Positions 1-64,000 of a DNA stretch of 64,000 bases are shown in pieces (the first letter of the stretch is position 1; each line of letters begins with the position of its first letter). The notes under the pieces are model-generated. The model was not told where the DNA came from. It saw nothing but the letters and a program-made list of their open reading frames with translations, and did not search any database. The DNA is from Anaerobacillus isosaccharinicus (lineage in GTDB: Bacteria; Bacillota; Bacilli; Bacillales; Anaerobacillaceae). Location: contig NZ_CP063356.1 in NCBI RefSeq assembly GCF_001866075.3, positions 3,400,164 to 3,464,163 of the forward strand. Direction: 5' to 3'. The translations under genes and the position numbers were made by a program.

Positions 1-1010
1 GTAAAACAACAACAACTGGAAAGCTCGCAAATCATTTAAGAAAAAGCCAAAACCGCAAGCCGTTGCTTGTTGCAGGTGATATTTATCGACCTGCCGCAAT
101 CAAACAGCTTGAAACTTTAGGTGAACAATTGAATATGCCTGTTTTTTCACTTGGTGACAAGGTCAGCCCTGTTGAAATAGCAAAGCAAGCGATTTTAAAA
201 GCGAAAGAAGAACATCTTGATTACGTACTTATCGATACAGCGGGACGTCTACATGTAGATGAAACATTGATGGGTGAGTTACAGCAAATAAAAGAAGCAG
301 TTAACCCTGACGAGATTTTACTTGTTGTTGATGCAATGACGGGGCAAGATGCAGTAAATGTAGCTGAGAGTTTCAACGAACAACTGGGTTTAACAGGAGT
401 TGTTCTTACAAAACTTGATGGTGATACCCGCGGGGGAGCTGCATTATCTGTTAAAGCAGTGACAAATACCCCAATAAAGTTTGCAGGTATGGGTGAAAAA
501 TTAGATGCACTCGAGCCGTTTCATCCTGATCGGATGGCGTCTAGAATTCTTGGAATGGGTGACGTTCTTACCCTTATTGAAAAGGCACAGTCTAATTTCG
601 ATGAAGAAAAAGCCCGTGAACTTGAAAAAAAGATGCGAACAGCAGACATTACATTTGACGATTTTCTTGATCAATTAGCTCAAGTTCGTAGCATGGGACC
701 TCTTGATGAATTACTAGGTATGATGCCCGGAGCTAATAAGATGAAGGGCCTTAAGAATGTCCAAGTTGATGAAAAGCAAATTGGTCATATTGAAGCGATT
801 GTTCGTTCGATGACGAAAAAAGAAAAAGAAGATCCGTCGATTTTAAATGGTAGTCGTAAAAAAAGAATTGCTAAAGGTAGCGGAACGACCATTCAGGAAG
901 TAAACCGTCTTATTAAGCAATTTGATGATATGAAAAAAATGATGAAACAAATGTCAAATATGACAGGAAAAGGGAAGAAAAAAGGGAAGTTTAAGTTCCC
1001 TTTCATGTAA
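1..1010 (+). CDS. ffh: Signal recognition particle protein Ffh (5' end outside window)
   Basis: Ffh is the SRP54 GTPase that binds signal peptides and 4.5S/scRNA and delivers ribosomes to FtsY at the membrane. The frame is open from base 3 to the stop at 1010, so about 335 C-terminal residues are visible. It begins inside the P-loop (GKTTTT...). The G3 motif DTAGR, the G4 motif TKLDGDTRGG and the AGMGEKLDALEPF segment of the G domain follow. A methionine-rich M domain (MGPLDELLGMMPG, MKKMMKQMSNM) and a basic tail end the protein. No start is visible; an internal TTG at 63 is only a leucine codon. In relatives ffh is co-transcribed with an upstream ylxM-type gene and followed by rpsP, as here. 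Confidence 0.97.
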   Translation, partial: KTTTTGKLANHLRKSQNRKPLLVAGDIYRPAAIKQLETLGEQLNMPVFSLGDKVSPVEIAKQAILKAKEEHLDYVLIDTAGRLHVDETLMGELQQIKEAVNPDEILLVVDAMTGQDAVNVAESFNEQLGLTGVVLTKLDGDTRGGAALSVKAVTNTPIKFAGMGEKLDALEPFHPDRMASRILGMGDVLTLIEKAQSNFDEEKARELEKKMRTADITFDDFLDQLAQVRSMGPLDELLGMMPGANKMKGLKNVQVDEKQIGHIEAIVRSMTKKEKEDPSILNGSRKKRIAKGSGTTIQEVNRLIKQFDDMKKMMKQMSNMTGKGKKKGKFKFPFM

Positions 1011-1062
1011 AAAGTGACCTCTTTTGTTGTTAAGATTTTCTTTTGTAAAGTTTTTTTACTTT

Positions 1063-1079
1063 ACTAGTTTTCAACTAGT
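1063..1079. repeat. Small perfect hairpin in the ffh-rpsP gap
   Basis: A 7-bp perfect inverted repeat (ACTAGTT/AACTAGT, 3-base loop) lies between ffh and rpsP. No T-run follows, so it is not a standard terminator. It may be an RNA-processing stem or chance. Confidence 0.35.
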
Positions 1080-1134
1080 GAGTTTTATGATAATATACCT
1101 AATTGTGTGAATTAATTTTGGAGGTGAAATATAA

Positions 1135-1407
1135 ATGGCAGTAAAAATTCGTTTAAAACGTATGGGTTCAAACAAAGCCCCATTTTACAGAGTAGTAGTT
1201 GCTAACTCTCGCGCACCACGTGATGGTCGCTTTATCGAGGAAATCGGCACATACAATCCGCTAGTTAATCCAATCGATTTTAAGGTTAACGAGGAAAAAG
1301 CTTTAAAATGGATGCTTGATGGCGCTAAGCCTTCTGACACAGTTCGTAACCTTTTCTCAAAAGCTGGTTTAATGGAAAAGTTACACAACGCTAAAAATGT
1401 AAAGTAA
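1135..1407 (+). CDS. rpsP: 30S ribosomal protein S16
   Basis: S16 is a small-subunit assembly protein. The 90-residue product has the family's usual length and its typical N-terminus ([19 protein letters not shown]) followed by [15 protein letters not shown] strong SD (GGAGGTG) precedes the ATG at a normal distance. It sits between ffh and khpA as in other Bacillaceae, in a ribosome-biogenesis cluster with rimM (which binds nascent 30S), trmD and rplS. Confidence 0.98.
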
Positions 1408-1410
1408 TAA

Positions 1411-1432
1411 GAAAAGCGCAAGCGCTAGACAG
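1411..1432. repeat. Short dispersed-repeat fragment (GCGCAAGCGC core)
   Basis: Just after rpsP is a perfect 10-bp palindrome GCGCAAGCGC preceded by GAAAA and followed by TAGACAG. Short GCGCAAGCGC-type motifs are widespread between genes in several Bacillaceae, so this is probably a remnant of a dispersed intergenic repeat. No second copy was noticed in this window. Confidence 0.4.
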
Positions 1433-1516
1433 CTATAAAAACTAAGGCTTTATTCATGTAAATGGTAGAGCCTGTTTTTTAAATTACTTACTATTTCGTA
1501 AGGGGTATGATAATTA

Positions 1517-1744
1517 ATGAAAGAGTTAGTTGAAACAATTGCCAAAGCTCTTGTTGATCATCCCGATGACGTTCGTGTTACAGAAGTAGAACATGAGCAG
1601 TCCTTGACTTTACAGCTATCAGTCCATGCATCAGATATGGGGAAAGTTATTGGGAAGCAAGGACGAATTGCGAAAGCGATTCGCTCAGTTGTTTACGCAG
1701 CTGGGGCAAATCATAAAAAGCGCATAAACCTAGAAATTCTTTAA
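1517..1744 (+). CDS. khpA: KH-domain RNA-binding protein KhpA (YlqC)
   Basis: This is a 75-residue single KH domain. The RNA-binding GxxG loop is visible at residues 46-49 (GKVIGKQGR), followed by the helix AIRSVVYAAG. KhpA proteins pair with KhpB/Jag and bind structured RNA, with roles in cell division and elongation in Gram-positive bacteria. Position between rpsP and ylqD is conserved in Bacillus. The SD is AAGGGG, and a terminator-like hairpin follows the stop directly. Confidence 0.93.
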   Translation: MKELVETIAKALVDHPDDVRVTEVEHEQSLTLQLSVHASDMGKVIGKQGRIAKAIRSVVYAAGANHKKRINLEIL

Positions 1745-1776
1745 AAGGGCAAGGGGCTAACCTCTGCCTTTTTTTA
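1744..1776 (+). terminator. Intrinsic terminator after khpA
   Basis: An AAAGGGCAAGGGG arm pairs imperfectly with CCTCTGCC and runs into seven T. It starts at the khpA stop codon and probably ends part of the ffh-rpsP-khpA transcript. Confidence 0.65.
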
Positions 1777-1780
1777 TACT

Positions 1781-1806
1781 TTCTCTTTTAGAATTCTCTT
1801 TTAGAA
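1781..1806. repeat. Tandem 13-bp duplication
   Basis: The unit TTCTCTTTTAGAA occurs twice back to back in the khpA-ylqD gap, directly after the terminator. It looks like a simple slippage or duplication product. No function is evident. Confidence 0.7.
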
Positions 1807-1903
1807 TTTGTTGACTTGGTAATCCTTTTTGTAAGTTCTAATAAAATATTATGGTAAAATTGAGTAGTCAAAATCGTTCCAATTATAGAAATGAACGGGG
1901 TGT

Positions 1904-2326
1904 ATGATGAAAGCCATAAAAAAAGTTATAGTAAAACAAATACTTACAGAAAATCGGAAACAAGCAATGTTAGATGATTTTTTAAAACAAAAAAAGCAAG
2001 TTGAAAAAGAAATAAAACAATTAGAGTTTCAATTACATAAAAAGCTTAAAGCTAGTAAAAACAACTATGAATATCAAAATGCCCTTAAATCTTCTTTTAA
2101 TAAAGAAATTAAAGAGCGGAATGATAAAGTTAAGATTATTGATTTTCAAATAGGTCAACTTCAGGAGTTAGAAATTGGCACTGAAATTAAGGAACAAACG
2201 ATTGATACATTGTATGAGATAAACGTAGGTGACGACTGGAACGTTTTTATGGAAGGCACCGAAATTATTATTAAAGATGGGATTGTTTTTGAAATACGAG
2301 AAGGAGGTAACAAAATTAATGACTAA
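1904..2326 (+). CDS. ylqD: YlqD family protein
   Basis: This 140-residue acidic/basic protein matches the Bacillus YlqD family by position (khpA-ylqD-rimM) and character. A long charged helix (residues about 25-85, rich in K, E and Q) probably forms a coiled coil, followed by a small beta-rich tail ([28 protein letters not shown]). Function is not established. Two adjacent ATGs (1904, 1907) follow GGGG. The last 8 bases overlap rimM, suggesting translational coupling to the 30S maturation factor. There is no signal peptide or membrane segment. Confidence 0.85.
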
Positions 2327-2837
2327 ATGGTTTAATGTAGGAAAAGTTGTCAACACTCATGGCGTTAGAGGTGAAGTAAGGGTAATTTCTTCAACTGACT
2401 TTGCAGATGAAAGATTTGCATTAGGGTCAACCCTTTACTTAGAACATGAAAATTTTAAAGATAAAGTTAAATTAAAGGTCACTAGTCATCGTCAACACAA
2501 AAACTTTGATTTACTAACCTTCGAAAATTACCCAAATATTAATGATGTAATCGTCTTTAAAGGTGGTTTTTTACAAGTGCCAGAAGATCAACTTTCAGAC
2601 TTAGAAGATGAAGAGTATTACTATCATGAAATTATTGGTTGTACTGTTTTCACTGAAGAAGGCGACGAATTAGGGAAAATTAGAGAAATCCTTGCTACAG
2701 GTGCCAACGATGTTTGGATTGTACAACGTAAAAATGGTGGTAAAGATCTTTTAATACCATACATAGAGCAAGTTGTTAAACAAGTAAATATTGATGAGAA
2801 GCGAGTTGTTATTCATTTAATGGAGGGTCTTGAGTAA
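2319..2837 (+). CDS. rimM: 16S rRNA processing factor RimM
   Basis: RimM binds S19 in the immature 30S head and aids 16S rRNA maturation. The start is ATG 2319 because AAGGAGG lies 9 bases upstream; the frame is open further upstream but without a comparable SD. The 172-residue product has the N-terminal barrel ([20 protein letters not shown]) and a C-terminal PRC-barrel ([35 protein letters not shown]). It overlaps ylqD by 8 bases and is 2 bases from trmD, the normal rimM-trmD operon arrangement. Confidence 0.96.
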
Positions 2838-2839
2838 AG

Positions 2840-3577
2840 ATGCGTTATGATGTCCTAACTTTATTCCCAGAAATGTTTACTGGAGTGCTCGGATCATCGA
2901 TTTTGAAAAAAGCCGAAGAAAGAAAACTTGTATCATATAATGTTATTGATTTTCGTGCTTACTCTGAGGACAAGCATAGCCGAGTGGACGATTATCCTTA
3001 TGGTGGCGGTGGTGGTATGGTATTAACACCACAACCTATTTTTGATGCGATTGAGGATATTACGAAAGAAAAAAGCTCCGGAAAGAGACGTATCATTTTG
3101 TTATGTCCACAAGGTGAGCGCTATACTCAAAGAAAAGCAGAAGAGCTAGCAGAGTTTGAGCAATTAATATTTATTTGTGGTCATTATGAAGGATATGATG
3201 AGAGAATTCGCGAGCATCTCGTCACGGATGAGATCTCAATTGGTGATTATGTTTTAACTGGTGGGGAATTAGGAGCAATGGTTATTATTGATAGTGTTAC
3301 ACGACTATTAACAGGTGTGCTAGGAAATGAGACTTCTGCAGTGACCGATTCTTTTAGTACAGGCTTATTAGAATATCCCCATTATACAAGACCAGTTGAT
3401 TTTCGCGGTTTAAAAGTTCCTGACGTCCTTTTATCTGGTCATCATAAAAATATTGACGAGTGGCGGCACCAAGAAGCAATAAAAAGGACCCTAAAAAGGA
3501 GACCAGATTTACTTAAAGATCGTGAGCTATCTAAACGTGAAAAAGAATGGATCGATACTTTTAAAGATAATTTATAA
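2840..3577 (+). CDS. trmD: tRNA (guanine-N1)-methyltransferase TrmD
   Basis: TrmD methylates G37 of tRNAs reading CNN/GNN codons, using SAM. The 245-residue protein starts [13 protein letters not shown] and carries the SPOUT trefoil-knot SAM site ([40 protein letters not shown]) and the C-terminal tRNA-binding domain ([21 protein letters not shown]). Length and motifs are normal. It is separated from rimM by 2 bases, and rplS follows after its own promoter and leader. Confidence 0.97.
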
Positions 3578-3593
3578 AAAAGCTATTCTCTAC

Positions 3594-3622
3594 TTGTAAC
3601 TGATGGTTGCTTGTGTTATTAT
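3594..3622 (+). promoter_or_regulatory. SigA-type promoter for rplS
   Basis: TTGTAA (3594-3599), 17-base spacer, TATTAT (3617-3622). It lies just after trmD and about 90 bases before the rplS ATG, so rplS can be transcribed independently of the rimM-trmD message. Confidence 0.6.
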
Positions 3623-3629
3623 ATTCCTT

Positions 3630-3709
3630 GTGGCTAAGGCCAGAATCAAGATGTTCCGCTGCAAAAAGAATTGGAATGAGCATCTGTTAGGGAAGGAGGG
3701 AACGATACG
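3630..3709 (+). promoter_or_regulatory. Probable L19 mRNA leader
   Basis: About 80 transcribed untranslated bases separate the promoter from rplS. The segment has pairable stretches (GGCTAAGGCC; GAATGAGC near the end) and a very strong SD (AAGGAGGG). Firmicutes rplS genes are known to carry an autoregulatory L19 leader, and position and length fit. The assignment is by context; no covariance search was done. Confidence 0.45.
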
Positions 3710-4054
3710 ATGAACAACATTATTCAAGAAGTAACTAAAGAGCAATTAAGATCTGATCTTCCAGCTTTCCGTCCTGGAGACACTATTCGTGTTCACGTTA
3801 AGGTAGTTGAGGGAACTCGTGAGCGTATTCAGGTTTATGAAGGTGTCGTAATTAAGCGTCGTGGATCAGGTATTAGTGAAACTTTCACTGCACGTAAGAT
3901 TTCTTATGGTGTAGGTGTTGAACGTACATTCCCATCACACTCGCCGAAGATCGATAAGATCGAAGTTATGCGTCGTGGTAAAGTACGTCGTGCTAAATTG
4001 TACTACTTACGCGCTCTTCGTGGAAAAGCGGCTCGTATTAAAGAAATTCGATAA
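3710..4054 (+). CDS. rplS: 50S ribosomal protein L19
   Basis: L19 lies at the 30S-50S interface. The 114-residue product has family motifs [53 protein letters not shown] and a basic C-terminus ([20 protein letters not shown]). The SD is AAGGAGGG. It has its own promoter and a strong terminator, so it is probably also a separate unit. Confidence 0.98.
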
Positions 4055-4066
4055 TCAATTTTTAGT

Positions 4067-4099
4067 AAAAAAGGAGCTTGAATTTCAAGCTCCTTTTTT
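4067..4099 (+). terminator. Strong intrinsic terminator after rplS
   Basis: A 14-bp perfect stem (AAAAAAGGAGCTTG / CAAGCTCCTTTTTT) with a 5-base loop. The run of T on the right arm and the run of A on the left would let it act in both directions. Confidence 0.92.
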
Positions 4100-4192
4100 C
4101 AGCTAAATTTTTAATAATGCAAATTATACTATACGAGTAATTAGTTAAGATATAATAATGAAATAGAAATGAAGTAAATGGGGGATAGATAC

Positions 4193-4744
4193 ATGTCCAG
4201 TGTTAAAAGTGAGTCTTGGGAATGGTTAAAAGCCATTTTTATTGCACTATTTCTTGCATTTGTTATTCGATATTTTTTATTCGCTCCCATCGTTGTAGAT
4301 GGTCAGTCAATGATGCCTACGCTACAAAATAGTGACCGTTTAATAGTTAATAAAATTGGTTATACAATAGGTAAACCTGATCGTTTTGATATTGTTGTAT
4401 TCCACGCGACAGCCGAAAAGGATTATATTAAGCGTGTAATTGGTATACCTGGAGATTCTATTTACTATGAGAATGACACTTTACATATTAACGGTGAACC
4501 TGTTGATGAGCCATATTTAAGTGATTATAAGCAAAATGCCTATAGTTTGCCGTTTACAGGTGACTTTTCATTGAAAGACTATACTGGACATGATGTTGTT
4601 CCAGAAGGTCATATATTTGTCTTAGGCGATAATAGACAACATAGTAAAGATAGTCGGCATATAGGTTTTATTCCATATGAACATGTTGTAGGAAGTGCCA
4701 ATGTTGTTTTTTGGCCTTTTTCTGAAATTAGAATAGCAAAGTAG
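4193..4744 (+). CDS. lepB: Type I signal peptidase
   Basis: This membrane serine-lysine protease removes signal peptides from Sec/Tat substrates. From ATG 4193 (GGGGG at 8 bases; an ATG at 4178 lies before the SD and is rejected) the product has 183 residues. One N-terminal transmembrane helix spans about residues 12-32. Catalytic Ser39 is in [10 protein letters not shown] and catalytic Lys80 in [12 protein letters not shown]. The C-terminal box is [11 protein letters not shown]. This matches the small Sip-type enzymes of Gram-positive bacteria. A TATAAT lies at 4151-4156. Placement between rplS and rbgA differs from B. subtilis 168. Confidence 0.96.
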
Positions 4745-4752
4745 GTGTAGTG

Positions 4753-5601
4753 ATGACGACGATACAATGGTTTCCAGGTCATATGGCCAAAGCCCGTCGT
4801 GAGGTAACCGAGAAATTAAAACAAATTGATGTTGTGTTTGAATTAGTCGATGCTAGGGTTCCACTATCATCAAGAAATCCAATGATTGATGTATTAGTGA
4901 GTCATAAACCTCGGCTTATTCTGTTAAATAAAGCGGATTTAGCTGATCCTTATATAACTGAGCAATGGAGCCGTTATTTTCAAGGAAAAGGATTTAAAGT
5001 GATTTCCATCGATTCTCAAACAGGAAAAGGTACCGAGAAAATTCCAACTGTTGCAAAAGAGCTTGCTGTAGATTTACTAGAAAAGCTAAAAGCAAAGGGA
5101 ATGAAGCCAAGGGCGATACGTGCTTTAATTTTAGGGATTCCTAATGTTGGAAAGTCAACGTTAATTAACAGATTAGCCAAAAAGAAAATTGCTAAAACTG
5201 GTGACCGTCCTGGAATTACAAAACAGCAACAATGGATTAAGGTAGGCAGTGAATTAGAATTATTAGATACTCCAGGGATTCTCTGGCCGAAGTTTGAAGA
5301 TCAAATAGTTGGTCTACGTTTAGCTGCAACAGGGGCAATTAAAGATGAAATTCTTGATTTTCAAGATGTTGCCGTTTTTTTACTAAAGTACTTAAAAGAA
5401 CAATACCCTAAACCTTTGATGGAACGCTTTAAGCTGACCGAAATCAATGAGGATGTTATTGAACTTTTTGATGCCATTGGTAGGAACCGCGGTTTATTAA
5501 TGAGTGGTGGCTATATTGATTACGATAAGGCTGCAGAGTTGATTCTTCGTGAGTTTCGTTCTTGTAAAATTGGTAAAATCTCATTAGAAAAGCCTGAATA
5601 G
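4753..5601 (+). CDS. rbgA: Ribosome biogenesis GTPase RbgA (YlqF)
   Basis: RbgA is needed for late 50S assembly in Bacillus. The protein begins [14 protein letters not shown], the family signature. It is a circularly permuted GTPase, with the G4 motif NKADL before the P-loop GIPNVGKST, then G2 (TGDRPGIT) and G3 (DTPGILWP). The C-terminal helical domain ends with [15 protein letters not shown]. Start ATG 4753 is preferred over GTG 4750 from family alignment; the SD (AGGTG) is modest. It follows lepB by 8 bases and is probably co-transcribed with it. Confidence 0.96.
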
Positions 5602-5606
5602 ATGAA

Positions 5607-5635
5607 AGGTGCGCATAAACAAGCGTGCCTTTTTC
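5607..5635 (+). terminator. Intrinsic terminator after rbgA
   Basis: An AGGTGCGC/GCGTGCCT stem (8 pairs, two G-U in RNA) with an 8-base loop and five T follows. It separates rbgA from the rnhB-ylqG-ylqH unit. Confidence 0.75.
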
Positions 5636-5714
5636 AATTGATAGCAACTAAGAGTGATGATGTTTCTTTAGTTAGAGTTTAAAGTATAATGGGAAACAAC
5701 TAAAGGCTGGGACT

Positions 5715-5741
5715 TAACAATATGTCCTAAATGGCCGATAT
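5715..5741 (+). promoter_or_regulatory. SigD-type (flagellar sigma) promoter before rnhB
   Basis: TAAC at 5715-5718, a 15-base spacer and a full GCCGATAT at 5734-5741. The SigD consensus in Bacillus is TAAA, about 15 bases, GCCGATAA/T, so 11 of 12 positions agree. It lies about 90 bases before rnhB, and the following operon encodes FliK-like and FlhB-like proteins, which makes flagellar control plausible. Confidence 0.55.
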
Positions 5742-5829
5742 TACATAAAAATAAATGAATATTTGCTTTTGGAGAGTTCCTTTCAGTTATGGGAATTAAG
5801 ACATCCTTTATAGAATGGTAGTGTGAAAA

Positions 5830-6609
5830 GTGAAATTATCAATTAAAGAAATAGAAAACATATTTCAAAATGAGAATATTTCTGAACAATTTTTATTGAA
5901 AGTAAAAAAAGATGAGCGAATAGGTGTCCAAAAAGTCTATGCAAGGTGGAAGAGTACGATAGCGAAGCAAGAACTATTAGAAGCTCAATTTGAAGAAATG
6001 CTCCACTATGAACGTGAAGTTAGAAGTAATGGTGTTGCCTATATAGCTGGGATCGATGAAGTAGGGAGAGGCCCTTTAGCTGGACCGGTAGTAGCTGCTG
6101 CAGTCATTCTACCAGAAGACTTCCGTTTATTAGGCCTCACCGATTCAAAAAAGGTATCAAAAAAAAGTCGCGAAGAATTTTTTGAGATTATTTATTCCAA
6201 AGCCATTTCGATCGGTCTTGGATTTGTGTATGCCAATGAAATCGATCGAATTAATATTTACGAAGCTACTAAACTAGCAATGCTTAAAGCTCTTAGTGAA
6301 CTTACCATTCATCCGGAGCATTTATTAATAGATGCGATGACGCTCCCAACACAGATTTCGCAAACATCGATTATAAAGGGAGATAGTAAAAGTATATCAA
6401 TTGCAGCTAGTTCAATTATTGCGAAAGAAACTAGAGATCAGTATATGGAGAAGCTTAGTAAAAAATATCCCCATTACGGTTTTGAAAACCATATGGGTTA
6501 TGGAACGAAAGAGCATTTACAAGCAATTGATAAATATGGCATCTGCGATGAGCATCGAAAATCATTTTCCCCTGTTCGCGAACGTTGCTTAACAAATACG
6601 TTATTTTAA
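5830..6609 (+). CDS. rnhB: Ribonuclease HII
   Basis: RNase HII removes ribonucleotides from DNA and the RNA of RNA-DNA hybrids. The 259-residue product starts at GTG 5830, consistent with family length; the SD is weak. A roughly 70-residue N-terminal extension typical of Bacillus RnhB precedes the catalytic domain. Motifs are GIDEVGRGPLAGPVVAAAVI (catalytic Asp-Glu), LTDSKKVSKKSRE, LLIDAMTLP (Asp) and SIIAKETRDQYM (Asp). The tail HMGYGTKEHLQAI...HRKSFSPV is normal. Confidence 0.96.
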   Translation: MKLSIKEIENIFQNENISEQFLLKVKKDERIGVQKVYARWKSTIAKQELLEAQFEEMLHYEREVRSNGVAYIAGIDEVGRGPLAGPVVAAAVILPEDFRLLGLTDSKKVSKKSREEFFEIIYSKAISIGLGFVYANEIDRINIYEATKLAMLKALSELTIHPEHLLIDAMTLPTQISQTSIIKGDSKSISIAASSIIAKETRDQYMEKLSKKYPHYGFENHMGYGTKEHLQAIDKYGICDEHRKSFSPVRERCLTNTLF

Positions 6610-6672
6610 TGATTTGGTTGTTTTTTTGTATCTGCATCTAAGACTTATTTAAAGAATAGGTGGTGAAAAGTT

Positions 6673-8349
6673 TTGTTTCAAGCAAATATTGTTCATTCCC
6701 TTTTAAGAGGATTGGATCCAATTCATCAAAAATCAATTTCGTTAACTCCAGGACAAATTTTTAACGGGAAAATATTAAAATTGTATCCTGGTCAATTAGC
6801 TTCTTTACAATTAGGTGGTTTAACATTAACAGCGAAGCTTGAAGCCGCCTTAACTGTAGGAAGCCGTTATTGGTTTCAAGTTCAGCCGGGAGAAGGTCTC
6901 CCAGTGTTAAAAGTTCTTGAAGGATCAACCCAAAATGAAAAACCTAGAGGAAGAGAAAGTGAAAACATTTTAAGACAACTAGGACTTAGTTATTCTAAGC
7001 AAAGCGAGATGCTTGTTAAATATTTAGCCAAAGAAGAAATCCCTTTTACGAGAGCGCATGTCATTCGTGGGGCAGAAACGTTGCAAAATGTTGGCATGGT
7101 AAATGAAAAAGGACTGTCAATTATAAAACTTCTTGTGGAGAGAAACTTGCCAATTACCCCTGCTACCTTTTCGGCGATGAATAGTGTTATAACGGGTCAA
7201 GGTCTAGTAAATCAACTTCAAGAATTATCTACATTGATCCAGCCACTTCAAGGGAAAGAGCCATTGCTACAACAATTTCAACAACTTCTTCAAAGTATAT
7301 TAAATGAAGCCAATGTGAAGGTAGATAGACATCAAATACTAGATACGTTAAAAACGTTTTTAACCGAAAATGCAACAGATACACAGCAACGGCAGTCACA
7401 AGTAGAGCTTCAAAAACTAGGAGTTATTGATAAGCAATCGCCTGAGCAGCTATTAGCAAATGTTAAAGTAGAAGTAACAAGAACACCAGCAGATCAATTA
7501 AAACAAATTTGGCCAACCTTGACAAAAGCAGAAGTTCAATTAAGTTTGAACAAAGGAGAAGTTGGAGAGCTCTTATCAAAAATAGTGTTAGAAAAGGGTG
7601 TAAATGGAGAGCGAACAATACAACAATTGTTAACTTTGTTTTCATCATCTATAGTAAAAAATAGTGAAAATCTAGTTTTTCCTCAATCAGAGGACTCACT
7701 TGGAAAACAGTTAGTTTCGCTCATAAATCGAATTGGATATCAACATGAACGGGATGCTCAACAGTTTTTGCAACAACGGAGTGAAAATAGTGAAACTTTT
7801 CTAATGCAACTAAAGGCGCTACTTGTTAAAACGCAGCAACAAGTGCAAATGCCTCCAAGCATACAAGACAAGGTGGAATCGATTTTAAATCGGATTACAG
7901 GTCAACAATTACTCTCAGTAAATCAAGAGGGTCCGATCACAAATCATGCGGTTATGGTGCCCCTGAAGTTACTAGGAGGGAACTCAGATTTAACGATACA
8001 ATGGGAAGGGAAAAAAGAAAATGATGGGAAGTTAAACCCAGACCATTGTCGAATTTTATTTTATTTAAATCTTGCTAATTTAAAAGAAACAATTATTGAT
8101 GTGCAAATCCAAAACCGAGTCGTTTCACTTCATGTTATAAATGAGCAACAAAAGCCTGCCCAATTAATAAATGCATTACAACCGTATTTAACTAGGGCGC
8201 TTAATGATTTGAATTATCAACTTACATCGGTTAAATGGACCAATCCAATCCAAAGTAGTAAAAGTCATTATCATAATGGGAGTATTACACCTGTGAACAA
8301 GTACTATCAATCGCAAAGGCCGTATCAAGGAGTTGATATTCGAATATGA
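6673..8349 (+). CDS. ylqG: YlqG, FliK-like hook-length/specificity-type protein
   Basis: This 558-residue protein starts at TTG 6673 behind GGTGGTG. The middle is Gln/Leu-rich and low in conserved motifs, as in hook-length proteins. The C-terminal part (about residues 430-530: VMVPLKLLGGNSDLTIQWEG, then LHVINEQQKPAQLINALQPYL) resembles the FliK C-terminal substrate-switch domain. Position between rnhB and the FlhB-like ylqH matches B. subtilis ylqG. Its stop overlaps the ylqH start (ATGA), so the two are coupled. Function is unproven; a role with YlqH in an export switch is inference. The true FliK is encoded at 27,549. Confidence 0.8.
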   Translation: MFQANIVHSLLRGLDPIHQKSISLTPGQIFNGKILKLYPGQLASLQLGGLTLTAKLEAALTVGSRYWFQVQPGEGLPVLKVLEGSTQNEKPRGRESENILRQLGLSYSKQSEMLVKYLAKEEIPFTRAHVIRGAETLQNVGMVNEKGLSIIKLLVERNLPITPATFSAMNSVITGQGLVNQLQELSTLIQPLQGKEPLLQQFQQLLQSILNEANVKVDRHQILDTLKTFLTENATDTQQRQSQVELQKLGVIDKQSPEQLLANVKVEVTRTPADQLKQIWPTLTKAEVQLSLNKGEVGELLSKIVLEKGVNGERTIQQLLTLFSSSIVKNSENLVFPQSEDSLGKQLVSLINRIGYQHERDAQQFLQQRSENSETFLMQLKALLVKTQQQVQMPPSIQDKVESILNRITGQQLLSVNQEGPITNHAVMVPLKLLGGNSDLTIQWEGKKENDGKLNPDHCRILFYLNLANLKETIIDVQIQNRVVSLHVINEQQKPAQLINALQPYLTRALNDLNYQLTSVKWTNPIQSSKSHYHNGSITPVNKYYQSQRPYQGVDIRI

Positions 8350-8615
8350 AAGAAGAGCGAGAAAAGAAACAGGCTGTTGCCCTTTCATACCATACTGAAA
8401 ATGATCGTGCGCCTAAAATAGTTGCAAAAGGAAAAGGGTATGTTGCAGATGAATTGATTAAAGAAGCTCTAAAACATAACGTTCCAATTCAAGAAGATGC
8501 CAGTCTTGTTGGGCTCCTAAGTCAACTCGAAATAAACGAAGCGATACCGGAGCAATTATATGATGTTGTAGCAGAGATTTTTGCTTTTGTTTACAGAATT
8601 GATAAAAATAGTTAA
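8346..8615 (+). CDS. ylqH: YlqH, stand-alone FlhB C-terminal-like protein
   Basis: The 89-residue protein aligns with the post-cleavage cytoplasmic part of FlhB: RAPKIVAKGKGYVADELIKEA corresponds to DAPVVIAKGVDFIAQKIKG in FlhB of this window, and EQLYDVVAEIFAFVYRIDK to EDLFKAVAEVLAYVYRIKN. It lacks the membrane domain and the NPTH autocleavage motif. In relatives it is called YlqH (FhlB-type). It overlaps ylqG by 4 bases (ATGA). It may act with FlhB or YlqG in export specificity, but no role is shown. Confidence 0.88.
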   Translation: MKEEREKKQAVALSYHTENDRAPKIVAKGKGYVADELIKEALKHNVPIQEDASLVGLLSQLEINEAIPEQLYDVVAEIFAFVYRIDKNS

Positions 8616-8702
8616 ATTTATAAAACGCCATTCGTAAAAATCAATGGTTTTGGAGATGCTATAAGCATATCCATTTGATTAACGAAAGAGGTGTTTTTTT
8701 CT

Positions 8703-8903
8703 ATGGACATAATTAACCTACAATATTATTTGCAGCACAGTTTTGCAAGGGAAGAAATTGCAGAAGAGTTTGGAGTGCAGCGTCCATTGACGGAAAAGGA
8801 AATCATCACATCGATGTGGAGTGGTAAAAAAGAGAAAAGAGAGGATGAGGGAAGTGAAAAAACAAAGAAAGTTCGATCCAAACCCAGAAACTCCTCTAGA
8901 TAA
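8703..8903 (+). CDS. Small hypothetical protein, about 66 residues
   Basis: From ATG 8703, with AGAGGTG ten bases upstream, an ORF of 66 residues (MDIINLQYYLQHSFAREEIA...) is predicted. An upstream GTG at 8691 lies inside the SD and is rejected. The first half looks helical and acidic; the tail is strongly basic (KKEKREDEG, KVRSKPRNSSR). No family is recognised. It overlaps the next small ORF by about 50 bases in another frame, so coding is uncertain, but the good SD and the gap of under 100 bases after ylqH support it. Confidence 0.45.
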   Translation: MDIINLQYYLQHSFAREEIAEEFGVQRPLTEKEIITSMWSGKKEKREDEGSEKTKKVRSKPRNSSR

Positions 8904-9111
8904 CTGGAGTGTCGAACTAGATCCAGCAATAATGTCGGGTGATCATTGGGCAGAGGAGGAAAACTCTCCTTTGGAACAATTGGATTTTTTCGATGATGGG
9001 CACTGTGAAGATGTAAGCGCCAAAAAAGAGCATCCTTATCACATGTTTACACATCCGACACTTAATGTAAGTTATGGAAATATAAAAAGAGATAACCCGA
9101 AAAGTGAATGA
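8854..9111 (+). CDS. Small hypothetical protein, about 85 residues
   Basis: The likely start is GTG 8854 (MKKQRKFDPNPETPLDNWSVELDPAIM) behind GAGGATGAGGG; the frame is open to an earlier GTG at 8821. The product is acidic, rich in Trp/Pro/His, with no signal peptide or transmembrane helix. The family is not recognised. A terminator follows at 9148, so it would be the last gene of the rnhB-ylqG-ylqH unit. The overlap with the preceding ORF means one of the two starts may be wrong. Confidence 0.5.
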   Translation: MKKQRKFDPNPETPLDNWSVELDPAIMSGDHWAEEENSPLEQLDFFDDGHCEDVSAKKEHPYHMFTHPTLNVSYGNIKRDNPKSE

Positions 9112-9147
9112 TACTAATTGTAACAATCGTATAGAAATCATAATAAT

Positions 9148-9175
9148 AAAGCAGGAGAAGTCTTCTGCTTTTTAA
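9148..9175 (+). terminator. Intrinsic terminator before the sucCD region
   Basis: An AAAGCAGGAGA / TCTTCTGCTTT stem (11 bp, one wobble, 2-base loop) ends in a T-run. Confidence 0.85.
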
Positions 9176-9479
9176 TTGTTTCGAATAAAATGAAAGTTGG
9201 TATAGTGAACTATAGGCAAACAGAAAATTAAATTAAAAAAGCTCGAACCAAATTTAGTGCATGAGAAGAATTTCTAATGTATAATAAAATTGCAATACTA
9301 TTTTATTAAAGTTTTCGTAACTTTTTTGCCGAAAATAGAGGTTTTAATAATAGTGTTGTCGAATATGATAAGTTGTGAGTAATCATGACAGATTAGTTTG
9401 AATATTGCTAATTCTCAAACTGAGCGGTTAGTCGATATTGAAACCACATTAAGCATTGCATTTGATAGGAGGATGGACG
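9176..9479 (+). promoter_or_regulatory. Long leader/promoter region of sucCD
   Basis: This 304-base AT-rich gap has no convincing ORF. The best SigA-like candidate is TTGCCG (9326-9331), 16 bases, TAATAG (9348-9353). An isolated TATAAT lies at 9280-9285 without a good -35. A small hairpin TATAG-TGAA-CTATA is near 9202. A leader of over 100 bases before sucC is implied. No cre-type operator was seen by eye. Confidence 0.35.
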
Positions 9480-10640
9480 ATGAATATCCACGAGTATCAA
9501 GGTAAAGAGATCCTGCGTAAGTACGGTGTTAACGTACCAAACGGGAAAGTTGCATTTACGGTTGATGAGGCTGTTGAAGCGGCTAGAGAGCTAGGTTCGA
9601 ATGTAACGGTTGTAAAAGCCCAAATCCATGCAGGTGGAAGAGGAAAAGCAGGTGGCGTTAAAGTAGCTAAAAGTATTGATGAAGTTCGTACATATGCTAG
9701 CGAAATTTTAGGTAAAACATTAGTTACTCACCAAACAGGTCCTGAAGGTAAAGAAGTTAAGCGTTTACTTATTGAAGAAGGGTGTGATATTCAAAAAGAA
9801 TATTACATCGGTTTAGTATTAGACCGGGCTACTTCTCGTGTAGTAATGATGGCTTCTGAAGAAGGTGGAACTGAAATTGAAGAAGTAGCTGAACAAACTC
9901 CTGAGAAAATTTTTAAAGAAGTCGTTGATCCAGTAGTAGGATTACAAGGCTTCCAAGCTCGGAGATTAGCTTTTAATATAAATATCCCAAAAGAACTAGT
10001 TAATCAAGCTGTTAAATTCATGATGGGACTTTATACTGTATTTGTTGATAAGGATTGCTCGATTGCAGAAATCAATCCTTTAGTAACGACTGGTGATGGT
10101 CGAGTTATGGCCCTAGATGCGAAATTTAACTTCGATTCAAATGCTCTTTATCGTCATAAAGATATCGTTGAATACCGTGACTTAGATGAAGAAGATTCAA
10201 AGGAAATTGAAGCGTCAAAATATGATTTAAGTTATATTTCTTTAGATGGTAATATCGGATGTATGGTTAATGGTGCAGGTCTTGCTATGGCAACGATGGA
10301 CATCATTAAACATTATAGTGGTGATCCTGCTAACTTCCTTGATGTAGGTGGCGGTGCTACTGCTGAGAAGGTAACTGAAGCATTTAAGATTATTTTATCT
10401 GACCAAAATGTTAAAGGGATTTTCGTTAATATATTTGGTGGAATTATGAAATGTGATGTTATTGCTGAGGGTGTAGTAGAAGCTACGAAACAAGTAGGCT
10501 TAAGCTTACCTCTAGTTGTTCGTCTTGAAGGAACGAATGTTGAGTTAGGAAAGAAAATTCTAGATGAGTCTGGATTAAATATAACTTCTGCTGATTCGAT
10601 GGCTGATGGGGCAGAAAAGATCGTATCTCTAGTTAAATAG
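9480..10640 (+). CDS. sucC: Succinyl-CoA synthetase (ADP-forming) beta subunit
   Basis: SucC with SucD interconverts succinyl-CoA and succinate with ADP/GDP phosphorylation in the TCA cycle. The start is ATG 9480 ([16 protein letters not shown]) six bases after AGGAGG; an upstream in-frame ATG at 9456 precedes the SD and is rejected. The 386 residues match family length. An N-terminal ATP-grasp fold ([18 protein letters not shown]) with the metal-site segment AEINPLV is followed by a C-terminal CoA-ligase domain ([33 protein letters not shown]). sucD follows after 16 bases. Confidence 0.98.
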
Positions 10641-10656
10641 AAGGGCGGGAGTGTTT

Positions 10657-11562
10657 ATGAGTATCCTAATAAATAAAGATACAAAAGTTATTGTCCAAGG
10701 AATTACAGGAGCTACAGGCCTTTTTCATACAAAGCAAGCGGTTGAGTATGGAACGAATATTGTAGGTGGAGTTACCCCAGGTAAAGGTGGAACTGAAATC
10801 GAGGGAATTCCTGTATTTAATACTGTTGCTGATGCAGTTACTGCTACTGAAGCTAATGCTTCTGTTGTTTATGTACCACCAGCATTTGCTGCTGACGCAA
10901 TTATGGAAGCTGTAGATGCACAGTTAGATTTAGTTATTTGTATTACAGAAGGAATTCCGGTTTTAGATATGGTCAAAGTTAGACGATATATGGAAGGGAA
11001 AAATACTCGTTTAATTGGACCTAACTGCCCTGGAGTTATTACTCCTGAAGAATGTAAGATTGGGATTATGCCTGGATACATTCATAAAAAAGGTCATGTA
11101 GGTGTAGTTTCTCGTTCTGGAACTTTAACATATGAAGCTGTACATCAGTTATCAACAAGAGGCATTGGCCAATCCACTGCTGTTGGTATTGGTGGAGACC
11201 CTGTTAATGGCACAAACTTTATCGATGTATTACAATTATTTAATGAAGATGAAGATACTTATGCTGTAATTATGATTGGGGAAATCGGTGGAACTGCAGA
11301 AGAAGAAGCTGCAGAGTGGATTAAAGCTAATATGAAGAAACCTGTAGTAGGCTTTATTGGTGGTCAAACTGCACCGCCAGGAAAAAGAATGGGTCATGCT
11401 GGTGCGATTATTTCAGGAGGAAAAGGTACTGCAGCAGAAAAGATTAAAACGCTTGAAAGTTGCGGTGTAAAAGTAGCGCAAACTCCTGCTGTGATGGGTG
11501 AAACGTTGGTAGCAGCTCTAGAAGAAAATAACCTCTTAGAAAAATGTATCACACATAAATAA
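10657..11562 (+). CDS. sucD: Succinyl-CoA synthetase alpha subunit
   Basis: SucD is the partner of SucC. The 301 residues from ATG 10657 (GGGCGGGAG upstream; GTG 10651 is less well placed) carry the CoA-binding Rossmann segment ([17 protein letters not shown]), [28 protein letters not shown] and the active-site histidine loop [18 protein letters not shown], where the His is phosphorylated during catalysis. The sucCD pair is followed by a strong terminator. Confidence 0.98.
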
Positions 11563-11571
11563 TGATTTGCT

Positions 11572-11600
11572 GACGGCTCCATTTGGGGCCGTCTTTATTT
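11572..11600 (+). terminator. Intrinsic terminator after sucCD
   Basis: A GACGGCTCC / GGGGCCGTC stem (9 bp, one wobble), 4-base loop and T-rich tail end the sucCD message. Confidence 0.88.
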
Positions 11601-11623
11601 TTATAAAGGAAAGGTGAATAAAA

Positions 11624-12484
11624 ATGACAGTTAGAGAAAGATTGATTGCCCTACACGGATGTAGAGGCGTTACTTGGACTTTATTAAAGAAGTTTTTTGA
11701 ATATGATCCTACATTTAAGAAGATATTTTCGCTAGGAGAAGATGAACTTAAGCGAATTTTTTCAATGAAAGGTGAGCAAGTAAAAAAAATAATAGAAGAT
11801 TTACAAAAAACGAATATACAAATAGAGAAACATCGAAAAAATAACATTCATGTCGTTACAATATTTGATGAATATTATCCATCCTTACTAAAACAAATTT
11901 ACGATCCACCATGGGTACTTTATTGTAAGGGAGACTTATCCCTGTTTCAACATGAAAATAAATTAAGTGTCATTGGAACTAGAGACCCTTCTAAAAATGG
12001 ACTGTTAGGCTTAGAAAAAATTATCAAACCATTAGTATTATCCAATTGGGTTATAGTTAGCGGTTTAGCCGTTGGTATAGACGGTAGGGCGCATTTACTT
12101 GCTATCGAAAATTATGGTAAGACTATTGCAGTATTAGGATCAGGATTCGACTATATTTACCCGTATTGTCACCAAAAGTTAGCCTCCATTATTTCTAAAG
12201 AAAATCTTCTTATTTCTGAATTCCCACCAAATACAAAACCTCAAAAATGGCATTTTCCGATGAGAAATCGAATTATAAGCGGTTTAACAAAAGGTACACT
12301 CATTGTTGAAGCAAAATCTAGGAGTGGATCATTGATTACCGCAGACCTTGCCTTACAACAAGGTAGAGAAGTTTTTGCTGTCCCTGGCTCTATTATGGAT
12401 GATCGAACAGAAGGAACCCATTGGTTAATTCAACAAGGAGCTAAGTTGACAAAATGTAGTAATGATGTTTTAAATGAAATGTAA
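11624..12484 (+). CDS. dprA: DNA-processing protein DprA
   Basis: DprA binds incoming single-stranded DNA during transformation and loads RecA. The 286-residue product has an N-terminal helical region and a Rossmann-like core (SVIGTRDPSKNG, VSGLAVGIDGRAH, TIAVLGSGFDYIYP, SEFPPNTKPQKWHFPMRNR, GTLIVEAKSRSGSLITADLA, REVFAVPGSI). It ends soon after the core and lacks the long winged-helix tail found in some species. It sits alone between the sucCD terminator and the topA promoter, as in Bacillus. Confidence 0.96.
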   Translation: MTVRERLIALHGCRGVTWTLLKKFFEYDPTFKKIFSLGEDELKRIFSMKGEQVKKIIEDLQKTNIQIEKHRKNNIHVVTIFDEYYPSLLKQIYDPPWVLYCKGDLSLFQHENKLSVIGTRDPSKNGLLGLEKIIKPLVLSNWVIVSGLAVGIDGRAHLLAIENYGKTIAVLGSGFDYIYPYCHQKLASIISKENLLISEFPPNTKPQKWHFPMRNRIISGLTKGTLIVEAKSRSGSLITADLALQQGREVFAVPGSIMDDRTEGTHWLIQQGAKLTKCSNDVLNEM

Positions 12485-12593
12485 CAGAGTATAATATAGC
12501 TAAAATGTGTAAAAAAATTAAAATGATTTAAATATTTTGCAATTTAAGTGAAGTTTTTTGTAGTACACCTTACGAACATTTTCATATTTTTGT

Positions 12594-12622
12594 TTGACAA
12601 ATAGCAAATTAGTGGTTAATAA
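12594..12622 (+). promoter_or_regulatory. SigA promoter of topA
   Basis: A perfect TTGACA (12594-12599), 17-base spacer and TAATAA (12617-12622) lie about 45 bases before the topA start. This is the best -35 match noticed in the window. Confidence 0.8.
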
Positions 12623-12668
12623 TAGGGAAGATTTTAAAATACCTCTAAAAGGGGGAGGAAACAAAAAA

Positions 12669-14738
12669 ATGGCAGATTACTTAGTGATCGTTGAATCTCC
12701 CGCTAAAGCAAAAACAATTGGTAAATATTTAGGGAAAAAATATATTGTAAAAGCTTCTATGGGGCATGTCATTGATTTACCAAAAAGTCAAATGGGTGTT
12801 GACGTTGAAGAAAATTTCCATCCTAAATATATTACAATTCGCGGAAAAGGGCCAATTTTAAAAGATTTAAAAGCTGCTGCAAAAAAAGTAAAGAAAATTT
12901 ATTTAGCGGCTGACCCTGATCGTGAAGGAGAAGCAATTGCTTGGCACTTAGCACACAGTTTAAAAATTGATGATAAATCAGACTGTAGAGTAGTTTTCAA
13001 CGAAATAACGAAGCAAGCGATTAAAGACGCATTTAAAACACCCCGACCTATAAATATGGATTTAGTTGACGCGCAACAAGCCAGGCGAGTTCTTGACCGC
13101 TTAGTTGGTTACAATATTAGCCCTTTATTATGGAAAAAAGTGAAAAAGGGATTAAGTGCAGGAAGGGTTCAATCTGTTGCGGTTAAGATGATTATAGATC
13201 GTGAAAAGGAAGTTCAATCGTTTGTACCAGAAGAATATTGGTCGATAGTCGCTTCATTCAAAGCGGAAAAAGAAAGCTTTGAAGCGAAGTTCTATGGTGT
13301 AGATAACAAAAAAACAGAATTAAAGTCTGAGTCAGAAGTGAAAGAAATATTGGGCAAGCTAAAAGATAACTTCGTTGTTGAAAGCGTTAAAAAGAAGGAA
13401 AGAAAACGTAATCCAGTTTTACCTTTTACAACTTCGTCCCTTCAACAAGAGGCTGCTAGAAAATTAAATTTTAGGGCTAAGAAAACAATGATGATTGCTC
13501 AGCAACTTTATGAAGGTATTGATATTGGCAAAGAAGGAACTGTAGGTTTAATTACATATATGAGGACAGACTCTACGAGAGTTTCTGAAGTAGCTGAGCA
13601 AGAAGCGAACGAGTATATTCAAACTCACTTTGGAGCGGAGTACTTAGCTACGGACAAACGCCAAGTAAAAAAAGATAAAAAATCACAAGATGCTCATGAA
13701 GCAATTAGACCTACTTCGATTTTTAAAGACCCAAAATTTTTGAAAAGTTATTTAAGTAGAGACCAACTACGCCTTTATAAGCTAATTTGGGAACGCTTAG
13801 TGGCTAGTCTAATGGCGCCAGCAATTCTTGATACAATGAGTGTAGATATTAATAATAATGGAGTACTCTTTAGAGCAACAGGCTCAAAAATAAAATTTCC
13901 TGGATTTATGAAAGTTTATATTGAGGGTAATGATGACGGTAAAAAAGAAGAAGATCGCCTGTTACCTCATTTAGAGGAAGGGATGTCTGTTACAAAAGAA
14001 ACGATTGAACCTAATCAACACTTTACGCAGCCGCCACCTCGATATACTGAAGCAAGGCTTGTAAAGACGATGGAAGAATTAGGAATTGGCAGGCCTTCAA
14101 CTTATGCGCCGACGTTAGATACAATTCAACGTCGAGGTTATGTTGCTCTTGAAGATAAGCGATTTATCCCAACTGAATTAGGGGAAATCGTATTAGAATT
14201 GATCAACGAATTTTTCCAGGAAATTTTAGACGTTGAATTTACTGCGAAAATGGAAAGTGACCTAGATTCGATCGAAGAAGGACAAATAAAATGGGTCAAC
14301 ATAATCGATCAGTTCTACAAAGGTTTTGAGAAAAATCTGAAAATAGCTGAAGAAGAAATGAAAGAAGTCGAAATAAAAGATGAACCAGCTGGTGAGGATT
14401 GTGAACTTTGCAGTCATGAAATGGTCTATAAAATGGGAAGATACGGGAAATTTATGGCTTGTTCTAATTTCCCGAATTGCCGCAACACGAAAGCGATTGT
14501 AAAAGATATTGGCGTTAAATGTCCTTCATGTCATGAGGGGAATATTGTTGAAAGAAAAAGTAAAAAACGGCGAACGTTTTATGGTTGTGATAGATACCCT
14601 AGTTGTGAATTTATTTCTTGGGATAAACCTATTGCTAGGCCGTGTCCAAAGTGTAATGAAATGCTAGTAGAGAAAAAGACGAAAAAAGGCGTCAATGTTC
14701 AATGTATTAAATGTGATTACCAAGAAGAAGCAAATTAA
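12669..14738 (+). CDS. topA: DNA topoisomerase I
   Basis: TopA is a type IA enzyme that relaxes negative supercoils. The start is ATG 12669 ([18 protein letters not shown]) behind GGGGGAGG; the longer frame back to 12594 runs through the promoter and is rejected. The 689 residues include an N-terminal Toprim domain ([16 protein letters not shown]), a strand-passage core with catalytic Tyr297 in [12 protein letters not shown], and three C-terminal four-cysteine zinc ribbons (CELCSHEM...[10 protein letters not shown]...[10 protein letters not shown]...C..C). All features expected of the Bacillus enzyme are present. Confidence 0.98.
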
Positions 14739-14845
14739 ATTGTTTCTTTCTAGTAAAATACTTAATAGGATAGTTCCAGCGTCTGGCAGAACATGTGAAT
14801 GTGCTGCTAGGCAGGGACTTTGTGTTTTCATAGGAGGAATTTAAC

Positions 14846-16153
14846 TTGACTGAAAGATGCGTAAATGTAATTGGTGCTGGCTTAGCAGGAAGTGAAGCCG
14901 CTTGGCAAATAGCAAGTCAAGGAATACCAGTTAAATTATATGAGATGAGGCCAGTGAAGCAAACTCCGGCTCATCATACGGATAAATTTGCAGAGTTAGT
15001 GTGTAGTAATTCGTTACGATCCAATGCATTATCTAATGCAGTTGGTGTTCTAAAAGAAGAAATGAGACATTTACAATCTGTGATCATACGTTCAGCTGAT
15101 GATTGTGCAGTCCCAGCAGGTGGAGCACTTGCCGTAGACCGTCATGAGTTTGCAAATCTCGTTACCGAGTGGGTGAAAAATCACCCATTAGTTGAAGTAA
15201 TTACTGAAGAGGTAACTGAAATTCCTGAAGGGCCAACGGTTATTGCATCCGGTCCACTAACTTCAGAAAAGTTGTCCAATCATCTAAAAGAGCTTACAGG
15301 TCAAGACTACTTATATTTTTATGATGCTGCAGCGCCAATTTTAGAAGTAGATAGTATTAATATGGACAAAGTTTATTTAAAATCAAGATATGACAAAGGT
15401 GAAGCGGCTTATTTAAATTGTCCGATGAACGAAGAAGAATTTAATCGTTTTTATGAAGCTTTAATAGCTGCTGAAACTGTTCCTTTAAAAGAGTTTGAAA
15501 AAGAAATCTTTTTTGAAGGGTGTATGCCAATAGAAGTGTTAGCCCGTAGAGGTAAAAAAACGTTGCTGTTTGGACCGATGAAGCCTGTAGGACTTGAAGA
15601 TCCAAAAACAGATAAACGTCCTTTTGCTGTTGTACAACTTAGGCAGGATAACCAATCGGGAACCCTTTATAATATTGTTGGGTTTCAAACTCATTTAAAG
15701 TGGGGCCCTCAAAAAGAAGTGCTCCAGTTAATCCCAGGCCTTGAAAATGTAGAAGTAGTTCGTTATGGAGTCATGCATCGAAACACGTTTATTAATTCAC
15801 CTAAGCTACTATTACCTACTTACCAATTTAAAGGTAGGCAAGATTTATTTTTCGCTGGGCAAATCACAGGTGTTGAAGGTTACGTAGAATCAGCGGCCGC
15901 TGGGTTATTGGCTGGTTTGAATGCGGCAAGACTTGTTCTAGGGAAAGAATTAGTTGTATTTCCAGTTGAAACAGTACTTGGAAGCATGGCAAACTATATT
16001 ACAACGGCAAACGAGAAAAATTTTCAACCTATGAATGCTAACTTTGGACTATTACCAACGATGGAACCTCGCGTAAAAAATAAACAAGAGCGCTATGAAA
16101 AGTTAGCGATGAGAGCGATTGGCACAATTCAGAATTTTATGAAAAAAATGTAA
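14846..16153 (+). CDS. trmFO: tRNA m5U54 methyltransferase TrmFO (Gid)
   Basis: TrmFO makes ribothymidine at U54 of tRNA using methylene-tetrahydrofolate and FADH2. The start is TTG 14846 behind AGGAGG. The 435 residues begin with a dinucleotide-binding motif [18 protein letters not shown], and then [20 protein letters not shown], the [20 protein letters not shown] segment and a normal C-terminus are present. Family length is normal. Gene order topA-trmFO-xerC is that of Bacillus. Confidence 0.97.
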
Positions 16154-16159
16154 ATTCCC

Positions 16160-16188
16160 TTGCACCTTATCTAATAGTGTGGTAAAAT
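16160..16188 (+). promoter_or_regulatory. SigA promoter of the xerC-hslV-hslU-codY operon
   Basis: TTGCAC (16160-16165), 17 bases and TAAAAT (16183-16188) start right after the trmFO stop and lie 34 bases before xerC. In B. subtilis the codV-clpQ-clpY-codY operon also has a promoter here. Confidence 0.65.
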
Positions 16189-16221
16189 TTAGAGGCTCTA
16201 GTGAGGTGGGAATAACAATAG

Positions 16222-17127
16222 ATGTCAAATCAGGCTATAGAGATCGAAACATTTATTCGTTTTTTGCAGGTGGAGAAAAATTTTTCGCCCCATACTGTAT
16301 ACAATTATAAAAAGGATATAGAGCATTTCTCATCTTTCATGAAGCAGCATAGCATTAATCGTTACGCTGCTGTTTCTTATGTGTTTGTTAGGCTTTATTT
16401 AACTGAGATGTATTCCCTGGAATATAAAAGAAAAACGGTTGCACGGAAAATTTCGAGTTTAAGAAGTTTTTATAGATTTCTAATGACCGAAGAAGTTATT
16501 AAGGAAAACCCCTTTTCCGTTGCAACTATTCCTAAACAAGAAATGAAATTACCAACTTTTCTGTATGAAGATGAACTACAAGAGCTGTTTACTGTTTCAG
16601 ACATTACGACACCTTTAGGTCAAAGAAATCAGGCTTTATTAGAATTATTGTATGCTACAGGAATTCGAGTTAGTGAGTGTTGTAGTCTACGAATTCAAGA
16701 TTTAGATCTTCAAATCGGAACTGTTTCGGTAATGGGTAAAGGACGTAAAGAACGTTACATTCCAGTCGGAAGTTATGCATTAGATGCATTATATACATAC
16801 ATAAATGATGGTAGAGTAAAATTGTTGAATAAAGCAAATGAGAAAAAAAGCAAAACACTTTTTCTAAACTATAGAGGTGACAATTTATCACGTAGCGGTG
16901 TAAGAAAGATTTTAGAACAACTTGTTCATAAAACAGCAACAACTTTCCATATTACTCCTCATGTACTCCGGCATACCTTTGCCACACACATGCTTAACGA
17001 AGGAGCTGATATGCGAAGTGTTCAAGAGTTACTTGGTCATACACATCTATCATCGACGCAAATATACACACATGTTACAAAAGAACATTTAAAACATGTG
17101 TATAATAACTTTCACCCTAGAGCTTAA
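16222..17127 (+). CDS. xerC: Tyrosine recombinase XerC (CodV)
   Basis: XerC resolves chromosome dimers at dif together with a XerD partner (RipX in Bacillus). The 301-residue product has an N-terminal SAM-like core-binding domain (IETFIRFLQVEKNFSPHTV) and a catalytic domain with Arg in ATGIRVSE, His-x-x-Arg in HVLRHTFATHML, His in LGHTHLSSTQ and the Tyr nucleophile in IYTHV. It is the first gene of the codV operon; the next gene follows after about 43 bases. Confidence 0.96.
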   Translation: MSNQAIEIETFIRFLQVEKNFSPHTVYNYKKDIEHFSSFMKQHSINRYAAVSYVFVRLYLTEMYSLEYKRKTVARKISSLRSFYRFLMTEEVIKENPFSVATIPKQEMKLPTFLYEDELQELFTVSDITTPLGQRNQALLELLYATGIRVSECCSLRIQDLDLQIGTVSVMGKGRKERYIPVGSYALDALYTYINDGRVKLLNKANEKKSKTLFLNYRGDNLSRSGVRKILEQLVHKTATTFHITPHVLRHTFATHMLNEGADMRSVQELLGHTHLSSTQIYTHVTKEHLKHVYNNFHPRA

Positions 17128-17170
17128 GTTGTTTTAAAAAAAGAACTTTTTTGTAAAGGAGGGTTTACGT

Positions 17171-17713
17171 TTGGAGCATTCATTTCACGCGACAACAATC
17201 TTTGCTATTCATCACGAAGGTAAATGTGCCATGTCAGGAGATGGGCAAGTTACATTCGGAAATGCAGTTGTAATGAAACATACAGCAAAGAAAGTACGTA
17301 AACTATACAATGGTAAAGTGTTAGCTGGATTTGCAGGCTCTGTTGCTGATGCATTCACTTTGTTTGAAAAATTTGAAGCGAAATTAGACGAATACAATGG
17401 TAATTTACAACGAGCGGCCGTTGAGTTAGCAAAAGAATGGCGGAGTGACAAAGTGCTAAGAAGACTAGAGGCGATGTTAATTGTAGCTAATTCTGAGCAT
17501 ATTTACCTTGTTTCAGGGACTGGCGAAGTTATTGAGCCGGACGATGGAGTGCTAGCCATTGGTTCAGGAGGCAATTATGCTCTTTCTGCGGGGCGAGCCT
17601 TAAAAAAGCATGCCTCCCATCTCGAAGCTAGAGAAATTGCAATGGCAGCCCTCCAAACAGCTGCAGAAATTTGTGTATATACGAACAATAACATTGTCTT
17701 AGAAGAACTATAA
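17171..17713 (+). CDS. hslV: ATP-dependent protease peptidase subunit HslV (ClpQ)
   Basis: HslV is the proteasome-like peptidase of the HslUV (ClpYQ, CodWX) complex. The 180 residues start at TTG 17171 behind AAAGGAGGG. The N-terminus is [20 protein letters not shown]. subtilis ClpQ keeps a short extension and uses an N-terminal serine; here the aligned serine is residue 4 and the canonical threonines are residues 7-8. Motifs [39 protein letters not shown] and [16 protein letters not shown] are normal. hslU follows after a 94-base gap containing an imperfect inverted repeat. Confidence 0.96.
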
Positions 17714-17790
17714 TTTGAATTATGAACTTTGAAAGTCAATTTTTGCGAGGCCTTACTTTTATAAAAATCAGAGTTCAATATTCAAAATTG
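17714..17790. repeat. Imperfect inverted repeat in the hslV-hslU gap
   Basis: The gap after hslV starts with TTGAATTATGAACTTTGAA, and TTCAATATTCAAAATTG near its end is largely its reverse complement. The result is an imperfect fold-back of about 75 bases. It may be a small dispersed palindromic element or a processing site in the operon message. There is no terminator T-run. Confidence 0.4.
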
Positions 17791-17807
17791 AAATGAGGAG
17801 CGATGGT

Positions 17808-19205
17808 ATGGAAAATCATTTAACACCTCGGCAAATTGTTGAAAAATTAGATCAGTACATCGTTGGTCAAGATAAAGCGAAACGTTCTGTTGCAATAGCT
17901 CTCCGTAATCGTTATCGCCGTGGTCAATTAGACGAAAAACTAAGAGATGAAGTTACGCCAAAAAATATATTAATGATTGGGCCAACTGGAGTTGGTAAAA
18001 CGGAAATTGCTCGGAGATTAGCTAAACTTGTAGGTGCTCCGTTTATTAAGGTAGAGGCGACAAAGTTTACCGAAGTAGGTTATGTTGGTAGAGATGTGGA
18101 ATCAATGGTTCGTGACTTAGTTGAGACATCAATCCGCCTAGTTAAAGAAGATCGAATGAAAAAGGTAAGAGGAAAAGCAGAAGAAAATGCTAATAAACGT
18201 ATAGTACAACTGTTAGTGCCATCAAAAAAGAAAGAAAGCTCTTATAAAAACCCATTTGAAATGCTTTTCAGCGGACAAAATCAAGGAGCTTCAGAACAAG
18301 TTGATAACAGCGAAGAAGAAAATCTTAGAGATGTGCGTAGAAGGATGGAACACCAACTTGCTTTAGGTGAGTTAGAGGATCATTATGTTACAGTTGAAGT
18401 AGAAGAACAATCGGGTGGATTTTTAGATATGTTTCAGGGTTCTGGTATGGAACAAATGGGGTTAAACATGCAAGATATGCTTGGAAACATGGTGCCCAAA
18501 AAGAAGAAGAAGAGAAAGTTAACCGTTAGAGAAGCTCGTAAAGTATTAACAGAAGATGAAGCTCAAAAATTGATTGATATGGATGAAGTGTCACAAGAAG
18601 CTGTTTCAAGAGCTGAGCAATTGGGAATTATTTTTATAGATGAAATTGACAAAGTTGCAGGCAAAGGCCAACAGTCTACTGCGGATGTTTCGCGAGAAGG
18701 TGTTCAACGAGATATTTTACCAATCGTTGAGGGCTCTACCGTTGTCACGAAATATGGTCCGGTAAAAACTGACCATGTCTTGTTTATTGCAGCAGGAGCA
18801 TTTCATTTAGCAAAGCCTTCTGATTTAATTCCTGAGCTACAAGGGCGCTTTCCAATTCGCGTAGAACTAGCTAATTTAACTGAAGCTGATTTTGTAAGGA
18901 TATTAGTTGAGCCTAACAATGCATTAATTAAGCAATATCAAGCTTTACTCGCTACAGAAGGTATACAAGTGATATTTTCTGACGATGCTATTAAAAGAAT
19001 TGCAAAAATTGCAACAGAAGTAAATCAAGACACTGAAAATATCGGGGCAAGAAGGCTGCATACAATCCTCGAAAAACTTTTAGAAGATTTATCATTTGAA
19101 GCACCGGATATAAATCTAGCGGAAATTACTATTACACCTACATATGTAGATGACAAACTAGCAACAATTGCGAAAAATCGTGATTTAAGCCAATACATTT
19201 TATAA
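17808..19205 (+). CDS. hslU: ATP-dependent protease ATPase subunit HslU (ClpY)
   Basis: This AAA+ unfoldase feeds HslV. ATG 17808 ([20 protein letters not shown]) is chosen because GAGGAG lies 7 bases upstream; ATG 17793 precedes the SD. The 465 residues contain Walker [18 protein letters not shown], a charged intermediate I-domain (about residues 110-235, with a basic KKKKKRK stretch), Walker [11 protein letters not shown], sensor and arginine-finger region [12 protein letters not shown] and the C-terminal [18 protein letters not shown]. Length is normal. Confidence 0.97.
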
Positions 19206-19232
19206 GAGAAGATATTTTAGGAGGATTTTTAT

Positions 19233-20012
19233 ATGGATTTATTAACTAAAACAAGAAGAATTAATGAAATGCTACAAAAAACAGCAGGACAGCCAGTTAA
19301 CTTTAAAGATATGGCAGAAACATTACGTGATGTAATTCAAGCAAATATCTTTATTGTAAGCCGAAGAGGAAAATTATTAGGCTTTGCAATTAAGCAAGAG
19401 ATCGAAAACGAAAGAATGAAAAAAATGTTAGAAGATCGTCAATTTCCAGAAGTATACACGACAAACTTATTCAAAATTAATGAAACCTCTTCCAACTTAG
19501 ATATTAACAGTGAATTTACGGCATTCCCAGTTGAAAATAAAGATTTATTCAATACTGGTTTAACTACGATTGTCCCAATTAACGGTGGTGGAAATCGAAT
19601 TGGAACACTTATCTTAGCTAGATTAACTGAGTCTTTTGATAATGATGATTTAATCCTTGCTGAGTACGGTGCTACTGTAGTTGGAATGGAGATTCTTCAT
19701 GAAAAAACAGTAGAGATTGAGCAAGAAGCGAGAAGTAAAGCTGTTGTCCAAATGGCTATTGGATCACTTTCCTATAGTGAGTTAGAGGCAGTAGAGCACA
19801 TTTTTGATGAGTTAGAAGGTAATGAAGGGTTACTAGTAGCATCTAAAATTGCTGACCGAGTAGGGATTACTCGTTCAGTTATTGTAAATGGACTTCGTAA
19901 GCTTGAAAGTGCAGGGGTTATCGAGTCCCGTTCATTAGGGATGAAAGGTACTTATATTAAAGTACTTAATAATAAGTTTCTTTTAGAATTAGAGAAACTT
20001 AAAACAAAATAA
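19233..20012 (+). CDS. codY: GTP/branched-chain-amino-acid-sensing repressor CodY
   Basis: CodY is a global stationary-phase regulator that binds DNA when GTP and Ile/Leu/Val are abundant. The 259 residues comprise an N-terminal GAF domain (about 1-155) and a C-terminal winged helix with the conserved recognition segment [20 protein letters not shown] followed by [17 protein letters not shown]. The SD is TAGGAGG. It is the last gene of the xerC-hslVU operon. In B. subtilis CodY represses the fla/che operon that follows, and a CodY-box-like site is present here at 20286. Confidence 0.98.
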
Positions 20013-20037
20013 ATTGTTGGAAAAATAAAGTTTTATG

Positions 20038-20104
20038 GGTCAGACATTTTCTGGTACATAATAGATGATTTTTTCTATTATTTCCATTGTCTGGCCTTTT
20101 TTTG
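20038..20104 (+). terminator. Terminator after codY
   Basis: GGTCAGACA and TGTCTGGCC pair (9 bp, one wobble) across a 41-base internal segment that has a smaller AATAGA/TCTATT stem, followed by a long T-run. Confidence 0.8.
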
Positions 20105-20515
20105 TTTTTTTTGTAAAAATAAAACTTCAAATATCGACAAAAACCTATTTTATTCTGATAAAATAAAAAGGGTCTAATAAAATTGTGTCGATTTTATTAA
20201 CTTTTTTAATTTTTATAAAAAATTGGGAAATAGTACCCCTTAAGTATTCTAGTATATAAACGTATAATAAATTAAATCAAAGAATATTTTGTAGAAAATT
20301 TAAGGAGAAATCCCTATTCCTTTTTAAGTTACAACCTTAATTTTAGGTCTTTATAATTGAAGTTTAGACAAGAAAAAACAGTGTTAGACAATTGAAAAAT
20401 TATTATATACAATACATCTAGTAGTTTATTTCGTAAGCATTATGATTAACCCAGTTAGCGACATAAAACTAAATTAAGGGTTAGCTCATATTTTTCTATA
20501 GAACGGAGGTTAAAG
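20105..20515 (+). promoter_or_regulatory. Upstream control region of the fla/che operon
   Basis: About 410 AT-rich bases with no credible ORF precede flgB. The best SigA-type candidate is TTAGAC (20384-20389), 16 bases, TATACA (20406-20411), about 105 bases before flgB. A TATAAT at 20263-20268 has only a weak -35. TCGACA near 20135 and TGTCGA near 20187 form a spaced inverted repeat. No good SigD match is seen (GTCGATTT at 20187 lacks a spaced TAAA). The region is longer than needed for one promoter, so several inputs are likely. Confidence 0.5.
20286..20300. promoter_or_regulatory. CodY-box-like site upstream of flgB
   Basis: ATTTTGTAGAAAATT agrees with the CodY box AATTTTCWGAAAATT at 12 of 15 positions. 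It lies upstream of the best promoter candidate for flgB and about 275 bases after codY. Three mismatches are common in functional CodY boxes, but such AT-rich matches also arise by chance. Confidence 0.4.
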
Positions 20516-20920
20516 ATGAAAATTTTCTCTAATCCTAGCCAACAATTACTTGAGCAATCATTAAATGCTGCTTCTCTGCGTCAAAAAACGATTTCTCAAA
20601 ATATAGCAAACGTTGACACGCCAAACTATAAAGCAAAGAAAACTATTTTTAAGCACCAATTAGACAAGGCTCTAGAAGGTCAACGCCTTAGTGCTTATCG
20701 TACTGATGATCGCCATATTCCGTTCGGTGGAAAGGTAAGTACCTCCCCAGCAGTAGTTGTCTCACGTAAAGATACGATGTTTAACCATAATGGTAATAAT
20801 GTTGATATCGAGCATGAAATGTCTGAAATGGCAAAAAACCAAATATATTATAATGCAATGATTGAGAGATTAAATGGTAGATTTAATAGTCTTAAGACTG
20901 TTATTGGAGGAGGGAAATAA
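20516..20920 (+). CDS. flgB: Flagellar proximal rod protein FlgB
   Basis: FlgB is the first rod component above the MS ring. The 134 residues have the rod/hook N-terminal signature SLRQKTISQNIANVDTPNYK and a C-terminal helix (NVDIEHEMSEMAKNQIYYNAM). The SD is CGGAGG. It is the first gene of the fla/che operon, and flgC follows after 2 bases. Confidence 0.97.
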   Translation: MKIFSNPSQQLLEQSLNAASLRQKTISQNIANVDTPNYKAKKTIFKHQLDKALEGQRLSAYRTDDRHIPFGGKVSTSPAVVVSRKDTMFNHNGNNVDIEHEMSEMAKNQIYYNAMIERLNGRFNSLKTVIGGGK

Positions 20921-20922
20921 TC

Positions 20923-21378
20923 ATGACGATTTTTCATGGCTTTAATACAACAGCTTCTGCTCTTACTGCACAACGTCTGCGTATGGATGTTGTAGCTTCC
21001 AATATGGCGAATGTAGATACAACAAGGGGCAGATTTGTTAACGGTGAGTGGGAGCCTTATAAGAGGAAAATGGTCGTTATGCAACCGAACGAAAATCGGT
21101 TTTCTACTCATTTGTCTAAAGCAATGGGGCGATCAGACCATCCAGGAAATGGTGTGAAGGTTAGTCGAATTGTTGAAGATCAAACGCCTTTTAAGCTCGT
21201 ATATCAGCCAGATCATCCGGATGCAAATGCCGAAGGCTATGTTAGTTTACCTAATGTAGATCCTTTAAAAGAAATGGTCGATATGATGAGTGCAACTAGA
21301 TCGTATGAAGCTAATGTAACGACACTTAATGCAACAAAAAATATGTTAATGAAGGCTTTAGAAATTGGTAAAGGTTAA
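20923..21378 (+). CDS. flgC: Flagellar rod protein FlgC
   Basis: FlgC is a proximal rod subunit of 151 residues with the N-terminal bb-rod motif ALTAQRLRMDVVASNMANVD and the C-terminal motif YVSLPNVDPLKEMVDMMSAT followed by RSYEANVTTLNATKNM. The SD is GGAGG, overlapping the end of flgB. fliE lies 16 bases downstream. Confidence 0.97.
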   Translation: MTIFHGFNTTASALTAQRLRMDVVASNMANVDTTRGRFVNGEWEPYKRKMVVMQPNENRFSTHLSKAMGRSDHPGNGVKVSRIVEDQTPFKLVYQPDHPDANAEGYVSLPNVDPLKEMVDMMSATRSYEANVTTLNATKNMLMKALEIGKG

Positions 21379-21394
21379 GTGGGGGGAATAATAA

Positions 21395-21703
21395 ATGGAA
21401 CCAGTATCATTTAGACCGAATTCAGTTATGAATATTAATGGTGGAACTCAACCGGTGAAGAAGCTTACTTCAGCAGAAGCACAAAATAGCTTTAAAGTGG
21501 CTTTAAGCGATGCATTACATAAAGTTAATGATGCCCAACATGCATCTTCAAGAGCGACTGAGAAATTAGCGAGGGGTGAGAGTATTGATTTACACCAAGT
21601 GATGATCACTGCTCAAAAAGCCAGTATCTCGTTACAAGCTACAATAGAAGTGCGAAATAAGGTTGTAGAGGCGTATCAAGAAGTGATGAGAATGCAAGTT
21701 TAA
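21395..21703 (+). CDS. fliE: Flagellar hook-basal body protein FliE
   Basis: FliE adapts the rod to the MS ring. The 102-residue protein has the conserved C-terminal half SIDLHQVMITAQKASISLQ followed by ATIEVRNKVVEAYQEVMRMQV, which is diagnostic. The SD is GGGGGG. The 88-base gap before fliF contains a short ACTCTTTTAAGAGT hairpin. Confidence 0.96.
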   Translation: MEPVSFRPNSVMNINGGTQPVKKLTSAEAQNSFKVALSDALHKVNDAQHASSRATEKLARGESIDLHQVMITAQKASISLQATIEVRNKVVEAYQEVMRMQV

Positions 21704-21791
21704 TAGATATATATTCTATTTTTAATAATTTTACTCTTTTAAGAGTGATACTTTTTACAACAAGACGCCGTTAGTAATAGTAGGGGGAAAC

Positions 21792-23372
21792 ATGAACGAG
21801 AAACTATTAATATATAAAGATAAAGCAACTAAATATTGGACCGAACGAACGAATGTCCAAAAAGGGATTATTGTCGGTTCTTTCCTACTGCTTCTTTTAC
21901 TAATCATTTTTGTTTCAATGCTGGGTTCGAGAACGAATATGGTTCCATTGTATACAAACCTCTCGTTTCAGGAGACCGGTGAAATTAAGGCTCAGTTGGA
22001 TTCAAGGGGTATTCCTTCAGAGGTAACAAGTAGTGGAACAGCAATAAATGTCCCAGAAACATTGGTTGACAGCTTAAAAGTAGAATTGGCTGCGGAAGGT
22101 ATCCCGAAAAGTGGGAGTATTGATTATACGACATTTCGAGATCGTATGGGCTTTGGGATGACTGACAACGAATTTACAATTATGGAACGAGCAGCGATGC
22201 AAACGGAATTAGCAAACTTAATCCGCAACATGGACGGTGTACAGCATGCTCAAGTGATGATTACTTTACCCGAAGAGAGTATGTGGGTGTCAATGGATGA
22301 TGAAGCAGCTTCTGCATCAATCATCTTAAATATCCGTCCAGGGTATCAATTAGATCAATCGCAAATTAGGGCCTTATATCACTTAGTTTCTAAGAGTGTT
22401 CCAAAACTCCCTATAGATAATATCGTCATCATGAACCAAATGTTTGAGTATTTAGAGTTAAAAAATGAAAATATTATTGATTCTACGCTTTCTACTTTCG
22501 AACAACAACGTTCAATACAAAGAGAAATTGAACGAGATCTTCAACGCCAAGTGCAACAGATGTTAGGCACGCTAGTTGGAAGAGATAAAGTGTTAGTGTC
22601 AGTTACGACAGACATTGATTTTACAAAAGAAAATCGGGCTGAAGATTTAGTTACTCCTGTGGATCCAGAAAATATGTCTGGTTTAGCAGTAAGCATTGAA
22701 CGAATTACAGAAACATTTAGTGGTGAGGATTTTCAAGAAGGTGGTATCCCTGGTACTGGAGAGACAGATATCCCAGGATATCCAGGTGGAGCTGGCGCTG
22801 GTGCTGGTGACTATGAGCGTATGGAAGAACGAATTAACAATGATGTAAATCGGATTCGCCGTGATATTGTTATGAGTCCTTATCAAGTAAAAGATATTGG
22901 CATCCAAGTTATGATTGAGCCACCAAATCCGGAAGATCCTGCTTCTCTACCGGTTGAACTACTCGGAGATGTACAACAAATATTAAGTACAATCGTTAGA
23001 ACGAGTATATCCAAAGATGTAATAGATCAACTTACACCAGAACAAATTAATGATAAAGTATTTGTCTCAGCTCATACTTTTGAAGGGAAAATCGTTTTTG
23101 AAGACCCTGCACAAGGAATTCCAAGTTGGTATTATATTGTAGGCGGGTTAATTTTATTTATTATTCTACTAATCTTCTTATTAATACGTAAAAATAAAAA
23201 GGTAGAAGTGATTGAGGAAACGAGCGAACAAGCGGTTAGTTTTGATATTCCAGATATTGGTGAAGATCGCGATAGTGAAGAAAAAGCTCGTCGTAGACAA
23301 TTAGAAAAAATGGCGAAAGAAAAGCCTGAAGAATTTTCAAAACTAGTGCGCACGTGGCTATCTGAAGATTAG
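21792..23372 (+). CDS. fliF: Flagellar MS-ring protein FliF
   Basis: FliF forms the membrane-embedded MS ring. The 526-residue protein has two transmembrane helices (about 26-46 and 440-460), a large extracytoplasmic YscJ/FliF region (MVPLYTNLSFQETGEIKAQL, GTAINVPE, FGMTDNEFTIMERAAMQTEL), a Gly/Pro-rich insert (GGIPGTGETDIPGYPGG) and a C-terminal cytoplasmic tail (EEFSKLVRTWLSED) that binds FliG. Length is typical for Bacillus. Confidence 0.97.
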   Translation: MNEKLLIYKDKATKYWTERTNVQKGIIVGSFLLLLLLIIFVSMLGSRTNMVPLYTNLSFQETGEIKAQLDSRGIPSEVTSSGTAINVPETLVDSLKVELAAEGIPKSGSIDYTTFRDRMGFGMTDNEFTIMERAAMQTELANLIRNMDGVQHAQVMITLPEESMWVSMDDEAASASIILNIRPGYQLDQSQIRALYHLVSKSVPKLPIDNIVIMNQMFEYLELKNENIIDSTLSTFEQQRSIQREIERDLQRQVQQMLGTLVGRDKVLVSVTTDIDFTKENRAEDLVTPVDPENMSGLAVSIERITETFSGEDFQEGGIPGTGETDIPGYPGGAGAGAGDYERMEERINNDVNRIRRDIVMSPYQVKDIGIQVMIEPPNPEDPASLPVELLGDVQQILSTIVRTSISKDVIDQLTPEQINDKVFVSAHTFEGKIVFEDPAQGIPSWYYIVGGLILFIILLIFLLIRKNKKVEVIEETSEQAVSFDIPDIGEDRDSEEKARRRQLEKMAKEKPEEFSKLVRTWLSED

Positions 23373-23383
23373 GGGGGAACAGT

Positions 23384-24397
23384 GTGGTAAGTAAAAAGAA
23401 AGAATTATCTGGTAAAGAAAAAGCAGCAATTCTTCTGATCTCCTTAGGACCTGATGTATCTGCACAAGTATATAAACATTTAAGTCAAGAAGAGATTGAA
23501 AAGCTCACACTTGAAATTGCAAGTGTTCGTAAAGTGGATACAAGTACGAAAGAAGAAATAATCGATCAATTTCATCAGTTAGCCATTGCTCAAGACTATA
23601 TTACCCAAGGTGGTATTGGTTATGCGAAAAACGTTCTTGAAAAAGCTCTTGGTGAGCAAGAGGCGATGGAAATCATTAATCGATTAACGTCTACTCTTCA
23701 GGTAAAACCTTTTGATTTTGCTCGAAAAGCTGATGCAGGTCAAATTTTAAATTTTATTCAAAATGAGCATCCCCAAACAATTGCATTAATACTATCGTAT
23801 TTAGAGTCGGTACAGGCAGGGCAAATACTATCTGAACTTCCACAAGAGGTGCAGGCTGACATTGCTAAGAGAATTGCTTTAATGGATAGTACATCCCCAG
23901 AAATTATTAACGAAGTGGAAAATATCCTAGAGCGCAAGCTTTCAGCAACAGTAACTCAAGACTATACGAGGACTGGTGGTGTTGAAACTGTTGTTGAAGT
24001 GTTAAATAGTGTAGATAGAAGTACAGAGAGAACTATCTTAGATGCACTTGAAATACAAGATCCTGAACTTGCAGAAGAAATCAAGAAACGTATGTTTGTA
24101 TTTGAGGATATTGTTACTCTTGATAATCGTTCGATTCAACGGGTTATTCGCGATGTTGAAAATGAAGATTTACAACTTGCTCTTAAAGTTGCTAACGATG
24201 AAGTTAAAGATGTTGTCTTTAAGAATATGTCTCAACGTATGGTTGAAACGTTTAAAGACGAAATGGAATTTATGGGACCTGTCCGTCTTCGTGATGTAGA
24301 GGAAGCGCAATCTCGAATTGTGGCTGTTATCCGCCGCTTAGAAGAAGCTGGTGAAATCGTCATCGCTCGTGGTGGAGGAGATGATATTATTGTCTAA
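23384..24397 (+). CDS. fliG: Flagellar motor switch protein FliG
   Basis: FliG is the rotor protein that contacts MotA and FliF. It starts at GTG 23384 behind GGGGGGAA and has 337 residues: an N-terminal FliF-binding domain (LSGKEKAAILLISLGPDVSA), a middle domain with EHPQTIALILSYL, and a C-terminal torque domain with the charged helix around DNRSIQRVIRDVENEDLQLA. The last bases overlap fliH. Confidence 0.98.
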   Translation: MVSKKKELSGKEKAAILLISLGPDVSAQVYKHLSQEEIEKLTLEIASVRKVDTSTKEEIIDQFHQLAIAQDYITQGGIGYAKNVLEKALGEQEAMEIINRLTSTLQVKPFDFARKADAGQILNFIQNEHPQTIALILSYLESVQAGQILSELPQEVQADIAKRIALMDSTSPEIINEVENILERKLSATVTQDYTRTGGVETVVEVLNSVDRSTERTILDALEIQDPELAEEIKKRMFVFEDIVTLDNRSIQRVIRDVENEDLQLALKVANDEVKDVVFKNMSQRMVETFKDEMEFMGPVRLRDVEEAQSRIVAVIRRLEEAGEIVIARGGGDDIIV

Positions 24398-25199
24398 GGT
24401 TATTAAATCGATTTTTGCAAATAATTTAGAAACCGAAAAAAAGACGATAGAATTAAAGCGAGTCATTCAACAAACTCAATCAAACGATTTAAATAGTGTA
24501 ATTGAGGAACATTCTGATCATGCTAAGTCAAAATTAGCAGATGAAGAACTTCAAAAGGCATTAGAACAAGCTGAAACCATTAGAATTGAAGCGCAAATGG
24601 AGTATGAACGATTTCAGGAAAGAATGAATGAGGAAATTCTCCATAACCAAGAGAAGGCTGAGGAAATTTTTAAGCAAGCAGAAGAGAACGGGTATAACGA
24701 AGGTTTTCAACAAGGTCTACAGGAAGGTCAACGGCAGTATGAAGGTTTTATTCAAGAAGCAAGAGCTATTGTATCTTCTTCAAAAAATGACTATTTTCAA
24801 AGAATTGAAGATGCAGAACCAGTTATTGTTCAGTTAGCTATAAAAGTGGCTGAGAAAGTCATTGCGACTTCACTAGAAGCAAATTCAGAAAATTGGCTTC
24901 AGGTTGTGCGAACTGTAATAAATGAAGTTAGAGAACAAGAACAAGTGAAGTTATATATACATCCTAATTGGTATGAATATACTCTTGCCCAAAAAGAAGA
25001 GTTAAAATTATTGCTACCAAATTGTGACAATTTATATATTTACCCAGATGCGCACCTTGAGGAAAACGGCTGTCAAATTGAAACACCATTTGGAAAAATC
25101 GATGCCTCGGTTGATAGTCAGCTTTCTGAAATCAAATATGCACTTCTTGAAAAATTGAAGGAGTTGGCTGGTTATGAAAGTCGCAAACTTAATAAATGA
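24390..25199 (+). CDS. fliH: Flagellar export ATPase regulator FliH
   Basis: FliH holds the FliI ATPase at the export gate. The start is probably TTG 24390 (LSKVIKSIFANN), about ten bases after GGAGGA; ATG 24381 abuts the SD. The roughly 269 residues have a long charged N-terminal coiled coil (about 25-125, including GYNEGFQQGLQEGQRQYEGF with small-residue GxxxG-like repeats) and a C-terminal domain (VIVQLAIKVAEKVIA, VDSQLSEIKYALLEKL). It overlaps fliG by 8 and fliI by 26 bases. Confidence 0.93.
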   Translation: MSKVIKSIFANNLETEKKTIELKRVIQQTQSNDLNSVIEEHSDHAKSKLADEELQKALEQAETIRIEAQMEYERFQERMNEEILHNQEKAEEIFKQAEENGYNEGFQQGLQEGQRQYEGFIQEARAIVSSSKNDYFQRIEDAEPVIVQLAIKVAEKVIATSLEANSENWLQVVRTVINEVREQEQVKLYIHPNWYEYTLAQKEELKLLLPNCDNLYIYPDAHLEENGCQIETPFGKIDASVDSQLSEIKYALLEKLKELAGYESRKLNK

Positions 25200-26490
25200 A
25201 GTAACCAACATTGACTCTTTTAAAAGCTATGGAAAAGTAACAAGAGTTGTAGGCCTAACAATAGAATCAAAAGGTCCTCAAGTTTCAATTGGGGAGCTCT
25301 GTTATATTATTATTGGGAAAGCACCAAAGCGAAAAGTAATGGCTGAAGTAGTGGGATTTCGCGATGAAATGGTTCTTTTAATGCCATTTACAACCGTCCA
25401 TAATATTAGTCCAGGTAGTCTTGTTGAAGCGACAAAAAAACCACTAGAAGTGAAAGTTGGCTCAGGACTTATTGGACATATTGTCGATGGGCTTGGTCAA
25501 CCTTTAAACGGACTTGAACTACCTAACGGCTTATCATCTTTCCCAACAGAAAATTCCCCGCCAAACCCGTTATCTAGACCAAGGATCCATGAGCCGCTTA
25601 GTTTAGGGGTCCGAGCAATAGATAGTTTGTTTACAGTAGGCAAAGGGCAGAGAATGGGGATATTTGCAGGTAGTGGTGTTGGGAAAAGTACCTTAATGTC
25701 AATGATTGCAAGAAATTCCGAAGCAGATGTAAACGTTATCGCGTTAATTGGTGAACGTGGTAGAGAAGTTCGCGATTTTATTGAACGAGATTTAGGTGAA
25801 GAAGGATTAAGAAAAACAGTGGTCGTTGTTGCGACATCTGATCAGCCTGCCCTGATGAGAATTAAAGGAGCAATGACAGCTACTGCCATTGCGGAATATT
25901 TTCGTAACCAAGGATTGAACGTTACGCTAATGATGGATTCAGTCACGCGCTTTGCAATGGCGCAACGTGAAATTGGTTTAGCGATTGGTGAACCGCCGAC
26001 TACTAAAGGTTATACACCTAGTGTGTTTGCTTATTTACCGAAATTGTTAGAACGTTCTGGTACTAATGAGCATGGATCAATTACTGCCTTTTATACAGTG
26101 TTAGTTGACGGTGACGATATGAACGAACCAATTGCAGATGCAGTCCGCGGGATTTTGGACGGTCACTTAGTTTTAGACCGAAAGCTAGCAAATAAAGGAC
26201 AGTTTCCTGCGATTAATCCGCTCAGAAGTATTAGCCGTGTGATGAATGACATTGTTGATCCAACTCATCGTTTTGCGGCTGACCACCTCAGACAATTGTT
26301 AGCTATTTATACGGATTCTGAGGATCTAATTAACATTGGAGCGTATAAACGAGGGACTTCAAAAGAGGTGGATGAAGCTATACAAATGTATCCAAACATC
26401 ATTCAATTCATCAAGCAGTCTACCGATGAGAAAGTTTCCTTCAATGATGCAGTTTATAAATTAATAAAAGATTTTAGTAAAGGAGAATAG
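25174..26490 (+). CDS. fliI: Flagellum-specific ATPase FliI
   Basis: This F1-beta-like ATPase unfolds and delivers flagellar export substrates. The 438 residues contain Walker A GIFAGSGVGKSTLMSMIAR, the Walker B region LNVTLMMDSVTRFAMAQREI and the type III ATPase signature GEPPTTKGYTPSVFAYLPKL. Start ATG 25174 is preceded by GAAGGAG and overlaps the fliH end. Confidence 0.98.
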   Translation: MKVANLINEVTNIDSFKSYGKVTRVVGLTIESKGPQVSIGELCYIIIGKAPKRKVMAEVVGFRDEMVLLMPFTTVHNISPGSLVEATKKPLEVKVGSGLIGHIVDGLGQPLNGLELPNGLSSFPTENSPPNPLSRPRIHEPLSLGVRAIDSLFTVGKGQRMGIFAGSGVGKSTLMSMIARNSEADVNVIALIGERGREVRDFIERDLGEEGLRKTVVVVATSDQPALMRIKGAMTATAIAEYFRNQGLNVTLMMDSVTRFAMAQREIGLAIGEPPTTKGYTPSVFAYLPKLLERSGTNEHGSITAFYTVLVDGDDMNEPIADAVRGILDGHLVLDRKLANKGQFPAINPLRSISRVMNDIVDPTHRFAADHLRQLLAIYTDSEDLINIGAYKRGTSKEVDEAIQMYPNIIQFIKQSTDEKVSFNDAVYKLIKDFSKGE

Positions 26491-26492
26491 TC

Positions 26493-26930
26493 ATGTCATT
26501 TCAGTTTACGTTGCAAAAAATTCTTGAAGTTAGAGAAAATGATAAACTAAAGGCAGAAAAGGAATTTTCCCAAGCGACGAGACAGTTTGAAGAAGTGGCA
26601 ACTAAGTTATATGAACTTCTTAAAAAGAAAGAAAATCATGAAAATGACTATTATCAGAGAATTGAAAGTAAAATTCATGTTTTTGAAATACAACAGTCAC
26701 ATTCTTTATTAGCACAATTACAAAAACAAATTGATCAACTTCAGTACTATACACAAAAAGCTCGTGACAATATGAATCGAAAACAAGAGCAATTAGTTGA
26801 AAAGTCTATCGAACTTAAAAAATATGAAAAAATGAAACAAATTAAATATGAGTTTTATGTAGAAGAAACTAAGCGACAGGAAAATATTTTGATGGACGAA
26901 ATTTCCGTTCAACAGTTCATCAATCGGTGA
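26493..26930 (+). CDS. fliJ: Flagellar export chaperone FliJ
   Basis: FliJ is the coiled-coil stalk that links the FliI ring to FlhA. The 145 residues are nearly all charged helix, starting MSFQFTLQKILEVRENDKLK, a common FliJ N-terminus, with no globular domain. The SD is AAAGGAG. The position between fliI and motE is fixed in Bacillus. Confidence 0.94.
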   Translation: MSFQFTLQKILEVRENDKLKAEKEFSQATRQFEEVATKLYELLKKKENHENDYYQRIESKIHVFEIQQSHSLLAQLQKQIDQLQYYTQKARDNMNRKQEQLVEKSIELKKYEKMKQIKYEFYVEETKRQENILMDEISVQQFINR

Positions 26931-26944
26931 AATTAGGTGAGCGA

Positions 26945-27517
26945 ATGAAAAGTGAAGAACAACAATACAGTAAAATTCAATGGTTTTTTATGGTCATTTT
27001 TATTCCTATCCTATTTGCGATGATTTTATTTGCAGTCATCCTTAACTTTATGGGAATAAGCGTAATCGACCAGGCAAAACAAGTCGCTTCAAATGTGCCG
27101 ATCCTTTCAGATTATGTGAAAACCGATGAACAGCTTTTAGAGGAAGAAGAACTGGCAAATATTGAAGATTTAACAGCCGTAGTTACTGCTCGTGAAAGAG
27201 AAATCGACCAGTTAAAAAATAGTATTGAATCGAAAGAAATTGAGATTCAATCATTGTTAGAGGAAATAAAGATGCTTATGGCTGAGCTAGAACAAAAGCA
27301 AGAAGCGCAACTGTCAGTGACGGAAGACTATGATGGTATTGCAAAAGTGTATGTAGCTATGTCTGCAAAAAACGCCGCAAGTATTTTAAGTGAAATGCCA
27401 GAAGAAGAAGCAGCTATACAACTTTCTTTTATTAAAACTGATGCAAGAGCATCAATTTTAGCAAAGATGCCACCGGAAAAAGCGGCGCAGTTAATTTCGC
27501 TTCTTAGTGATAATTAA
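26945..27517 (+). CDS. motE: MotE/YlxF family flagellar protein
   Basis: From ATG 26945 (SD TAGGTGAG) the 190-residue protein has one N-terminal transmembrane helix (about 15-37), an extracytoplasmic coiled coil (about 60-120, ending LLEEIKMLMAELEQKQEAQ) and a C-terminal MgtE-N-like helical repeat (YVAMSAKNAASILSEMPEEE, ASILAKMPPEKAAQLISLL). Family members in fla operons are thought to assist stators or hook/basal-body stability; the precise role here is not shown by sequence. The frame is open back to GTG 26927, which overlaps the fliJ stop. Confidence 0.88.
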   Translation: MKSEEQQYSKIQWFFMVIFIPILFAMILFAVILNFMGISVIDQAKQVASNVPILSDYVKTDEQLLEEEELANIEDLTAVVTAREREIDQLKNSIESKEIEIQSLLEEIKMLMAELEQKQEAQLSVTEDYDGIAKVYVAMSAKNAASILSEMPEEEAAIQLSFIKTDARASILAKMPPEKAAQLISLLSDN

Positions 27518-27548
27518 TCGTCTATTACTTGAAAGGAGGTGAAAAGAG

Positions 27549-28760
27549 GTGAATGGAATTAATCTTTTGCAAATGACTGCCTTGCAAACTGCTCAAGTAA
27601 CTGGAGTAACAGTTCTAAATAATCAGTCTGAAGAGAAGGAAGGAGCTTTTTTAAAGTTATTAGAAACAGCACTGAGTGAGCCTACCCTTGAAAATATAAT
27701 TTCTGTAGTCCCAGATCAGGATCATTTATCAGACCTTCATAAACTTGTTAGCAAGTTCGTAGAAGAATTACCGTTTAGTGATACGGTTGTTGATGAGGAA
27801 ATATTGACTCTTCCATTAGTGGAGAACTTATTGGAACAGCTTCCTTTGGAGATGCAGTTACAAATTCAACAAGTCTTTAGCAATAACGAGTATATAAATG
27901 ATATTATTTCTACTGGAAAAGACTACTTACAAGATCCGGTTCAGTTATTGGCGGTAATTTTACTGTTGTCACAGTCAGTCGAACCACCAACAGAGTTAGC
28001 TCCAAAAGTCCAACTGCAACTAGAACGACTTTTACCAATGCTTGAAAATCAAAGTGAGCATTCAAAAAATCCGGCGACTGTAAAAGATTTTCAACAAGTT
28101 GTAAAACAGCTAACTTTAAATTTAGAATTACTGCCAAAGGAAAAGTTAGTGCTAATTTCTCAAGGACAAAAAGAAACAGCTAAACTAGAGCAATTTGTTC
28201 TATCAGCATTTTCGCGGACAACAAGTGATCAACCAACTTTAGGTTCCCAAGGTATAACACTACCTCCTAATATGGCTCTTAACCAGCTTCAACAATTTGT
28301 CCTACATGTTGGCGAAAATCGTAGTGAACATCAAAATCAAGAGCAATTACTTCGACAATTTCAAAACATTTTAGGAAAAAGTTCGTTAGTGCAATTTCCG
28401 AATGGGATTAACAAATTAACAATAAAGTTATTTCCTCAACATTTAGGAAGGTTGGATGTTACACTAACTCAGCAAAATGGTGTTATTATTGCCCAATTAT
28501 TAACAACAACTAAAGCAGCAAAAAATGCCCTTGATTCCCAACTCCACCAATTGAGGCAGGCGTTTCTCGGCCAAAATATCCAAGTGGAAAAAATTGAAGT
28601 TCATACGCAACAACAGCAACAGACACTTTTTCAATCTAATCAGGAGAGTCAGGAAGAACAAAGAAATAATCAACAAAGTAAAGAACGAAGAGAAAACAAT
28701 GATAATGAAGAAAAAGTGAAGTTTGAAGATTTATTAAACGAAATTGACGCAAAGGTATAA
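27549..28760 (+). CDS. fliK: Flagellar hook-length control protein FliK
   Basis: FliK measures the hook and switches FlhB specificity. It starts at GTG 27549, 8 bases after AAGGAGG. The 403 residues are Gln/Leu-rich in the N-terminal ruler region. The conserved C-terminal hook domain has LTIKLFPQHLGRLDVTLTQQ and AKNALDSQLHQLRQAFLGQN, ending in a Gln/Asn/Glu-rich tail. It precedes flgD by 9 bases. Confidence 0.94.
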   Translation: MNGINLLQMTALQTAQVTGVTVLNNQSEEKEGAFLKLLETALSEPTLENIISVVPDQDHLSDLHKLVSKFVEELPFSDTVVDEEILTLPLVENLLEQLPLEMQLQIQQVFSNNEYINDIISTGKDYLQDPVQLLAVILLLSQSVEPPTELAPKVQLQLERLLPMLENQSEHSKNPATVKDFQQVVKQLTLNLELLPKEKLVLISQGQKETAKLEQFVLSAFSRTTSDQPTLGSQGITLPPNMALNQLQQFVLHVGENRSEHQNQEQLLRQFQNILGKSSLVQFPNGINKLTIKLFPQHLGRLDVTLTQQNGVIIAQLLTTTKAAKNALDSQLHQLRQAFLGQNIQVEKIEVHTQQQQQTLFQSNQESQEEQRNNQQSKERRENNDNEEKVKFEDLLNEIDAKV

Positions 28761-28769
28761 GGTGATCCA

Positions 28770-29222
28770 ATGATAAATTCAGTTGATAGCTTATATTTGT
28801 CAGAGCGACAATCAGAGCGAAAAACAGGACAAAGAACGTTAGACCAAGATGCATTTTTAAAAATTCTGATGACACAATTAGCAAATCAAGACCCTTCAAA
28901 GCCAATGGAAGATAAAGAATTCATTTCACAAATGGCAAACTTCTCAAGTTTAGAACAAATGACACAAATGAACAAAGCTTTAACTGGTTTTATTGATATG
29001 CAAAAAGACAGTCATTTTCTTTCTCATAGTCAGCTAATTGGTAAAGAAATTAAATGGGAGCAAATTGTTGCAAACCCTAACGGTGAAACAGAAATGAGAA
29101 ATCGCGATAGTATTGTGAAAGCCATTCAGTTCCAAAATGGAAAAACAAGACTTGTATTAGAAGGTGGAGAAGTAATCGATACAATTCAAGTAATTCATAT
29201 TAGTAGGCCTAGTGAGAAATAA
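28770..29222 (+). CDS. flgD: Flagellar hook assembly scaffold FlgD
   Basis: FlgD caps the growing hook. The 150-residue protein has the conserved N-terminal motif LDQDAFLKILMTQLANQDPS and MEDKEFISQMANFSSLEQM, then a short beta domain. It is short because Bacillus FlgD lacks the large C-terminal Ig-like domain of enteric bacteria. The SD is AAGGTGAT. Confidence 0.96.
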   Translation: MINSVDSLYLSERQSERKTGQRTLDQDAFLKILMTQLANQDPSKPMEDKEFISQMANFSSLEQMTQMNKALTGFIDMQKDSHFLSHSQLIGKEIKWEQIVANPNGETEMRNRDSIVKAIQFQNGKTRLVLEGGEVIDTIQVIHISRPSEK

Positions 29223-29250
29223 ACTAATATGAGAGATGGAGGTGAATAAA

Positions 29251-29631
29251 TTGGATAACAAAATTCAAGCTCACCACCTGCACCAGCTACCAAGGCCAGG
29301 AGTGCTACAAAAAAAACATGGAATGCCTTCAACGTCTTTTAAAACGTTATTAAATGCTGAAATCCAAGACAAGCTTGAACTCAAAATTAGCAAGCATGCT
29401 GAAAAAAGACTTCAGGACAGAGGGATATTGATTAATGATCGCCAGTGGTCAGAAATTTCAGTAAAGATGCAGGAAGCAAAGGCAAAAGGTGTTAATGACT
29501 CTTTAGTAGTATTAAAAGATGCAGCGTTAGTAGTTAGTGCTAAAAATAATACAGTTATAACTGCCTTAGATCGCGATGAAGCGAAAACACAAATCTTCAC
29601 AAATATTAATGGAACAATACTTATAGATTAA
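29251..29631 (+). CDS. Flagellar operon protein (small, between flgD and flgE)
   Basis: From TTG 29251 (SD GGAGGTGA; ATG 29236 contains the SD and is rejected) the protein has 126 residues. The middle, SKHAEKRLQDRGILINDRQW, and the end, VITALDRDEAKTQIFTNING, match what I recall of the TIGR02530-type 'flagellar operon protein' found at this place in many Firmicutes and Clostridia. There is no signal peptide or transmembrane helix. Function is unknown; a role in hook assembly is inferred from position only. Confidence 0.82.
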   Translation: MDNKIQAHHLHQLPRPGVLQKKHGMPSTSFKTLLNAEIQDKLELKISKHAEKRLQDRGILINDRQWSEISVKMQEAKAKGVNDSLVVLKDAALVVSAKNNTVITALDRDEAKTQIFTNINGTILID

Positions 29632-29701
29632 CGGCTGGACCGAAAGGAAGCCACTAACTGCTGACTGATTGAAGCAGTTAATATCGAAAGGGGAAAAAAT
29701 A

Positions 29702-31006
29702 ATGATCCGTTCAATGTACTCTGGTATTGGTGGAATGAAGAATTTCCAAACGAAGCTTGATGTGATTGGTAATAATATTGCTAACGTAAATACTTTTGGT
29801 TTCAAAAAAGGTCGAACGACGTTTAAGGACTTAGTAAGTCAGCAGCTAGCAGGAGCAAGTAACCCGACTGATAATCGAGGAGGAACAAACCCTCGACAAA
29901 TTGGTCTAGGTGGAACATTGGCTTCTGTTGATACAATTCACACACAAGGAAGCTTGCAAACAACTGGACGTGCCCTAGATCTTGGTATTTCTGGTGATGG
30001 TTTTTTTATTGTTAATGATGGTAATTTATCTTATTATACGCGGGCAGGGAATTTTTATTTAGATCGAGAAGGTACTTTAGTTACAGCGGATGGGTTGAAG
30101 GTGCAAGGATATTTACCTGATCCGGTTTCCGGTCAAATTGATCCTAATAGGTTTGGTGATCTAAAAGTTGAAGCTGGTAATGTTATTCCTCCGCAAGCGA
30201 CAACAGACGTAAGTCTTAAAGGAAATTTAAATGCTAATCTCCCTGTAGGAGCTACTCCTCCAGAATACGTATACGTTCAATATAAGGTGACTGACTCATT
30301 AGGTGGTCAGCATGATTTAAGAATGCAATTTGAAAGAACTGGTGCAGGAGCTTGGAATTATACAGCAGAAAGATTTGATAAGGAAATTGTACCACCAGGT
30401 AGTCCTTGGGTACCACTGACTACACCCGCAACTGGCACATTAAACTTTGATTCAAATGGAGCACTTATTACAACAGGGTTTCCTATACCGGCAACAAATA
30501 TGGTGTTATCTACAGCAGAATTAGGGACCAGTACTAATCAAGTAAATGCGGATCCGGTTACGATTCCTTTAAGTGTGAATATGTTCCAGGGGCTAACCCA
30601 ATTTGAAGGCTCCAACACTGCCGACGTAGACCAAATCAACGGTAACTCAGAAGGGTTCCTCGAAAGCTTCAACATCTCCCAAACAGGTGAAATTAACGGG
30701 ATTTACACAAATGGTGAAGTACGCATCTTAGGTCAAATGGCAATGGCAACCTTTAACAACACTGGAGGTTTAACGAAATCAGGGGATAACTTATTCCAAG
30801 TTTCTAACAACTCAGGTGTGCCAAATATTGGTTTTGCTGGACAAGGCCGCGGCGTTATCGCGGGAAGTTCACTTGAAATGTCAAACGTTGATCTCTCAGA
30901 AGAATTTACAGAAATGATTGTTGCGCAACGTGGATTCCAGGCTAATACAAGAATTATCACAACATCAGATGAGATCCTCCAAGAACTAGTAAACTTAAAG
31001 CGTTAA
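29702..31006 (+). CDS. flgE: Flagellar hook protein FlgE
   Basis: The 434-residue hook subunit starts at ATG 29702 (MIRSMYSGIGGMKNFQTKL) behind AAAGGGG; the frame is open to 29669. It has the rod/hook N-terminus (DVIGNNIANVNTFGFKKGRT), a central D1/D2 region (ALDLGISGDGFFIVNDG) and the C-terminal motif SNVDLSEEFTEMIVAQRGFQ, then ANTRIITTSDEILQELVNL. Some Bacillus annotations call this gene flgG; position after flgD and length support the hook. A hairpin follows before swrD. Confidence 0.95.
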   Translation: MIRSMYSGIGGMKNFQTKLDVIGNNIANVNTFGFKKGRTTFKDLVSQQLAGASNPTDNRGGTNPRQIGLGGTLASVDTIHTQGSLQTTGRALDLGISGDGFFIVNDGNLSYYTRAGNFYLDREGTLVTADGLKVQGYLPDPVSGQIDPNRFGDLKVEAGNVIPPQATTDVSLKGNLNANLPVGATPPEYVYVQYKVTDSLGGQHDLRMQFERTGAGAWNYTAERFDKEIVPPGSPWVPLTTPATGTLNFDSNGALITTGFPIPATNMVLSTAELGTSTNQVNADPVTIPLSVNMFQGLTQFEGSNTADVDQINGNSEGFLESFNISQTGEINGIYTNGEVRILGQMAMATFNNTGGLTKSGDNLFQVSNNSGVPNIGFAGQGRGVIAGSSLEMSNVDLSEEFTEMIVAQRGFQANTRIITTSDEILQELVNLKR

Positions 31007-31029
31007 TGAATTAAACTTGTAGATTGATG

Positions 31030-31062
31030 GAATAATAGCGAGAGCAAAATGCTATTATTCTT
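31030..31062 (+). terminator. Hairpin after flgE, possible partial terminator
   Basis: A perfect 10-bp stem GAATAATAGC / GCTATTATTC with an 11-base loop follows flgE by 23 bases. Only two T follow before TTCATT, so it may be leaky and lower expression of the downstream motor genes, or protect the upstream mRNA. Flanking bases extend an imperfect inverted repeat to about 31018-31069. Confidence 0.55.
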
Positions 31063-31090
31063 CATTCTACATAATACATACACTTTAGTA

Positions 31091-31137
31091 AGGAGGATAA
31101 GAGGTAGACAGTATGTCATCCTCTTTATAACCTAAAA
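31091..31137 (+). promoter_or_regulatory. swrD leader with mini-ORF
   Basis: A five-codon ORF (ATG TCA TCC TCT TTA TAA, 31113-31130; peptide MSSSL) has a GAGGT SD 8 bases upstream. It stops 7 bases before the swrD ATG, which itself has no SD. AGGAGG at 31091 and AAGAGG at 31099 can pair with ATCCTCTTTAT at 31118-31128. This suggests translation of swrD by re-initiation or control by the local fold. Confidence 0.4.
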
Positions 31138-31353
31138 ATGATTAAGCTTACCCGTTTAAATGGTCAGTCGTTTATGTTAAATGCAATCTTTATCGAGCAA
31201 GTACAATCTTTTCCAGATACGACAATTACGTTATCAAATGGGAAAAAAATTGTTGTGCTTGATACAGAAGATGATGTTATGCTAAAAGTAACGAAATTTT
31301 ATCAAGAGGTTGGAATAGTAAGGCTTACGAACAATGAAGTGGGGGGAAGTTGA
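31138..31353 (+). CDS. swrD: Swarming motility protein SwrD (FlbD/YlzI family)
   Basis: The 71-residue protein begins [20 protein letters not shown] and contains [20 protein letters not shown], the full FlbD-type small domain. In B. subtilis SwrD raises motor torque for swarming and is located between flgE and fliL, as here. The ATG at 31138 lacks an SD (TAACCTAAAA upstream), and no alternative start exists in frame after the stop at 31105. Confidence 0.93.
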
Positions 31354-31354
31354 T

Positions 31355-31786
31355 TTGTTTAAAAATAAATTAGTCAATATTATGTTAATCATTTTGATTG
31401 CCTTGACGCTAATTGGAGGCATAACATTAGTTTTATACTTCCAATTTACAAAATCAGTCGACCCTGACAGAGAGCCAACCATTGATGAAATTATTGCGTT
31501 ATCTGTTGATACGAATGAAATTACAACAAATTTATTAACAAATGATTTTATCCGAGTAACATTTAAAATTCAAGTTGATAATGACAAAGCGAAAAAAGAG
31601 CTAGAAAAACGTGATTTTCAAGTCAGAAATATAATTATTCGTGAGTTGTCTGGAATGCGAGCAAATGATTTTACTGGTTCAGCTGGAATTGAGAGCTTAG
31701 AGAATGTGATCAAGTTAAAAATTAATGAGTATATGCAAGACGGTGTTGTGGTGAATGTTTATACCACGGGCTTCGTTCTGCAATAG
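31355..31786 (+). CDS. fliL: Flagellar basal body-associated protein FliL
   Basis: The start is TTG 31355 behind GGGGGGAAG; an ATG at 31334 contains the SD region. The roughly 143 residues have a short cytoplasmic N-terminus, one transmembrane helix (about 9-30, MLIILIALTLIGGITLVLYF) and an extracytoplasmic FliL domain (TNEITTNLLTNDFIRVTFKI, IIIRELSGMRANDF). FliL surrounds stators. swrD ends one base upstream. Confidence 0.93.
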   Translation: MFKNKLVNIMLIILIALTLIGGITLVLYFQFTKSVDPDREPTIDEIIALSVDTNEITTNLLTNDFIRVTFKIQVDNDKAKKELEKRDFQVRNIIIRELSGMRANDFTGSAGIESLENVIKLKINEYMQDGVVVNVYTTGFVLQ

Positions 31787-31830
31787 GATGTATATAAAAG
31801 AACAGTTTTGTTAAAAGAGAGGTGAGGCTC

Positions 31831-32823
31831 TTGGCTGAGGTTTTATCACAAAGTGAGATAGATGCCCTGCTATCTGCTATATCAACTGGGGAAATGGATG
31901 CTAACGAATTAAAAAAAGAAGAGAGCCAAAAAAAAGTTAAGGTTTATGATTTCAAACGAGCACTTCGCTTTTCTAAAGATCAAATTAGAAGCTTAACGAG
32001 AATTCATGAAAACTTTGCAAGACTCTTGACAACATATTTTTCAGCACAACTTCGTACTTTTGTTCAAATAACTGTTGCTTCTGTAGATCAGCTACCATAT
32101 GATGAGTTTATTCGTTCTGTTCCAAAGATGACAATTCTAAATGTCTTTGAGCCATATCCTTTAGATGGAAGATTTTTAATTGAGGTTAATCCAAATATTG
32201 CTTACGCAATGCTTGATCGCCTTTTAGGCGGTAGAGGTATTGCTTTAAATAAAGTTGATAATTTAACTGAAATTGAAACGAGAATTATGACTCAATTGTT
32301 TCAAAGAACACTAGAAAGTTTTCAAGAAGCATGGAGTACGGTTGTGGAGCTAGATCCACAAATGGATGAATTAGAGGTGAATCCACAATTTTTACAAATG
32401 GTATCACCTAATGAAACAGTTGTTGTTATCTCTCTTTCAACAGCAATTGGTGAAGCGACAGGGATGATCAATATATGTCTTCCTCATGTTGTTCTTGAAG
32501 ATATCCTACCGAAGTTATCAGTGCATTATTGGATGCAAACGAAAAAGAAAAGTCGTCTCCCAGAAGAAGTAGAAGCATTAGAGAACAATGTACGTAATGC
32601 ACCACTAGTTATAAATGTGGAGTTAGGAAAGTCAGAAATTTCGATTCAAGAGTTTTTGCAGCTTGATATTGGTGATACAATTGAACTTAATAGTTTAATT
32701 GATGATCCTTTGATAATTAAAGTAGGCAATGTACCGAAATTTTTGGCACAACCAGGTAAAGTGAAAAATAAGCTTGCTATTCAAGTAACAGAAGTAATTG
32801 AGGAGGGTGAAAATAATGAGTGA
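31831..32823 (+). CDS. fliM: Flagellar motor switch protein FliM
   Basis: FliM is the CheY-P receptor in the C-ring. The start is TTG 31831, seven bases after GAGGTG (GTG 31822 overlaps the SD). The 330 residues have the N-terminal CheY-binding peptide LSQSEIDALLSAISTGEMDA, a CheC-like middle domain (VYDFKRALRFSKDQIRSLTR, MLDRLLGGRG, MINICLPHVVLEDILPKLS) and a C-terminal SpoA domain (ELGKSEISIQEFLQLDIGD). It overlaps fliY by 8 bases. Confidence 0.97.
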   Translation: MAEVLSQSEIDALLSAISTGEMDANELKKEESQKKVKVYDFKRALRFSKDQIRSLTRIHENFARLLTTYFSAQLRTFVQITVASVDQLPYDEFIRSVPKMTILNVFEPYPLDGRFLIEVNPNIAYAMLDRLLGGRGIALNKVDNLTEIETRIMTQLFQRTLESFQEAWSTVVELDPQMDELEVNPQFLQMVSPNETVVVISLSTAIGEATGMINICLPHVVLEDILPKLSVHYWMQTKKKSRLPEEVEALENNVRNAPLVINVELGKSEISIQEFLQLDIGDTIELNSLIDDPLIIKVGNVPKFLAQPGKVKNKLAIQVTEVIEEGENNE

Positions 32824-34072
32824 CATGCTTTCTCAAGATGAAATTAATGCCTTATTAAGTGGGCTTAATAATGATGATAATGAAGATAGTAGCGAAGCTC
32901 CTAGTTTAAATATTGAAAACTACCTTTCTAGTATTGAACAAGATGCACTTGGCGAAATTGGAAATATTTCATTTGGAAGTGCGGCAACAGCGCTATCTAC
33001 ATTATTAAATCAAAAAGTAGATATTACGACACCTAAAGTATCTATCATCGATAAGAAAGAACTGGAGGACCAGTTTCCGCAGCCCCATGTAGCCGTACAT
33101 GTTAAATATACAGAGGGTTTTGACGGAATTAATTTATTAGTCATAAAAACAATTGATGCGGCAATTATTGCTAACTTAATGTTAGGTGGCGATGGTACAG
33201 GCGTTAATGAAACTGAGTTAGGTGAAATGGAAATTAGTGCCGTTCAAGAAGCAATGAACCAAATGATGGGGTCTGCTTCGACATCAATGTCAACAATATT
33301 TAACAAAAAAGTTGACATTTCCCCACCAGGAATTGATTTAATGGATGTAAAAGAAGGGCAAGGAACTACTAATATTCCAGATGAAGAAACTCTAGTTAAA
33401 ATATCATTTAGTTTAAAAATTGGAACTTTGATAGATTCACAAATCATGCAATTAGTAACAGTTTCCTTTGCGAAAGATTTGGTTGACCAATTGATGAATC
33501 CTAGAAGCGATGAAGAAGAATTGATTCCGGAGCCTGCTCAACTACAACAAGAAATGCATCAACAGCCTAGCCAAGATTTTCAACAACCAAGTCAAGGCTA
33601 TCAACAACCACCAGTTCAGCCTTATTATGAAAACCAAGGACAGCAGCCACAATACGGTGTACCAGCTGCCCATTACTATGAGCAACAGCCGAGGCAACCG
33701 CAAAATTTTGGTGGCATGGCATATAGTCAACAACCACCAAATCAGCGAGCTGCCAACGTTCAGCCAGCAGCTTTCTCAAATTTTGATGCACCAAGTTTAA
33801 ATGACGCAGAAGCAAAAAATTTGAGCATGCTGTTAGATATTCAACTTCAGGTGACGGTTGAGTTAGGTAGAACAAAGCGCTCGATAAAGGAAATTCTGGA
33901 GCTATCTCAAGGGTCGATTGTAGAACTAGATAAGTTAGCTGGTGAGCCTGTAGACATATTAGTAAACAACAAGTTAATCGCTAAAGGTGAAGTAGTTGTT
34001 ATTGACGAAAACTTCGGAGTCAGGGTAACTGACATAGTTAGTCAGTCTGATCGTTTAAAGAATTTACAATAA
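32816..34072 (+). CDS. fliY: Flagellar switch protein/CheY-P phosphatase FliY
   Basis: FliY replaces FliN in Bacillus and dephosphorylates CheY-P. From ATG 32816 (SD GAGGGTG) it has 418 residues: an N-terminal CheY-binding motif (MLSQDEINALLSGL), a CheC-type middle domain with two E/N sites (EQDALGEIGNISFGSAATAL and ISAVQEAMNQMMGSASTSM), a Gln/Pro/Tyr-rich linker of about 85 residues (245-330, e.g. QDFQQPSQGYQQPPVQPYYE) and a C-terminal FliN/SpoA domain (IQLQVTVELGRTKRSIKEIL). The linker makes it longer than the 378-residue B. subtilis protein. Confidence 0.96.
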   Translation: MSDMLSQDEINALLSGLNNDDNEDSSEAPSLNIENYLSSIEQDALGEIGNISFGSAATALSTLLNQKVDITTPKVSIIDKKELEDQFPQPHVAVHVKYTEGFDGINLLVIKTIDAAIIANLMLGGDGTGVNETELGEMEISAVQEAMNQMMGSASTSMSTIFNKKVDISPPGIDLMDVKEGQGTTNIPDEETLVKISFSLKIGTLIDSQIMQLVTVSFAKDLVDQLMNPRSDEEELIPEPAQLQQEMHQQPSQDFQQPSQGYQQPPVQPYYENQGQQPQYGVPAAHYYEQQPRQPQNFGGMAYSQQPPNQRAANVQPAAFSNFDAPSLNDAEAKNLSMLLDIQLQVTVELGRTKRSIKEILELSQGSIVELDKLAGEPVDILVNNKLIAKGEVVVIDENFGVRVTDIVSQSDRLKNLQ

Positions 34073-34101
34073 TTCCGTATATATTTTAAGGAGGCCCAAA
34101 G

Positions 34102-34464
34102 ATGGCGAATAGAATTTTAATCGTAGATGACGCAGCATTCATGAGAATGATGATAAAAGACATATTATCTAAAAATGGTTTTGAAATAGCTGGTGAAGCA
34201 AATGATGGAGCACAAGCAGTAGAAAAATATAAAGAGCTATCACCTGATCTTGTTACAATGGATATCACAATGCCCGAAATGGATGGAATTACTGCTCTTA
34301 AGGAAATTAAGAAGTTTGATCCTAATGCAAAAGTTATTATGTGCTCAGCAATGGGCCAACAAGCGATGGTAATTGATGCTATTCAAGCTGGCGCTAAGGA
34401 CTTTATTGTGAAACCGTTCCAAGCAGATCGTGTAATTGAAGCAATTAAGAAAACAATTGGATAA
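34102..34464 (+). CDS. cheY: Chemotaxis response regulator CheY
   Basis: A 120-residue single receiver domain. The acidic pair is in RILIVDDAAFMRMMIKDIL, the phosphoacceptor Asp (about residue 54) in DLVTMDITMPEMDGITALK, Ser/Thr in MCSAMGQQ and Lys in DFIVKPFQ. The SD is AAGGAGG. CheY-P binds FliM/FliY encoded immediately upstream; in Bacillus it promotes counter-clockwise rotation. Confidence 0.98.
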   Translation: MANRILIVDDAAFMRMMIKDILSKNGFEIAGEANDGAQAVEKYKELSPDLVTMDITMPEMDGITALKEIKKFDPNAKVIMCSAMGQQAMVIDAIQAGAKDFIVKPFQADRVIEAIKKTIG

Positions 34465-34468
34465 AAAA

Positions 34469-35164
34469 ATGATTAGGCGTTGGCACCCTATGTATTACTA
34501 TAAAATTTTGTTGTGTTTATTTTTAGTCATAGGAGTTATTCATCCGCTTTGGACAATGAATGTTCAAGCGGATGAAACAAATAAATCTGTTTTAGATGGA
34601 TATCGTCCACCTAGTGGACAAGCCCCTATTGAAGATGAAGAGAATGAAATTGAGGGCCAAATAGGTACTGGAAATTTAACTGATATTAATGATTTATCAC
34701 AAGACCAGAGCTTATTCGGAATATTTTTTCAGCTGTTTATAGCACTTGCAGTCATTATCTTTCTGATTTATGCACTTATTCGATTTATCGGAAAACGTTC
34801 GCAATCCTATCAAACTCATCGCACATTACAAAATATTGGTGGTGTTCATGTAGGTAGTAATAGGTCTATTCAACTAGTAAGAGTTGGAGAGCGGGTTTTA
34901 GTCGTTGGTGTTGGAGAAACAATTCAATTGTTAAAAGAAATTGATGATGAAAAAGAAGTTAGAAAAATAATCGAAGAAAACCAGGTTGATGAAGCGCAGC
35001 AACAACTTTCATCATTAGTTAAATGGGTACAAACAAAACTTAATGGACAAGGAGACATTCCTACATCCAAAACGTATTTTAAAGGGTTACTAGAGCGACA
35101 ATTAACTGATGTGAAAAATTCGCAAAAACAGGCCCATGCAGAGATTAAGGAGAGGGAACAATGA
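34469..35164 (+). CDS. fliO: Flagellar biosynthetic protein FliO (FliZ)
   Basis: The start is probably ATG 34469, 4 bases after the cheY stop, with poor SD and thus likely coupling. The 231 residues have an N-terminal signal peptide (KILLCLFLVIGVIHPLWTMN, cleavage near VQA-DE), an acidic outer segment, one transmembrane helix (about 88-108, LFGIFFQLFIALAVIIFLIY) and a FliO cytoplasmic domain (GGVHVGSNRSIQLVRVGERV, VVGVGETIQLLKEI). FliO assists FliP assembly. It overlaps fliP by 4 bases. Confidence 0.92.
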   Translation: MIRRWHPMYYYKILLCLFLVIGVIHPLWTMNVQADETNKSVLDGYRPPSGQAPIEDEENEIEGQIGTGNLTDINDLSQDQSLFGIFFQLFIALAVIIFLIYALIRFIGKRSQSYQTHRTLQNIGGVHVGSNRSIQLVRVGERVLVVGVGETIQLLKEIDDEKEVRKIIEENQVDEAQQQLSSLVKWVQTKLNGQGDIPTSKTYFKGLLERQLTDVKNSQKQAHAEIKEREQ

Positions 35165-35838
35165 TTTCAATTAGTTTTATTCCTGCCTTAGATATTTTTA
35201 GTGATGAGCCACAAAACCTAGCTGCTACGATTCAACTGTTATTATTAATGACAGTTTTAACATTAGCTCCTAGTATTTTGATATTAATGACTTGTTTTAC
35301 AAGAATTATCATTGTATTATCATTTGTTCGGACAGGTCTTGCAACGCAACAAATGCCACCGAATCAAGTGTTGATAGCTTTGGCATTATTTATTACATTC
35401 TTCATTATGTCACCAATTTTATCAGAAGTGAATGAAACAGCTCTTCAACCTTTGTTCAATGATGAGCTGACTCAAGAAGAAGCTTTTGAAAGGGCTACAA
35501 TCCCTTTTAGATATTTTATGGCTGAGCACACGAGGGAAAAAGATTTAGCGTTGTTTATGGGCTATGCAGGAATGGAACGTCCAGAAACTATAGAAGATAT
35601 TCCACTTTCAGCGTTAGTGCCTGCTTTTGCAATTAGTGAACTGAAAACCGCTTTTCAAATTGGATTTATGATTTTTGTGCCGTTCCTAGTCATTGATATG
35701 GTTGTTGCTAGTGTTTTAATGTCAATGGGAATGATGATGCTTCCACCAGTTATGATTGCCTTACCATTTAAAATTCTACTTTTCGTAATGGTTGATGGCT
35801 GGTATTTAGTTGTTAGGTCATTACTATTAAGCTTTTAA
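35161..35838 (+). CDS. fliP: Flagellar export gate protein FliP
   Basis: FliP forms the pentameric core of the type III export gate. The 225 residues have an N-terminal hydrophobic segment and four core transmembrane helices, with motifs MTCFTRIIIVLSFVRTGLAT, PFRYFMAEHTREKDLALFM and LVPAFAISELKTAFQIGFMI. The stop is followed by a GGGTGGTGG SD for fliQ. Confidence 0.97.
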   Translation: MISISFIPALDIFSDEPQNLAATIQLLLLMTVLTLAPSILILMTCFTRIIIVLSFVRTGLATQQMPPNQVLIALALFITFFIMSPILSEVNETALQPLFNDELTQEEAFERATIPFRYFMAEHTREKDLALFMGYAGMERPETIEDIPLSALVPAFAISELKTAFQIGFMIFVPFLVIDMVVASVLMSMGMMMLPPVMIALPFKILLFVMVDGWYLVVRSLLLSF

Positions 35839-35853
35839 AGGGTGGTGGTTTAA

Positions 35854-36123
35854 GTGAGTCAAGAATTTGTCATTTCAATGGCTGAAAAAGGTGTATTTGC
35901 AGTACTTGTCATTGCTGGGCCGTTACTTGTGATTGCATTAGGAATAGGTCTAGCAGTTAGTATTTTTCAAGCAACGACGCAAATTCAAGAACAAACACTA
36001 GCGTTTGTTCCGAAAATTGTTGGAGTACTGGTGGCGCTAATTGTTTTTGGGCCATGGATGCTTTCACATATGTTATCTTTTGCATCTGAAATTTTTGGTA
36101 ACTTGCATCGGTTTGTTGGATAA
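35854..36123 (+). CDS. fliQ: Flagellar export gate protein FliQ
   Basis: The 89-residue FliQ starts at GTG 35854 and has two transmembrane helices with the conserved loop GLAVSIFQATTQIQEQTLAF and VPKIVGVLVALIVFGPWML. Family length is about 89. The stop codon overlaps the fliR start (TAATG). Confidence 0.97.
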   Translation: MSQEFVISMAEKGVFAVLVIAGPLLVIALGIGLAVSIFQATTQIQEQTLAFVPKIVGVLVALIVFGPWMLSHMLSFASEIFGNLHRFVG

Positions 36124-36899
36124 TGCTAGATTTATTAGAATTTGTTCCAGCTTTTTTGCTAATTGTTACTAGAGTTTCAGCTTTTTTTATTACTTTACCA
36201 CTATTTTCCCATCGTACTATTCCAGCAAGACATAAGATCGGTTTTGCTTTTCTTCTTTCATTTTTGATGTTTTTTACGGTTGATCCACCAATCATTGAAA
36301 TTGACGGTGTTTATTTTCTGTTAATTATGAAAGAAGTTATTGTAGGATTAACAGTTGGATTAATCGCAATGGTTATGATGTACGCCATTCAAGTTGCTGG
36401 TGGCTTTATTGATATTCCAATGGGTTTTATGATTGCTAACGTTATTGATCCACAAACCGGGACGCAAAGTCCTTTAACAGGTGGATATTTATATACGTTC
36501 GCGCTTTTATTCTTATTTGCGATTGACGCCCATCATCTATTATTAGATGGAATTTATTACAGTTACCAATTTATTCCTCTTGAACAAATTTTCATTCCGT
36601 TTAGTAATGAAAATATCCTACTACATTTTGTGAAGACTTTTACGCTAATGTTTTTTATTGCCTTTCAAATGGCAATGCCTGTTGTTGGGTGTTTATTTTT
36701 AGTTGATGTTGCGTTAGGGATGATAGGGAGAGCTGTTCCCCAGGTAAGTGTATTTGTAATCGGTTTTCCACTTAAAATTTTTGTTGGTTTTGTTATTCTA
36801 ATACTAACTATGCCTGCTTTTTTTATGGTGACAAAATATTTAGTACAACAAATGGTTTTAGCTATGAGAACGTTAATGCAGCTTTATGGGGGGATGTAG
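36123..36899 (+). CDS. fliR: Flagellar export gate protein FliR
   Basis: The 258-residue FliR is a multi-spanning membrane protein of the export gate with motifs RVSAFFITLPLFSHRTIPAR, QVAGGFIDIPMGFMIANVID and IGRAVPQVSVFVIGFPLKIF. It is flanked by fliQ and flhB with a 1-base overlap and a 1-base gap. Confidence 0.97.
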   Translation: MLDLLEFVPAFLLIVTRVSAFFITLPLFSHRTIPARHKIGFAFLLSFLMFFTVDPPIIEIDGVYFLLIMKEVIVGLTVGLIAMVMMYAIQVAGGFIDIPMGFMIANVIDPQTGTQSPLTGGYLYTFALLFLFAIDAHHLLLDGIYYSYQFIPLEQIFIPFSNENILLHFVKTFTLMFFIAFQMAMPVVGCLFLVDVALGMIGRAVPQVSVFVIGFPLKIFVGFVILILTMPAFFMVTKYLVQQMVLAMRTLMQLYGGM

Positions 36900-36900
36900 G

Positions 36901-37983
36901 ATGGCTTTTTTACCTCTTGATCTCCAATTTTTCGCTGGGGAAAAAACTGAACAAGCAACACCTAAAAAAAAGCAAGAAACTAGAAAAAAAGGTCAAGTCG
37001 CTAAAAGTGCTGATATTAATACAGCTATTATTCTTCTATTAGTTTTTATTTTTTTATGGTTAATAGGAAGCTATACTGGTAAAAGTATTATTAAATTTTT
37101 CCAGTTTATGTTTCAAGAGTTTTTACTATTTCAATTGACCGATGAGAATGTTAATAGTTTATTTTTAGAAATTACTACACAAGCCGTCATAATTGTAGCA
37201 CCAATTATGCTAGTGGCGTTTCTTGCTGCTATTCTTAGTAACTATTTACAAGTAGGGTTTCTCTTTGCACCAGAAGCAATTCAAATGAAACTAAGTAAAT
37301 TAAATCCAATTCAAGGATTTAAAAATATATACTCAGTTACGGCAATAGTAGAATTTTTAAAATCTATTTTAAAAATATGTCTTGTCGGTTTAGTTACCTT
37401 TACAATTTTATGGTTAAATGTCGATCAAATCCTGATGTTATCCTTAATTCCGATTTCAGATGCTTTTAGTTTCGTCGGGAGTTTAACTGTAACAATGGGA
37501 ATAGCCGTTTCTATCTTATTAATTTTTTTGGCAGTTTTAGATTATTTGTATCAGAGGTATGATCATGCAAAGAAAATTAAAATGTCAAAGCAGGATATAA
37601 AAGATGAGTATAAGAAAACAGAAGGTGACCCTCTAATCAAATCTAAAATTAAAGAAAAACAACGGCAAATGGCCATGCAGAGAATGATGCAAGAAGTTCC
37701 TAAAGCTGATGTTGTTATTACAAACCCAACTCATTATGCGGTTGCCTTAAAGTACGATGGTAATAAAATGGATGCTCCAGTTGTTATTGCAAAAGGTGTT
37801 GATTTTATTGCTCAAAAAATTAAGGGAATTGCAAAACATAATGAGATTATTACCGTTGAAAATCGACCGTTAGCCCGTGCTTTATACGATCAAGCAGAAA
37901 TTGGTGACGAAGTACCAGAAGATTTGTTTAAAGCGGTGGCCGAGGTTTTAGCATATGTTTACCGAATTAAAAACAAAGTTTAA
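36901..37983 (+). CDS. flhB: Flagellar export switch protein FlhB
   Basis: FlhB sets the export substrate class. From ATG 36901 (GGGGG upstream) it has 360 residues: the N-terminal LDLQFFAGEKTEQATPKKKQ, four transmembrane helices (about 35-230), a linker and a C-terminal domain with the autocleavage site Asn275-Pro276-Thr-His (VVITNPTHYAVALKYD). The end EDLFKAVAEVLAYVYRIKNK is normal. flhA normally follows closely; here the junction is disrupted. Confidence 0.97.
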   Translation: MAFLPLDLQFFAGEKTEQATPKKKQETRKKGQVAKSADINTAIILLLVFIFLWLIGSYTGKSIIKFFQFMFQEFLLFQLTDENVNSLFLEITTQAVIIVAPIMLVAFLAAILSNYLQVGFLFAPEAIQMKLSKLNPIQGFKNIYSVTAIVEFLKSILKICLVGLVTFTILWLNVDQILMLSLIPISDAFSFVGSLTVTMGIAVSILLIFLAVLDYLYQRYDHAKKIKMSKQDIKDEYKKTEGDPLIKSKIKEKQRQMAMQRMMQEVPKADVVITNPTHYAVALKYDGNKMDAPVVIAKGVDFIAQKIKGIAKHNEIITVENRPLARALYDQAEIGDEVPEDLFKAVAEVLAYVYRIKNKV

Positions 37984-37985
37984 CT

Positions 37986-38112
37986 ACTAGAGCGAATTTC
38001 ATAATTAAAAAAATGAGCCATATGAAGCTATATGTAGTTGCGAGCGAAGTTAAGCAACTACATATAGTATCTTAATGGCGATAAAATGGAATTATGAAGT
38101 TCATTAACTAGT
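37986..38112. repeat. 127-bp imperfect palindrome between flhB and flhA
   Basis: The flhB-flhA gap folds on itself. The outer arms are ACTAG...ATTTCATAATT (37986-38006) and AATTATGAA.TTC...CTAGT (38090-38112). The inner arms are a perfect 14-bp pair CTATATGTAGTTGC (38028-38041) and GCAACTACATATAG (38054-38067) with a 12-base loop. There is no T-run. It resembles a small palindromic mobile element, or a fold that controls flhA expression. The flhA SD (AAGGAG) follows it. Confidence 0.75.
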
Positions 38113-38132
38113 AATATGAAGGAGAGAAATAC

Positions 38133-38575
38133 ATGTCAGTAAAAGATTTAAGTGTACTATTAGGAGTAATATTAAAGTTATCTAATTTATCAAACCATAT
38201 TTCCAGGAATGTTGGATGTTCTGATTATTGGAAATGAAAGTATTATTTCAAGCAAAAAATAATGTGTATACTTACTAAAAATCACATTTAAAAAAGAGCG
38301 ATCTTCCCCTATTGCATAAACATTATTTCGTTTAAAACGTTTGATGAGATCAATACTATATTAGGTGAAGCTAATGTTATCGATAGCTTGGGTCACGTTG
38401 TATTTCCTGTAATGCCTCGTCGGATTTGTTGTATTCTTAATCAAGACTATCATTCAATTTGTTGATCATCCGAAAGGGGCCTGAACGTGTTCATGATGAA
38501 AAAAGATTGTACCCCGTTGTCTTCATGCAATGCCAGGTAATAACGGAAATGAGTTGGTTTGATGCTGAGCGAAAT
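38133..38575 (+). pseudogene. flhA: flhA 5' end, broken and mosaic
   Basis: ATG 38133 with AAGGAGAG upstream is the natural flhA start (MSVKDLSVLLGVIL). Homology to the main flhA copy is lost after 38175, and a stop follows about 20 codons later. Exact flhA blocks reappear in order: 38203-38230 (28 bases, equal to 39822-39849), 38321-38335, 38416-38442 (27 bases, equal to 40056-40082), 38449-38465, 38471-38481 and 38525-38540. They are separated by unrelated or indel-shifted bases. The last blocks overlap the minus-strand transposase frame. It cannot encode FlhA as written. Confidence 0.75.
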
Positions 38576-39773
38576 GGAAAGTTCCACTTGTTTACGGAAT
38601 TTTACCATCTTTTTCTGTAGCTCCGACCCTTGTGGAACAGGACCATAGAAGAAAGGACTTTCTTCAAAAGAGAAACCAAATTGCTTTTCATCATCGTTGC
38701 TTCTAGGGGCAGGAGAAACATTTCTCTTCATCTGCCTGAAACCAAGAAGTATTTGTTTCCTTATCGAACCCATCCCAAAGTAGTGGATGACCAGCTTCAC
38801 ATTCGGGCTTCCTTCTGTGGAACACGTCTCCGGGATAATCGTATTTTTCTTAAATTCCGTGACGACAGCTACATCGTGTTTGAGAAATGACTTACAAAAC
38901 AGCCTGATCTTCCTCACTGAAATAGCCTAAATCAGCTACAGATAGTCTACTTTTCAGATCACCGATTTGCTTAAGTTTTTCTACCAGCGGAAGAAGAACA
39001 TCGACATCGTGAGTATCTGGAGGAAGAACAATAGACAAGAGAACAACAGGTCCCGAGGGGGAGGGGCAAACGATCGAATGTTTTCGATAGCCGATAAAAA
39101 AATTTATTCTGATTGGCCTTATTCCTTTGAACACCGACTTTGGCATCAGGATCTGAATACGTTTTCTCGCATTCACAAATCTCTTTGTTTTCACAAGAAC
39201 ACCGTTTCTTTTTATAGCCGTTCACATGAGCATAGACGGGTCTAGAATCAATTCCTTAAGTTGGTTCTAAAAATCATCCAGTTTTAGAGCTTGACCAATC
39301 AGATTAAATAAGATTTTATAAAAGTAAAGGGTCACGGTATTACGAAAATGAGTCAAGCTCGAATGAACAGGAACATCCTTTATGGCCATTAGGAGTGCCG
39401 ATGAAGTTACGCATCCTGATTCTAGATCCTTCAGCTGTCTACACAGCTCTCTAAAATGACGTGATCTCAGGACGTGTAAAGTACAAATAATGCATACGAA
39501 AATACGTTCTAGATCAATAGGTGGTCGACCACCATCTTTATATAATGGTTTAATTTTTTCCAAGACAATGGAATCATCAACATGATCAATATAATCTATC
39601 AATTCCACATCAAAACCGAGTGTGTTATAGTAGTGGTAGGGAAGCAGTTCTAGCTGCATATCCATGAAATGCACTGAAAAAAAAGTATTTTTGGTTGTTT
39701 GGTACTCCCATTTTACCATTTATCGCTGAGGGTGTATTTTTGTTTTTCATAAAATTTATTTTTTGAACACGCT
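38176..39773. mobile_element. Degenerate insertion sequence inside flhA
   Basis: About 1.6 kb separates the two parts of flhA. The interval contains a minus-strand DDE-type transposase in pieces. The 19-base flhA segment CTATTAGGAGTAATATTAA occurs on both sides (38157-38175 and 39774-39792), as expected if an element entered flhA and duplicated or kept the target. Exact element ends cannot be set because the left part is mixed with flhA-derived blocks, and no clean terminal inverted repeats were found. Confidence 0.65.
38450..39719 (-). pseudogene. Broken DDE transposase
   Basis: Three pieces read in order on the minus strand. The first (39719-39267, 150 residues) has MVKWEYQTTKNTFFSVHFMD, KDGGRPPIDLERIF and VPVHSSLTHFRNTV. 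The second (39225 to about 38892) has ICECEKTYSDPDAKVGVQRN, then after a frame change IGYRKHSIVCPSPSGPV and SVADLGYFSEED. The third (38917-38450) starts in yet another frame with HDVAVVTEFKKNTIIPETCS. A stop at 39267 and frame changes near 39100 and 38905 break it. The layout (GRPP near the N-terminus, DPDA, GYR.H, AD.GYFSEE) is that of IS4/IS5/IS1182-type transposases; the exact family is not assigned. Confidence 0.75.
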
Positions 39774-39800
39774 CTATTAGGAGTAATATTAATAGTTATC

Positions 39801-41789
39801 ATGCTTATCATCCCACTACCGCCAGGAATGTTGGATGTTCTGATTATTGTTAATATTTCTCTTGCTCTCCTAATCATATTAGTTGCCATGAATACAAAAG
39901 AACCGTTGCAATTTTCGATCTTCCCTACACTATTGCTATTAATTACATTATTTCGTTTAGGGTTAAACGTATCGACCACTAGATCAATACTCGGTAAAGG
40001 TGAAGCCGGGAATGTTATCGATACATTTGGGTCATTCGTTGTAGGTGGTAATGCCCTCGTCGGATTTGTTGTATTCTTAATCTTAATTATCATTCAATTT
40101 GTTGTCATAACGAAAGGGGCCGAACGTGTTTCTGAGGTTGGTGCCCGTTTTACATTAGATGCAATGCCAGGTAAGCAAATGAGTATTGATGCTGATTTAA
40201 ATGCAGGAATGATTTCCGATATTGAAGCTAAAGAACGTCGTTTGAAAATTGAACGTGAAGCAGACTTTTATGGTGCGATGGACGGAGCGAGTAAATTCGT
40301 TAAAGGGGATGCCATTGCTGGTATCATCATCGTTATTATTAATCTTATTTTTGGCTTAATTATCGGAATGATGCAACAGGGCTTAGATATTGCGTCTGCT
40401 GCCTCAAAATATACATTATTAACGGTAGGAGATGGACTAGTCAGTCAAATTCCAGCCCTATTAATCTCAACAGCTACTGGTATCGTAGTAACTCGTGCAG
40501 CTTCTGAAGGGAATTTGGGAGATGATATTACAAAACAGCTATTGGCCTACCCAAAAATGCTCTACATTACAGGGGGGACAATTGGATTACTAGGTATTGT
40601 TACACCAATTAGTCTAATGCTAACAATGCCTATGGCTGCTTTTTTAATCTTAGGTGGTTACTTATTACTTAAAAATGAAGATAAGAGATTATCGGAAGTT
40701 GATGAGGCGGCAGCGAGTGCTGAGGAAAGTCCAGATGATATGAAATCTCCAGAGAGTGTTGTAAACCTTCTTCAAGTTGATCCAATTGAATTTGAATTTG
40801 GTTATGGACTAATCCCTTTGGCGGATGCGAACCAGGGTGGAGATTTATTAGACCGTGTTGTTATGATTAGACGTCAACTTGCCATTGAATTAGGATTAAT
40901 CGTTCCCGTTATTCGAATCCGAGATAATATTCAACTCCAACCAAACGAATACTCGATTAAAATAAAGGGGAATGAGGTAACAAAAGGTGAATTATTACTT
41001 GATCACTTTATGGCCATGAGTCCAGGAGTAGATGATGAGAGCATCATCGGAATTGAAACCGTGGAACCGGCGTTTGGAATGCCTGCTCTTTGGATTAGTG
41101 AGGACATGAAGGAGCAAGCTGAATTATCAGGTTATACTGTTGTTGATCCACCTTCTGTTGTTTCGACACATTTGACGGAAGTCATTAAGCGTCATGCCCA
41201 TGAATTACTAGGACGTCAAGAAACAAAACAATTAATCGATCATTTAAAAGAAGCTTATCCTACTTTAGTAGATGATGTTACGCCAAACCCACTTTCAATT
41301 GGAGAAGTTCAAAAAGTATTAGCAAATTTACTGAAAGAAAAAGTATCTATTCGTAATTTGCCAACGATTTTTGAAACACTAGCCGACTATGGTCAAATGA
41401 CAAAAGATACTGATTTGATTACAGAATATGTGAGACAAGCTCTTTCTAGACAAATTACAAAACAATATGCAAATACTAGTGAGCCTCTTTATGTTGTTAC
41501 AATGAGTGGTTCGGTAGAGAAAATAGTTGCTGATGGAGTTCAACAAACTGAACATGGTAATTTCCTAGCATTAGATCCAAATAATTCACAAGGAATTATT
41601 GATGCGGTTCTTTATGAGGTAGAACGAATGAGTGAGATGGGACAAATGCCAATTTTACTTTGTTCTCCAGCTGTTCGTATGTATGTACGACATCTTCTTG
41701 AACGGTATATACCTCATGTCCCAGTTTTGTCGTATAATGAACTTGAGCCTACGATTGAGGTTCAAAGTGTAGGGGTGGTGAATGTTTAG
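39801..41789 (+). CDS. flhA: Flagellar export gate protein FlhA, missing its first codons
   Basis: FlhA is the ring-forming export gate subunit that binds FliJ and chaperone-substrate complexes. The frame resumes at 39774 with LLGVILIVI, but the first ATG is 39801, giving 662 residues and omitting 17 (the natural start is at 38133). The membrane domain has IIPLPPGMLDVLIIVNISLA, FRLGLNVSTTRSIL and SEVGARFTLDAMPGKQMSID. The cytoplasmic domain (about 330-662) is complete to LSYNELEPTIEVQSVGVVNV. GGAG at 39780-39783 is a chance SD 17 bases before the ATG. The ORF is otherwise intact and overlaps flhF by one base. Confidence 0.9.
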   Translation: MLIIPLPPGMLDVLIIVNISLALLIILVAMNTKEPLQFSIFPTLLLLITLFRLGLNVSTTRSILGKGEAGNVIDTFGSFVVGGNALVGFVVFLILIIIQFVVITKGAERVSEVGARFTLDAMPGKQMSIDADLNAGMISDIEAKERRLKIEREADFYGAMDGASKFVKGDAIAGIIIVIINLIFGLIIGMMQQGLDIASAASKYTLLTVGDGLVSQIPALLISTATGIVVTRAASEGNLGDDITKQLLAYPKMLYITGGTIGLLGIVTPISLMLTMPMAAFLILGGYLLLKNEDKRLSEVDEAAASAEESPDDMKSPESVVNLLQVDPIEFEFGYGLIPLADANQGGDLLDRVVMIRRQLAIELGLIVPVIRIRDNIQLQPNEYSIKIKGNEVTKGELLLDHFMAMSPGVDDESIIGIETVEPAFGMPALWISEDMKEQAELSGYTVVDPPSVVSTHLTEVIKRHAHELLGRQETKQLIDHLKEAYPTLVDDVTPNPLSIGEVQKVLANLLKEKVSIRNLPTIFETLADYGQMTKDTDLITEYVRQALSRQITKQYANTSEPLYVVTMSGSVEKIVADGVQQTEHGNFLALDPNNSQGIIDAVLYEVERMSEMGQMPILLCSPAVRMYVRHLLERYIPHVPVLSYNELEPTIEVQSVGVVNV

Positions 41790-42970
41790 TGAAGGTTAAA
41801 AAATTTGTAGCAAAATCAATGTCAGAAGCGATGAAGAAAATTCGAACTGAACTTGGCAGTGAAGCAGTTATTTTAAATTCGAAAGAAGTTGAAACAGGAG
41901 GATTTTTAGGTTTTTTTACAAAAAAAAATATTGAGGTAATTGCAGCTGTTGATACAGCGCCTGCAGTTCGAAGACCAGCACCTAAAAAAACATCTCAGAC
42001 ACAGCCTAGTCCAAAACCACCTGTAACTAAAAATACATTAACCAAACAAGAGTTAACTAAAGTAGAAAGTATTAACGCATCTAAAAACGGGATGCTTGAA
42101 AAAGAAGTAAAAGAGCTTAAGGACATCGTAAATGGTATCTCTAGTTCGATTGCTACACAATTCGATGATTATCCTGAAATTTTAAAGAAAATTAATCAAG
42201 TTTTGATTAACCAAGATATTTCACTTAACATTCGAATTGATGTAATGAAAAAGTTACTTAAAAAGTGGTATATTTTAGATAAGGAAACAACAAGTGAAGA
42301 GGAAGTATTGCAATGGGTAAGAGAAGTTATTAAAGAAACGATCCAACCCAATAACATGGGTGGATTTAATTTCAATAAAAAATTCCTAAACCTTGTTGGG
42401 CCAACAGGGGTAGGGAAAACAACCACTATAGCAAAAATAGCAGCACATTGTGTGTTAAAGCATAATAAAAAGGTTGCCTTTATAACTACAGATACGTTTA
42501 GAATTGCGGCTATCGATCAATTAAAGACTTATGCGAAAATTTTAAATGTGCCAGTTGAGATTGCTTATTCTGTGGAAGATTTTAAAAAAGCAAAAGAAAA
42601 ATTATCCGGATATGATCTAGTTTTAATTGATTCTGCTGGAAGAAACTTTTTAAATGAACTATATATTGAAGAATTAAAAAAAGTAATTAACTTTGATGAA
42701 GAAATGGAAACGTATTTGGTCCTTTCTTTAACTTCAAAATATCGTGATATGGCAACAATCTATGAGCAATTTGCCAAGGTAAATATAAATAAGGTTATCT
42801 TTACAAAAAAGGATGAAACATTTTCTCGTGGGGCAATGATTAATTTAGTTCATGAATATAACGTAGGCGTATCCTATATCACCAATGGACAAAGCGTACC
42901 TGACGATATTCTCGAAGGCTCGGTTGAAGAAATAGTTAATAGTATAATTGAGGTTGATAACTATGAATGA
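41789..42970 (+). CDS. flhF: Flagellar SRP-like GTPase FlhF
   Basis: FlhF positions flagella together with FlhG. It starts at GTG 41789, overlapping the flhA stop. The 393 residues comprise a basic N-terminal B domain (about 1-100, VKKFVAKSMSEAMKKIRTEL, then a Pro/Thr/Lys-rich stretch) and an SRP-type NG domain with [49 protein letters not shown] and VIFTKKDETFSRGA. All GTPase motifs are present. Confidence 0.96.
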   Translation: MKVKKFVAKSMSEAMKKIRTELGSEAVILNSKEVETGGFLGFFTKKNIEVIAAVDTAPAVRRPAPKKTSQTQPSPKPPVTKNTLTKQELTKVESINASKNGMLEKEVKELKDIVNGISSSIATQFDDYPEILKKINQVLINQDISLNIRIDVMKKLLKKWYILDKETTSEEEVLQWVREVIKETIQPNNMGGFNFNKKFLNLVGPTGVGKTTTIAKIAAHCVLKHNKKVAFITTDTFRIAAIDQLKTYAKILNVPVEIAYSVEDFKKAKEKLSGYDLVLIDSAGRNFLNELYIEELKKVINFDEEMETYLVLSLTSKYRDMATIYEQFAKVNINKVIFTKKDETFSRGAMINLVHEYNVGVSYITNGQSVPDDILEGSVEEIVNSIIEVDNYE

Positions 42971-43832
42971 TCAAGCAAAGAACTTACGTCAGATGCTAAA
43001 TAAGGTAAGTGATACGAATAAGAATGCAAAAGTAATCGCAGTAGTTAGTGGCAAAGGTGGCGTTGGTAAGTCAAATTTCTCATTAAACTTCGCTATAGAC
43101 CTTAATAAATCAGGAAAAAAAGTAATTTTATTTGACTTAGATATTGGAATGGCAAATGTTGATATACTAATGGGCATTTCTGCTAAGTTCACAGTTCTAG
43201 ATATGATTGAAAAAGAGTTGTCGATTTGGGATATTATCGAGGAAGGACCTGAACAACTTTCATTCATTGCTGGTGGTACTAGTTTTTCTTCCATTTTTCA
43301 ATTGAATCCAAGGAAACTATCTAGGTTTTTGCAACAACTCGAGATGATCAGTACAAGCTTTGATTATATTATATTTGATATGGGTGCAGGAGTATCTAAA
43401 GATAGTTTACATTTTATATTGTCGGCCAATGAAGTAATTGTTGTAACAACACCAGAACCAACATCTGTTACAGATGCGTATGCAATGGTGAAATATTTAC
43501 AGTTAAAAGATCAAGATATTATGATTAAGATTTTAGTTAATCGGGCTGATTCACTTACTGAAGGACAGAAAACGTTTGAAAATTTAAAATTAGTAACAAG
43601 TCAGTTTCTGCAAAAAGAAATCTCATTATTAGGAATTATCCCAAATGATCAAGTTGTCTTAAAGGCTGTTAAAGCCCAGAAACCTTTTGTTCTATACGCA
43701 CCTACTAGTAAACCCAGTCAGGCAATTAAGGGAATTGTAAATAGTCTCAACGGAGTAATAGAAAATGAGGCAACAATATCACCTTCTTCGGACTTTTTTA
43801 AAAAAATTAAGAAATATTTTTCTGAAAAATAA
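42963..43832 (+). CDS. flhG: MinD-like ATPase FlhG (YlxH)
   Basis: FlhG stimulates FlhF GTPase activity and controls flagellar number and pattern. The start is ATG 42963, overlapping flhF by 8 bases; TTG 42948 is less likely. The 289 residues begin with the short FlhF-activating segment (MNDQAKNLRQMLN) and have the deviant Walker A VVSGKGGVGKSNFSLNFA, VILFDLDIGMANVDILMG, FDYIIFDMGAGVS and TTPEPTSVTDAYAMVKYL. Family length is normal. Confidence 0.96.
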   Translation: MNDQAKNLRQMLNKVSDTNKNAKVIAVVSGKGGVGKSNFSLNFAIDLNKSGKKVILFDLDIGMANVDILMGISAKFTVLDMIEKELSIWDIIEEGPEQLSFIAGGTSFSSIFQLNPRKLSRFLQQLEMISTSFDYIIFDMGAGVSKDSLHFILSANEVIVVTTPEPTSVTDAYAMVKYLQLKDQDIMIKILVNRADSLTEGQKTFENLKLVTSQFLQKEISLLGIIPNDQVVLKAVKAQKPFVLYAPTSKPSQAIKGIVNSLNGVIENEATISPSSDFFKKIKKYFSEK

Positions 43833-43847
43833 AGGAGGTCATGGAAA

Positions 43848-44903
43848 TTGATTCGAGTACTCATAGTAGATGACTCCGCCTTCATGAGAAAGATGATTAC
43901 GGATCTTTTAGAAGAGGACAAACGAATCCAAGTAATTGCAACTGCTAGGAATGGCCAAGATGCTCTTGAAAAAATAAAACAATTCAATCCTGATGTTGTT
44001 ACTCTTGACGTAGAAATGCCAGTAATGAATGGTCTTGACGCATTAAAGAAAATCATGGAGTCAACTCCAAAGCCTGTCATTATGGTTAGCAGCACAACAA
44101 AAGAAGGTGCAGAAAATACAGTATTAGCTATGTCATTTGGGGCAATAGACTTTATTGCAAAACCTTCAGGCGCAATTTCACTAGATTTACATAAAGTCCA
44201 AAATGAACTAATTGAAAAAGTCATTCTTGCTGCAAGTGTAAAACTTACGAAACTTTTACCAACTAAAAAAGCAGAACAAATAGTCACGATCGAGCAAAAT
44301 TCATTAGAGAGAAAACACAAAAAAAGATTATACGATAAAAAGCTTGTTGCTATTGGAACTTCTACCGGAGGACCCAAGGCTTTGCAACAAGTACTTACAA
44401 AGCTACCTGAAAACATTAATGCCCCTATTTTAATCGTTCAACATATGCCTGCAGGATTTACAAAATCTCTTGCTGCGCGGCTTGATAGTTTATCAAAAAT
44501 TACTGTAAAAGAAGCTGAAGATGGTGAAGTTGTTAAAAAAGGTGTTGCCTATATTGCACCTGGAGGATACCATTTAAAAGTAAGGAGCATTGGGACAACA
44601 TTAGCCATTCAACTTGATCAATCTCCACCAGAAAATGGACACAGACCGTCAGTAGATACAATGCTAACGTCGCTAGCTTCAATTAGCAATTATTCTATCA
44701 TTACCGTCATCATGACTGGTATGGGTGCAGATGGTTCGAAAGGGTTAGTAAAATTAAAAAACACTGGAGATGTTGTAGCAATTGCAGAAGCAGAAGAGTC
44801 ATCGGTAGTCTTTGGAATGCCTCGTGCGGCGATTAAGACGAATAAAATTGATGAAGTTGTCCATCTGAATGACATTGCCGCTAGCATTGAAAGGTATTGT
44901 TGA
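43848..44903 (+). CDS. cheB: Chemotaxis methylesterase/glutamine deamidase CheB
   Basis: CheB demethylates chemoreceptors when phosphorylated by CheA. It starts at TTG 43848 behind AAAGGAGG. The 351 residues have an N-terminal receiver (IRVLIVDDSAFMRKMITDLL, phosphoacceptor Asp in VVTLDVEMPVMNG), a linker and a C-terminal esterase with Ser in AIGTSTGGPKALQQVLTKLP, His in VQHMPAGFTKSLAARLDSL and Asp in MTGMGADGSKGLVKLKN. Confidence 0.97.
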   Translation: MIRVLIVDDSAFMRKMITDLLEEDKRIQVIATARNGQDALEKIKQFNPDVVTLDVEMPVMNGLDALKKIMESTPKPVIMVSSTTKEGAENTVLAMSFGAIDFIAKPSGAISLDLHKVQNELIEKVILAASVKLTKLLPTKKAEQIVTIEQNSLERKHKKRLYDKKLVAIGTSTGGPKALQQVLTKLPENINAPILIVQHMPAGFTKSLAARLDSLSKITVKEAEDGEVVKKGVAYIAPGGYHLKVRSIGTTLAIQLDQSPPENGHRPSVDTMLTSLASISNYSIITVIMTGMGADGSKGLVKLKNTGDVVAIAEAEESSVVFGMPRAAIKTNKIDEVVHLNDIAASIERYC

Positions 44904-44919
44904 TAGGGAGGTATATCTT

Positions 44920-46974
44920 GTGGAAAAAAATCAATATTTAGATATGTTTATTGATGAAAGTAAAGAGCATTTACAAGCGATGAATGACAATCTATTAAAA
45001 CTTGAAAATGACCCCGGAAATGTAGCCATTGTTAATGAGATATTTCGTTCAGCTCATACGTTAAAGGGAATGGCAGCGACAATGGGTTATGAGGATTTAG
45101 CCAGCTTAACACATATTATGGAAAATGTCCTTGATGGTATTAGAAATCACAAAATTACTGTTACCACTGAAATTCTAGATGTTGTTTTTGAGTCCGTCGA
45201 TGATTTAGAAGCCATGGTTTTCTCAATTGCAAGTGGTGGAGATGGTAAACGTGATGTAACAAAAGTCGTTGCACTTTTAGAGAAAATTGAGAAAGGTGAA
45301 CATTTATCTGGACTGCTGAATGTTCAGGAAATAGCATCAACTCAAGAAGTTACATACGCTGCTTTTGGTTCAACGACTGAAAAATATGATGACTTTGAAG
45401 TAACGGTCTTATCTCAAGCAACTGAGCAAGGGTTTAATGCAAACCAAGTGAAAATCTCTTTAAGAGAAGATTGTATCCTAAAGGCAGCTAGGGTCTTTAT
45501 GGTATTTGAAGTTTTAGAGCAAATTGGAGAAATTATTAAATCTACACCACCAGTAGACGCTCTAGAAGAAGAGAATTTTGATTATGAATTTATAGTTACT
45601 CTAATTACAAAAGAATCTAGTGATGATGTAAGAAATCGTATTTTAAAAGTTTCTGAGGTTGAGAATGTTGATGTAAAAAACATTGATTTAGAAGCCCATA
45701 AACATGCGTTAAATTCTGATAATAATCAATCAAGTGAGCATGACTCAAACATTCTACATGAGAGCTCAAAAAATGAATCTGATGGTACTGATTCAAATAA
45801 ACAAGAAGTAAAAGTTAATAACCCTACAAGCAAAACGATTCGTGTAAATATTGAAAGACTTGATATTTTAATGAATTTATTTGAGGAATTAGTTATTGAT
45901 CGTGGTAGATTAGAGCAAATAGCTCGAGATTTAAAAAGTTCTGAATTAACTGAAACAGTAGAGCATATGTCAAGAATTTCAGGAGACCTTCAAAATATTA
46001 TCTTAAATATGAGAATGGTTCCTGTAGAACAAGTCTTTAACCGTTTTCCAAAAATGGTGCGTGGCTTAGCAAAAGACTTAAAGAAAAAGGTAAATTTAGA
46101 AATTATTGGTGCAGAAACAGAATTAGACAGAACTGTTATTGACGAGATCGGTGATCCACTCGTACATTTACTTAGAAACTCGATTGACCATGGAGTAGAA
46201 ACACCAGAAAAACGTTTTAATGACGGTAAAAGTGATGAAGGAAATATTACGCTAAAAGCTTACCATAGTGGAAACCATGTATTTATCGAGGTTTCAGATG
46301 ATGGCGCAGGTATAAATAGAGATAAAGTGCTAAAGAAAGCAATTTCATCGGGTGTTGTGTCAAAAGAAAACGAGAAAAACTTAACAGATAAACAAGTCTA
46401 TGAATTATTGTTTGCATCAGGGCTTAGTACGGCTGATGAAATCACGGATGTTTCAGGAAGAGGCGTTGGCCTAGACGTAGTTAAAAATAAAATTGAGTCT
46501 TTAGGTGGTAATGTAACAGTAGATTCGATCTTAGGAGAGGGAACTACCTTCTCAATACAACTGCCGTTAACATTATCAATTATTTCAGTCATGCTAGTTG
46601 AAGTTCAAAGTGAAAAGTATGCGATTCCACTTTCATCAATCATTGAAACGGCTATTGTGAAGGATGAGGATATTTTAGCAGCTCATAATCAAAAAGTTAT
46701 TGATTTTAGGGGAAGCGTTGTCCCGCTTATTAATTTAACTGACTTCTTTGATGTGCCAAAAACAAGGCAGCAAGATGCGTATCACTCTATCGTTATTGTT
46801 CGTAAAGGAGCAAGAATGGCTGGTTTAGTGGTGGATTCGTTCATCGGACAACAAGAAATTGTACTTAAGTCCCTAGGCAACTATTTAACAAATGTATTTG
46901 CCATTTCAGGTGCGACTATTTTAGGAGACGGACAAGTCGCTTTAATCGTTGATTGTAATGCCCTAATTAAATAA
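44920..46974 (+). CDS. cheA: Chemotaxis histidine kinase CheA
   Basis: CheA phosphorylates CheY and CheB in the receptor array. The start is GTG 44920 behind GGGAGGT; an upstream open frame overlaps cheB. The 684 residues contain P1 with His46 (EIFRSAHTLKGMAATMGYED), P2 CheY-binding region, P3 dimerisation (INIERL-type start near residue 308), P4 ATPase with the N box (HLLRNSIDHGVETPEKRF), G1 (EVSDDGAGINRDKV), G2 (DVSGRGVGLDVVKNKIESLG) and P5 CheW-like domain. An Asn/Ser/Asp-rich linker (about 265-300) precedes P3. Confidence 0.97.
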   Translation: MEKNQYLDMFIDESKEHLQAMNDNLLKLENDPGNVAIVNEIFRSAHTLKGMAATMGYEDLASLTHIMENVLDGIRNHKITVTTEILDVVFESVDDLEAMVFSIASGGDGKRDVTKVVALLEKIEKGEHLSGLLNVQEIASTQEVTYAAFGSTTEKYDDFEVTVLSQATEQGFNANQVKISLREDCILKAARVFMVFEVLEQIGEIIKSTPPVDALEEENFDYEFIVTLITKESSDDVRNRILKVSEVENVDVKNIDLEAHKHALNSDNNQSSEHDSNILHESSKNESDGTDSNKQEVKVNNPTSKTIRVNIERLDILMNLFEELVIDRGRLEQIARDLKSSELTETVEHMSRISGDLQNIILNMRMVPVEQVFNRFPKMVRGLAKDLKKKVNLEIIGAETELDRTVIDEIGDPLVHLLRNSIDHGVETPEKRFNDGKSDEGNITLKAYHSGNHVFIEVSDDGAGINRDKVLKKAISSGVVSKENEKNLTDKQVYELLFASGLSTADEITDVSGRGVGLDVVKNKIESLGGNVTVDSILGEGTTFSIQLPLTLSIISVMLVEVQSEKYAIPLSSIIETAIVKDEDILAAHNQKVIDFRGSVVPLINLTDFFDVPKTRQQDAYHSIVIVRKGARMAGLVVDSFIGQQEIVLKSLGNYLTNVFAISGATILGDGQVALIVDCNALIK

Positions 46975-47023
46975 AACTGTAAATGGTCATGTAATTGTAA
47001 AGACACATGGTAGGAGGTACAAA

Positions 47024-47500
47024 ATGAGTGAAACGAACTTAATGAATGAAATAAAAGTTATTGTGTTTCAATTGAAAGATGAGGAATATGGAGTAGAAGT
47101 TCATCAAGTAAAGTCAATTGAACGGATGCAACATATTACTAGAGTACCTAGAACAACTGACTTTGTTAAAGGGGTCATCAATTTACGTGGGGTTGTTACT
47201 CCTATTATTGAATTAAGAAATCGGTTTGGAATTGAACAAATTGAAACAACAGATAGTACAAGAATTATCATTGTAGCTGTAGGTAACATGGAGGTTGGTC
47301 TTATTGTGGATGCAGCCAACGATGTTGTTGATATTCCAACTGATCTAGTAGAACCACCACCACAAGTTGTTGGAGGAATAGAAGCAGATTATTTGCGTGG
47401 TGTGGCAAAAATGGAAAAAAGGCTATTGATCTTATTGAATTTAGATAAAGTCTTAAATCCAAAGGAATTAAAAGAAATGAAAACTTTTGAGGTTGTGTAA
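47024..47500 (+). CDS. cheW: Chemotaxis coupling protein CheW
   Basis: The 158-residue SH3-like coupling protein links receptors to CheA. Motifs are KVIVFQLKDEEYGVEVHQVK, VPRTTDFVKGVINLRGVVTP and GLIVDAANDVVDIP. The SD is TAGGAGG. It overlaps cheC by one base (TAATG). Confidence 0.97.
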   Translation: MSETNLMNEIKVIVFQLKDEEYGVEVHQVKSIERMQHITRVPRTTDFVKGVINLRGVVTPIIELRNRFGIEQIETTDSTRIIIVAVGNMEVGLIVDAANDVVDIPTDLVEPPPQVVGGIEADYLRGVAKMEKRLLILLNLDKVLNPKELKEMKTFEVV

Positions 47501-48141
47501 TGTCTTTTATTAACCGTATTCAACCACACCATCTCGATATTTTAAAGGAAGTTGGAAATATTGGCGCCGGTCACGCAGCAACAGCTTTATCTAGGCTCTT
47601 AAATAAAACAATTGATATGAAGGTACCTGCAGTTCGTGTTGTCTCATTTAATGAGATAACCGAACTAGTAGGTGGCTCAGATAATATAGTTGCTGCTATT
47701 TTTCTAAGGATAGAAGGGGAAGCCCCAGGCAATATGTTTTTCATGCTACCAGTAAATGAAGCAACCACACTTATTCAATATTTAACGGGTGATCAAACTT
47801 TTGATCTAGATCATCCTCCATATCCAGACTTGGGATTATCTGCTTTGCAAGAAGTTGGCAACATTTTAGCAGGCTCTTATTTATCTGCATTCTCAGACTT
47901 TACAAAACTTAATATGCAACCTTCAGTTCCTGCTTTAAGTGTTGATATGGCGATTGCTATCTTAAGTTATGGCTTATTGGAATTATCACAAGTTGGGGAC
48001 TATGCCATTGTTATTGAAACAGAGATTTTAGAAAAGGTAGATGAGAACACTCAAAAAACGTCGGGACATTTCTTTTTATTACCTGATCCAGACTCATATG
48101 AAATTATTTTTAATGCACTAGGGGTACCGATTGATGGATGA
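47500..48141 (+). CDS. cheC: CheY-P phosphatase CheC
   Basis: CheC dephosphorylates CheY-P and is stimulated by CheD. The 213 residues have both phosphatase helices with the E-x-x-N signature: [20 protein letters not shown] and [19 protein letters not shown]. The gene overlaps cheW (1 base) and cheD (8 bases), forming the normal Bacillus cheW-cheC-cheD block. Confidence 0.96.
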
Positions 48142-48622
48142 AATCGTTAAAGTTGGCATGGCTGATTTAAATGTGGCAAAACCACCAAAAAAAATCCGTA
48201 CATCAGGATTAGGATCTTGTGTAGGAGTTGTGATTTATGATGAAACGACAAAAATTTGTGGAATGGCCCATGTAATGCTCCCAAACTCTTCTCTAGGCAA
48301 GTCAGAGACGATGAATAAGGCTAAATACGCTGATACTGCCTTAGATGTTTTACTAGAAAACCTTAGTAAACTGGGAGCTAAGAAATCGCAATTAAAAGCG
48401 AAACTAGCAGGTGGTTCACAAATGTTTAAGTTTTCATCTTCAAGTGAAATGATGAGAATAGGTCCAAGAAATGTTGAAGCGGTAAAGGAAAAGCTAAGAG
48501 AATTAAGGATAAGTATCGTTGCTGAAGATGTTGGCGGATCAAGCGGAAGAACAATTGAATTTGATCCCGTAACTAGCAAACTGTCTATTCGGACAGTGAG
48601 TCAAGGAGTTTCAGAAATCTAA
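48134..48622 (+). CDS. cheD: Chemoreceptor glutamine deamidase CheD
   Basis: CheD deamidates receptor glutamines and binds CheC. From ATG 48134 it has 162 residues with the active-site Cys in [14 protein letters not shown] and His in [12 protein letters not shown]. The segment [20 protein letters not shown] and the C-terminal [20 protein letters not shown] are characteristic. The stop overlaps the next ORF's ATG. Confidence 0.96.
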
Positions 48623-48936
48623 TGTTTATCGGATCTTGGATAATTAACGTAGCAATTAGTTTTATTGCATTTTTATTTGTATTTATAGGATCTTTGTCAG
48701 CAAATACATTCCCAACCACTTTGTTTCGTTCATGCCTTGCTTTCTTGTTCTTTTTTATTTTTACATACTTCATTCGTTGGCTTTTGATGCTTGCTTCTAA
48801 GGAAAATAACTTAAAAACAGAAGAAAAAGCTGATATAGAAGAAAGTGAACAAGGAGAAGCTATTGTAAAGGACGAGTATACAAAAGAGGATATTGAAAAA
48901 ACTAGCCAGTATGTCAAAGATCTTATAAATAATTAA
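48622..48936 (+). CDS. Hypothetical two-helix membrane protein between cheD and sigD
   Basis: The 104-residue protein overlaps cheD by one base (TAATG). Two transmembrane helices are evident (about 5-26 and 32-56: WIINVAISFIAFLFVFIG and SCLAFLFFFIFTYFIRWLLM), followed by an acidic cytoplasmic tail (about 60-104, rich in Glu/Lys, EESEQGEAIVKDEYTKEDIE). I do not recognise a family. The position inside the operon, tight packing and good downstream SD for sigD argue that it is a real flagellar-associated gene. It is not expected in B. subtilis 168 at this spot. Confidence 0.75.
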   Translation: MFIGSWIINVAISFIAFLFVFIGSLSANTFPTTLFRSCLAFLFFFIFTYFIRWLLMLASKENNLKTEEKADIEESEQGEAIVKDEYTKEDIEKTSQYVKDLINN

Positions 48937-48947
48937 GGAGGATGAAA

Positions 48948-49718
48948 ATGCCTCAAACTAGGGAAAAAGAGGATCTAATTTGGAAAAAGTGGATTGAACA
49001 TCGGGATCATGAAGCATGTGATGAACTGATCCGAATGTATCTACCTCTAGTAGAATACCATGTTCAACGAATATCAGTTGGATTGCCTCGTAATGTTAAT
49101 AAAGAGGATTTAAAAAGCCATGCTTTTATGGGATTATACGATGCTCTAGAAAAATTTGATTATACGAGGGAACTAAAATTTGATACATATGCATCTTTTC
49201 GCATTAGAGGATCAATTATTGATGGACTAAGGCAAGAAGATTGGCTGCCGCGTTCTTTAAGAGAACGTTCTAAAAAAGTAGAGGCTGCCACCGAAAAACT
49301 TGAACAAACTCATGGTCGATATGTAACAGCTAAAGAAGTTGCAGACCAACTAGAACTATCTGAGGATGAAGTGTTGCAAGTCATGAGCGAAAGCTTTGTG
49401 GCAAACTTGCTCTCTATTGATGAAAAAACAAATGAATCTGAACGAGATGAAACGTTTAAGAGTACCCTTATGGATAAAAAAACTTTAAATCCAGAAGAGC
49501 AAATGGTTAAAAAAAACAACCAAGAAGAGCTTGTTCAAATTATCGAAAGTTTAAACGAAAAAGAACAGTTAGTCATCAGTTTATTTTACTTTGAAGAACT
49601 AACTTTAACAGAAATTGGTCAAATCATGGGTCTTTCCACATCAAGAATATCACAAATTCATTCAAAAGCCCTTTTTCGACTGAAGCAAGTGTTTATTAAG
49701 GAAAAGTTAATAGAATAG
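48948..49718 (+). CDS. sigD: Flagellar sigma factor SigD (FliA type)
   Basis: SigD drives late flagellar, chemoreceptor and autolysin genes. The start is ATG 48948, six bases after AAGGAGG; ATG 48942 is closer than ideal. The 256 residues have region 2 (LVEYHVQRISVGLPRNVNKE, ALEKFDYTRELKFDTYASFR, IRGSIIDGLRQEDWLPRSLR), region 3 and the region 4 helix-turn-helix (EELTLTEIGQIMGLSTSRIS, QIHSKALFRLKQ). It is near the end of the fla/che operon as in B. subtilis, where distance from the promoter limits its expression. Confidence 0.97.
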   Translation: MPQTREKEDLIWKKWIEHRDHEACDELIRMYLPLVEYHVQRISVGLPRNVNKEDLKSHAFMGLYDALEKFDYTRELKFDTYASFRIRGSIIDGLRQEDWLPRSLRERSKKVEAATEKLEQTHGRYVTAKEVADQLELSEDEVLQVMSESFVANLLSIDEKTNESERDETFKSTLMDKKTLNPEEQMVKKNNQEELVQIIESLNEKEQLVISLFYFEELTLTEIGQIMGLSTSRISQIHSKALFRLKQVFIKEKLIE

Positions 49719-49769
49719 ATGCTTAGGAGCTTTCCTGCTTGTTAGTTCATTGTGAGGAGATTTGATGAA

Positions 49770-51149
49770 ATGATTCCAGTTGATGAGGTTTTTGAAATAC
49801 AAGTAGATCAAGGAAAAATGAAAGCAACCATTATTCAAAAAATGCGCCTTGAAGAAGAGAATGTTTTTACTATAGATGACATTAAGTCGCTAATTAAAGA
49901 ATATGGAATTATCTATGGGGTTAAAGAAGAACTGTTCCCAAAAATCATTACAGATGAAGCAGCCTTGCCTTTAGTGATTGCAGAAGGCCTTCCCCCGGTA
50001 AATGGAGTGAATGCGGTTTTAAAACCAATTTTTCCAAGTACAGAGGAAATTAAAAATAAAGATGATTTGCGAAAAATTGACTTAAAACAAGTCATTAATA
50101 TACCTTCTGTGACACATGGTCAATTAATCGGTGAAAAAGTCCCAGCGACAGACGGCACTCCGGGAAAAACTATATTTGGTGAAGAACTTCGAGCAAAACC
50201 TGGAAAGGACTTTCGACTTCGTGCTGGAAAAAATACACGAATTGATGAGAATGGTCTAAAATTATTCGCTACTATTGACGGGCAAATGTCAGTGGAACCG
50301 AGAATTATTCATGTTTATCCTATTTTTGAAGTTAACGGAGATTTGGATCTAAAAACTGGAAATATTAATTTTGTAGGTAGTGTAAATATACGAGGTAATG
50401 TCCCTGCAGGTTTTGAAATTCACTCAAAGGGGGATATTAAAATACACGGTACTGTAGAGAGCGCACTTCTAGTTTCAGAAGGTTCTATCTTCGTGTCTGC
50501 CGGAATAGTTGGTCAAGGTAAAGGGTTAATTAAAGCGAAAGGTGATCTTCATACGTCTTTTATTAACCAAGGTGTTGTTGAAGTAGAAGGTGATGTAAAT
50601 GTTACGCAGTCTATTTTGCATAGCAAAGTCCAGGCTGGTGGTTGTGTTTACTGTCACAAGGGAAATGGGAATATTGTAGGTGGTGATATTTCCGCTGGGA
50701 AAAACATAATCGTTAAGGAAGTTGGAAATTCTCACAATACTCGTACGGCCCTCTACTTAGGTGTTAATCAAGATTTAATGAATAAAGAGAAGATTTATAG
50801 TGATAATTTAACTAAAGCAGAAGACGATTTAAAAAAGTTAAATATTCTCTTAAATAATCTTACTGAAAAAGAGAAGAAGTCAGCCTTAACGGCTAATGAA
50901 AAGATTATGAAACTAAGAGTTCGCAACACGGTTATTTTAACAACGGAAACAATGCTGCAAGCAAAAGAAAAATTAGAAGAGTTTAAAGAGGTATTTTCAC
51001 AATATGGAAATTCTTCTGTTTCAATAGAAAAACAAATATTTCCAAATGTTGACGTTCATTTCGGGAAGTACCGTAGAAAAATCATTACACCACATCAGTC
51101 CGTAAAAATTCATTTAGAAAATAGCGAGATCATTATTGGGCCTATTTAG
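49770..51149 (+). CDS. FapA family protein (DUF342)
   Basis: The ATG at 49770 follows GAGGAG by about 10 bases; the frame is open to GTG 49752. The roughly 459 residues have an N-terminal mixed region (IPSVTHGQLIGEKVPATDGT, GKTIFGEELRAKPGKDF), a central right-handed beta-helix/polymer-like repeat region (about 190-320, e.g. GDLDLKTGNINFVGSVNIRG) and a C-terminal coiled coil (about 335-410). This matches DUF342/FapA 'flagellar assembly protein A' proteins. In Vibrio a relative affects polar flagella; the role here is unproven. The position right after sigD supports a flagellar link. Confidence 0.88.
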   Translation: MIPVDEVFEIQVDQGKMKATIIQKMRLEEENVFTIDDIKSLIKEYGIIYGVKEELFPKIITDEAALPLVIAEGLPPVNGVNAVLKPIFPSTEEIKNKDDLRKIDLKQVINIPSVTHGQLIGEKVPATDGTPGKTIFGEELRAKPGKDFRLRAGKNTRIDENGLKLFATIDGQMSVEPRIIHVYPIFEVNGDLDLKTGNINFVGSVNIRGNVPAGFEIHSKGDIKIHGTVESALLVSEGSIFVSAGIVGQGKGLIKAKGDLHTSFINQGVVEVEGDVNVTQSILHSKVQAGGCVYCHKGNGNIVGGDISAGKNIIVKEVGNSHNTRTALYLGVNQDLMNKEKIYSDNLTKAEDDLKKLNILLNNLTEKEKKSALTANEKIMKLRVRNTVILTTETMLQAKEKLEEFKEVFSQYGNSSVSIEKQIFPNVDVHFGKYRRKIITPHQSVKIHLENSEIIIGPI

Positions 51150-51189
51150 TTCGATCTCTATTTAACAAGGATTATCTGGAGGGGATTAT

Positions 51190-51513
51190 ATGAGTTTAAG
51201 AGCAATTGAGTTGCAAGTGGCTATACCCCGAACCCAAAGTGTTGGGAAAATTCAAGACCAGATGCAGCAAAGAGGTCAAGTAGCTCAAGGTCATATGGTC
51301 AATGAACAACAAAAAATGGATGAAAAAAATCGTAAGCAAGTGTTAGAAACTACAGAAACCGATAAAAAACGCTTGAATAACGATGATGAAAGTGATAGTC
51401 GCAATGGGTCCGAGAAGGAGAGGCAAAAAAAACAAAAAGAAATAAATGAAAAAAAAGAGCTTTCCCTTGCCAAACACCCATTTAAAGGAAACTTTGTTGA
51501 TTTTTCTGGATAG
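51190..51513 (+). CDS. Hypothetical charged protein after fapA
   Basis: The 107-residue protein starts at ATG 51190 behind TGGAGGGG. The first third is a possible helix with Gln repeats (IQDQMQQRGQVAQGHMVNEQ), the middle is a highly charged Lys/Glu/Asp stretch, and the tail HPFKGNFVDFSG is distinct and may be a conserved end motif. There is no signal or membrane segment. It is part of the operon by spacing (40 bases after fapA). Small proteins of this kind accompany fapA-type genes in other Firmicutes, in my recollection; function unknown. Confidence 0.72.
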   Translation: MSLRAIELQVAIPRTQSVGKIQDQMQQRGQVAQGHMVNEQQKMDEKNRKQVLETTETDKKRLNNDDESDSRNGSEKERQKKQKEINEKKELSLAKHPFKGNFVDFSG

Positions 51514-51599
51514 TTGATCTTGGCTTTTTGGTAATTCTAATCTTAAATTAATCAAACAAGGATGAATAAAATTGTTTAATTTAATAGTCACCAATTAGT

Positions 51600-51633
51600 A
51601 GGAATTGCCCCATAAAAGGTCAATTCCTTTGGT
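51600..51633 (+). terminator. Terminator-like hairpin before swrB
   Basis: An AGGAATTG / CAATTCCT stem (8 bp, 13-base loop) is followed by TTGGTTT. The tract is interrupted by GG, so termination may be partial. Confidence 0.45.
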
Positions 51634-51662
51634 TTATAATCTACGAAGTTAGGAGGAGTTAT

Positions 51663-52172
51663 GTGGCGTATTTAATTACAATTAGCTTTATATTGCATTT
51701 TATATCATTTTTTACAATTATTATCTTAATACAAAAAATAAACACAAAACACCCAGTAGGACAAGCTATGGAGCAGGAAAAACTTAAGCGGGAAATTGAA
51801 GATTTATTAGTTGCTTATACTGCAGAAATGAAAGAAGAAAATGAAAAGCTTGTTAATAAAATTGTTTTAAAAAGAAAAACAATGGAGCAAGAACAGAAAA
51901 ATACAATAAAAACGTATGAAAATCAGCGAACAATAATAAAAGATAGAGTAGTGTCAGTCAAACCTTTACCTAAAGAACAAAAGCCAAGATATGTTGATGT
52001 AGAAGAAGACTTCATGCCACCTATGATAGATGAAGGTGAAGACAAACTCGAACAATCTTCAACGGCTAAAGTACTATCTTTATCAAATCAAGGACTTTCT
52101 GCAAAAGAAATTGCGAAACGGCTCAGTATGGGTGATGGAGAAGTGGAGTTATTACTTAAATTTCACAAATAA
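51663..52172 (+). CDS. swrB: SwrB-like swarming/flagellar assembly protein
   Basis: The start is GTG 51663 behind TAGGAGGAG. The 169 residues have an N-terminal transmembrane helix (about 4-23, ITISFILHFISFFTIIILIQ), a cytoplasmic coiled coil (about 35-85) and a C-terminal helix-turn-helix-like end (VLSLSNQGLSAKEIAKRLSM, GDGEVELLLKFH). This architecture and its place as the last gene before rpsB match B. subtilis SwrB (YlxL), which activates basal-body maturation and SigD-dependent expression. Sequence identity was not measured. Confidence 0.82.
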   Translation: MAYLITISFILHFISFFTIIILIQKINTKHPVGQAMEQEKLKREIEDLLVAYTAEMKEENEKLVNKIVLKRKTMEQEQKNTIKTYENQRTIIKDRVVSVKPLPKEQKPRYVDVEEDFMPPMIDEGEDKLEQSSTAKVLSLSNQGLSAKEIAKRLSMGDGEVELLLKFHK

Positions 52173-52185
52173 ACCACCTAACTAC

Positions 52186-52214
52186 TTGCCATAAAAACAT
52201 CAGTATGGTATAGT
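52186..52214 (+). promoter_or_regulatory. SigA promoter of rpsB
   Basis: TTGCCA (52186-52191), 17 bases, TATAGT (52209-52214), immediately after the swrB stop. It separates the ribosomal unit from the fla/che operon. Confidence 0.7.
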
Positions 52215-52219
52215 AAATC

Positions 52220-52334
52220 TCGGTGTTAATCACACACGTTCGTTGATTTAAATAATGGTGCTACGATTGTAGTCTTATTTAAAGAAGATGCGAGCGGAGG
52301 ATAAAAAAAACCATAATAAAAGGAGGTGTGAAGA
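52220..52334 (+). promoter_or_regulatory. rpsB leader
   Basis: About 115 transcribed bases precede rpsB with potential stems (GTGTTAATCACAC; GGTGCTACGATTGTAGT) and end with a strong AAAGGAGGTG SD. Many bacterial rpsB genes have an autoregulatory S2 leader; assignment here is by position only. Confidence 0.35.
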
Positions 52335-53033
52335 ATGGGCGTAATCTCCATGAAACAATTACTAGAAGCAGGAGTTCACTTCGGTCACCAGACTCGTCGT
52401 TGGAATCCTAAAATGGATCGCTACATCTTCACCGAAAGAAACGGAATTTATATTATTGATCTTCAAAAGACGGTCAAAAAAGTTGAGGAAGCTTACTACT
52501 TCGTAAGAGACTTAGCTGCACAAGGTGGTAAAGTACTATTTGTTGGTACTAAAAAGCAAGCTCAAGACTCTGTGAAAGAAGAAGCTATTCGTTCTGGAAT
52601 GTACTTCATCAACCAACGTTGGTTAGGTGGTACGTTAACAAACTTTGAAACAATTCAAAAGCGTATTTCTCGTTTAAAGCAATTAGAGAAAATGCAAGAA
52701 GATGGTACATTCGAAGTTCTTCCTAAAAAAGAAGTTATCATTCTTAAAAAGGAAATGGACCGTCTTGAAAAATTCTTAGGTGGAATTAAAGATATGAAGG
52801 GTGTTCCTGATGCTTTATTCATTATCGACCCACGTAAAGAGCGTATTGCTATCGCTGAAGCACGTAAATTAAATATCCCGATCGTTGCAATTGTTGATAC
52901 AAACTGTGACCCGGATGAAATTGATTATGTAATTCCAGGAAATGACGATGCAATCCGTGCGGTTAAACTTCTTACTGCTAAAATGGCAGATGCAATTATC
53001 GAAGCTAACCAAGGCGAAGAAACATCTGCTTAA
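52335..53033 (+). CDS. rpsB: 30S ribosomal protein S2
   Basis: The 232-residue S2 has [40 protein letters not shown] and [19 protein letters not shown], then [20 protein letters not shown]. It is complete and typical. It has its own promoter and is followed by a strong terminator; tsf follows after 210 bases, so rpsB and tsf may be partly uncoupled. Confidence 0.98.
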
Positions 53034-53049
53034 TAGGATATAGCTCTAA

Positions 53050-53090
53050 AAAAGGGTGGTAAAGGGTTTTACCCTTTATCACCCTTTTAT
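53050..53090 (+). terminator. Strong terminator/attenuator between rpsB and tsf
   Basis: An 18-bp stem (left arm 53050-53067, right arm 53071-53088, one wobble, 3-base loop) ends in TTTTAT. It probably lowers read-through into tsf relative to rpsB. Confidence 0.88.
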
Positions 53091-53243
53091 ACTATCATTA
53101 GAAATGTTTACAGATGGTATAAGAAGATCATATTGGATATTAAACCAAGATATGCTAGTAAAAAATAAAAAAGTGTCAATACTAAGCAAATGAGATAAAC
53201 TAGCTTAGATATTTATGCGTACATAATTGAAGGAGGAAATAAG

Positions 53244-54122
53244 ATGGCAATTTCAGCTAGTATGGTAAAAGAACTGCGCGAAAGAACTGGTGCAGGAATG
53301 ATGGATTGTAAAAAAGCATTAACAGAAACAGATGGGGATATGGAAAAAGCAATTGATCTTCTTCGCGAGAAAGGTATTGCAAAAGCTGCAAATAAAGCTG
53401 ACCGCATCGCTGCAGAAGGCTTAACTTTTGTTGAAGTACAAGGAAATAAAGCAGTTATTGTTGAAATTAACTCTGAAACTGACTTTGTTTCTAAAAATGA
53501 AAACTTCAAAAACTTAGTAGCAAACGTGGCTAAGACAGTTCTTGCTGGTAATCCTGCTGACGTGGAAGCAGCTTTAGCACTAAGCTATGAAGAAGCTACA
53601 CTACAAGATTATATTAATACACAAATCGCTAAAATCGGAGAGAAGCTTTCTTTACGTCGTTTTGAAATCGTTGAGAAAACGGATGCTGATGCATTTGGTG
53701 CTTACTTACACATGGGTGGTAGAATTGGAGTTCTTGCTGTCCTTGCAGGGACTACAGACGAAGATACTGCTAAAGACGTTGCGATGCACGTAGCTGCAAT
53801 TAACCCGAAATACATTTCACGTGATGAAGTATCACAAGAAGAAGTAGCACGTGAGCGTGAAGTATTAACTCAACAAGCACTTAACGAAGGAAAGCCAGAA
53901 AATATCGTTGCGAAAATGGTTGAAGGTCGCTTAAGCAAATACTTCGAAGATATTTGTTTACTTGATCAACCATTCGTAAAAGATGGTGATCAAAAAGTTG
54001 GTAAATACGTTAGCAATAAAGGTGCTACAGTGAAGTCATTTATTCGTTATGAAGTTGGCGAAGGTATGGAAAAACGTGAAGATAACTTTGCTGAGGAAGT
54101 AATGTCTCAATTAAAAAAATAA
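53244..54122 (+). CDS. tsf: Elongation factor Ts
   Basis: EF-Ts recycles EF-Tu. The 292 residues have the UBA-like N-terminus ([40 protein letters not shown]) and core motifs [28 protein letters not shown] and the C-terminal [27 protein letters not shown]. It is followed by a 244-base structured gap before pyrH. Confidence 0.98.
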
Positions 54123-54297
54123 GCTAATAGAAAAGCCAAAGCGTCCTAATTAGTCCCGTTAAAAAAAACTGACTAAAGCCATTTCACCTTGTAAGCTTTC
54201 CGACGGAAAACTGTCAGAGCAAGGAATTGTCTTTATTAGTTTTTCATTCTAGGATTATTTGATCTTGAGGGACTGGGTGCTATGGCTAGACAACTAT
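54123..54297 (+). promoter_or_regulatory. Structured leader upstream of pyrH
   Basis: The tsf-pyrH gap contains a TTTCCG-A-CGGAAA hairpin (near 54197) flanked by CCTTG and CAAGG, then GGGACTGGGTGCTATGG and a terminator hairpin just before pyrH. The arrangement resembles a leader with a terminator, but no known riboswitch or T-box motif (no AGGGTGGNACCGCG) was recognised. Confidence 0.35.
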
Positions 54298-54321
54298 AGG
54301 GGCACTTAGTGTCCCTTTTTC
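54298..54321 (+). terminator. Terminator just upstream of pyrH
   Basis: An AGGGGCACT / AGTGTCCCT stem (one wobble, tight loop) with five T ends 46 bases before the pyrH start. It either ends the tsf message or attenuates pyrH. Confidence 0.75.
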
Positions 54322-54366
54322 CAAATAGCCAAAATGGGAAATTCAATCAAAGTACTGGAGGTTTAC

Positions 54367-55089
54367 ATGGAAAAGCCTAAATATAAAAGAATCGTACTTA
54401 AATTGAGCGGTGAGGCGCTGGCTGGAGAACAAGGTTACGGAATTGACCCTACAGTCATTCAGTCAATCGCACAGCAAATTAAAGAAATTGTTGCTCTTAA
54501 TGTAGAAGTTGCGATAATTGTTGGTGGCGGAAACATCTGGCGCGGCATGGCTGGTAGTGCTAAGGGAATGGATCGTGCTACAGCGGATTACATGGGAATG
54601 TTAGCAACAGTTATGAACTCATTAGCCTTACAAGATAGCCTTGAAAATCTTGAAGTTCCAACGAGAGTTCAAACATCTATTGAAATGAGACAAATTGCAG
54701 AACCGTACATAAGAAGAAGAGCGATTCGTCATCTAGAAAAAAGCCGTGTTGTTATCTTTGCTGGAGGAACTGGGAATCCTTATTTTTCTACAGATACTAC
54801 AGCAGCGCTCCGTGCAGCTGAAATTGAAGCAGAGGTCATTTTAATGGCTAAAAACAAGGTTGATGGTGTTTATACAGCAGATCCGTCTATTGACGCAAAT
54901 GCGAAAAAATATGAAACACTTACTTACCTAGATGTACTTAAAGAAGGCTTAGCTGTAATGGATTCAACAGCTTCATCATTATGTATGGACAATGACATTC
55001 CGCTTATTGTATTCTCAATTATGGAAGAAGGAAATATTAAGCGTGTTGTTTTAGGTGAAAATATCGGAACAATTGTTAGGGGGAATTAG
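54367..55089 (+). CDS. pyrH: UMP kinase
   Basis: PyrH phosphorylates UMP to UDP. The start is ATG 54367 ([20 protein letters not shown]) behind GGAGG; the open frame back to 54334 runs towards the terminator and is rejected. The 240-residue amino-acid-kinase fold has [40 protein letters not shown] and [18 protein letters not shown]. frr starts 1 base after the stop, the usual pyrH-frr pair. Confidence 0.97.
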
Positions 55090-55090
55090 A

Positions 55091-55648
55091 ATGAGTAAAG
55101 AAGTAATTAAATTAGCTGAAGAAAAAATGAACAAAGCTGTAGACGCTCTTAAACGAGAACTTGTTACTCTTCGTGCCGGAAGAGCGAATCCTGCTATTCT
55201 AGATAAAATTCAAGTTGAATATTATGGTGCAGTTACTCCTTTAAACCAATTAGCTTCAGTAACAGTTCCGGAAGCGAGATTGTTAGTTATTCAGCCTTTT
55301 GATAAAACGATTATTAACGATATTGATCGTACAATTCAAAAGTCTGATTTAGGCTTGAGTCCTTCAAACGATGGGACAGTTATTAGAATTATGATCCCAC
55401 CATTAACCGAAGAAAGACGTCGTGATCTTGTTAAATTAGTAAAAAAATATGCTGAAGAAGCAAAAGTAGCGATTCGTAATATTCGTCGCGATGCAAATGA
55501 TGATTTAAAGAAATTACAAAAAGACGGTGAAATGACGGAAGATGAATTACGCCGTAGCACGGATGACGTACAAAAGCTAACTGATAAAGAAATTGTTAAA
55601 GTTGATGAAGTTGCACTTGTTAAAGAAAAAGAAATCATGGAAGTGTAA
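55091..55648 (+). CDS. frr: Ribosome recycling factor
   Basis: RRF splits post-termination ribosomes with EF-G. From ATG 55091 (TTAGGGGGAA upstream) it has 185 residues, with [40 protein letters not shown] and [20 protein letters not shown]. Length and motifs are standard. A terminator follows 32 bases after the stop. Confidence 0.98.
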
Positions 55649-55680
55649 CCCGTTTCAAGGTAGAATAGAATAATGAATAG

Positions 55681-55714
55681 AACCCTCTATAATTATTAAG
55701 GGGGTTTTTTTATA
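55681..55714 (+). terminator. Terminator after pyrH-frr
   Basis: An AACCCTCT / AGGGGGTT stem (8 bp, one wobble), 10-base loop and a run of seven T. Confidence 0.85.
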
Positions 55715-56151
55715 CATTAGGGTTATAAATTGTTTTCGTTGTTACTCTAACCGATTTAAAGTCCTAAGTATAAAAAAAACAGTTGTTTTTTTCTTAGTTT
55801 AGTTTTTTAGTGAAACCATTATATTTTCTGTTCATTAGTACAACAATGGTAGTATGAATTTTTAAATAAAAGGCAAGCTTACCATCCTTCACCTTTCTCA
55901 GTAAAAGGGACGGAAGGAGATTATGGAAGAGACCTTCAATAAGCGTTGTGATGTGGTTATTTTTCATATACAATTATTAAAGTGTCCGTATAATTTATTT
56001 TTCAGTTAATTAGAGTAAGATGCGGCTGTGACACAACAAAAGTGTTTAACTGAGTATTTGAACAATACAAAACCATAGCGACATATAATTCCGAAACGAA
56101 GGATATGCAGCAACTATAAGAAAATTAGTATTAATTTTGGGGGACAAGAAT
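55715..56151. other. 437-bp gene-free region before uppS
   Basis: No ORF with SD is visible. An A-run/T-run fold-back (AAAAAAACA-GT-TGTTTTTTT, near 55776) could end transcription in both directions. ATCCTTCACCTTTCTC (near 55890) pairs partly with AAAGGGACGGAAGGAGAT (near 55904-55922). A TATAAT at 55989-55994 has no good -35 but could be the uppS promoter -10. SD GGGGGAC precedes uppS at 56140. Confidence 0.5.
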
Positions 56152-56919
56152 ATGCTTGAAAAGTTCTCGAACTGGAAGTCGAAAGCTGAACAAGAGAATA
56201 AGATAGAAGAAGTGAAATTAGAAAATGTACCTAAGCATGTTGCAATAATTATGGATGGAAATGGCCGTTGGGCTAAAAAAAGAGGCTTACCACGAATTGC
56301 TGGCCATCGTGAAGGTATGAATGTCATAAATAAAATAGTTAAAAAAGCTAATTCACTTGGTGTTGAAGTTTTAACTTTATATGCATTTTCGACTGAGAAC
56401 TGGAAAAGGCCTAAAAATGAAGTTGATTTTTTAATGAGATTACCTGAGCGTTATTTAAGTGTGGAATTACCTAAGTTAATTGAAGAAAATGTTAAGGTTC
56501 GCTTAATGGGCTGTAAGGAAAGTCTGCCTGCTCATACAATAGGTGCAGTAGATAATGCAATTGAAAAAACTAAACATAATACTGGTTTAATTCTAAATTT
56601 TGCTTTAAATTATGGAAGTCGAGATGAAATTGTCAGTGCTATTCAAGATATCGCCAAAGAAGTAGTTGCTGGAAATATTACCCCCGATCAGATAACGGAT
56701 GGGGTAATTACCGAGCATTTAATGACAAAGGAACTTCGTGACCCTGATCTATTAATACGTACAAGTGGTGAAATTCGTTTAAGTAACTTTATGCTTTGGC
56801 AGCTTGCCTACACAGAGTTTTGGTTTACAGATGTTCTATGGCCGGATTTCACTGAACAACACTTCCTTGAAGCTATTAGTGTCTACCAACAACGGACGCG
56901 ACGCTATGGAGGTATTTAG
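56152..56919 (+). CDS. uppS: Isoprenyl transferase (undecaprenyl diphosphate synthase)
   Basis: UppS makes the C55 lipid carrier for peptidoglycan and teichoic acids. From ATG 56152 (SD TGGGGGAC; TTG 56137 overlaps the SD) the 255 residues have the catalytic Asp35 in HVAIIMDGNGRWAKKRGLPR, AGHREGMNVINKIV, LTLYAFSTENWKRP and the C-terminal LLIRTSGEIRLSNFMLWQLA, YTEFWFTDVLWPDF. cdsA follows after 15 bases. Confidence 0.98.
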   Translation: MLEKFSNWKSKAEQENKIEEVKLENVPKHVAIIMDGNGRWAKKRGLPRIAGHREGMNVINKIVKKANSLGVEVLTLYAFSTENWKRPKNEVDFLMRLPERYLSVELPKLIEENVKVRLMGCKESLPAHTIGAVDNAIEKTKHNTGLILNFALNYGSRDEIVSAIQDIAKEVVAGNITPDQITDGVITEHLMTKELRDPDLLIRTSGEIRLSNFMLWQLAYTEFWFTDVLWPDFTEQHFLEAISVYQQRTRRYGGI

Positions 56920-56934
56920 AAAGGAGTCACTGCA

Positions 56935-57729
56935 ATGAAAGAGAGAATAGTTACAGGGGTTATTGCAGGAATCGTATTTATCTTATTAATCGTAATCGGC
57001 CAACTCCCATTTACAATCGTGATAATCGGACTGGCTTCAATAGGCTTATTTGAATTACTAAAAATGAAGAAAATTGCCTCGTTGTCAATAATGGGAGCAA
57101 TAAGTTTAATTTTTATGTGGACCATCGTAATCCCAAATCAATGGTTTGAAACAGGCATTCTATCCAACTTTAGTCGAAGTGATTTATTGATAGGATTTAT
57201 TATTTTGTTTTTAGCTATTACTGTCTTAACAAAAAATTCTATTACTTTTGATGAAGTAGGTTTTGTTATTCTATCATCTGCTTATGTTGGCTTAGGGTTT
57301 CACTTCTTAATTGAAACACGATTACTAGAAAATGGTCTATCTTTACTCTTTTTTATCCTATTTTTAATTTGGTCTACTGATTCTGGAGCATATTTTGCAG
57401 GTAGATCTTTTGGAAAACGAAAGCTTTGGCCCGAGATAAGTCCGAAAAAAACAATCGAAGGCTCGCTTGGCGGAATTTTTTGTGCTCTTTTCATAGGGCT
57501 TATCTATCACTATTTTGTTCCAATTTCCGATTCTATAGGAACTGTAATTATTATGATCCTTGTTGTATCTATAGTAGGACAAATTGGTGATCTTGTTGAA
57601 TCGGCCCTAAAACGACATTATTCTGTTAAAGATTCAGGGAATATTCTGCCAGGGCATGGTGGTATTTTAGATCGTTTTGATAGCTTGATCTTTGTGTTAC
57701 CTGTTTTATACTTATTACATTTTATTTAA
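56935..57729 (+). CDS. cdsA: Phosphatidate cytidylyltransferase
   Basis: CdsA makes CDP-diacylglycerol for phospholipid synthesis. The 264-residue integral membrane protein has about seven hydrophobic segments and the family signature near the C-terminus (SVKDSGNILPGHGGILDRFD, SLIFVLPVLYL) plus STDSGAYFAGRSFGKRKLWP and ISPKKTIEGSLGG. SD AAAGGAG. Confidence 0.97.
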   Translation: MKERIVTGVIAGIVFILLIVIGQLPFTIVIIGLASIGLFELLKMKKIASLSIMGAISLIFMWTIVIPNQWFETGILSNFSRSDLLIGFIILFLAITVLTKNSITFDEVGFVILSSAYVGLGFHFLIETRLLENGLSLLFFILFLIWSTDSGAYFAGRSFGKRKLWPEISPKKTIEGSLGGIFCALFIGLIYHYFVPISDSIGTVIIMILVVSIVGQIGDLVESALKRHYSVKDSGNILPGHGGILDRFDSLIFVLPVLYLLHFI

Positions 57730-57844
57730 TAACGATACATATATAATAGAAAATGTTCTTAAATTCGATAAATAAATTACGCTGATCACCTACTAGAAGA
57801 CGTTCTAAGAGAAATTCTATTACGGTGGTACGAGGAGTTATCTT

Positions 57845-58996
57845 ATGAAAAAAATAAGTTTATTGGGGGCCACAGGTTCTATCGGAACACAAACCTTGGA
57901 TGTTATAAAAAGTCATCCGGACAAGTTTACCCTTGAAGCCATTTCCATTGGTAGAAATATTGACCTTGGTCTAAAACAAATAAATGAGTATAAACCTAAG
58001 CTTGTTTCCGTACAATTTAAGGAAGATTATGATAAACTTTTAAAGGAAATTCCTAAAAATACAAAGTTATTCTACGGGAATGAAGGTTTAGAGGAAGTTG
58101 CTGCTAATAATGATGCAGATATATTAGTGAATGCTGTACTAGGTAGCGTTGGACTTAAACCTACACTATCAGCAATCCAAGCAGGGAAGACAATTGCCAT
58201 AGCTAACAAAGAAACATTAGTTACGGCCGGACATCTTGTGACAGCTGAGGCCAATAAATTTAATGTCAATTTACTTCCTGTTGATAGCGAGCATTCAGCT
58301 ATTTTTCAATGTTTACAGGGAGAAAGGTTGCAAGAGGTAGATAAATTAATTTTAACCGCTTCTGGTGGTAGTTTTCGTCACTTAGAACGTTCACAATTAG
58401 CAAACGTTACAGTACAAGACGCTCTAAATCACCCTAATTGGTCAATGGGTGCTAAAATAACGATAGATTCTGCCACGATGATGAATAAGGGGCTAGAGGT
58501 CATTGAGGCTTATTGGCTTTTTGGGATGCCCTATGAAAAAATAGAAGTACTTCTGCACCAAGAAAGTATTATTCATTCTATGGTTGAATTTATCGATGGC
58601 AGTGTAATTGCCCAGTTAGGCACACCAGATATGAGAGTCCCAATTCAATATGCTTTAACATATCCAAACAGGCTTGATTTAGTAGGAAAGAAGCGTTTAA
58701 GCCTTTGGGAAGTTGGTAAATTACATTTTTCAAAACCTTCCTTTGATAGATACCGTTGTCTAGGCTTTGCATTTGAAGCTGGTAAAAGCGGTGGAACAGT
58801 GCCAACCGTTTTAAATGCTGCCAATGAGGAAGCAGTGTCCTTATTTCTAAATGGGACAATATCGTTTCTAGAAATTGAAGAGGCTATTGAAAAAGCGCTT
58901 AACTGGCATCAAAAAATTTCTTCACCAACTCTCGAAGAAATTCAACACATTGATAAAGAAGTAAGAACATTCGTTAAGAAAGTAATGGTAAAATAA
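57845..58996 (+). CDS. dxr: 1-deoxy-D-xylulose-5-phosphate reductoisomerase
   Basis: Dxr is the second step of the MEP isoprenoid pathway and feeds UppS. The 383 residues have the NADPH motif [35 protein letters not shown], the metal/substrate segment [29 protein letters not shown] and [20 protein letters not shown]. The SD is CGAGGAG. A 115-base gap before it contains no clear promoter. Confidence 0.97.
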
Positions 58997-59077
58997 TTTC
59001 CACTTAGCATTCGCATTCTACCTAAATACCAAATGATTGGCTACTTCTAACGAAAAATATTTTGAAAAGGTTGTGAT

Positions 59078-60337
59078 TTGTTGAATACATTTATTTCGAT
59101 TGTCATCATATTTGGATTGCTCGTATTCATTCATGAGCTAGGACATTTGATTTTTGCTAAGCGAGCTGGAATTTTATGTCGCGAATTTGCTATTGGTTTT
59201 GGTCCGAAGCTTTTTTCGTATAAAAAAGATGAGACAGTTTACACAATTAGATTACTACCTTTAGGTGGATTTGTAAGAATGGCCGGGGAAGACCCCGAAA
59301 TGATTGAAATTAAACCTGGTTTTCAAATTGGCTTAGGTTTTTCTAGAAATGGAAAAGTAAAAGATATTGTTATTAATAATAAATCGAAGCATCCTGATGC
59401 AAAAGTGATTACCGTTGAAAAAATTGACTTAGAGCGTAAGTTAATGATCCAAGGGTATGACGAAAATGATGAATTACAGACATTTGATGTAGAACCTAAG
59501 GCTGATTACATTTTTGATGAACAACGTACTCAAATTGCACCTTACAATCGCCAATTTGGATCAAAGACTTTAGCACAAAGAGCGATTGCTATTTTTGCTG
59601 GGCCTTTTATGAATTTTGCTTTAGCTGCGGTTATTTTAATGTCGTTTGCGCTAATCCAAGGATTACCAGTGGATAAACCAATTGTTGGTGATGTAATTGA
59701 AGATGGGGCAGCTATTGAAGTAGGTTTACAAAAAGGTGATTACGTTGTAGCAATTGACGGTAAACCCCTTGAAACATGGGGAGATTTAACGAGCGTCATT
59801 CAAAGAAGTCCAAATAAAGAGCTTTTATTTAAAATTAATCGTGATGGGCAATTGTTTGAAGTAGCTATTGTTCCAGACGCTAGAACTGGCCCTAACGAAC
59901 AAGTAGACGGTTTTATCGGTATTTATCCACCGACAGAATTTGCCGTGGTGGGTGCGATTGTTTTCGGATTTACTCAAACATGGGAATATATTGTCCTAAT
60001 CATTGAGAGCTTAGGAATGTTAATTACAGGGCAATTTACACTAGATCACTTATCTGGGCCAGTTGGAATTTACAATTATACAGGTCAAGCAGCTGAAATG
60101 GGGATTTTAGTATTGATGCAATGGGCAGCAATCTTAAGTGTAAACCTAGGAATTATTAATTTATTACCGTTACCAGCTTTAGATGGTGGTAGACTAATGT
60201 TTATCGGATTAGAGGCATTACGTGGAAAGCCTATTGATCCACAAAAGGAAGGGATTGTTCATTTCGTCGGTTTCGCCCTTTTAATGCTTTTAATGCTTGT
60301 TGTGACATGGAACGACATTAATAAGTTCTTTTTATAA
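59078..60337 (+). CDS. rseP: Site-2 intramembrane zinc protease RseP (RasP/YluC)
   Basis: RseP cleaves anti-sigma factors and signal peptides in the membrane. It starts at TTG 59078 (AAAAGG 7 bases before) or TTG 59081. The 419 residues have the zinc site HELGH at 19-23, the conserved [20 protein letters not shown], a PDZ domain (about 205-275), the second metal motif [15 protein letters not shown] and four transmembrane helices. Family length is normal for Bacillus. Confidence 0.96.
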
Positions 60338-60459
60338 TGTAGAATGAAAAATGTAAAATGTAATGATTGAGTGATGCTATGAAGTTCCTCTATCCTCATT
60401 TTTACACATATTCGCAGAAATCGATGTAATTTAATAGAAAATAATAGAGGTGTTTAAAG

Positions 60460-62169
60460 ATGCGTCAAAATCATTTTTTAAGTCCTACGCTTCGTGATGT
60501 TCCTTCGGATGCAGAAGTAACAAGCCATCAACTGATGCTTAGAGCAGGATTAATTAGACAAACAGCTTCAGGAGTTTATTCATTTTTACCACTTGGGTTC
60601 CGTGCATTAAAAAAAGTTGAGAATATCGTTAGGCAAGAAATGGACTTAGCTGATGCTCAAGAAGTTCTTATGCCTGCTATTCAGCCTGCTGAACTTTGGC
60701 AAGAGAGTGGCCGATGGGAAGCATATGGTCCTGAGTTAATGCGATTTAATGATCGTCATAACCGCGAGTTTGCTATGGGGCCAACTCATGAAGAAGTCAT
60801 TACTACATTAGTAAGAGATGACGTTAAATCATATAAAAAGTTGCCAATGACTTTATATCAAATTCAAACAAAGTTTCGAGATGAAAGGCGTCCGCGCTTT
60901 GGTGTTTTAAGATCTCGCGAGTTCATTATGAAAGATGCTTACTCTTTTGATACAAACCAAGAGGGCTTAGATATTAGTTACGATAAAATGTACGAAGCTT
61001 ATACAAATGTTTTTACTCGTTGCGGACTTGACTTTCGCGCAGTGGTAGCAGATTCAGGAGCAATGGGCGGGAAAGATACGCATGAATTCATGGTGCTGTC
61101 AAGCATAGGTGAAGATACAATTGCCTACTCAGATACAAGCAATTATGCTGCTAATATTGAAATAGCTCCAGTGGTCGCTCACTATGAAAAGAGTGATGAG
61201 GCGCTTTTAGGGCTTGAAAAGTTTGCAACACCAGACTTAAAAACGATAGATGAACTAGAAGCGTCACTTTCGATTAGCAAAGAAAAGTTAATAAAAGCCG
61301 TATTGTTTATCGTCGATAATAAACCTGTCTTAGCATTAGTCCGTGGTGACCATGATGTTAACGATGTAAAAATTAAGCATTTTTATAATGCTCAAGTAGT
61401 TGAATTAGCTTCTCATGAACAAACAGTACAATATATGAGATGTGAACCTGGTTTTATTGGTCCTATCCAAGTGTCTACAGATGTAGATGTACTTGCCGAT
61501 ATAGCTGTTCAAACTGTTGTAAACGGGGTTTGTGGTGCTAACGAGAAAGATATGCACTTTAAAAATGTAAATCCCGAGCGAGACTTTTCAGTTCAAAAAT
61601 TCGTAGATCTTCGTTTTATTAAAGAAGGAGATTTATCACCAGATGGACAAGGAACGATTCGTTTCGCAGAAGGAATCGAAGTTGGTCATGTCTTTAAATT
61701 AGGAACAAGATACAGTGAAGCAATGGGTGCTCAGTTCCTTGATGAGAATGGCAAAACACAACCGATGATTATGGGTTGTTATGGGATTGGTGTCACAAGA
61801 ACGGTAGCGGCAGTTATTGAACAGCATCATGATGAAAAAGGTATTGTTTGGCCAAAGTCTGTTGCACCATTTGATCTTCACTTAATTGCAGTTAATATGA
61901 AAGATAGCGAACAAAAAGAGCTTTCAGAACAGTTATATAAAAAGCTAATGAAGGCGGGCTATGATATTTTGTTTGATGATCGCGCTGAACGAGCTGGAGT
62001 TAAATTTACGGATGCAGACCTTATTGGTTTACCCGTGAGAATTACTGTTGGTAAAAAAGCTAGCGAAGGAATTGTAGAAGTAAAAGTTCGTAAAACTGGT
62101 GAAATAATAGAAGTACAAGTAGACCAACTAAATTCTACGCTAGCAGAATTGCTATCGAAATTAGCTTAA
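60460..62169 (+). CDS. proS: Prolyl-tRNA synthetase (bacterial type with editing domain)
   Basis: ProS charges tRNA-Pro. The 569 residues start [20 protein letters not shown] (SD AGAGGTG). Class II motif 2 ([20 protein letters not shown]), an insertion editing domain (about 225-400, with [20 protein letters not shown]), motif 3 ([20 protein letters not shown]) and the C-terminal anticodon-binding domain ([30 protein letters not shown]) are all present. No T-box leader is visible upstream. Confidence 0.98.
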
Positions 62170-62179
62170 TTTTTAAACT

Positions 62180-62206
62180 GGTACCTTGCCTTTTGAGGTA
62201 CCTTTT
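62180..62206 (+). terminator. Terminator after proS
   Basis: A GGTACCT / AGGTACC stem (7 bp, 9-base loop) with TTTTAT follows the stop by about 10 bases. Confidence 0.7.
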
Positions 62207-62250
62207 ATATTCCATAAATTAATTTATACCCTAGAAGACAAGATGAAATA

Positions 62251-62280
62251 GGGCTTACGTCAATTGATCGACGTCGAGCC
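62251..62280. repeat. Hairpin in the proS-IS gap
   Basis: GGGCTTACGTC and GACGTCGAGCC pair (ACGTC/GACGT plus GGCT/AGCC with a small bulge) around an 8-base loop. There is no T-run. A second inverted repeat (AGTGTCA near 62374 / TGACACT near 62405) lies downstream. These may be IS-end or regulatory structures. Confidence 0.45.
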
Positions 62281-62431
62281 AAGTATTACTAATCAAAAAG
62301 AAAACGTATTTTGTTATACTATCGTTAGTAAACAATTTACTTTGAACGTAAGGATTAGCTAACCAAAGCGGTAGTGTCAAAAGTTCTATGAAAACTAAAG
62401 GCTGATGACACTTTCTACCAATTAACTGGTG

Positions 62432-62592
62432 GTAGCTCTCGCCATCGCTCTTGACAAACACGCCAATGGTTTAGCGAGAGGTTTAACAAGGGCGAAGAGG
62501 ACAAAAGAAGGCATAGCTAAATAAGCCCTTGGTACTTCCATTTTAAACCATTGGCAAGTTCGGTTTGTCAAGAGTGCGCTCCGCCGATGGCT
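62432..62592. repeat. Large inverted repeat flanking the 3' side of the transposase gene
   Basis: GCCATCGCTCTTGACAAAC (62441-62459) and GCCAATGGTTTA (62462-62473) are matched in reverse by TAAACCATTGGC (62544-62555), GTTTGTCAAGAG (62563-62574) and ATGGC (62587-62591). An inner CAAGGGC/GCCCTTG pair and a competing local CTCTCGC (62436-62442) / GCGAGAG (62474-62480) pair also exist. It is probably the subterminal end of the insertion sequence or a palindromic element beside it. Confidence 0.6.
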
Positions 62593-62616
62593 AGGAAGGG
62601 CTCAGCTAAACAAAAG

Positions 62617-63957
62617 TTAGGCAGTTTGCTTACTTATCCAATCCTGGGCAAGACCAATAAGAGTTGTCCATCTAGCAGGCATGTTTGGAAGCTTCTCTAA
62701 CTCAGGAATTGTTACTGGTACTTTTCCTTCCAAAGCTGAATGTGGTCTTAAAAAGTTAAAGTAAGCAACGAACAAGGTCACAAAAGAAACAGAACCATGT
62801 TCTGAACCGAAACCATGAGTGGATCGATAGTTTCCTTTAAAGGTACGATTTAGCCGCTCGATAATTTGTTTGAGAGGTCGATATTCTTTTGACACCTCGT
62901 CTTCGTTCGTTAAGCCAATTACCTGAATGACCTCAAACGGGATTTGGTGCTGGGCATAAAAGTGTTGTGCTAATAAGTAAATGGGATTGCCATCGACAAC
63001 GAAAGTTAGGTTTTCTGGGATTTTCCTAAGCTTTAACAACACTTCGTCTATCGCTTTAATAGCTGTAGCTGTATCTCGATTAGGTGACACAGGATAAGAG
63101 AGAATGACTTTCTTCACGGCATCAAAAAAGAAAAACAGGTAATGCCAACGGCCATTTACGCGGATGTATGTTTCGTCACCACAAAATTGATCTGAGAGTT
63201 CGTAAGGATAGTGATCAATATACGGTTTCAACCACAATGCCACACTGTTTTCGTAGTTTAAAATGCTTTGATGAGAAATTGAAACACCGTGTACATCTTT
63301 CATCAACGCTGCTGTTTTACGGGCTGAAAGTCCATAATTGACGTGATAAGTCAAAATCAGTCCAAGCGTATGTGGAGACACATAAATTCTTGATAGATCA
63401 ACTCTCGGTCTCTTTGGTGAATGCTTCGCTAATGGTTGAAAATCAATGTGAAACTGGCGGTAAATATAGCGAAGTTTAAAGGCTTGAGGATCTTCTTTGA
63501 ACCGATTTTTCTCTTTTTGAGTCATCGCATTACGTTTCTGTTGGTAATAAGAACAAGCGTCGTTTTTACACTTGTACACATGGAAGTCTTTTCTTTCTTT
63601 CACTTTTTCGAGTGTTTTTGAACAGTGAGGGCATTTCAGGATTGCTTCCTTGAGATAACGATTTTTCTCACTGAAAAGGCACGAACACACCTTACATTGA
63701 TATTGTCCTTTCGCTCCATTGTTCGCATATAAATACTCAGCTGGAGCACCACACGTAGGACATTTCATTGATGAAGGAACGGGTGTTGAATTCGACCGTC
63801 TTTGTACTGGTTTGAGAGGTTTACCTTTAGACTCAAGATGCTCGGTTAATAAAACTTGAAAATCTAGTTTTTTTGGAACTTCAATGATCGGTAGATCATC
63901 AACTTGAAGCTTGCGATAAGGTTTATTAACTGGAGCCTCAGTCGGTTTATCAAACAT
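62617..63957 (-). CDS. DDE transposase with zinc-ribbon N-terminus
   Basis: The 446-residue protein on the minus strand starts at 63957 behind CGGGAAGAG. There are two N-terminal zinc-ribbon pairs (CPTCGAPAEYLY...CKVC and CPHCSKTLEKVK...CKNDAC), a helix-turn-helix-like region (YGLSARKTAALMKDVHGVSI) and an IS6/IS240-like catalytic domain with Asp in QFCGDETYIRVNGRWHYLF, Asp in TFVVDGNPIYLLAQHF and Glu in PLKQIIERLNRTFKGNY, ending FLRPHSALEGKVPVTIPEL. The frame is intact, so the element could be active. The exact IS family is not assigned. Confidence 0.9.
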   Translation of the reverse strand: MFDKPTEAPVNKPYRKLQVDDLPIIEVPKKLDFQVLLTEHLESKGKPLKPVQRRSNSTPVPSSMKCPTCGAPAEYLYANNGAKGQYQCKVCSCLFSEKNRYLKEAILKCPHCSKTLEKVKERKDFHVYKCKNDACSYYQQKRNAMTQKEKNRFKEDPQAFKLRYIYRQFHIDFQPLAKHSPKRPRVDLSRIYVSPHTLGLILTYHVNYGLSARKTAALMKDVHGVSISHQSILNYENSVALWLKPYIDHYPYELSDQFCGDETYIRVNGRWHYLFFFFDAVKKVILSYPVSPNRDTATAIKAIDEVLLKLRKIPENLTFVVDGNPIYLLAQHFYAQHQIPFEVIQVIGLTNEDEVSKEYRPLKQIIERLNRTFKGNYRSTHGFGSEHGSVSFVTLFVAYFNFLRPHSALEGKVPVTIPELEKLPNMPARWTTLIGLAQDWISKQTA

Positions 63958-64000
63958 GCTCTTCCCGATTAAAAGGGTAAGGAGCGTTCGAATTACTTGT

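Follow-up and report, generated by a model that had tools for sequence, protein, structure and literature searches.

The flagellar export gene flhA of Anaerobacillus isosaccharinicus is split in the assembled sequence, about 30 bp from its start, by roughly 1.6 kb of sequence in which stretches of an insertion sequence (IS) alternate with exact pieces of flhA itself, and the question raised by this locus is whether such a patchwork exists in a chromosome or arose as the sequence was put together. Two explanations had been offered by a sequence-only reading: a mosaic generated by repeated short exchanges between an IS copy and flhA, or a hybrid consensus into which reads from IS-free and IS-containing chromosomes had been merged. 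Positions given below are those of the window, the whole 64,000 nt stretch of contig NZ_CP063356.1 that was analysed.

The flhB-flhA locus and its insertion site

The interrupted gene and its surroundings comprise the following features.

36886..37983, plus strand: flhB, an intact frame (ORF of 365 aa) matching TIGR00328 at 445.1 bits against a cutoff of 349.25
38133..38162, plus strand: the true 5' end of flhA, from the ATG to the target site TATTA; joined with 39780 onward, it aligns to the start of flhA in all six congeners
38163..38575, no strand assigned: the IS/flhA mosaic at its densest, as shown by the parse, control scores and counts in 200-nt bins
38576..39774, minus strand: the remaining IS body, with a transposase in a broken frame and sparse in-register flhA pieces, as shown by the parse and control scores
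39775..39779, plus strand: the right-hand TATTA of the target duplication (4 bp, or 5 bp counting a shared T), adjoining the clean IS end
39780..41789, plus strand: the remainder of flhA, source of the flhA pieces at 38157-39684; an intact frame (ORF of 662 aa from 39801) matching TIGR01398 at 911.6 bits against a cutoff of 772.1

The two edges of the insert are dissimilar. On the right the boundary is clean, the IS stopping at 39774 (or 39775), followed by TATTA again and then by flhA onward to 41789. On the left, the TATTA at 38158-38162 is followed by further flhA sequence up to 38175 and then by alternation of IS and flhA, with no clean switch to the IS; approximately the first 12 nt of the element are absent, the match to it beginning at IS base 13, and the left junction is not visible, flhA occupying its place. 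All six congeners have a continuous flhA here, with no interruption at the site or in the ~520 nt that follow. When aligned to the joined flanks, at 81-84% identity, five of these genomes require no gaps and the sixth has two compensating gaps of 3 nt.

A separate observation concerns the gap between flhB and flhA, where positions 37984-38112 hold a dispersed repeat of ~118 nt with a long nested hairpin fold (z of -6.3 as DNA). Within the same genome, 15 of its 42 matches, the gap copy included, are at least 110 nt long at 75% identity or more (40 of 68 candidates being scored), and many more are found in congeners among the matches listed, foremost in the genomes G003 and G004. No match to Rfam was found up to an E value of 0.1, and the repeat looks like a miniature inverted-repeat element.

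Sister copies of the insertion sequence

The host genome, one contig of 5,227,144 bases, proved on searching to carry the IS at seven other sites (L018-L024), and these copies are mutually identical over 1632 bp. All seven share the ends GAG...CTC, with termini forming an inverted repeat in 14 of 16 bases (counted by eye), and each lies between target duplications that measure 4 bp (5 bp with a shared T included). The targets are AT-rich: TATTA and TATAA twice each, and TTAAA, TTATA and TAAAC once each. The two copies flanked by TATTA, L018 and L023, both have the right flank TATTAG, as at the flhA site. The element, with a length of 1631-1632 bp (~1.63 kb), had no match in a search of a plasmid collection and was found in none of six other genomes of the genus, two of which are only 62% and 80% complete.

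L018, the sister copy that was translated, encodes an intact transposase of 454 aa, matching PF05598 at residues 62-133 (35.7 bits, cutoff 23.1) and PF01609 at residues 198-296 (37.5 bits, cutoff 23). In this protein a DDE domain therefore comes after a DUF772 domain, an arrangement that marks the IS1182 family. Its top NCBIfam match is likewise the model for this family (NF033551), yet at 88 bits this falls below the curated cutoff of 270, and the element is accordingly described only as 'IS1182-like'.

The interrupting element had previously been read as a degenerate IS, a description that is wrong given seven other sites with identical copies and a transposase that is intact where read. Because these sister copies are identical, the family is not old enough for a single member to have decayed; it is young rather than degenerate, with corruption confined to the copy in flhA. 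Seven identical copies at AT-rich targets also suggest a recent burst of transposition.

Two sources of sequence within the insert

The 1608 bases from 38162 to 39769 can be parsed, at the stricter of two switch costs, as 1355 bases of IS and 253 of flhA in 56 blocks, leaving 2 mismatches and small gaps. Cheaper switches in the same parse give 92 blocks and no mismatches, many of these blocks being 1-3 nt, a size at which they are meaningless singly. Apart from the 2 mismatches and small gaps that remain, the composition is that of a hybrid consensus, with bases from one or the other allele in register with both.

The six exact flhA blocks listed in the sequence-only reading proved real when checked letter by letter: 28 nt at 38203-38230, 15 nt at 38320-38334, 27 nt at 38415-38441, 17 nt at 38448-38464, 11 nt at 38471-38481 and 16 nt at 38525-38540. 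The 27-nt block extends for at least one base more, and the list omitted a further exact block of 19 nt at 38157-38175. The drift in offset between 1617 and 1641 also holds, in the two-source parse, for the longer flhA pieces up to 38540. The bases between the blocks had been described as unrelated; however, comparison with the sister copies and the parse identify them as IS sequence. The patchwork is real but does not end near 38600, as had been supposed, since flhA pieces continue to about 39684, where they match flhA at 41330-41342.

The choice of flhA as the second source was compared with controls in several ways, and its pieces stand far above what chance would give. In a free-position parse of 38157-39780, which includes a few flanking flhA bases and allows copying from the IS or a second sequence, the IS alone scored 1177, addition of the (shorter) flhB side 1187 and addition of flhA 1303, against at most 1212 for 60 segments of equal length from the window. 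With flanks excluded and both sources kept in register, flhA scored 309.5 over 38179-38575, the left part, where none of 150 controls exceeded 242 and none of ten off-register flhA frames exceeded 238.5. Over the right part (38576-39769) it reached 1120.5, the best of 150 controls giving 1111.5 and the best of 20 off-register frames 1108.5. Even with free jumps to any position, the longer flhA pieces are ordered from 39774 to 41342, and therefore flhA is laid along nearly the whole IS; the long IS pieces are ordered from IS base 17 to 1626, with only short ones falling out of order, three under the stricter penalty and a larger number under the looser one.

The pieces are dense over the first 400 nt and sparse afterwards, with 72, 118, 13, 10, 0, 9, 16 and 15 flhA bases in successive 200-nt bins from 38162. 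In the genome search, identity to the true IS was 74% for 38174-38600, most of which is also 71% identical to flhA, and 96% for 38600-39773. Aligned to the sister copies, 38576-39775 has 1172 matches, 11 mismatches, 17 inserted and 22 deleted bases (95.9% identity). Mixing was found at the left edge of the insert only. At the right edge, 39400-39775 contains no flhB-side pieces, the score of 339.5 being equalled or bettered by 167 of 200 controls (mean 339.4); the flhA signal in this interval is weak alone, yet better than that of 196 of the 200 controls. Mixing at both edges would be expected of a simple mixture of two alleles, but perhaps not of every consensus method, and so is not strictly defining.

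Origin of the patchwork

What the sequences show is two sources, their register and extent, identical sister copies and an uninterrupted site in relatives. From them we infer a mixture of cells, a real insertion in flhA and a software step, and the patchwork is very probably a consensus artefact formed from IS-containing and IS-free reads. Of the two explanations originally offered, it is the hybrid consensus that agrees with which pieces are present, their order and how far they extend, and the natural mosaic is very unlikely. That an IS copy and flhA exchanged sequence in the chromosome through many short gene-conversion or template-switch events is hard to credit: the blocks are indeed exact and ordered, and the mixing is one-sided, but some 24 to 55 switches would be needed, depending on the penalty, all in register with both sequences over 1.6 kb, while the seven sister copies are without any change. 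Nor was the homology that a donor and recipient would share detected between IS and flhA at E <= 0.001; a search of the genome with the intact IS at this threshold matched the eight IS copies and nothing in flhA proper. It is just as implausible that the patchwork is real DNA, made by a replication or repair process that came in on the flhB side and took a fresh IS and flhA by turns as template, without losing its position in either for 1.6 kb.

An assembler might instead have misplaced an IS copy from elsewhere into an flhA that is uninterrupted in all cells, a possibility to which the hidden left junction, with flhA in its place, and the right flank TATTAG common to L018, L023 and this site both lend something. 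It is nevertheless improbable, as the end of the IS meets flhA exactly at TATTA, just as a genuine insertion would, and two of the seven sister copies use this target; a mis-join would have to strike the exact end of the IS with ~6 shared bases beyond it. The broken transposase frame could suggest an old IS decaying beside a decaying partial duplication of flhA, but the sister copies show no differences from one another, and the frames of flhB and flhA on either side are intact; this candidate was rejected because the changes match in-register flhA, which they fit better than controls, and its probability is negligible.

The hybrid consensus could have come about as follows. A young IS1182-like element of 1631-1632 bp would have entered flhA ~30 bp from its start in some cells of the culture that was sequenced. 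IS-free reads coming from flhB into flhA may then have been forced along the layout of the IS without opening a 1.6-kb gap, such that read correction or consensus calling would choose base by base between the two alleles. The outcome would be IS sequence interspersed with in-register flhA pieces, crowded at the left edge and thinning out to the right, although the hybrid consensus does not by itself explain why mixing entered from the left only.

A toy consensus, in which each column was decided by a vote among noisy reads of both alleles (~10% read error, 13 runs), agrees with this only qualitatively, giving the kind of pattern but not its strength. No flhA pieces appeared at the three settings where IS-containing reads made up at least half of the total. 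In the 10 runs with a majority of IS-free reads, the parse assigned some bases to flhA every time, mostly within the first 400 nt in eight of them, which is only a hint that IS-free reads were in excess in the data. flhA outscored the best of nine controls in only six of these ten runs (6 of 13 overall), as it did in the real sequence (1444 against 1359). By one common measure, identity to the IS in the real sequence is 69.5% over the first 430 nt and 94.7% over the remainder, against 82.5-98.4% and 95.1-99.8%, respectively, in the ten runs; across all 13, the first 430 nt ranged from 82.5 to 100%, the observed degree of mixing never being attained. Across five scoring schemes, a simple pairwise alignment of IS and flhA likewise mostly failed to predict the block borders: 3 to 7 of 26 came within 2 nt, and each of the ten borders lying between IS bases 191 and 333 was missed by 16 to 42 nt. 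In the single scheme with a control, 7 of the 26 borders were predicted, against a mean of 1.85 and maximum of 6 in 20 shuffles, and the mean deviation of 15.4 lay within the range of the shuffles (mean 32.4, minimum 10.5).

The underlying biology is likely to be an ordinary event, a recent IS insertion in flhA that was polymorphic in the sequenced culture, hinting that some of its cells had lost flhA. The sequence-only reading had taken either of its explanations to imply an flhA polymorphism; we infer one also, as a property of the culture that was sequenced. The switching of motility by an insertion, suggested in that reading, gains no support from these sequences. Taken at face value, flhA would be annotated as a pseudogene and the IS as a degenerate relic, both of which are probably misleading calls, and a genome that looks finished can thus contain sequence probably present in no molecule. 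The two-source parse could be used to seek other loci at which alleles have been averaged, and these would document how IS elements have moved in sequenced cultures.

In cultured bacteria, flagellar genes can be abolished by IS insertions. The locus described here is similar, in that a flagellar export gene has apparently been struck by a recent insertion, and differs in that the insertion is deduced from a corrupted consensus.

Errors of assembly and polishing at heterogeneous loci have been described in bacterial long-read assemblies, with the fim switch and a prophage among the examples given (PMC9980784). The likeness to those examples lies in two structural alternatives within one culture and wrong bases confined to the locus, whereas in flhA it is an IS insertion that would form the alternative, and the bases are assignable to the two alleles.
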